A DNA stretch of 32,889 nucleotides, taken from a virus. Position numbers and translations under genes: made by a program. The stretch is from IMG/VR virus record IMGVR_UViG_3300020442_000250, positions 1-32,889 of that record, one strand, 5' to 3'. The notes beneath the pieces are model-generated. The model worked only from the letters and a program-made list of their open reading frames with translations, had not been told where the DNA came from and did no database searches. Shown here in pieces: positions 1 to 32,889 of this stretch (its first letter is position 1; each line of letters starts with the position of its first letter).

Positions 1-90
1 CTAAAACTCATGCAGCGGCTTTGACGGCAACACTAACAACAGACATTCTGGCTAATGCAGCATCGTCAGGAAAGGTGTTTAAGATTAACA
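1..90. repeat. left copy of 90-bp terminal overlap
   Basis: Bases 1-90 match 32800-32889 at 89 of 90 positions. The single difference is G at 77 versus C at 32876, which changes a GTG valine codon to GTC, a silent change. The repeat lies wholly inside a coding sequence that is open across the junction. This fits an assembly overlap of a circular or circularly permuted genome better than a physical terminal repeat, although the latter is not excluded. Confidence 0.93.
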
Positions 91-323
91 CCATCCTTGT
101 GTCAAATGTTGATGGAACAAACAGCGCAAGTGTTACTGTTGATTATTATAATGGTTCTACAGGGTTCAAAATTGCAAACACTATTGATGTCCCTGCGGAC
201 AGCACACTTGTCCTAACCGACAAGAACAGCGTGATTTATCTTGAAGAAAATACAAAGATTAGAGGCGGTGCATCTGCGGCTAGTGACCTTGAAATCATCA
301 TTTCTTATGAGGAGATTTCCTAA
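1..323 (+). CDS. small beta-rich tail-associated protein (3' part; gene starts at 32760)
   Basis: If the ends are joined, this reads in frame from the ATG at 32760 to give a 120-residue protein; the first two bases here complete an alanine codon. A TTG at 21 is in frame but is not needed as a start. The protein alternates short hydrophobic strands with Ser/Thr/Asn-rich turns and has no Cys, signal peptide or membrane segment, which suggests a small beta-sandwich. It sits directly after the tail fibre gene and ends one base before the next ATG (323), so it is probably a tail or fibre-associated virion protein. I do not recognise a named family. Function is inferred from position only. Confidence 0.75.
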   Translation, partial: KTHAAALTATLTTDILANAASSGKVFKINTILVSNVDGTNSASVTVDYYNGSTGFKIANTIDVPADSTLVLTDKNSVIYLEENTKIRGGASAASDLEIIISYEEIS

Positions 324-817
324 TGCCAAGGATTATCAATGGTAGGTCATCTTATTCTGATGACCGTGGAACTATCCTTCAGGCTCAACACGCTGAAACC
401 ACTTCTGAAGTGACATTATCAGCAACAAAAACATATGAAGAACTTGGTGCTAATGTAACACTTGTATCGAAAGGGCGTAATAGTAAGTTTTTGTTGTTTG
501 GTCATGGTCATATGTATGGCACTTCTAGCGGTGCAAATAGGATGAACTTAGGTTTTAGTGTAACCATTGGCGGCACAACAACTAGGATACTTGGAACAGA
601 TGGAGGTGCAGGGGATTCATGGGCAAATGAACAAGATGGTGCTTCTGGGCAAAACGGTGATAGATGTTATATGTACACTGTTACTGCGGCACCAGGAACT
701 AGCATGACCTTTAAGTTGCTAGCCGCAAGCTGGGATGTATCTGGTACTACTGGAAGATTTAATTTATCTGGATATGCTTTTAAATCAATATTAGAAGTTT
801 TGGAAATAGCAACTTAG
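323..817 (+). CDS. hypothetical tail-associated protein, 164 aa
   Basis: The ATG overlaps the TAA of the previous gene (TAATG). The 164-residue product is rich in Gly, Ser and Thr with predicted beta strands throughout and no membrane segment. It lies between the small fibre-associated protein and a tail-collar protein, so a role in the distal tail or receptor-binding apparatus is likely. I cannot assign a family. The low Lys/Glu and high Gly/Thr content resembles other phage surface proteins rather than an enzyme. Confidence 0.7.
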   Translation: MPRIINGRSSYSDDRGTILQAQHAETTSEVTLSATKTYEELGANVTLVSKGRNSKFLLFGHGHMYGTSSGANRMNLGFSVTIGGTTTRILGTDGGAGDSWANEQDGASGQNGDRCYMYTVTAAPGTSMTFKLLAASWDVSGTTGRFNLSGYAFKSILEVLEIAT

Positions 818-828
818 GGGGTAGTGAT

Positions 829-1536
829 ATGAGCAATGCAAGAAATTTATCAAATCTTCTAGGCACTGGCACAACGATTGCGACAGCCAGCATTGCGGAT
901 GATGCTATTACTTCAGCTAAGATTGCTGACGATGCTGTTATTACAGCAGCTATTGCAGATGATGCTGTTACAGCAGACCATATTGCAACTGGTGCTGTAC
1001 AAGGTGTAGACGTAGGCACTGTTGCTGCTTTTGCTATGGCATCTGCGCCTACTGGTTGGCTGGCAGCTGATGGCTCTGCTGTTTCTCGTACAACTTATTC
1101 TGGTTTGTTTGCAGTTATTGGTACAACATGGGGTACTGGTAATGGCTCAACAACATTTAATGTGCCTGATTTGCGAGGGGCTTTTGTTCGTGGCTCTGGT
1201 TCGCATGGCTCATCAAGTGATGCTGGCGGCACAGCCTTTGGTGGGCAGTCTGTTGGTGCTTATCAAAATGACCAGATGCAAAAAATAACTGGCAGGGTAG
1301 CGCATGGTCAGGGTAACTCAGGGGCTGGCCTTATCAAGCGCACAAACAACACAGGTGCGTTTACAATGAATTTAATTTCACAATCACTGCTAATTCAAAG
1401 CGTATCCTATACAACTAACTATATGAATTACAGTGACTTTGATAGCGCAGATAGCACCAACTCAAGAGCATCAAGCTCAACAGGCGGTGAAACAAGGCCG
1501 TTCAATGCGGCAATGCTTTTCTGCATAAAGACATAG
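829..1536 (+). CDS. phage tail collar domain protein, 235 aa
   Basis: Residues about 10-50 contain short repeats of the type ADDAITSAKIADDAV, a linker style common in phage fibres. Residues about 60-130 match the tail-collar family (PF07484-like): the pattern PTGWLAADGSAVSRTTY, a conserved FAVIGTTWG segment, and FNVPDLRGAFVRG. The C-terminus carries RPFNAAMLFCIK, the usual end of this family. It probably forms the tip or collar of a tail fibre and contributes to receptor binding. A good ribosome site (GGGGGTAGTGAT) precedes the ATG at 829. It is followed closely by a tail-assembly-chaperone-like gene, a common pairing. Confidence 0.88.
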   Translation: MSNARNLSNLLGTGTTIATASIADDAITSAKIADDAVITAAIADDAVTADHIATGAVQGVDVGTVAAFAMASAPTGWLAADGSAVSRTTYSGLFAVIGTTWGTGNGSTTFNVPDLRGAFVRGSGSHGSSSDAGGTAFGGQSVGAYQNDQMQKITGRVAHGQGNSGAGLIKRTNNTGAFTMNLISQSLLIQSVSYTTNYMNYSDFDSADSTNSRASSSTGGETRPFNAAMLFCIKT

Positions 1537-1544
1537 GGGATGAT

Positions 1545-1892
1545 ATGGCTAGAAGAATTGAAGATGTAGCGGCGGCAATATTCATGTTAAACCCATCGTC
1601 TTCTGATTACAGAATTGAAGATGGTGTAATCACTAGCGTTTGGGATGCAGACGGTAACGCTGTTACTTGGGATGAAGCTGCTGTAAATGCAAAGGCTGAT
1701 GAGATTGCTTTATCTAATTTACGCTCTTTGCGAAACTTACGATTGATGGAATGTGATTGGACACAAGGCGCAGACAGCCCTTTGTCAGATACAGAAAAAG
1801 CGGCATGGGCAACATACCGTCAACAGCTAAGAGACATTATGACATCAGGGGCAACGCATGAAGATGATGTTGTTTGGCCTACAAAACCGTGA
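1545..1892 (+). CDS. tail fibre assembly chaperone-like protein, 115 aa
   Basis: The C-terminal half carries the pattern LRLMECDWTQGADSPLSD followed by W-x-x-YRQQLRDI. I recognise this as the phage tail assembly chaperone family that resembles PF16778. The N-terminal half (IEDGVITSVWDADG) looks like a small beta domain. Proteins of this type assist folding or trimerisation of the adjacent collar/fibre protein. The gene starts 8 bases after the collar gene stop, with a GGGG-type ribosome site, and is probably co-translated with it. Confidence 0.8.
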   Translation: MARRIEDVAAAIFMLNPSSSDYRIEDGVITSVWDADGNAVTWDEAAVNAKADEIALSNLRSLRNLRLMECDWTQGADSPLSDTEKAAWATYRQQLRDIMTSGATHEDDVVWPTKP

Positions 1893-1899
1893 GGAAAAA

Positions 1900-2025
1900 A
1901 TGCCACACCTTTATGATTTAAATCCAGGGCTAAATTCAAAGCCAAAAGACAAGAAACCTGAGGCAAAAACAAAACCAAAGGAGGAACCACCTAAAAAGAG
2001 GGGAAGGCCGAAGAAGGCCAAGTAG
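1900..2025 (+). CDS. 41-aa AT-hook peptide
   Basis: An ATG at 1900 with GAGGAAAAA upstream opens a 41-codon frame ending at TAG 2023-2025. The peptide begins MPHLYDLNPG, is very rich in Lys and Pro, and ends in KKRGRPKKAK. The last motif is a consensus AT-hook (RGRP core flanked by lysines), which binds the minor groove of AT-rich DNA. It sits between the tail chaperone gene and a membrane-anchored protein, 9 bases before the next start. A virion- or nucleoid-associated DNA-binding role is inferred. Its small size means automatic callers often miss it. Confidence 0.7.
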   Translation: MPHLYDLNPGLNSKPKDKKPEAKTKPKEEPPKKRGRPKKAK

Positions 2026-2034
2026 GTATGGAGT

Positions 2035-2505
2035 ATGTTGGAGTATGTAGCAGCAGCGAATGCGGCCTATTCGGTAGTGAAGAGGGCCATTCAGAATGGA
2101 AAAGAATTGCACAGCTGCGCCAAAGCTATATCTCAATTCACCCATGCATCAGATGACTTACGAAAAAGCCATGAGCAAAAGAAACGTAGCGTTTGGACAA
2201 AGTTTCTGGGCAAGGAGGACAACGACTTAGAAACATTTATGCACCTTGAAGCTATCAAAGCAAAAGAAGACGAACTCAAACAGATGATGATATACCTGGG
2301 CCGACCAGGTTTACATAGCGACTGGGTCAAGTACCAGGTAGAAGCTAGAAAGCGCAGACAGCAAGAAGCTGAAGACAAGAAGCGCAAGATAAGAGAACTC
2401 AAAGAAAATTTAGAGATAGCAGCAGCATGGGTACTGGGTGCGATTGCCCTTACCATTGTTGTTGCTTTTGTAGTGTGGGTTTTACAAAGGAAGGGAATAA
2501 TATGA
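2035..2505 (+). CDS. C-terminally membrane-anchored coiled-coil protein, 156 aa
   Basis: A charged, strongly helical N-terminal region (residues 1-125, with long Lys/Glu/Arg runs suggesting coiled coil) is followed by one hydrophobic segment at about 129-151 (AAAWVLGAIALTIVVAFVVW) and a short basic tail. This is a tail-anchored topology with the bulk in the cytoplasm. It opens the lysis/accessory membrane cluster. I do not recognise a named family; an i-spanin would normally have its membrane segment at the N-terminus, so that label does not fit. A competing ATG at 2028 is in another frame and stops after about 35 codons. Confidence 0.7.
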   Translation: MLEYVAAANAAYSVVKRAIQNGKELHSCAKAISQFTHASDDLRKSHEQKKRSVWTKFLGKEDNDLETFMHLEAIKAKEDELKQMMIYLGRPGLHSDWVKYQVEARKRRQQEAEDKKRKIRELKENLEIAAAWVLGAIALTIVVAFVVWVLQRKGII

Positions 2506-2726
2506 TAGGCAAAATTTTAGATGCATCAAAGAAACATCAGGTGCTTCCCAGGGTTATGATGATAGTGATGACCTACCAGTATTTCGTTGTAACAAATTGG
2601 TTCATGTCGCTCTCTTCACCAGAAAATTCTCAGGCAGCGTTGGTCAGTGTGGTGACAGGTGCCATGACTGGAGCCTTTGGACTATGGTTAGGGGCAGAAG
2701 GCCGACAAATGAACGATGGCAAGTAA
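2502..2726 (+). CDS. small two-segment membrane protein, 74 aa (holin-like)
   Basis: The ATG at 2502 follows AAGGAAGGGAATAAT and overlaps the previous stop (ATGATAG), so it is preferred over an upstream in-frame GTG-type start. Two hydrophobic segments are visible, about residues 15-38 and 47-66, separated by a short Ser/Pro/Glu loop, with a charged C-terminus. Size, topology and location in the lysis region fit a class II-type holin, but no diagnostic motif exists, and a second holin-like gene lies downstream at 3359. It overlaps the next gene by 11 bases. Confidence 0.68.
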   Translation: MIGKILDASKKHQVLPRVMMIVMTYQYFVVTNWFMSLSSPENSQAALVSVVTGAMTGAFGLWLGAEGRQMNDGK

Positions 2727-3126
2727 GATAAATGAAAATACAGAGGTAGCTTTACCTCTTAGAAATATTATCAGCATGGTTGCGGCAGCAAGTGTGGCAA
2801 CCTGGGCATACTTTGGCATCATTGAAAGGCTAAACACTATTCAGACCAACCAAACAATGATGAAGGCTGACCTAGAAAAGAATACGGAGTTTCGTATTAA
2901 ATGGCCCAGGGGTGAGATGGGTTCTTTGCCAGCCGACAGTGAACAGTTTATGTTGATTGAACACCTGGCAAAAGAATTAGAAAAACTACAGGAACAAATA
3001 GAAAGTGGGCAGGCTCCATTTGACCAGCAGCAAAAGTTAACTCTGGAATTTTATGAAAAAAGGATTAACGATTTAGAAGATAGGATAGAGGCTCTGCGGT
3101 CTAACGGATATGGTGGCATGAAATGA
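2716..3126 (+). CDS. N-terminal membrane anchor with coiled coil, 136 aa
   Basis: One hydrophobic segment at about residues 16-35 is followed by a long helical region with heptad-like spacing (about 80-130, for example EHLAKELEKLQEQIE). The topology (short cytoplasmic head, single anchor, coiled coil on the periplasmic side) is compatible with an inner-membrane spanin, but no matching outer-membrane lipoprotein with a lipobox cysteine is evident. The gene overlaps the upstream gene by 11 bases and couples to the next by ATGA. Function is inferred from position in the lysis cluster. Confidence 0.7.
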   Translation: MASKINENTEVALPLRNIISMVAAASVATWAYFGIIERLNTIQTNQTMMKADLEKNTEFRIKWPRGEMGSLPADSEQFMLIEHLAKELEKLQEQIESGQAPFDQQQKLTLEFYEKRINDLEDRIEALRSNGYGGMK

Positions 3127-3362
3127 TAGAGGCGGTGTTTGTTTTATTGTTATGGACAGCTGGCGGTGATGAACCACTAGAGTATACGCCATATGAAAAG
3201 TTATCTGAATGCTTGTCTACTAAGCGCAAGATAAAACAAAACACTAACGGTGGTGTAAACTTTGATAACCAGTGGCAGTGTAAAGAACTCAAGGTGCAGA
3301 TGGAGCAAAGCAGTGATGGCACCTGGCATATAATTAAACTGATGGAGGAGGTATCAAAATGA
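3123..3362 (+). CDS. small exported protein with two cysteines, 79 aa
   Basis: The ATGA overlap with the previous stop fixes the start. A hydrophobic N-terminus (MIEAVFVLLLWTAGG) looks like a signal peptide or signal anchor. The rest is polar, with two Cys (in SECLSTKR and WQCKELK) that could form a periplasmic disulfide. No lipobox is present. It lies between a coiled-coil membrane protein and the holin, so a periplasmic lysis-accessory role is possible. I do not recognise a family. Confidence 0.62.
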   Translation: MIEAVFVLLLWTAGGDEPLEYTPYEKLSECLSTKRKIKQNTNGGVNFDNQWQCKELKVQMEQSSDGTWHIIKLMEEVSK

Positions 3363-3751
3363 TTAACTTACTTGGAAATCTTGTTGGCCCAGTGACAGGG
3401 CTACTGGATAAATTTATTGAGGACAAAGACCAGAAGAATGCTTTGGCCCATGAGATTGCAACCATGTCACAACGCCATGCTCAGGAAGCAATGCTTGCTC
3501 AGATTGAGGTATTGAAAGCTGACGCAAAAGGTAACTGGTTTCAGGCATCGTGGCGACCCTTGATTGGCTGGATTTGTGGCTTGTCGCTAGGCATAAATTA
3601 CATGGTATCGCCTATCGCTCATGGCTTTGGTATTACTATTCCCCAGGCTGATATGTCTGTAATGATGCCGTTGATGTTTGGGATGTTGGGGATTGGTGGA
3701 ATGCGTAGTTTTGACAAGGCAAAGAAGACAGACACAAAGGTTATTAAATGA
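3359..3751 (+). CDS. GTA-type 3TM holin-like protein, 130 aa
   Basis: The sequence matches the layout of the holin-of-3TMs / GTA_holin_3TM family (PF11351-like). It has an N-terminal helix (LLGNLVGPVTGLLDKFI), a charged stretch rich in Glu/Gln/Lys, the family pattern WFQASWRPLIGWICG at about residues 59-73, and a second hydrophobic block at about 97-118 (VMMPLMFGMLGIGGM). The family is known from alphaproteobacterial phages and gene transfer agents. It should form inner-membrane lesions that let the M15 peptidase encoded at 4372 reach the peptidoglycan. Start and stop both overlap neighbours by ATGA. Confidence 0.88.
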   Translation: MINLLGNLVGPVTGLLDKFIEDKDQKNALAHEIATMSQRHAQEAMLAQIEVLKADAKGNWFQASWRPLIGWICGLSLGINYMVSPIAHGFGITIPQADMSVMMPLMFGMLGIGGMRSFDKAKKTDTKVIK

Positions 3752-3990
3752 CAGCCCAGCTGAAGCTACAGCCTGGTGAGTTAACACCAACGGAAGAGCG
3801 ACAGGCCAGGATGTATAAGGAGGTAGCACACAAGTATGCAAGCAGACTGGCACAAAGCTATCAGCAGCTGGTAGTCGAGTGCAACATGACATGGCCTAAC
3901 TATAGACAGGATTGTTATGCGTCTGCACTGGAGGAAATTCACGATATGTATTCAAGAGAGGAGGCACCATGCGTAAGTTTGATAAGGTAA
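3748..3990 (+). CDS. hypothetical protein, 80 aa
   Basis: The frame is ATGA-coupled to the holin gene and overlaps the start of the next gene (ATG 3969). The product is soluble and largely helical with three Cys, in VVECNMTWP, RQDCYASALEE and EEAPCVSL, and no membrane segment. Continuous close packing and coding-like composition support it as real. I do not recognise it. Confidence 0.6.
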   Translation: MTAQLKLQPGELTPTEERQARMYKEVAHKYASRLAQSYQQLVVECNMTWPNYRQDCYASALEEIHDMYSREEAPCVSLIR

Positions 3991-4154
3991 ATCGTGATAG
4001 CAAATACAAGGACATTCCATCTAAGTATCTTGCTGGAGCAAAGAACAAAGATAAAAGAGCGGCTGAGATTAGAAGCACCAGGCGCAAGTATAAAATGAGT
4101 AAGCTGACATCAGCTGACTACGATAGAATTAGTATGATGAGAGCGAGGGGGTAA
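3969..4154 (+). CDS. small basic hypothetical protein, 61 aa
   Basis: The ATG at 3969 is preceded by GAGGAGGCACC, a strong ribosome site, so it is chosen over earlier in-frame codons. The product is highly basic (Lys/Arg-rich) and contains KDIPSKYLAG and RAAEIRSTRRKYK. It resembles short basic proteins I associate with marine podovirus genomes, with no known function. A nucleic-acid or virion role is possible. Its stop overlaps the next ATG (TAATG). Confidence 0.68.
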   Translation: MRKFDKVNRDSKYKDIPSKYLAGAKNKDKRAAEIRSTRRKYKMSKLTSADYDRISMMRARG

Positions 4155-4360
4155 TGGCAGCACCAGAAAAATATAAAAAGATGTTTGGCGAGAAGAGGGC
4201 CAACGCTATCTATAAACGTGGATTGGGGGCGTACTATTCAAGTGGCAGTAGACCAGGTATGTCAGCCCATGGCTGGGCAGTAGCTAGGCTCAAGGCCCAT
4301 GCAAAGGGCAAGGCAACCGTGAAGAAAGCAGACGGTGACTTGTTTAAAAAGAAAACATAG
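4154..4360 (+). CDS. conserved small phage protein with RGLGAYYSSGSRPG motif, 68 aa
   Basis: The product contains IYKRGLGAYYSSGSRPGMSA followed by W-A-V-A-R-L and a Lys-rich tail ending in DGDLFKKK. I recognise the YYSSGSRPG pattern as recurring in uncharacterised phage proteins, often near structural or lysis genes, but cannot name a function. The strict motif suggests a defined fold. It overlaps the previous stop and lies 11 bases before the endolysin start. Confidence 0.75.
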   Translation: MAAPEKYKKMFGEKRANAIYKRGLGAYYSSGSRPGMSAHGWAVARLKAHAKGKATVKKADGDLFKKKT

Positions 4361-4371
4361 GAGGAAGCAAC

Positions 4372-4827
4372 ATGGCTTTTAAATTATCTGAAAGAAGTTT
4401 GGCAAGACTTGAAGGTGTAGAGGACAGTATGAGGGCTGTCACTGAACTTGCTATTGAATACACCAAGATAGATTTTGGTGTAACCTGTGGACTGCGTACC
4501 ATCGAAGAACAAAGAGAACTTGTCGAAGCTGGCGCATCACAAACAATGAACAGCAAACACATTCCAGGTTTGGCTGTAGATGTTGTGGCATACATTGGCC
4601 CCAGGGTTTCATGGGAAGTAAATCTCTATGATGATATCGCTGACGCATTCAAGATTGCTGCCATTGAACTTGGTACTGGAATACGCTGGGGTGCGGCATG
4701 GCATATCCCAGACATTCGTGAATGGAACGGTACAATGGAGGAGGCCATGAACTCATACGTTGATACTAGAAGGAAGGAAGGGAAGCGACCATTCATAGAC
4801 GCTCCCCATTTTGAGTTGTCTTCTTGA
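4372..4827 (+). CDS. M15-family peptidase endolysin, 151 aa
   Basis: The sequence fits peptidase family M15 (D-alanyl-D-alanine carboxypeptidase / L-alanyl-D-glutamate endopeptidase endolysins). The signature includes a GLRTIEEQ segment (residues 40-47), SKHIPGLAVDVVAY (61-74) supplying zinc ligands His63 and Asp70, and a C-terminal DAPHFEL with His146 as the third ligand. It would cleave the peptide cross-bridge or stem of peptidoglycan after holin action. No signal peptide is present, consistent with holin-dependent release. A GGAGGAAGCAAC ribosome site precedes the ATG. Its stop at 4825-4827 directly abuts the convergent gene ending at 4828. Confidence 0.9.
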   Translation: MAFKLSERSLARLEGVEDSMRAVTELAIEYTKIDFGVTCGLRTIEEQRELVEAGASQTMNSKHIPGLAVDVVAYIGPRVSWEVNLYDDIADAFKIAAIELGTGIRWGAAWHIPDIREWNGTMEEAMNSYVDTRRKEGKRPFIDAPHFELSS

Positions 4828-5073
4828 TTAGCCCAGTACGGCTATACCTCTAGGGCTGTTAACCTCTTTGATGATATAGCCTTTGCGTACCAAGCATTGA
4901 ATTATACGGTGGGCATTACTGTATGCCGCCATCTTTTTGATGGCCTGCCTGTCACCAATCCTGCCGTTACAGATTTCCCTGACGGTAGGGTAAACGCCAT
5001 TCTCTTTTTGAAACGCAACAATGAACGCAAGGACTTGTTGCTGCCTTGGCGTTAGTCCAATCTTATTCTCCAT
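4828..5073 (-). CDS. LexA DNA-binding-domain-only protein, 81 aa
   Basis: The N-terminal part LTPRQQQVLAFIVAFQKENG, then YPTVREIC, and the C-terminal part LVRKGYIIKEVNSPRGIAVL follow the winged helix-turn-helix of LexA (PF01726): the RQQ-V-L-x-x-I helix, the PTxxEI turn, and the beta-wing ending in RGI-x-L. The protein stops where LexA would continue to its hinge and serine-peptidase domain, so it cannot self-cleave. About ten extra residues (RIGDRQAIKK) interrupt the recognition-helix region relative to E. coli LexA. It is the last gene of the recombination operon and overlaps recT by 11 bases. It probably binds an operator as a repressor, or competes with host LexA; the target is unknown. 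Confidence 0.82.
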   Translation of the reverse strand: MENKIGLTPRQQQVLAFIVAFQKENGVYPTVREICNGRIGDRQAIKKMAAYSNAHRIIQCLVRKGYIIKEVNSPRGIAVLG

Positions 5074-6076
5074 TCTGGTTCTCCCTTGCCATAATGCTGA
5101 GGCTTTTATTCCAGCGCAACCTTTTGTCTTCTAACTCTTGAGCAACCGCCTGGTCATCTAAACTTTCCAAGACATCCTGGTTTAAATCTTTTAGGTCTTT
5201 CATCTTGGTACGTTTAACATCAGGCGGTAGGTCTGGATGCGTTGACTGATACATGGCAAGCTGAAGGTCAGCGTATTTCTCCACCCATTCATTCTGTGTC
5301 TTAAACCATTCAACTCTTTCACCGTCCAAACCTGGCACCTTCAAAGGTATTTCATCTGGAAACTCTGGTGTTTCTGTTTCGTCCTCACCAGGTTCTGCAT
5401 GGTCAGCCATATTATCTATGACCGCATCAGCGTGTGCCTCTCTATCGCCCTCAGAAGCCTGCTGAAGGGCATTGGTTAGCTGTTCGGCAGTTTGTACATT
5501 GGACAGGCTTGGTGCCTGTTCTACGCCATCCTGAGGGGTTATATCTTTTGGCTCTGGATAATCCATTGCTTCCTCAGCTGTAATCATTCCTTTGACTGCA
5601 TCAGGGAACGCATCACGAATAGCAAAGCCTCTGGCCCTCAGCTGCATCATACGTTTGGGGTATTGTTTCCATGGCCCTTGCTTGTTCAACAGGTTGGCAC
5701 GTTGTGCATCCTCTTTGCTGAACTGTGCCAGCGTTGTTTCTTCTTTGCCGTTAGCCAGGGTACGTTTGATTTCACAGAAAGCTATGTCACCTTCCATCCA
5801 TTCCCTTGACCCAGCAAAGGCTGGATGAGATTTAACTAGGGCCAGCAAGCTGTCACCCCACAGGCTGGGCCTGCCGTTAATCACTGCGATGTTTTGCAAA
5901 GCCTGCATTGGTGCAAGGCCAATCTCATATCCCCATTGCACAGCCACCAAGATGTTGGCTGGCTTTGCCTGAAATTCTTTTGGCACCAGCCCAGACTTGG
6001 ATAATGTGTCAGCAAATTCTTTTGCCTCTTTCAAATTAGTTGGCTCAAGTATCTGCCGCTTAACTATATTACTCAT
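5063..6076 (-). CDS. recT: RecT-family single-strand annealing protein, 337 aa
   Basis: Residues about 25-180 follow the RecT pattern: KPANILVAVQWGYEIGLAPM, then ALQNIAVINGRPSLWGDSLL, then GPWKQYPKRMMQLRARGFAI, RDAFPDAVKGM and AEEAMD. These are hallmark segments of phage RecT annealases. The C-terminal third is acidic and variable, as usual. The protein anneals complementary single strands produced by the exonuclease encoded just upstream (overlap of 8 bases) and supports recombination-dependent replication or circularisation. The partner exonuclease is YqaJ-type rather than RecE, a common pairing. Confidence 0.92.
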   Translation of the reverse strand: MSNIVKRQILEPTNLKEAKEFADTLSKSGLVPKEFQAKPANILVAVQWGYEIGLAPMQALQNIAVINGRPSLWGDSLLALVKSHPAFAGSREWMEGDIAFCEIKRTLANGKEETTLAQFSKEDAQRANLLNKQGPWKQYPKRMMQLRARGFAIRDAFPDAVKGMITAEEAMDYPEPKDITPQDGVEQAPSLSNVQTAEQLTNALQQASEGDREAHADAVIDNMADHAEPGEDETETPEFPDEIPLKVPGLDGERVEWFKTQNEWVEKYADLQLAMYQSTHPDLPPDVKRTKMKDLKDLNQDVLESLDDQAVAQELEDKRLRWNKSLSIMARENQNGE

Positions 6077-7013
6077 TTGTAACCTCCTTCACTGAGAACG
6101 ATGAACTGTCTATGTATTCTCCTGGAACCTCCACCATCGTCCTCTTTGGTTTTTGTGTGGTTACAGATTTAACTTGGAAGCTGCCGACATTCATAACGTC
6201 AGCGTCAATGCTGTCCATGTGCATCACAAGGATGTCTTTGTTTTCATCAGCTACCTTCTTCCAGCTTCTCGCTTCAGCTGTAGCTTTCTGATAATCAGTC
6301 AGCACCTGTACCAGGTCTAGGTTGTCACCAGCTTTAGGCTCTACAGTGACAGTCTTCAGCCCTGGCTCTGGCTGCTTCTCTACTGGTGGGTATTCACCGT
6401 CTTCATCAAAGAGTTTCCAGAACTCCCTGGCTGCTTTCAATATCCCTTGGCAAACCATGTCGTCCTTGTGGTAGCCGTAGGTTTTTAGCTTGCCCTTCTG
6501 TGTCATCACCAGGACAATGCCCCACTCCAAACCAGCACACATCATCTGCTGGTGCAGCTGTATCATCCAGTCTGCCTTGCATTTGTCAGCGTGATAGAAA
6601 TCTGTTTTAACCTCCAGCACACCTCTACCGCTGAAAGTATTATCACCAATGACCATCTCGCAATCTTTTGGTATGGTCATGATACGGTCAAGCGTTGCGC
6701 CTAGCCGCTCCTCTTTCATCCTGTATGCATCCTTTGGTTCTTCAGCTGTACAAGTTAGGCCGTCATCCTTCAGCATCTCCAGGAACCATGGCACTATGGC
6801 GTGTTCAAGATAGGTTCCCCTGACCAGGGCATTCTTGTTGAATGCTTTGTGCTTCACCACCTCAACGCCATGCGCTGCCCTCTTGTGGTTGTCCAGGGTA
6901 TCCTGGTTGGTGTTACCGTAGGCATCAACACCCATCATCACAGCTGCCATTTCTGAGGCACCCAACTCTTCACCTGTTATGGTTTTCTTTCCTGTTACTT
7001 TAACGTCTGGCAT
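6069..7013 (-). CDS. YqaJ-type phage exonuclease, 314 aa
   Basis: The ATG at 7013 follows GGAGGAGACGCTAT on the minus strand, so it is preferred over a TTG-type start 36 bases upstream. The YqaJ / lambda-exonuclease-like PD-(D/E)XK core is visible: ELGASEMAAVMMG (16-28), RGTYLEHA with Glu70, LGATLDRI with Asp109, LEVKTD with Glu134-x-Lys136, and IQLHQQM with Gln152. It would degrade one strand of double-stranded DNA ends 5' to 3', providing substrate for RecT. It overlaps recT and the small membrane gene upstream, indicating a single compact operon. Confidence 0.9.
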   Translation of the reverse strand: MPDVKVTGKKTITGEELGASEMAAVMMGVDAYGNTNQDTLDNHKRAAHGVEVVKHKAFNKNALVRGTYLEHAIVPWFLEMLKDDGLTCTAEEPKDAYRMKEERLGATLDRIMTIPKDCEMVIGDNTFSGRGVLEVKTDFYHADKCKADWMIQLHQQMMCAGLEWGIVLVMTQKGKLKTYGYHKDDMVCQGILKAAREFWKLFDEDGEYPPVEKQPEPGLKTVTVEPKAGDNLDLVQVLTDYQKATAEARSWKKVADENKDILVMHMDSIDADVMNVGSFQVKSVTTQKPKRTMVEVPGEYIDSSSFSVKEVTNE

Positions 7014-7177
7014 ATAGCGTCTCCTCCATTTGTATTGTCGCAATAACATTTATCATTCAGCGCACAACCAACCCACATGGAAGCCCATAGAAAAACTACA
7101 ACCACCATGGCACCAATCAACTGCGCCACGAAACTTAGCCAGTCTTTTGCTGACCAATCCTTTACTAACTCTATCAT
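6995..7177 (-). CDS. small Cys-rich membrane protein, 60 aa
   Basis: The start is ATGA-coupled to the upstream gene's stop. One hydrophobic segment at about residues 15-38 is followed by a short tail with four Cys spaced as GC-x5-C-x-C-x8-C. The tail could be periplasmic and disulfide-bonded. It overlaps the exonuclease start by 19 bases. I do not recognise a family. A membrane peptide inside a recombination operon could act in exclusion or host control; that is speculation. Confidence 0.6.
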   Translation of the reverse strand: MIELVKDWSAKDWLSFVAQLIGAMVVVVFLWASMWVGCALNDKCYCDNTNGGDAICQTLK

Positions 7178-7413
7178 CCTCTAAACCCCCAATGATAAAC
7201 GTCTGCTTGCAATTCACTCAAAGCATTCCACGCTGCATAAGCTGCAAGGCCTTTGTCTGTTGAGCATTGGGCGGTGCCTGTTCCTCTATCCAATGGCTTT
7301 CCCTCCGCTGCCTCAAACTCTTTTGCGTACCCATTCATGCGCTGGCCTATATGACCATACACACTAGCTTTACTGAAACGCTGCTCGATATAATTAAGTT
7401 TTGATGTTGTCAT
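7174..7413 (-). CDS. hypothetical protein, 79 aa
   Basis: The soluble, helix-rich product begins MTTSKLNYIEQRFSKA and ends ELQADVYHWGFRG. It has one Cys, no membrane segment and no motif I recognise. It overlaps the upstream gene by 20 bases and the downstream gene by 4, so it is part of the recombinase-to-RecT operon. Confidence 0.6.
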   Translation of the reverse strand: MTTSKLNYIEQRFSKASVYGHIGQRMNGYAKEFEAAEGKPLDRGTGTAQCSTDKGLAAYAAWNALSELQADVYHWGFRG

Positions 7414-7570
7414 TTGAACAAGCCTCCTGTTCTTCTAAGTAGTAAGTGTGCGCTGGGTTCTCTCGCTGTTCCTTGTCCATGAATGCCAGCGCATCATTCA
7501 CGGAGTTAAATGTTTTGACTACCTGTTCCTGGTAAGAGTAACCATTCATGCAGATAACTTTGTAAATCAT
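7394..7570 (-). CDS. hypothetical protein, 58 aa
   Basis: The ATG at 7570 overlaps the recombinase stop (ATGA), which supports this start over a longer frame that would run into the recombinase gene. The peptide MIYKVICMNGYSYQE... has alternating strand-helix character and looks like a small alpha/beta domain. No function can be assigned. Confidence 0.6.
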   Translation of the reverse strand: MIYKVICMNGYSYQEQVVKTFNSVNDALAFMDKEQRENPAHTYYLEEQEACSNDNIKT

Positions 7571-8259
7571 GCGGCCCTCTTCAGGATGTTGCTGACAGTA
7601 GAGGCATACCAATCACCGCCCCTGGCTGTGGTGTAACCTTCATCATTAAGATAGGCAGCTACCTCTTTCATAGATTTGCCCTGGCCCAGCTGGTCTTTGA
7701 TTACAGGAACAATCTTGCTGGCGAACTTGTCTGCCCTCGCCCTGATTGTAGCGTTGCCTGCATCAGATGCAGCTTGGTTAGGATTACCCAGGCTATAAAC
7801 TTTCTTGCCTGCCCTGGATATGAAAAAGCCTTGCGCTTCTATCTCAGCCTTCTGCCTGTCATGGGCTGCTTTGGTACGCTGGCTTATCTTGATACGTTCC
7901 ATCTGCTGAATAGTAAAATGAATGCCAGCTGTCTCTGGCTCTAGGTTAGGCTGGTCTAGTGCAATCATCTGCACCTGACCTGACATGACATGGTCACGAT
8001 ACCAGGTAGATATCTCCGCAAGGTCACGCCCAAACCTGGACAGGTTAGCTGCAACGATAGGAACACCTAGCTTCTTTGCCAGCCTGGTAGCTTTGATAAA
8101 CTCAGGACGTTCTGCGTTAGGTGTTTTACCTGATACACCCTTCTCTACGAACCAGTGAATATCAGCATCAGGGAATGCCTGTTCTATCTGGTGTTTCTGG
8201 TTGTCTTCACATTGCTCTGTTGTAGACACTCGCAATATTGAAACGATAACTTTATGCAT
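7567..8259 (-). CDS. small serine recombinase (resolvase/invertase type), 230 aa
   Basis: The N-terminal catalytic domain shows SILRVSTTEQ with nucleophile Ser12, ANLSRFGRDLAE with the active-site arginines Arg75 and Arg78, and the MERIKISQRTKAA helix (Glu121, Arg128). The C-terminus (about 196-228, KSMKEVAAYLNDEGYTTARG) is a helix-turn-helix DNA-binding domain. At 230 residues it is far shorter than large serine integrases. It could integrate the phage, resolve dimers of a plasmid-like prophage, or invert DNA. It is the only site-specific recombinase in the window. It is first in its operon, with AAGGAGGATACAAA before the ATG and its own promoter with a palindromic operator upstream. Confidence 0.92.
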   Translation of the reverse strand: MHKVIVSILRVSTTEQCEDNQKHQIEQAFPDADIHWFVEKGVSGKTPNAERPEFIKATRLAKKLGVPIVAANLSRFGRDLAEISTWYRDHVMSGQVQMIALDQPNLEPETAGIHFTIQQMERIKISQRTKAAHDRQKAEIEAQGFFISRAGKKVYSLGNPNQAASDAGNATIRARADKFASKIVPVIKDQLGQGKSMKEVAAYLNDEGYTTARGGDWYASTVSNILKRAA

Positions 8260-8292
8260 TTTGTATCCTCCTTGTTCTGTTCTTTATCTCTG

Positions 8293-8320
8293 AGTATACG
8301 CATTTATGGATAGCTTGCAA
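8293..8320 (-). promoter_or_regulatory. promoter for recombinase/exo/recT operon
   Basis: On the minus strand a -35-like TTGCAA (8315-8320) is separated by 16 bases from a -10-like TATACT (8293-8298). The promoter lies 34 bases upstream of the recombinase ATG and downstream of a terminator for the preceding operon. A sequence GAACAGAACA lies between the -10 box and the ribosome site and recurs in the leader of the other leftward operon. Confidence 0.55.
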
Positions 8321-8325
8321 GCTAT
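8310..8325. promoter_or_regulatory. perfect 16-bp palindromic operator
   Basis: ATAGCTTGCAAGCTAT is identical to its reverse complement and covers the -35 element of the recombinase-operon promoter. The half-site CAAGCTAT recurs at 10275-10282 in the divergent control region, next to an imperfect partner (ATATATTG, 10266-10273). A dimeric repressor, either the ribbon-helix-helix protein or the LexA-like protein of this phage, is the natural candidate ligand. Confidence 0.6.
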
Positions 8326-8363
8326 AAATTAATTTGTTCTGTGTGGATACTGGGGAGACTGGG

Positions 8364-8397
8364 TAAAACAAAAGGGCCAGGCTCGAAAGCCTGACCC
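8364..8397 (-). terminator. rho-independent terminator of the ArdC operon
   Basis: Bases 8374-8397 form a hairpin with ten potential pairs (one mismatch) around a tetraloop. Read on the minus strand the loop is TTCG and the stem is followed by TTTTGTTTT (8365-8373). It ends transcription coming from the operon that stops at 8454, before the recombinase promoter. Confidence 0.82.
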
Positions 8398-8453
8398 AGG
8401 TGCTGCGGCAGGGAGGATTACAGAACATAAGAACCACCGCAACAACACTATAA

Positions 8454-8684
8454 CTAATATAATTTTTTTGCGCCAGCATCTTCATTATCCTGGTAGCCCT
8501 GATTGTATGCGGCTATCTCTTCAGCTGTCATGTTCTCAGCTTCTACCCTTGCAGACTGCTGTGTTTTGCCAACGTAGTAATGTGGCCTGGGCTGTCTGTG
8601 ATAGTAGCTATCTGCTGCCCCTCTGTCGTATGGGCCACCGTGTCTAGTGTCGTACATAAGAATGCCTGGGTATGGTGCTTCCAT
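8454..8684 (-). CDS. conserved small phage protein, 76 aa
   Basis: The ATG at 8684 is preceded by AGGAGGGCAAGACA, so it is chosen over a longer frame that overlaps the upstream gene. The product contains GGPYDRGAADSYYHR, PHYY and an EEIAAYNQGY segment, a pattern I recognise from short uncharacterised proteins in many tailed phages. It is acidic and soluble. It is the last gene before the 8364-8397 terminator. No biochemical role is known to me. Confidence 0.75.
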   Translation of the reverse strand: MEAPYPGILMYDTRHGGPYDRGAADSYYHRQPRPHYYVGKTQQSARVEAENMTAEEIAAYNQGYQDNEDAGAKKLY

Positions 8685-8706
8685 TGTCTTGCCCTCCTGT
8701 CTAGCC

Positions 8707-9141
8707 TTACGCCTGCTTTGAGTAAATCCAGTAACCATACACACAACGTGTGCCATCTCTGCTGCAATCGTGTGTGTCATGCAGCACACCATCTATCACA
8801 GCACACATATGCCTGCTGACATTGCAGACTAGTCTGCCAGCTGGCAATTCATCTGCCTTTAAATGAACCTTGCATCCAGAACCTATCTGCATGGTAGGCA
8901 CCCAGATAAACCCAAGGCTTACCATGTAATCCTTAAACCATTTGCGTGTGGTGTGGATGCCGTTACGAGCAGACCGTTTACGATTGCCCTTACGTTCTTT
9001 GGCGTTACCTTCTGCCAGGGTTTGGTAAACCTCAGCGTAATCTAGGCCAGCTGCTATTGATATGGCACGGCAAACACAATCGCCTGCGCTACCTTTGTAT
9101 CCAGCTGCTTCCCTGCCGCCATCATTAAATTTATATTCCAT
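8707..9141 (-). CDS. papain-like/C39-like cysteine hydrolase-like protein, 144 aa
   Basis: Two ATGs (9147 and 9141) follow the ribosome site AGGAGG; the second has the better spacing (8 bases) and is chosen. The N-terminus NDGGREAAGYKGSAGDCVCR, then AISIAAG, matches a phage family with a conserved GDC cysteine at the start of a helix. The later SRHMCAVIDGVLHDT supplies His and Asp in the order Cys...His...Asp expected of papain-like peptidases. Catalysis is inferred and not certain. Its place directly after ardC suggests an early host-interaction role such as processing a host protein. Confidence 0.7.
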   Translation of the reverse strand: MEYKFNDGGREAAGYKGSAGDCVCRAISIAAGLDYAEVYQTLAEGNAKERKGNRKRSARNGIHTTRKWFKDYMVSLGFIWVPTMQIGSGCKVHLKADELPAGRLVCNVSRHMCAVIDGVLHDTHDCSRDGTRCVYGYWIYSKQA

Positions 9142-9169
9142 TGTCATATCCTCCTGGGTGGACAGCTGC

Positions 9170-10090
9170 CTAAGCAGCTGCCTCCTCCTGTTGTGGCTGC
9201 TTGTTGTAAAGAAACTCAACAGCCTTGTTAGCCTGGGTGAATGCAGTGAACACTGCCTTAGGATTGTCTTTGATAGCCTTCATCCAGCTATTAAGATACT
9301 GAGCATGGTCAGCCCTTGGCTCAGGTGATACACCCAACAACACTGACAGTGTCGCTGCGCCAGTCTCAGCTACCAACTCTTCAAAGGCATAGTCAGCATC
9401 ACCAAACATCTTGCCCTTGGTTCTGTCGATGCGGCCCTTGCCACCAGTCCAGTGTACCAACTCATGCAACAGTGTAGAGTAGTATGCTTCTTCAGCAGTG
9501 CTAGTCTCAGTGCCTACAAAGTCTGCCTTGTTTGGCATTTGGATGTAGTCACCAGCTGGACGGTAGTAAGCCTGACCGCCACCGTGTCTGACATCTGCGC
9601 CAGTGTTGGCAACAAACTGCTCGACTTGGTCAGCGTGAAACTCAGGGTCAGCTGATACTACAGGCTGGGCATTATCTTCCAGGCCAGTAATCTGGTCACG
9701 GTTCCAGACGCTGTAAGTCTTCAGCATAAAGATTTGCTTTTTGATTACCTCGCCCTTGTCATTCTTCAGCACGTTGCCATCAACGCCCTTGGCATCAACG
9801 TCAATCTTCTTCCAGAAGAATACTGTTGTTGCACCCTTTGGTACTACACCACCAGCTGCTGTCCATTGCTTGTATGTACCCCAGACATTGCTGCTGTAAC
9901 CTTTTTCCAAGGCTTCCATTCCCAACAGGAATGTATTGATACCCTGATATGTTTTCTTACTAACAACATTCATTGGCAAACCATCAGCAACTTTGCTTGC
10001 CCATGGCTTGGCCCAATCGGTGCCGTGCTTTTCCATCAGTGCAACAATCTTGTCTGCTACGGCCTGGATTTTTTCTGCTTGTTTTGTCAT
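9170..10090 (-). CDS. ardC: ArdC-like antirestriction protein with zincin-like metallopeptidase domain, 306 aa
   Basis: The N-terminal domain (about 1-130) matches the ArdC ssDNA-binding module, with NVVSKKTYQGINTFLL (41-56) and the VVPKGATTVFFWKK segment (82-95). The C-terminal domain is a polyvalent-protein-type metallopeptidase with LLHELVHWTGG (HExxH-type zinc site, 209-213) and FEELVAE (236-242) as the likely third ligand. ArdC proteins protect incoming DNA from host restriction. A GGGAGGA site lies 6 bases before the ATG. The gene is second in the leftward operon controlled from the divergent region, 11 bases after a membrane peptide gene. Confidence 0.9.
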   Translation of the reverse strand: MTKQAEKIQAVADKIVALMEKHGTDWAKPWASKVADGLPMNVVSKKTYQGINTFLLGMEALEKGYSSNVWGTYKQWTAAGGVVPKGATTVFFWKKIDVDAKGVDGNVLKNDKGEVIKKQIFMLKTYSVWNRDQITGLEDNAQPVVSADPEFHADQVEQFVANTGADVRHGGGQAYYRPAGDYIQMPNKADFVGTETSTAEEAYYSTLLHELVHWTGGKGRIDRTKGKMFGDADYAFEELVAETGAATLSVLLGVSPEPRADHAQYLNSWMKAIKDNPKAVFTAFTQANKAVEFLYNKQPQQEEAAA

Positions 10091-10101
10091 TTTTTTCCTC
10101 C

Positions 10102-10212
10102 CTATTTAAAGTTACGTTTGATTTCATTCACGCAGTCCATAACGAATATGCACCAGCCAGTGATGCCTACGATGCCGCCTGCGAGAAGAATTAAAAAGAT
10201 TGTATCAGCCAT
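10102..10212 (-). CDS. 36-aa single-segment membrane peptide
   Basis: A minus-strand ATG at 10212 opens a 36-codon frame ending at TAG (10102-10104). The peptide MADTIFLILLAGGIVGITGW... has one hydrophobic segment (about residues 4-25) and a short charged C-terminus. An AGGAT sequence lies upstream. It is the first gene of the ArdC operon, directly below the SOS-box/promoter region, so it would be expressed first. It is too short for routine gene calling. A role in superinfection exclusion or membrane signalling is possible but unsupported. Confidence 0.6.
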   Translation of the reverse strand: MADTIFLILLAGGIVGITGWCIFVMDCVNEIKRNFK

Positions 10213-10224
10213 TTGTTTTATCCT

Positions 10225-10239
10225 GTTCTGTTCATGTTC
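10225..10239. promoter_or_regulatory. LexA (SOS) box, alphaproteobacterial type
   Basis: The sequence GTTC-TGTTCAT-GTTC exactly matches the GTTC-N7-GTTC consensus bound by LexA in Alphaproteobacteria. It lies in the intergenic region, just downstream of the leftward -10 box and 12 bases upstream of the ATG at 10212. LexA bound there would block the leftward operon until DNA damage. One such match is expected by chance in a genome this size, but its location in the main control region makes it notable. Confidence 0.6.
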
Positions 10240-10243
10240 TGTA

Positions 10244-10272
10244 TTGTTAAGTTAATATCTATCAGATATATT
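10244..10272 (+). promoter_or_regulatory. rightward promoter of the replication/morphogenesis block
   Basis: A -35-like TTGTTA (10244-10249), a 17-base spacer and a -10-like TATATT (10267-10272) precede the ribbon-helix-helix gene at 10316 by 43 bases. The dyad 10255-10269 covers the spacer and the -10 box, so this promoter can be occluded by the same protein as the leftward one. Confidence 0.55.
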
Positions 10273-10277
10273 GTCAA
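10249..10277 (-). promoter_or_regulatory. leftward promoter of the ArdC operon
   Basis: On the minus strand a consensus -35 TTGACA (10272-10277) is followed after 17 bases by a weak -10 TAACTT (10249-10254). The weak -10 with a perfect -35 is typical of a regulated promoter. It overlaps the rightward promoter almost completely, so the two are likely mutually exclusive. Confidence 0.5.
10255..10269. promoter_or_regulatory. dyad operator between divergent promoters
   Basis: ATATCT-ATC-AGATAT is a perfect 6+6 inverted repeat with a 3-base spacer. It sits in the spacer of both divergent promoters, the classic position for a repressor site. The adjacent ribbon-helix-helix gene (10316) is the most likely source of the binding protein. 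Confidence 0.55.
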
Positions 10278-10315
10278 GCTATCTAGTAAATATTTTTTTG
10301 ATAGGAGATAAATGC

Positions 10316-10492
10316 ATGGAAAAACAACAGGATAATGCTGAGGAAAAACAGCTAGACCTGGTTCCGATGTATGTAAAAGTTTCGCCTGAGGTAAAGCAGC
10401 TGGTGCAGAACAAAGCTAGGCTGGAGAGGCGCAGCCTTGCCAGCATGGTGGAGATATTACTGCGTGAAAGCTGCGAGGCTAAACGTGCGTAG
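10316..10492 (+). CDS. ribbon-helix-helix (CopG/Arc-like) regulator, 58 aa
   Basis: The ATG at 10316 follows TAGGAGATAAATGC and is preferred over an in-frame TTG at 10271 that would lie inside the promoter. The product has a short polar lead, a beta-strand VPMYVKVSPEVKQLV, and two helices with KARLERRSLASMVEILLRE, the fold and spacing of CopG/Arc-type repressors. It is the first gene of the rightward block, immediately beside the dyad operators, and probably autoregulates. It overlaps the next gene's GTG start. Confidence 0.8.
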   Translation: MEKQQDNAEEKQLDLVPMYVKVSPEVKQLVQNKARLERRSLASMVEILLRESCEAKRA

Positions 10493-10901
10493 GCCCAGCA
10501 AGTACGGCAACAAAAGATATCAGCTGGACGGCATCAGCTTTATGAGCAAGGCTGAGGCTGCATACTACTGGTTCTATTTAAAGCAGCGACATGAGGCTGG
10601 CGAGATAACTCACCTGGAGTTCCAGCCCAGGATACGCTGCGAGATTGAGGGGGAAAAGATATGCGACTACATAGCAGACTTTGCATACTTCGACAGGCAA
10701 GAAGAAGGCAGACATGGGCAGCACGGTTGCCATGTCATCATAGAGGTGAAGGGATACAAGACAGACGTATACAAGCTGAAGATGAAGCTAGTTCATGCGC
10801 TGCACCGTGCGTCCAAGATTATAGTAATACCAGCCAGCAGTCTGAGAAAAGAGATAGCCCAGCTGCCACCGCAGGAAGGCAAGCCAGGTGAAGAAGACTA
10901 A
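10485..10901 (+). CDS. DUF1064-type PD-(D/E)XK nuclease, 138 aa
   Basis: A GTG at 10485, after GCGAGGCTAAAC, starts right before the conserved RRPSKYGNKRYQLDGISFM. This matches DUF1064. The nuclease core is visible as SKAEAAYYW (Glu24), CDYIADFAYF (Asp65) and VIIEVKGY (Glu87-x-Lys89), followed by the K-x-K-x-K helix. Such proteins occur in phage replication/recombination modules and are likely structure-specific endonucleases acting on recombination intermediates. It overlaps the upstream gene by 8 bases and the downstream one by 14. Confidence 0.85.
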   Translation: MRRPSKYGNKRYQLDGISFMSKAEAAYYWFYLKQRHEAGEITHLEFQPRIRCEIEGEKICDYIADFAYFDRQEEGRHGQHGCHVIIEVKGYKTDVYKLKMKLVHALHRASKIIVIPASSLRKEIAQLPPQEGKPGEED

Positions 10902-11850
10902 ACTTACACCAGACCCAGTGCGTGACCCTCCAGTAAAGTCTGGGGGCAGTTACCAGTGTCCTGGGCCACACATGATTATGCCAGCCAGGGCATATGGTGA
11001 TGATAGATTTAATCAGTATCCAATGACGTTTAGGGCATTCGCTATTTGTTGCAGCCATGCCAACAGCTGGACAGGCGTATTCTTCCCTAACCAGCTTTAC
11101 ATAGCCAATGTATTACAGTGCAGCCAGCAGGCAGTGTCGCAGCATATGCGTAAACTACTAGACTATGGATACATTGAGAAGCTACGCAATGCAGATGTAA
11201 GGCGCAGCTATGGTAAACGTGGCGCACTGTGGCGTGTCATCTATGACCCAACAAAGACACTAGATGATTGTATTGCTGGACAGCCAGCACAAGACCGTGA
11301 TCCTGAGATAGAGGCAGAAATAGCCAAGCATACTATGAATGTCGCAAAGACTGGGGCCAGGGAGAAAAGCATAAAGGCTGTGGATAAAGAACAAGTAAAC
11401 AAGACACAGCTTGTACAAGGTGCAGCTAGTAATACTGTCAATGGTCATGCAGTTAACAAGCCTGACCTTGTACTAGATAACAAGGCCCAGCTAGTAAATA
11501 ACTCTATTAAATTAACTAATATAAATACTATAGGGGAAATTAAAGAAATAGATTGTAGGAAGCTGTGCAACGGTTATGGCGAGATACTGCAAGGTAAGTA
11601 TGGCAAGCCATGGAGTTATGACATGAGACAGATGCAGATAGCCAAAGAGTTACTGCAAGCTGGCTATACCCTGGAGACATTCCTAGCAGATGCAGCTGGT
11701 GTAATAGAATGGAAGCATAACAAGAACCAGCAACCACCATACAGCTTGCAATACTTCATGAGTAGAAAGGTATCACAAGAGAAAGCTAAGACTGGTAAAG
11801 ATGTAAACGATATCATCAAACAGATGAGCAACAAGATGAGATTACGATGA
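10888..11850 (+). CDS. winged-helix replication-type protein (phage O-like), 320 aa
   Basis: The start is GTG at 10888 with AGGAAGG upstream. Residues about 45-115 form a winged helix-turn-helix: QLYIANVLQCSQQAVSQHMR followed by KLLDYGYIEKL, typical of phage replication proteins and plasmid initiators. A polar, low-complexity linker (about 130-210) leads to a C-terminal helical domain, a layout seen in O-like or DnaD-like helicase loaders. With no helicase or polymerase in the genome, it probably recruits the host replisome. A purely regulatory role is the alternative. Confidence 0.68.
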   Translation: MKKTKLTPDPVRDPPVKSGGSYQCPGPHMIMPARAYGDDRFNQYPMTFRAFAICCSHANSWTGVFFPNQLYIANVLQCSQQAVSQHMRKLLDYGYIEKLRNADVRRSYGKRGALWRVIYDPTKTLDDCIAGQPAQDRDPEIEAEIAKHTMNVAKTGAREKSIKAVDKEQVNKTQLVQGAASNTVNGHAVNKPDLVLDNKAQLVNNSIKLTNINTIGEIKEIDCRKLCNGYGEILQGKYGKPWSYDMRQMQIAKELLQAGYTLETFLADAAGVIEWKHNKNQQPPYSLQYFMSRKVSQEKAKTGKDVNDIIKQMSNKMRLR

Positions 11851-12074
11851 TACAAATCCCAAAGGAACCATCAGGTTTTGTAAACTCCCAGAGAATGGCA
11901 TGGGGGGTATCACAAAAACACTGCATTGAAATGGCGCAGAATGCAGGTGTAGCAACGGTTTGCGCCACAAAATCGACCCCATCCTCCCCCCACCCTGCCC
12001 TATACGTTAGGGGGTTTCACAAAAATATTTTGGGGTTTTCGTTAAAAAGGAAGGCACACTATGAATGTAGATAA
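11847..12074 (+). CDS. doubtful 75-aa ORF coupled to the replication-type gene
   Basis: The ATG overlaps the previous stop (ATGA), which argues for translation. However, the frame runs through a C-run/G-run island and its second half (ATKSTPSSPHPALYVRG) has no coding character, and it overlaps the next gene by 14 bases. Either it is a real short protein whose C-terminal part has been compromised by DNA signals, or only a leader peptide. No function is assigned. Confidence 0.3.
   Translation: MIQIPKEPSGFVNSQRMAWGVSQKHCIEMAQNAGVATVCATKSTPSSPHPALYVRGFHKNILGFSLKRKAHYECR
11903..12031. other. G-quadruplex/direct-repeat island
   Basis: The stretch holds a 16-base direct repeat GGGGGT(A/T)TCACAAAAA at 11903-11918 and 12010-12025 (one mismatch). 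Four C-runs at 11977-11980, 11986-11991, 11993-11995 and 11998-12000 make a G-quadruplex motif on the minus strand. A small hairpin CCCTA-TACGT-TAGGG lies at 11998-12012, and an AT palindrome AAAATATTTT follows. It lies between the replication-type gene and the pre-terminase genes, a plausible place for an origin or packaging-initiation site. Confidence 0.5.
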
Positions 12075-12291
12075 AATGTTTGATGTTGTTCAGCCAAAAG
12101 AGACTGACAAGATTGGAGATGATGGCAAGCCAGTAACACGCTGGCAGAACCTGGGTATTGCTTTTGAGAAGGAAGGCAAGATAACTGGGATAAAACTTGA
12201 GGCGTTACCATTACCTGATAAGAACGGTGAGGTATGGATACGTTTGTTTGAGAAAAAGAAGAAGGATGATGGAGGTAGTCAACCATGGTAA
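12061..12291 (+). CDS. hypothetical protein, 76 aa
   Basis: A ribosome site AAAGGAAGGCACACT precedes the ATG. The product contains TRWQNLGIAFEKEGKITGI, then KLEALPLPDKNGEVWIRLFE, suggesting a small all-beta domain, and ends in a Lys/Asp-rich tail. Similar small proteins sit in phage and plasmid early modules, but I cannot assign a family. An OB-fold-like single-strand binder is one possibility, unproven. It overlaps the next gene by 7 bases. Confidence 0.72.
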   Translation: MNVDKMFDVVQPKETDKIGDDGKPVTRWQNLGIAFEKEGKITGIKLEALPLPDKNGEVWIRLFEKKKKDDGGSQPW

Positions 12292-12542
12292 TCAAGACTG
12301 TAAAGAAGCTATGGCAGGGCAAGTATGTCTCTGTCAGAGACTATGAGGTTGAGAAGGCTATAAGGAAGGGCGGCATGAGGATTAAGCACGGCAAAGACCT
12401 GATGCAGCTAACTGTTGCGGAATTGCAACAACTGAAGCCAACAGGCAATCCCATGCAATCTAAATTTGGAGGCACCTATCAGCTGGTGGATATTACGTTT
12501 AAGCCGCTGACAGAGCATCCTGACCAGGGGAGATTGATATAA
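12285..12542 (+). CDS. hypothetical basic protein, 85 aa
   Basis: GGAGGTAGTCAACC precedes the ATG at 12285. The product is basic and begins with KLWQGKYVSVRDYEVEKAIR. No cysteine, membrane segment or recognisable motif is present. It directly precedes the small terminase gene (TAATG overlap), so a DNA-packaging accessory role is possible. Confidence 0.7.
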   Translation: MVIKTVKKLWQGKYVSVRDYEVEKAIRKGGMRIKHGKDLMQLTVAELQQLKPTGNPMQSKFGGTYQLVDITFKPLTEHPDQGRLI

Positions 12543-12955
12543 TGGGAAAGAGGGTGGTGCCGCCTGTAGGTAGGTTTGGTGGCGTAGGTGAGATAAGGAA
12601 ACGTCTGCGTGGCTCCCAAATCATCTATGATAATCGTGACGGCCTAGCAACAGAGATGCTGGGCATAGCGAAGGCAAAGGTAACTGATATCTTTGATTGG
12701 AATGGTAAGAAGCTAGAACTGAAGGATGCTAAGGATATTCCTGACCATGCTCTAGCTGCCATCAAGAAGATTAAGATTACCCCCACCCAGTCTGGTGAAG
12801 ATGTCATTGAGGTAGAACTATTGGATAAGGTGAGGGTGTTCCAGCTGCTGGCTAAGTCGGCTGGCCTGCTGGACACTGAGAAGGATGGAGACAAGCCTGC
12901 CGTTGTAGATATCCAGATGGTGATGCCTGAGGAGGATACAGATGAAGAAAAATAA
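12542..12955 (+). CDS. terS: terminase small subunit, 137 aa
   Basis: The product has a basic N-terminus, a central region about DWNGKKLELKDAKDIPDHAL, a lysine-rich stretch (AAIKKIKITP), and the typical terminase-small pattern VELLDKVRVFQLLAKSAGLL near the C-terminus, followed by an acidic tail. Size, order and position just before the large subunit support the call. It recognises the packaging site on phage DNA and presents it to the large subunit. Its 3' end overlaps a 39-codon membrane peptide gene. Confidence 0.82.
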   Translation: MGKRVVPPVGRFGGVGEIRKRLRGSQIIYDNRDGLATEMLGIAKAKVTDIFDWNGKKLELKDAKDIPDHALAAIKKIKITPTQSGEDVIEVELLDKVRVFQLLAKSAGLLDTEKDGDKPAVVDIQMVMPEEDTDEEK

Positions 12956-13061
12956 ATATGAATATTTGTTGTGGAACGTCTACCACACAATCCTGGCGAT
13001 TTTGTTAGCTGGGCTTTTGATAATCGAATTATTGGAGTTTATGGGATATGGAGCAAGATAG
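12942..13061 (+). CDS. 39-aa membrane peptide between terminase genes
   Basis: An ATG at 12942, preceded by GGAGGATACAG (well placed), opens a 39-codon frame ending at TAG 13059-13061. The peptide starts MKKNKYEYLLWN and has one hydrophobic segment (HTILAILLAGLLIIELLEFM, about residues 15-34). It overlaps terS by 14 bases and terL by 14 bases, filling the otherwise empty gap. Good ribosome site and exact fit argue that it is real. Function unknown; membrane peptides at this position are not part of the known packaging machine. Confidence 0.65.
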   Translation: MKKNKYEYLLWNVYHTILAILLAGLLIIELLEFMGYGAR

Positions 13062-20468: not shown

Positions 20469-22513
20469 GCCGTGTTCAGCAATACCAAGCGTCATTTAGT
20501 ATAGGTGAGATAGACCCTTTATTGAAAGGGCGTATTGACCTACAGCAATACTATACATCTGTCGAAACGGCTAAGAATGTTTTGTTTGAACCACAAGGGG
20601 GTTTTAGCAGACGACCTGGTTTAAAGTTTCTTCTAGACCTTACAAGTGATGGGGCAAACAACAGTCATCATCTAGTGCCTTTTGAGTTTTCATCAGAGAC
20701 TAGTTTTATGGTTGTGATGTCTGCATTCAATTCGACATCAACCATTCGTATGCGGTTCTATAAGAACGGCACGTTACTTACAAACATCAATGGAAGCGGT
20801 AATGCTTATCTGGATTACAGCGTGGGTACTCTTTATAGCGTTAGTAATTTTGATTTAGCCAGGTTAAACTTTACTCAGTCAGCTGATACGTTGATTTGTG
20901 TTCATCCTAACTTTGTGCCTTTCAAACTTGTTAGGGGTGCAACAGACACAACGTGGACAGCAACTAGCCTGTCATCTTCACTGACCGTTCCTAAACACGC
21001 TTTCAGTCTTTCTACGTCCAGTCCATCTGGAACGATAACACCCAGCGGTGTAGATGGAACTGTTACTATTACTGCATCTGCAAGCATCTTCAGCAGCAGC
21101 AATGTAGACCAATTTCTTGAAATAGATAATGGTTTTGGCAGGGCCAGAATAACCAGGTTTAACTCTGCAACTGAGGTTGAGGCAATGGTAGAGATACCAT
21201 TCTTTGACACAGACGCTACAAGTAATTTTATTTTAGAAACAGGCTATGAGGATGCCTGGAGCAACACAAGAGGCTGGCCTTTCACCGCTACTTTCCATGA
21301 AGGTAGATTGTATTTTGGTGGCTCTGATAGTTTGCCTTCAACATTGTTCGGTTCAAAGGTTGCAGACTTTTTTAACTTTAAAGCAGCTGAAGGATTAGAT
21401 GATGATGCTATTAAAATCACGTTATCTACTGATAGCGTTAATACTATTACTGGCTTACGTTCTGGTAGAGATTTACAAATCTTCACCACAGGGGCTGAGT
21501 TTTTTATTCCACAGGGTGATTTAGACCCAATCACACCAGCCAACATTGTTGCTAAGTCTAGTACGAAACGTGGAGCAAAACCTTTCATACGACCTCAGGC
21601 GGCTGAGGGTGGCACGTTGTTTATTCAGCGGTCAGGCAAAGCTGTTCGTGAACTGTTGTTTAGTGACGTAGAACTTTCTTATGTTGCCAACAACATATCT
21701 CTTCTTGCTTCTCATTTATTGATAGACCCAAAGAAGCTGGCACTTAGGTCAGCAACTGATACTACTGAAGGCGATTTGTTCCTGGTAGTAAACGGAACGG
21801 ACACAACTGGGTATCGTGCATCTAGCCTTACACATACAGGTGAGATAGCTGCATTTATGTTGAACAAAGGGCAGAACATTGTAGCACCATCACACTTTGT
21901 TACAGATGGTGACTTTGTTGATGTTGGCGTTGATATTGATGACATTTATGTAATTGTCAAAAGAACTATAGGTGGCTCTGCTAAATACTACTTAGAAATA
22001 TTTGATGATGACTTTACGACAGATAGCGCAGTCCAACATTCGCCTAGCTTTGGTTCTACCACCTACAGTGGTCACTCCCATATTGATGGCAAGACAGCAA
22101 AAGTAATTAGAGATGACATTGTTGATGCGGATGTAACAGTCTCATCTGGCAACATAACAACTGCTGCTGTGCCTTTGAGTTATGTAGAAGCAGGGCTTGA
22201 TTATACCGTTGAGGTAAAAACCAATCCAGTAGAGTTAAGATTACCTAGTGGCTCTGTTGCTAGTCAACAGAAACGAATTGTAGAGGTAACACCAAACTTA
22301 TTTCTAACGCAGAACTTAACGATAAATGGCAACACAACTCCCTTGCAACAAACAGGTGCAAGTGGCAGCGGTGGTGTTCCTAATTTTACAGGCAAGAAAA
22401 AAGTAAGTGGCCTTCTTGGGTACTCCAGGGATGCACAAATAACCATAAGCCAGAACCAGCCAGTCTTTATGACGGTTCTGAGTTTAGATTACAAAGTGAG
22501 TGTAGGACAATGA
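20465..22513 (+). CDS. tail tubular protein B (T7 gp12-like tail nozzle), 682 aa
   Basis: The N-terminus SRVQQYQASFSIGEIDPLLK and AKNVLFEPQGGFSRRPGLKF are hallmarks of podovirus nozzle proteins (gp12-like). The remainder is beta-rich with many Ser/Thr/Asn. The segment EGRLYFGGSDSLPSTLFGSK (about 279-298) is another conserved family element. It builds the tail nozzle that carries the fibres and guides DNA ejection. It overlaps neighbours by four bases on each side. Confidence 0.93.
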   Translation: MSRVQQYQASFSIGEIDPLLKGRIDLQQYYTSVETAKNVLFEPQGGFSRRPGLKFLLDLTSDGANNSHHLVPFEFSSETSFMVVMSAFNSTSTIRMRFYKNGTLLTNINGSGNAYLDYSVGTLYSVSNFDLARLNFTQSADTLICVHPNFVPFKLVRGATDTTWTATSLSSSLTVPKHAFSLSTSSPSGTITPSGVDGTVTITASASIFSSSNVDQFLEIDNGFGRARITRFNSATEVEAMVEIPFFDTDATSNFILETGYEDAWSNTRGWPFTATFHEGRLYFGGSDSLPSTLFGSKVADFFNFKAAEGLDDDAIKITLSTDSVNTITGLRSGRDLQIFTTGAEFFIPQGDLDPITPANIVAKSSTKRGAKPFIRPQAAEGGTLFIQRSGKAVRELLFSDVELSYVANNISLLASHLLIDPKKLALRSATDTTEGDLFLVVNGTDTTGYRASSLTHTGEIAAFMLNKGQNIVAPSHFVTDGDFVDVGVDIDDIYVIVKRTIGGSAKYYLEIFDDDFTTDSAVQHSPSFGSTTYSGHSHIDGKTAKVIRDDIVDADVTVSSGNITTAAVPLSYVEAGLDYTVEVKTNPVELRLPSGSVASQQKRIVEVTPNLFLTQNLTINGNTTPLQQTGASGSGGVPNFTGKKKVSGLLGYSRDAQITISQNQPVFMTVLSLDYKVSVGQ

Positions 22514-23091
22514 GCGGCCCAACTTTAGCAGTAATGGCAATCGCATCAGCTGTCGTTGGCGGCTATGCACAAATACAAGCAGCCAAGGCGCAGCGTACTA
22601 TGTACAACCGTCAGGCTCAAATCACAGAAAGACAATCAAAATTAGATGGCCTTGCTTATAAACAGCAAGGTGTAAATGCTTTGAAGAAAATGAACAGGGT
22701 ATTGGCAGCTAATACAGCAAGGGCAGCAGCAGGCAATCTAGACCCTTTCTCCTCAGGAGATAGCCACGATGTTATTGCAACCTACAACCTTAGACAAGGT
22801 GTAAATGATTTTACCATAGCAAGAGATAATCAAACTATCGCTGAGAAGATGGGTAAGTTTCAAGCAGACAACTATCGTTATGCAGGCCAGGTAGCTGTTT
22901 CAAATGCCAAGACCATGGCGGCAGTTAACATTGGTATGTCCTTTGTTACAGCTGGTCAGGTATATGGCACCGAAGGTTTATCAGGAATGTTTCAGACGGC
23001 AAGTGCCGCTCCAACCGTAATAAAACCAACAACATCGTCAATGGCGGTTCCAGGGGTTGGAGGCTATTCGCCAACAACAATGTTTGGGTAG
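22510..23091 (+). CDS. internal virion protein B-like (T7 gp14-like), 193 aa
   Basis: A hydrophobic N-terminal segment (TLAVMAIASAVVGGYAQIQA, residues 4-23) is followed by a long helical region (KAQRTMYNRQAQITERQSKL) and a Gly/Ala-rich C-terminus. This resembles gp14-like ejected proteins that form the outer-membrane part of the DNA-ejection conduit in T7. It is ATGA-coupled to the nozzle gene and precedes three large virion proteins, matching the T7 order. Confidence 0.82.
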   Translation: MSGPTLAVMAIASAVVGGYAQIQAAKAQRTMYNRQAQITERQSKLDGLAYKQQGVNALKKMNRVLAANTARAAAGNLDPFSSGDSHDVIATYNLRQGVNDFTIARDNQTIAEKMGKFQADNYRYAGQVAVSNAKTMAAVNIGMSFVTAGQVYGTEGLSGMFQTASAAPTVIKPTTSSMAVPGVGGYSPTTMFG

Positions 23092-23097
23092 ATAACG

Positions 23098-24948
23098 ATG
23101 GCAGAGCAACTTAGATATGAACAGCAACTACAGCGGCTAAATATGCCGAATGTAGATTTTGCTGCTGAAAAAGAAATAGCCAGAGGCTACCAGCAGATAT
23201 CTAACAAGCTAGACCAAATGTCTAATTTCTTTATGCGTCAAGCTGAAGGGATGGCAAAGATTGAGGGTGCCGAATACGGTGCAGAGAATGCGCCTACCAA
23301 ACAACAAATTGAAGATGCAAAGTCTACAGGCGTTGAACTAGAACTGCCTGGAGATAAATTTACTGTATATGGCAGGGCTGCACAGAATGCCGCTCTTACA
23401 TCTGTGTATGATGATATAACCCTAGCAGCTAAGACACAAATACTTACCGACCTTACAGATTACGAGAAAAGAGAGTTAGACCCATCAGGGCTGCAAGAAA
23501 AGTTTAATACCATCATTGATGGCTATGCAGCTACCTTTGATGAAACCTCACCAGCTTTAGCTAAAAAGTTTCGTGCTGAGTTAGGTCTGTACGCTTATGG
23601 TAAAGTAAGCACAGAAAGCAGCGCATTTATTAAAAGGGAAAAAGACCAGCGTATTGCTACATATGCCACAGCAGCTGAACTATTCCTAGACAACGGTTTG
23701 CGTACATTGATGCTTGGTGCCGTTAATCAAACAAATATTGTAGATACAGGAGAGGTAGAAGAAACAGCAACTTCTGCTGAAACTGTATCTGAATTAATTG
23801 TTACAGAAAAAAAGAAGATGCTGACTGGTGCTATTAGTGTAGGTATGTCATCCTCCCAGGTTAAAATTCTTGCTGATGCATTTGATGCTAGGGTTCTACA
23901 GATACAATCCAATCTTGTTCTAGAGGAGATGTATGCACAGGGGTCAGCTAACAGAGGCTCTTTCTATAAGAGGGTCAAGCTGGCTATTGAGAAAGGTGCT
24001 AACAGTCCACAGGCAAAAGGACTACCGCCTAGCGTACAGGCAGCTATCTTCTCTACAAAGGCAGACGACAGACAAACCATCCTGAACAACTTGCGTGAAG
24101 GATGGAATGCAATCATGGACGACCAAACAAAACAAATTTCTACAACAAACACCATCAGAGAAAATGATGTTGGTATAGCAACCAGGAACTTTGGCCTTGC
24201 TGTAACGGACTACGCTAAAGCAGGCAATGAGGAACAGCTTAGTGGTGCCTTGAATAGAATGGACATTAACCTAGAGTTCATAAGAGTAAATGACCCTGGC
24301 AGCTATGAAGAATACAAAAGAACGTATGACTTAATTACTGGGCCTAACAGCACCAAAGGTTTTGCTCTGCGTAATGACATCAACACAGAGGTTTTGTTTG
24401 AGACTGATATGCAGAGGGTAAACCCTTTGTACACAATGAATGATGTAAACAAAGCACTAAACGACAAGAAGATTACTTTTGAGTATTACAAGAAGGTGCT
24501 TGCTACTTACAACACCATTTACGATGCAGAATTTTCTGATGCAATCAAACGGATGAAAGAAGAACTAGGCGTACCAGCTGATATGTACCTAGACAAGACC
24601 TGGCTTAAAAGCCAAGAGGCAAACATCATTTCGTCAGCTATAGCACAGATGCGAGAGGCAAGAAGGAATGATACCACAGGCACGTTTGATGCAGACAAGT
24701 GGGTAACAGACAATCTGCCTAATCTTATTAGAACACAGATACCAGGCAGTGGCGGTGACGAAACGGCTACAGTTACAGAAGCTAGTAAGTACACCAGACG
24801 TAGTGTTGTAATGATGATACAGACACTTGCAAACGATGGCACTAACCCAGACAGGCTAGAATACTTTGAAGACTTGCTCGAAAGAGTAAACCAGCTTATG
24901 GCACAGCCTGGTTTTGACCAAACTAAATTACCAGGGTGGGTTCAGTAA
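23098..24948 (+). CDS. internal virion protein, 616 aa
   Basis: The product is predominantly helical and Gln/Ala/Lys-rich (for example YEQQLQRLNMPNVDFAAEKE at the N-terminus), with no signal peptide. Position and layout correspond to T7 gp15-like ejected core proteins, which line the ejection tube across the periplasm. I see no enzymatic motif. It starts 6 bases after the gp14-like gene and ends in a TAATG overlap with the next. Confidence 0.78.
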   Translation: MAEQLRYEQQLQRLNMPNVDFAAEKEIARGYQQISNKLDQMSNFFMRQAEGMAKIEGAEYGAENAPTKQQIEDAKSTGVELELPGDKFTVYGRAAQNAALTSVYDDITLAAKTQILTDLTDYEKRELDPSGLQEKFNTIIDGYAATFDETSPALAKKFRAELGLYAYGKVSTESSAFIKREKDQRIATYATAAELFLDNGLRTLMLGAVNQTNIVDTGEVEETATSAETVSELIVTEKKKMLTGAISVGMSSSQVKILADAFDARVLQIQSNLVLEEMYAQGSANRGSFYKRVKLAIEKGANSPQAKGLPPSVQAAIFSTKADDRQTILNNLREGWNAIMDDQTKQISTTNTIRENDVGIATRNFGLAVTDYAKAGNEEQLSGALNRMDINLEFIRVNDPGSYEEYKRTYDLITGPNSTKGFALRNDINTEVLFETDMQRVNPLYTMNDVNKALNDKKITFEYYKKVLATYNTIYDAEFSDAIKRMKEELGVPADMYLDKTWLKSQEANIISSAIAQMREARRNDTTGTFDADKWVTDNLPNLIRTQIPGSGGDETATVTEASKYTRRSVVMMIQTLANDGTNPDRLEYFEDLLERVNQLMAQPGFDQTKLPGWVQ

Positions 24949-27554
24949 TGGCTGATATTTTTAAAAAAACATTTGATGAGGTTTACTTTGGTAGCAATTC
25001 TAGCAAAGGCGAGAATGGCGAATATTCTATTTACCGTGACAAAAATACTGGTGAGGTAAAATATTATCCTGGTGGAGAACTCCCCTTGAAGCGTGGCCTT
25101 CCTGAGAATATTGAGGAAGGTACACCAGAAGCATTTGCTTACAAACAAGAACAGATAGATGTTTGGGGATTGCCTGGAGAGATTATTTCTGATGACAACA
25201 TTGCAGCAATAAAGAAACAACGACAAGAGACAGTCATCACTGACCCTGACTGGGCCAGGGCATCTAAGATGCTCTACAGCTACATGGAGCCAGACGGTAA
25301 AGACTTTACCTCAGACAAAGAAGCAGCGGAATGGGGTATTGATTTTATGTCCTCGTTTGAAAACAACTTTGGTCACATGGTTGTTGATATTAACAGGATG
25401 GAGAATGCACCGCCACAAATGTGGCACGCTATGTACTATCTAATGGAGACAGCTGACCGTGACGGTCTACTGTTTAAAAACTTCAAGAAAGGTTTGTATT
25501 ACACACTTACAGACGTAACAAACCTGGTTGGCCTTGGAACTATGGGTATTGGCCTTATTGGTAAGCAAGCTGGTAAGCAGCTTACTAAGGTAGGTTTTAA
25601 GGAAGCACTGAAACGTATTGTAATGTCTAAGCCTGATGCATCTGATTTGTTCATGATGGCTGAGGGTGCAACATATGCTGGTGGCTTTAACCTTGCTCAA
25701 CAAACCGTAAGAGAAGGCGCAGGCAAGCAAGACGGAATAAATATAGGTGAGGCAGCTACAGCTACAACTGTAGGCACTGTGGCTGGCCCTGTACTCAATA
25801 GGGCTGGTCAAGGTGTTATGGAAGGCGGCAAGCGGTTATTCAATGCAGCTGGCGACCTGGTATCACCAGAGACAAAGGCAGCGCAAAACGTAGGTGAGAT
25901 TATTGATGACACTGTGGGTGTAGACCCTAATGCATTTACACCAGTTAGTGTTACAGACCCTAAGAGGGTGGGAACTACAGGCCAATACATTGGCGCACCT
26001 AAAGGATTAGATACACCAGGCAAACTAGGTGCAATGCGTAGGAATATGGTGAACATTGCCAAGCAGGGCGAGCAAGGACGTTTCTGGTATGAGCGTTCTA
26101 GTGAGGCAATCCTTGATGCAGTTAATGGTGACAAGGACGCAGCTGACAAGATTGCACAAGCTATTGCTATTACTAGCGGTGGTCAAACACCAGTCATGTC
26201 AAACTTTGAGTTTGCTATTCAGGCTTACAATATGTGGAAGCAAGGCAAAGAGATTGTAACAGGACGTTTCCCAACGGCTATGGGGCCAAGACTTCAAACA
26301 GTGTTTGATGGCGGTAGCTGGGAAGGACGTAAGACTAACACCTTCTACAACAACGTCATGGTAGGCATTGACCCCACTAGGTCACAGGGTGTGACTGTAG
26401 ATATGCACATGATGCGTGTGTTTGGTTTCGATAGCGACAACCCAACACCAGCACAGTATGAGTTTGTTGAGAACGAAGTAAACAGAGTAGCTAACAAACT
26501 AGGATGGACACCTTACCAAACCCAGGCAGCTATGTGGGTAGTGCAGAAAGCCAACAAGGAAGGTAAGTCTGTTAAAGAGATGTCTTTTGACTACAAAGAC
26601 GCACTAGAGAATACGCTAGGACAAATCTCCTGGGAGACTAAGCCATCAGCATCTAGTGGTCACATGAAAGAAATATTTGATGCGCCATTAAATCAGCAAG
26701 CAGAATATCATTTCACAATGTCCAAAGCCTTAACAGGTGACGATGGTGTTGACCTTATAGCTAAAGAGTTTGGTCTACTATCACCAGGCAGCTTTGATGC
26801 ACCTGGTGTATTTGAAGGTGTGCTAAGTCCAGGCACTCAAACCTATGCTCTTATGCCCAAGAAATACAAGGGCCAGCCAGGTGAGGTTGATGAGGCTACG
26901 CTAGAACTTGTGAAGATGTACTCTGTTGCTAGAGGCATTTTATTGAAACAAGATGGTGTTGGTTTCCACCGTCCTTTCTATAAGAAAGGTACAGCAAAAA
27001 AAGATATGAATGGCTTTGATGTAAATGTTGGCAGACCATTTACTGAAGCAGAGATTATCCAGCTAGATAAACTAATCCAAGAAAAAACAGGCATGGATTT
27101 CCTAAGTCCAGTGTCTACAGAAAATGGCGTAAGGCTTCTAAACTTCACAGATGGTCAAGAGGGTCAGATACCTAATGTAGATTATCAGCGCATGATATTA
27201 GAGGCACTTGATATTTTTGAGATATCTGATATAAAAAGAGAAGGTGGTATGCAAGTTAAGCAATTCAAGGCTCAACTTGGATATGTAGCAAATAATTGGA
27301 AAGAGGCACCAAATGGCGAAATATACCTTAGAGATAGCTTCCCAGGACGACCCGATTTACAACGAAGGGTTCAAGCTGTCGTCTCCAAGTTTATCGACAA
27401 TGTCCAAGCAGTCGATGACGAGTTCACAGCCAAGTACGGCTGGAGCCAAGGCGACTATAACACCAAGTACAGAGGACAACAGCCTGGAAGTGAAAGTAAC
27501 ACTGGAGGAGTAGACACAACTACACCTCCTGTAAACAATGAGGGGGGTGAATAG
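24948..27554 (+). CDS. large internal/ejected virion protein with DNA-glycosylase-like centre, 868 aa
   Basis: The TAATG overlap at 24948 and the poor context of an in-frame GTG 12 bases upstream favour this start. The N-terminal third is helical with a glycine-rich hydrophobic stretch (VTNLVGLGTMGIGLIG, about residues 187-202). The centre (about 395-530) contains AIAITSGGQTPVMSNFEFAI, KTNTFYNNVM and GVTVDMHMMRVFG (Val484-Asp485-Met-His487), which resembles helix-hairpin-helix DNA-glycosylase-like modules in phage proteins. The C-terminal part is uncharacterised. It is probably ejected with the DNA; the enzymatic activity is inference. Confidence 0.72.
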   Translation: MADIFKKTFDEVYFGSNSSKGENGEYSIYRDKNTGEVKYYPGGELPLKRGLPENIEEGTPEAFAYKQEQIDVWGLPGEIISDDNIAAIKKQRQETVITDPDWARASKMLYSYMEPDGKDFTSDKEAAEWGIDFMSSFENNFGHMVVDINRMENAPPQMWHAMYYLMETADRDGLLFKNFKKGLYYTLTDVTNLVGLGTMGIGLIGKQAGKQLTKVGFKEALKRIVMSKPDASDLFMMAEGATYAGGFNLAQQTVREGAGKQDGINIGEAATATTVGTVAGPVLNRAGQGVMEGGKRLFNAAGDLVSPETKAAQNVGEIIDDTVGVDPNAFTPVSVTDPKRVGTTGQYIGAPKGLDTPGKLGAMRRNMVNIAKQGEQGRFWYERSSEAILDAVNGDKDAADKIAQAIAITSGGQTPVMSNFEFAIQAYNMWKQGKEIVTGRFPTAMGPRLQTVFDGGSWEGRKTNTFYNNVMVGIDPTRSQGVTVDMHMMRVFGFDSDNPTPAQYEFVENEVNRVANKLGWTPYQTQAAMWVVQKANKEGKSVKEMSFDYKDALENTLGQISWETKPSASSGHMKEIFDAPLNQQAEYHFTMSKALTGDDGVDLIAKEFGLLSPGSFDAPGVFEGVLSPGTQTYALMPKKYKGQPGEVDEATLELVKMYSVARGILLKQDGVGFHRPFYKKGTAKKDMNGFDVNVGRPFTEAEIIQLDKLIQEKTGMDFLSPVSTENGVRLLNFTDGQEGQIPNVDYQRMILEALDIFEISDIKREGGMQVKQFKAQLGYVANNWKEAPNGEIYLRDSFPGRPDLQRRVQAVVSKFIDNVQAVDDEFTAKYGWSQGDYNTKYRGQQPGSESNTGGVDTTTPPVNNEGGE
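27504..27529 (+). other. hairpin at the 3' end of the 868-aa gene
   Basis: GGAGG-A-GTAG-ACACAA-CTAC-A-CCTCC folds into nine pairs around one A-A mismatch. It lies inside the coding end, 24 bases upstream of the GTG start of the next gene. It has no T-run. It could mask or expose GGAGG or serve as an RNA-processing site. Confidence 0.5.
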
Positions 27555-30500
27555 TGTCTATACCTAAAGACGAAATTGACAAAACAAGCATTCTAACTGA
27601 GCCTGTTAACCCCACAGAAACATCTAGTGTAGATGGGCCACCAGTCATTGATGGCACAGGCAAAGAAGCTGACCCTAACTTTATTAGCCCTGTACAAACA
27701 GATGAGAACCAGGAAATCCAGGTTGCTGGTCTTGGTAGCAACATTACAAAAAAAGCAACTAGGGTAATAACAGATGGCGTAGATGCCTGGACAGATTTTT
27801 TTGGCGGTACAGATGTAACTCAATCGCCTAATCAAAAAAAGAAAGTAACGGCAACTATCAAAGGTGACAGCCCTGTAGCTACTGTTGATACAGAAGGCAC
27901 TGTTGTTATTCGTCCTATGTCTATGGAGGAACTAACAGCTGTCAAGCAATATATGGGCCGTGATGACATCGACTTTGATGTAGTCTTACCCAACTTAAAA
28001 AATATAGACAGCCAGCTATCTGGCGATACAGCTGACGTTCAGTTTAAGAAACTGATTGCAGCAATGTATGAGCATTACAAAAAGACAACAGGCCCAGATG
28101 GAAAGCCTTTGTTACAAAAGGGTGAGCGTGGGTTTGCTCAGATTATTGAAGACGCAAACAAGATTGGCTCTGTAGATATTATGTTGCAGCTGCTAGAGCG
28201 AGAGCCTGGTAAGCGTTTGTTTAATGATGCCCAACTACTAGCTGCAAGACGTACAGTATTGTCTTTTGAGATTATGGCTCAGAAGCAACTAAAGAAATGG
28301 GAAAAGACAGGCAGCCAGGTTGATTTAGCTTCAGCATTACAAGCCTTAAATATCAGCGCATATGCACAGATACAGCTTACTGGCGCACAGGAGGACATTG
28401 CTAGGGCATTGGTATCTAATCGTATCATTGCGTCACCAGGCAAGGCTCGTATCAACTCACTTAAAACCTGGATGGATACAAACACTGTATCTGATTTTTC
28501 AGCAACAATCACAGACAAGAATGTAGGAGAGTTTCTTGAAGCCAATGGCGGTGAAGAGGCTGTCATGTCTATGCTGTATGCATACAAGAACCTACCCAAC
28601 GATGCATCTAGAAACAAATTTCTACGCAACACATTCTTAGAGACAGCCAAGCTAACACCTAAAATGATTATGGAAATCTACCAGACGGCCCTACTGTCTT
28701 CTGGCGTGACCCATGCATACAACGCAGCTGGCACAACCGTTATGATGGAAATGCAAATGATAGAGCGTTTCTTGATGGGCGAGTTTGGTGAAGGTATGCA
28801 AATGCTAAAGGCTCATGCAACGTACTTCCCTCAAGCACTAATGGCTATGTCTCACGCACTGATTTACGAAAAGTCAAAAGTAGAAAATGTATCAAAGCTA
28901 GATGTAGACGGTAGGTCTATATCTCGTCATGCTTTTGGTTTGCGTAACAGGCTAATGGGTGAGGGTGGCGGTAATATTGAAAGCGCAGCTTCTATGGCTA
29001 TAGATGGCTTTGGCATTTCAATGAGGGCTTTAGGCTATAGACCAATGATAGCCATAGATGAATTTTTTAAGACTATGGGCAGGGGCATGGAATTGTCAAC
29101 TATCGCTCATAGGGCTGGTTCTGATGCAAGAAAAGCTACAACTGATAAGCTAAAGGCAGAAGGCAAAGATGCTGAGTTTATTAAAACGGAAGCACAAAAA
29201 TCATACAAGATAGCTTACACAAAAACTTTGAATAGCCAGGAAGCGTTTGAGGAAGCATCTGAGTTTGCACGAATGATTACGTTCCAGGATGATTTGCCTG
29301 GTACATTGGGTAAAGCAAATGGCTTCTTTAACAATCCGCTTATAAAGATATGGGTGCCATTCTACAGAACGCCTACACAAATTGTAAGGCGTGTGTCTGA
29401 ACGCACACCTCTAGCATTTATGATGCCTTCAGTATTAAAAGATAAAATTCTTCAAGGCAGTCCTAGAGAGCGTAAAGAGGCTTTTGTTCGTATCAGCACA
29501 GGCATGATGCTGTTCGGTACTACTATGTATTATGCTTCTGGTGGTGGTAGTGATGATTTTGTAATTACAGGCTATGGGCCTCGTGACCCTGACATTCGTA
29601 GACGTTGGCTAGAAAACAACGAACCGTACAGCATTGGCCTTAAAAACCCAGAGACTGGTGACTGGGAGTTTATATCTTACGCAAGGTATGACCCTGTAGC
29701 TGGTACGCTGGCTATGGCGGCTGATGCTACTGACATCATCTACAACACAGACGATGACGATACACTACTAGATATTATGATTGGTGGCGGCACAGCTACC
29801 ATGAAATACACGGCTACTGCTTTGCCTATGACACAGTTTATAGGTGAGATGGTAAATGTTGCTGGTGCAAAGTATGAAAGCCATGAGAGTAAGGTAGAGC
29901 GTATTACACAGCTATTAGCCAAACAAGTCTTTATGGCTGGCGGCATTGTAAAAGAACACGTTATGTCTGGCGGTATTGGTGGTGTGCAGCTAAAAGGCAG
30001 TATTGAGCGGTCAGGTCTAGGCGAAGGCACACAGTTTGGTGACATGACCCTGGGCAGTGAGTTTGGCTCAAGCATCATTCCACAAGACCAATACAAAGAT
30101 ATTCCTTTCTGGGATAGACCTACTGGCCTATATCCTATTACCAGGGCTTACTATGAGATGTTGAACAGCATTTGTTCTAAGACATCTGGTTGTTCTTCTG
30201 AACTACCCCCTAAGGTAAACCGCTGGAATGAGCCTATGCCTCAGACAAGAGGCACTGGTTGGGAGTTTGTTCAGCCGTACAGGATAATGAACAAGCCTGG
30301 TGCTGACATCATTAACAAAGAACTAGAAGATTTGAACTACGGCTTTCCAAGGCTATCCATTACTATGGGTGAGCCTATGATTAAGCTAAATGCAGAGCAA
30401 TATGCTAGGTATGTAGAACTATACAACGACCCATCTAAATCACCTTTTGCTAAGGAATACTTTAAGCTGGGTGTTTACACTGGTGGTGAAAGCCTGATGC

Positions 30501-30844
30501 CACCGTCAGCTATTGAAGCTATGACTGACATCCTGGAAAACAGGTCTACCAATCAATACGATGATATGCAGATGCTGAACAACGTAACCCAGGGTTATGT
30601 GTTGGTGCCATCTTCTAGAAAGCACAAGATAGATATTCTGAACGGTGTAGACAGCGAATACAAGTCATACGCCAAGGCACTAATGCTATTTGAGTATCCT
30701 GAACTACAAGCCCTTGTGCAGCAGCGTGACAGCTTCAAAGAAGAGATGGGAAGGAACCCACGACTATTGGTCAAACCTACTGGTTCGGAAATAGTTAACG
30801 CACAAGAAGGGAACATAAAGAGGTTATTTGGGGTAACAGAATGA
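27554..30844 (+). CDS. large polyvalent-type internal virion protein, 1096 aa
   Basis: The start is GTG overlapping the previous TAG by one base, with GGGGGGTGAATA upstream. It is the longest gene. The N-terminus is polar and acidic. The middle and C-terminal parts are helical. Around residues 590-610, FFNNPLIKIWVPFYRTPTQI resembles the LPD38-type domain of phage polyvalent proteins (a family assignment I hold with moderate confidence). A hydrophobic stretch (STGMMLFGTTMYYASGG) follows at about 647-663. It most likely enters the host with the DNA and aids transfer, playing the role of T7 gp16. No transglycosylase motif is evident. Confidence 0.75.
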   Translation: MSIPKDEIDKTSILTEPVNPTETSSVDGPPVIDGTGKEADPNFISPVQTDENQEIQVAGLGSNITKKATRVITDGVDAWTDFFGGTDVTQSPNQKKKVTATIKGDSPVATVDTEGTVVIRPMSMEELTAVKQYMGRDDIDFDVVLPNLKNIDSQLSGDTADVQFKKLIAAMYEHYKKTTGPDGKPLLQKGERGFAQIIEDANKIGSVDIMLQLLEREPGKRLFNDAQLLAARRTVLSFEIMAQKQLKKWEKTGSQVDLASALQALNISAYAQIQLTGAQEDIARALVSNRIIASPGKARINSLKTWMDTNTVSDFSATITDKNVGEFLEANGGEEAVMSMLYAYKNLPNDASRNKFLRNTFLETAKLTPKMIMEIYQTALLSSGVTHAYNAAGTTVMMEMQMIERFLMGEFGEGMQMLKAHATYFPQALMAMSHALIYEKSKVENVSKLDVDGRSISRHAFGLRNRLMGEGGGNIESAASMAIDGFGISMRALGYRPMIAIDEFFKTMGRGMELSTIAHRAGSDARKATTDKLKAEGKDAEFIKTEAQKSYKIAYTKTLNSQEAFEEASEFARMITFQDDLPGTLGKANGFFNNPLIKIWVPFYRTPTQIVRRVSERTPLAFMMPSVLKDKILQGSPRERKEAFVRISTGMMLFGTTMYYASGGGSDDFVITGYGPRDPDIRRRWLENNEPYSIGLKNPETGDWEFISYARYDPVAGTLAMAADATDIIYNTDDDDTLLDIMIGGGTATMKYTATALPMTQFIGEMVNVAGAKYESHESKVERITQLLAKQVFMAGGIVKEHVMSGGIGGVQLKGSIERSGLGEGTQFGDMTLGSEFGSSIIPQDQYKDIPFWDRPTGLYPITRAYYEMLNSICSKTSGCSSELPPKVNRWNEPMPQTRGTGWEFVQPYRIMNKPGADIINKELEDLNYGFPRLSITMGEPMIKLNAEQYARYVELYNDPSKSPFAKEYFKLGVYTGGESLMPPSAIEAMTDILENRSTNQYDDMQMLNNVTQGYVLVPSSRKHKIDILNGVDSEYKSYAKALMLFEYPELQALVQQRDSFKEEMGRNPRLLVKPTGSEIVNAQEGNIKRLFGVTE

Positions 30845-30856
30845 TTATGTTCTCGA

Positions 30857-30885
30857 TTGAGCAAAATGCAAAAATATTGTATATT
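30857..30885 (+). promoter_or_regulatory. promoter for tail fibre gene
   Basis: TTGAGC (30857-30862), a 17-base spacer and TATATT (30880-30885) lie in the 57-base gap before the fibre gene. A GAGGT ribosome site follows at about 30891. The AT-rich gap in an otherwise overlapping gene array supports a regulatory role. Confidence 0.5.
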
Positions 30886-30901
30886 CTTGATGAGGTAAAC
30901 T

Positions 30902-32758
30902 ATGGCTACGTTTGACATAAATACACAAGTAAGGAAAGTTACAGCTACTGCTAACGGTTCTAACACTGATTTTGACTTTGCATTCCAGGTAAACGCAACG
31001 TCAGATATTGATGTTTATGTTGATAGCGTATTGCAAACTAGTGGCTTTTCTATTGTAAATAGTAGCAATGTAGCTGGCTTAAATACAGACGGAACAGGGC
31101 GAGTTAAATTTACTACAGCCCCAGCAAATGGCAAGACTGTAGCCATCAAGTCGGATGTTCCCCTGGGCAGAACCAGCGTATACACAGCTGGTGGTAACAT
31201 TACAGCAACCTCACTAGAAACAGATTTTGACACCATTGCCATGAAGATTGGCGATGCAGACGAAACACTTAACAGGGCAGTAAAAGCACCTGTTGGTGAC
31301 CCTGACGATATTGATATGACGATGCCAGTAAAGGCATCCAGGCTTGGGAAGGTGCTTGGCTTCAATGCAACAACTGGCAACCCAGAAGCTGGGCCTACCA
31401 TTGCTGACGTTCAAACCCTAGCAGCTATTACGGCTGACATAGGAACCTTGGCAGACATAGAAGATGGCACAGATGCTACGGATGCAATCCAAACTGTAGC
31501 TGGTATAGCCAGTAACGTCACAACAGTAGCAGGCATCAACACAACACATCTTGCTAATGTGTCTGGTAAGGCAACAGAGATTGGAAGGCTTGGTACAGCA
31601 GACGCTGTATCGGATATGAACACACTTGGCACTGCTGACGCTGTGTCTGACATGAATACCTTGGCAGCTATTTCAGCAGACATTACAACGCTTGCTCACG
31701 TTGAGGACGGCACTGACGCAACAGATGCTATTCAGACTGTAGCAACAAACATTACAGCGGTTCAGGGTGCATCACAAGCAGCAACAGATGCAGCAACGGC
31801 AAGAGATAGCGCAAAAGCTATCGCAGCTGCAATGGGTGCGGCTCTTGATAACTTTGATGACCGTTACCTTGGCACAATGGCTGACACTGCAACAGCTACT
31901 ACAACTGCAGTAACTACAATTACAACAACAAACGGTTCTGCTGATGTAACAGCTACTAGTGCCGCAGGCATTATTGTAGGAATGAAGTTAACATCTCTTA
32001 ATATTCCAGCAGGCACAAATGTAATTGGGATTAGTGGCACAACAATTAATTTGGACAATGCAGCAACTGCTGCTGGTTCTGGCACATTAGCTTCATTTTC
32101 AGCGCATGGTGTATATGGTGCATTTAACACAAGCACAGACGGCCCAGCGACTGACAATGACGGTGATGCCCTGGTGACTGGTGCGCTATATTTTAACACT
32201 ACAGACAACGAAATGCGTGTTTATGACGGAGCAAACTGGATAGCTGCATCAGCGGCTGGCTCTGCTTCTATGAATATCTTTGAATACACAGTTTCAGGTT
32301 CAGCTGCTACCACCTTCTCAGGTGCAGACGATAACAGTGCAACGCTTTCCTATACTCAAAACAATATCCAGGTAGTTAAGGACGGTGTAATTCTTCATGC
32401 AGATGACTTTACAGCTACAAATGGAACATCTGTTGTGTTGGCCTCATCAGCAGCTGTAGGTTCTGAGATTGTCATTTATGCATTCAAATCTTTTACTGTA
32501 GCAGACACCGTTTCTAAATCTTCTGGTGGCACGTTCACTGGTGCAGTCACATTTACTAGCGCAGATATGAACGGAACAGAACTCAAGTTAGATGCTGATG
32601 GTGACACTAGCATAACTGCTGATACTGATGACCAGATTGATTTTAAGATTGGTGGAAGTGATGTTGTGCAGATGACATCAACAGACTTGAAAGTTAACAA
32701 CGCATCGGTAGCTACAATGGGCAAAGCTATTGCGATGGCTATAGTATTCGGAGGTTAA
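30902..32758 (+). CDS. tail fibre protein with T7-type N-terminus, 618 aa
   Basis: Residues about 1-150 match the T7 tail fibre N-terminal attachment domain (PF03906-like): QVRKVTATANGSNTDFDFAF, DIDVYVDSVLQTSGF, VKFTTAPANGKTVAI and DFDTIAMKIGDADETLNRAV. The shaft contains repeats: two 12-residue copies of LGTADAVSDMNT back to back (31589-31660), and two copies of EDGTDATDAIQTVA. The C-terminal part is Thr/Ala-rich and beta-like. It attaches to the nozzle and carries host recognition. It likely cooperates with the collar and small fibre-associated proteins encoded next. Confidence 0.92.
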   Translation: MATFDINTQVRKVTATANGSNTDFDFAFQVNATSDIDVYVDSVLQTSGFSIVNSSNVAGLNTDGTGRVKFTTAPANGKTVAIKSDVPLGRTSVYTAGGNITATSLETDFDTIAMKIGDADETLNRAVKAPVGDPDDIDMTMPVKASRLGKVLGFNATTGNPEAGPTIADVQTLAAITADIGTLADIEDGTDATDAIQTVAGIASNVTTVAGINTTHLANVSGKATEIGRLGTADAVSDMNTLGTADAVSDMNTLAAISADITTLAHVEDGTDATDAIQTVATNITAVQGASQAATDAATARDSAKAIAAAMGAALDNFDDRYLGTMADTATATTTAVTTITTTNGSADVTATSAAGIIVGMKLTSLNIPAGTNVIGISGTTINLDNAATAAGSGTLASFSAHGVYGAFNTSTDGPATDNDGDALVTGALYFNTTDNEMRVYDGANWIAASAAGSASMNIFEYTVSGSAATTFSGADDNSATLSYTQNNIQVVKDGVILHADDFTATNGTSVVLASSAAVGSEIVIYAFKSFTVADTVSKSSGGTFTGAVTFTSADMNGTELKLDADGDTSITADTDDQIDFKIGGSDVVQMTSTDLKVNNASVATMGKAIAMAIVFGG

Positions 32759-32759
32759 A

Positions 32760-32889
32760 ATGGCAGCACCAAACATAGTAAACGTATCAACAATCACTGC
32801 TAAAACTCATGCAGCGGCTTTGACGGCAACACTAACAACAGACATTCTGGCTAATGCAGCATCGTCAGGAAAGGTCTTTAAGATTAACA
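32760..32889 (+). CDS. 5' part of small tail-associated protein (continues at window start)
   Basis: The ATG at 32760, one base after the fibre stop and preceded by GGAGGTTAAA, begins MAAPNIVNVSTITAKTHAAA and reads off the end of the window. Joining 32889 to base 91 (because the last 90 bases equal the first 90) gives a complete 120-residue protein ending at 323. This is the main evidence that the contig ends are adjacent in the genome. Confidence 0.85.
   Translation, partial: MAAPNIVNVSTITAKTHAAALTATLTTDILANAASSGKVFKIN
32800..32889. repeat. right copy of 90-bp terminal overlap
   Basis: This copy equals bases 1-90 except C at 32876 (G at 77). It suggests a unique genome length of 32,799 bases if the overlap is collapsed. 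Confidence 0.93.

Follow-up and report, generated by a model that had tools for sequence, protein, structure and literature searches.

A conserved LexA-type direct repeat and a phage-encoded LexA DNA-binding domain as a candidate autoregulatory pair in an uncultured phage

The divergent promoter region of a virus represented by a 32,889-base IMG/VR record (the whole of which was analysed and is hereafter called the window) carries a direct repeat, GTTC-N7-GTTC, that is conserved among close relatives, and the operon that begins beside this repeat ends with a gene for a protein comprising the DNA-binding domain of LexA (mini-LexA). We consider it probable that the repeat is an operator read mainly by mini-LexA, an arrangement that would produce delayed autorepression of a recombination operon. 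A host LexA, if of the alphaproteobacterial type, may bind the same box, for which mini-LexA is the better candidate reader. The features concerned are collected in Table 1.

Table 1. Features of the window discussed in the text (positions are those of the window)
Feature	Coordinates	Strand	Basis
Mini-LexA, 81 aa, last gene of leftward operon	4828..5073	-	Pfam LexA_DNA_bind (PF01726) 37.7 bits, cut-off 23.7
RecT-like annealing protein	5063..6076	-	Pfam RecT 1.7e-6, PHROG 561 3e-51
YqaJ/RecE-like exonuclease	6069..7049	-	Pfam YqaJ 8e-6, PHROG 434 1.5e-21
53-aa ORF, unlisted	7409-7570	-	between serine recombinase and ORF 7174-7413
Small serine recombinase, 230 aa	7567..8259	-	Pfam Resolvase 1.7e-16, Recombinase 5e-9
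ArdC-like anti-restriction protein, variable cargo	9170..10090	-	Pfam ArdcN 8e-30, MPTase-PolyVal 3e-43
36-aa membrane-like ORF, first leftward gene in the window's lineage	10102..10212	-	translation
Putative GTTC-N7-GTTC direct-repeat operator (alphaproteobacterial LexA-box type)	10225..10239	+	exact match, GTTCTGTTCATGTTC
Predicted rightward promoter, TTGTTA, 17 bp, TATATT	10244..10272	+	consensus scan; -10 invariant in close relatives
Predicted leftward promoter, TTGACA (10272-10277), 17 bp, TAACTT (10249-10254)	10249..10277	-	direct reading
Dyad ATATCT-ATC-AGATAT, ATATCTATCAGATAT, in shared promoter spacer	10255..10269	.	direct reading
Ribbon-helix-helix (RHH, Arc-like) protein, 58 aa, first rightward gene	10316..10492	+	PHROG 3431 (Arc-like repressor) E 2e-4
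DUF1064 protein (PHROG Holliday junction resolvase)	10437..10901	+	Pfam 1e-13, PHROG 190 4e-30
Winged-helix replication initiator-like protein	10888..11850	+	Pfam HTH_36 6e-6, PHROG 270 2e-5

The box within the divergent promoter region

The sequence GTTC-N7-GTTC is the published motif of alphaproteobacterial LexA (PMC3323433). When transcript starts are placed from the promoter hexamers, which also define both predicted promoters, the box falls at roughly +3 to +18 on the leftward transcript, with its centre at approximately -47 relative to the rightward start. The rightward hexamers score 9/12 in a consensus scan. The leftward promoter is absent from the list generated by that scan because its -10 element matches the consensus at only three of six positions, and relatives carry better versions of this element (TAAATT, TAGATT, TATATT with a 16-bp spacer). 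The two promoters coincide almost base for base and face to face. An earlier sequence-only reading had described a perfect box at the start of the leftward transcript and nearly complete overlap of the two promoters around a dyad, and both descriptions are borne out. Its broader proposal of a switch is supported to the extent that a conserved LexA box of the alphaproteobacterial type lies in a compact divergent arrangement with an RHH gene.

There are four GTTC-N7-GTTC boxes in the window, compared with 0.71 expected from shuffled sequences, and the copy at 10225 is the sole intergenic one. The remaining copies reside in coding DNA, namely in the RecE gene at 6803, in the 53-aa ORF at 7457 (where the letters provide codons for E-Q-R-E-N) and in the portal region at 16906. 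The idea that these three copies form a regulon was rejected because all are coding.

Relatives were collected by using ArdC, the replication protein and mini-LexA as queries, with the replication initiator-like protein serving as the anchor for locating them. The conservation alignment was anchored on the box, which is present in every close relative with a complete region. Among ten distinct close relatives, all eight columns of the box core are invariant, whereas the spacer between the half-sites retains only one invariant column of seven and varies in the other six. The flanking DNA varies as well, with invariant columns numbering 2 of 30 in the left flank and 3 of 15 in the dyad. Members of this close clade have the box some 660 bases upstream of the replication gene (909 in L031), with five different spacers among them. 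Conservation of the GTTC pair in related genomes was one of the two results on which the sequence-only reading had staked its proposal, and the invariance of the core bears it out. The same comparison speaks against the dyad as the main operator, and its candidacy for this role was dropped, although it is possibly an RHH operator limited to the window's lineage.

The rightward block begins with the RHH gene, whose product is modelled (AF2 pLDDT 84) as a short N-terminal segment followed by two helices, and the terminase and structural genes come after the replication initiator. By terminase, the nearest isolate is Methylophilales phage MEP301 (65.5%). Host searches yielded no match when performed with the phage DNA, or with the replication protein among phages and genomes, and a terminase search of genomes recovered only three MAG contigs whose binning is uncertain. 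No clear prophage was found in the genome contigs, and the window does carry a small serine recombinase. Searches for tRNAs and Rfam families in the window returned none.

The leftward operon and its LexA DNA-binding domain

The first leftward gene varies among relatives (ArdC, the serine recombinase or others) while the box stays in place, and thus the box is part of the operon core rather than an accessory of ArdC. In the window this first gene is the 36-aa ORF, which has homologues only in L031 (75%) and L026 (100%). The constant cargo of the operon consists of the serine recombinase, RecE, RecT and mini-LexA; the recombinase may act as an integrase, an invertase or a resolvase. ArdC is missing from the leftward operon of four relatives (L029, L030, L033 and L057) that nevertheless retain the box. 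The LexA checkpoint on an ArdC operon that had been proposed from the sequence is not supported by this comparison, and ArdC was rejected as the reason for the box because it is gained and lost among relatives.

Mini-LexA follows RecT on the same strand in 52/52 distinct loci with enough sequence, which places it at the distal end of the box-bearing operon in every case. The best PDB matches to its AF2 model (pLDDT 92) are all LexA (3jso, 1lea and others), and LexA also ranks first when solved structures are searched with a profile of the protein. Both Pfam and the model identify the winged-helix DNA-binding domain of LexA, and this domain stands alone because the chain stops at residue 81. 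The C-terminal S24 domain of a full LexA, with its Ala-Gly cleavage site, is absent from mini-LexA, and an S24 protease (PF00717) is encoded in 0/13 records (the window and 12 relatives). The part of the sequence-only reading that denied the phage a CI-type repressor therefore stands, but the suggestion that the promoter region may hold the whole circuit is not supported, as it overlooked mini-LexA.

The recognition helix of mini-LexA, YSNAHRII (SNAHR), has S, H and R in common with the SKSGIHR helix of alphaproteobacterial LexA. Sequences of this LexA kind were drawn from a genome sample and assigned to the class by helix and box; with the class so defined, all 15 parsed proteins carry SKSGIHR or SKSGVHR, and all 15 have GTTC-N7-GTTC or GAAC-N7-GAAC before their own lexA gene, some with triple half-sites. 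An insertion of about eight residues lies between helices 2 and 3 of mini-LexA (residues 37-48) and is modelled with short strands. This insertion adjoins the recognition helix and is missing in host LexA and in the protein of L105.

Half-site drift in the wider family

Distant relatives have direct-repeat half-sites at 11-bp steps in the same place, but with other letters. GTAC half-sites occur in L053, L056, L059, L120 and L137, GTTC is paired with GTAC in L062 and GTTT with GTTC in L042, L201 carries GCTC, and GTTC recurs in L131 and L105. In a test that makes no assumption about the letters, identical 4-mers occur at lag 11 in 21 of 25 promoter clusters, against 5.0 expected, and at lag 22 in 13 of the 25, and the remaining lags show nothing of note. 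A second 11-bp repeat, GATAGC-N5-GATAGC, in the promoter spacer contributes some of the signal at lag 11. Counting only LexA-like half-sites gives 20/25 clusters against 1.4 expected, although this half-site class was picked post hoc and the unbiased 4-mer test is the trustworthy one. The GATAGC repeat is probably an RHH operator. In six loci (L050, L059, L062, L124, L137 and L168) the promoter spacer contains a well-kept GATAGC-N5-GATAGC or the inverted form GATAGCAC-N-GTGCTATC.

Comparison of half-sites with recognition helices is suggestive only of letters that change partly in step with the helix. Lineages with GTAC alone have lost the helix H and show SVSI, SVSR, TIVQ or SVQR instead. L131 (SVQRI, two GTTC half-sites) and L056 (TIVQI, three GTAC half-sites) have nearly the same promoters, yet all half-sites have changed, and their mini-LexA proteins are 39% identical whereas neighbouring proteins are 58-83% identical. 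With all 23 loci a partial Mantel test is significant (r 0.33, P 0.002), but thinning to 17 lineages raises P to 0.10-0.12, and the claim of clean covariation was not sustained. There are also exceptions: the H-R pair is missing from L105 and L131 although both keep GTTC, and it is present in L062, where one half-site is GTAC.

Two further comparisons concern the protein itself. L124 and L126 are 100% identical in serine recombinase, RHH and DUF1064 proteins and 97% in RecT, whereas their mini-LexA proteins are just 81% identical and differ in the recognition helix, a pattern that resembles fast-diverging immunity repressors. L105, a Flavobacteriaceae MAG contig, has the same synteny; its LexA-domain protein has no insertion, and its GTTC array is triple. 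Canonical LexA is reported to be absent in Bacteroidetes (PMC8565304), and therefore, provided that the contig is correctly binned, a canonical host LexA cannot be what the L105 array serves.

Proposed regulation, alternatives and known systems

We infer binding, repression, their timing and the role of the RHH protein from the box and its conservation, the mini-LexA gene and its predicted fold, the operon order and the 11-bp periodicity. Upon entry, mini-LexA would be absent and the leftward promoter would fire, and the resulting burst would yield ArdC or other cargo, the serine recombinase, RecE, RecT and finally mini-LexA. Mini-LexA would then occupy the direct repeat immediately past the leftward start, probably with monomers arranged head to tail at a distance of one helical turn, and switch the operon off by delayed negative autoregulation. 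This shut-off would free the overlapping rightward promoter, which is predicted to serve the RHH, replication, packaging and structural genes, and the RHH protein would probably close the loop by acting on the promoter spacer. Lacking a protease domain, mini-LexA would exert this control independently of RecA.

The strongest rival, which we judge unlikely, makes host LexA the sole reader, such that the leftward operon is SOS-regulated and remains off until RecA triggers LexA cleavage, while mini-LexA acts elsewhere. The box matches the alphaproteobacterial consensus perfectly (PMC3323433), both of its orientations precede host lexA genes, and GIL01 and other phages use host LexA (PMC4551915). 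Indeed, since the box equals the consensus, the close clade would equally be accounted for by host LexA on its own, which counts against a mini-LexA operator. However, distant relatives carry GTAC-N7-GTAC or GCTC-N7-GCTC, forms present in no sampled alphaproteobacterial lexA promoter, and a LexA-type domain gene is always inside the controlled operon. Exclusive reading by host LexA would also require the host to be alphaproteobacterial, and repression of ArdC by host LexA at entry would be self-defeating, although this last point is an argument rather than data. Mini-LexA itself could have its target elsewhere or serve as an activator. The box centre falls at a usual position for an activator relative to the rightward start, and late transcription is activated by GIL01 gp6, which likewise consists of just a LexA DNA-binding domain (PMC6182141). 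That mini-LexA activates the rightward (lytic) promoter as gp6 does at P3, with leftward repression as a side effect, is nonetheless improbable, because a box squarely over the leftward start and a reader encoded leftward better fit feedback, and because the rightward hexamers have no obvious need of help.

Other explanations dispense with LexA-type binding. The array might serve as operator for the RHH protein or some other factor and resemble a LexA box by convergence, an idea favoured by the second 11-bp repeat in the spacer of distant relatives. RHH proteins such as Arc are able to bind repeats approximately one helical turn apart. However, the GATAGC repeat makes a more natural site for an RHH protein, and eight of eight bases fit the LexA consensus in a phage with a matching LexA helix, which leaves this explanation very improbable. 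As for a fortuitous GTTC pair in a T-rich leader, the number of boxes expected per window at random is not negligible, but a core that is conserved while its spacer changes refutes chance, which is also at odds with the lag-11 enrichment, and we give it almost no credence.

Delayed autorepression by mini-LexA, if correct, would mean that an uncultured marine phage group drives an early operon by a minimal LexA without a damage sensor, and it suggests that these phages possess a reduced version of the host SOS switch, insensitive to damage, with which they time their own genes. The helices and operators (GTTC, GTAC and GCTC) would constitute a natural series for testing the LexA recognition code, and for probing how LexA domains bind a direct instead of an inverted repeat. 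A bolder extension, which we regard as rather unlikely, is that mini-LexA retains host-box specificity and holds down host SOS promoters and resident prophages despite RecA, while the same box times the phage recombination operon; the fast-changing helix and operator would then be an immunity-type specificity pair, and a testable route by which a phage silences host SOS would be at hand. Truncated phage LexA (GIL01 gp6) and LexA-controlled phage promoters are already known, and a limited literature search found no mini-LexA that regulates its own recombination operon through an evolving direct-repeat operator of 11-bp spacing at the operon's head.

Alphaproteobacterial LexA provides one parallel. 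The phage box is a conserved, exact match at the putative leftward start, although the consensus may not be that of the host, and the letters, spacing, both orientations, the S, H and R of the helix and, in some genomes, triple half-sites at 11-bp steps are shared. Alphaproteobacterial LexA autoregulates through GTTC-N7-GTTC, as mini-LexA would do. However, mini-LexA has the helix 2-3 insertion, lacks the S24 domain and hence RecA-induced cleavage, and its box sits on a phage operon instead of SOS genes.

Phage promoters controlled by host LexA include those of coliphage 186 tum and N15 antC. They resemble the present case in that a phage promoter bears a LexA-type box, but they are damage-induced via host LexA, whereas here the likelier reader is a domain that the phage itself encodes. 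GIL01 P1, with gp7, is another phage promoter under host LexA control (PMC4551915).

The nearest precedent is the truncated LexA homologue gp6 of the Bacillus tectivirus GIL01, which activates a late promoter via the palindrome GaCACAnnTGTGaC (PMC6182141). Compared by description, gp6 and mini-LexA are both small phage-encoded LexA winged-helix domains without the protease, each in a phage with adjoining LexA-type boxes and no CI-type repressor. Whereas gp6 has a palindromic target, the site conserved in the present phages is a direct repeat, which heads mini-LexA's own operon and probably mediates repression; the phage is also tailed and of another family, and the helix 2-3 insertion is a further difference. 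A lambda-type Cro/CI switch similarly has overlapping divergent promoters and two small DNA-binding proteins, one per operon, but in the present arrangement RHH and LexA-type proteins replace the lambda-repressor HTH, and the switch would operate without a cleavable repressor.
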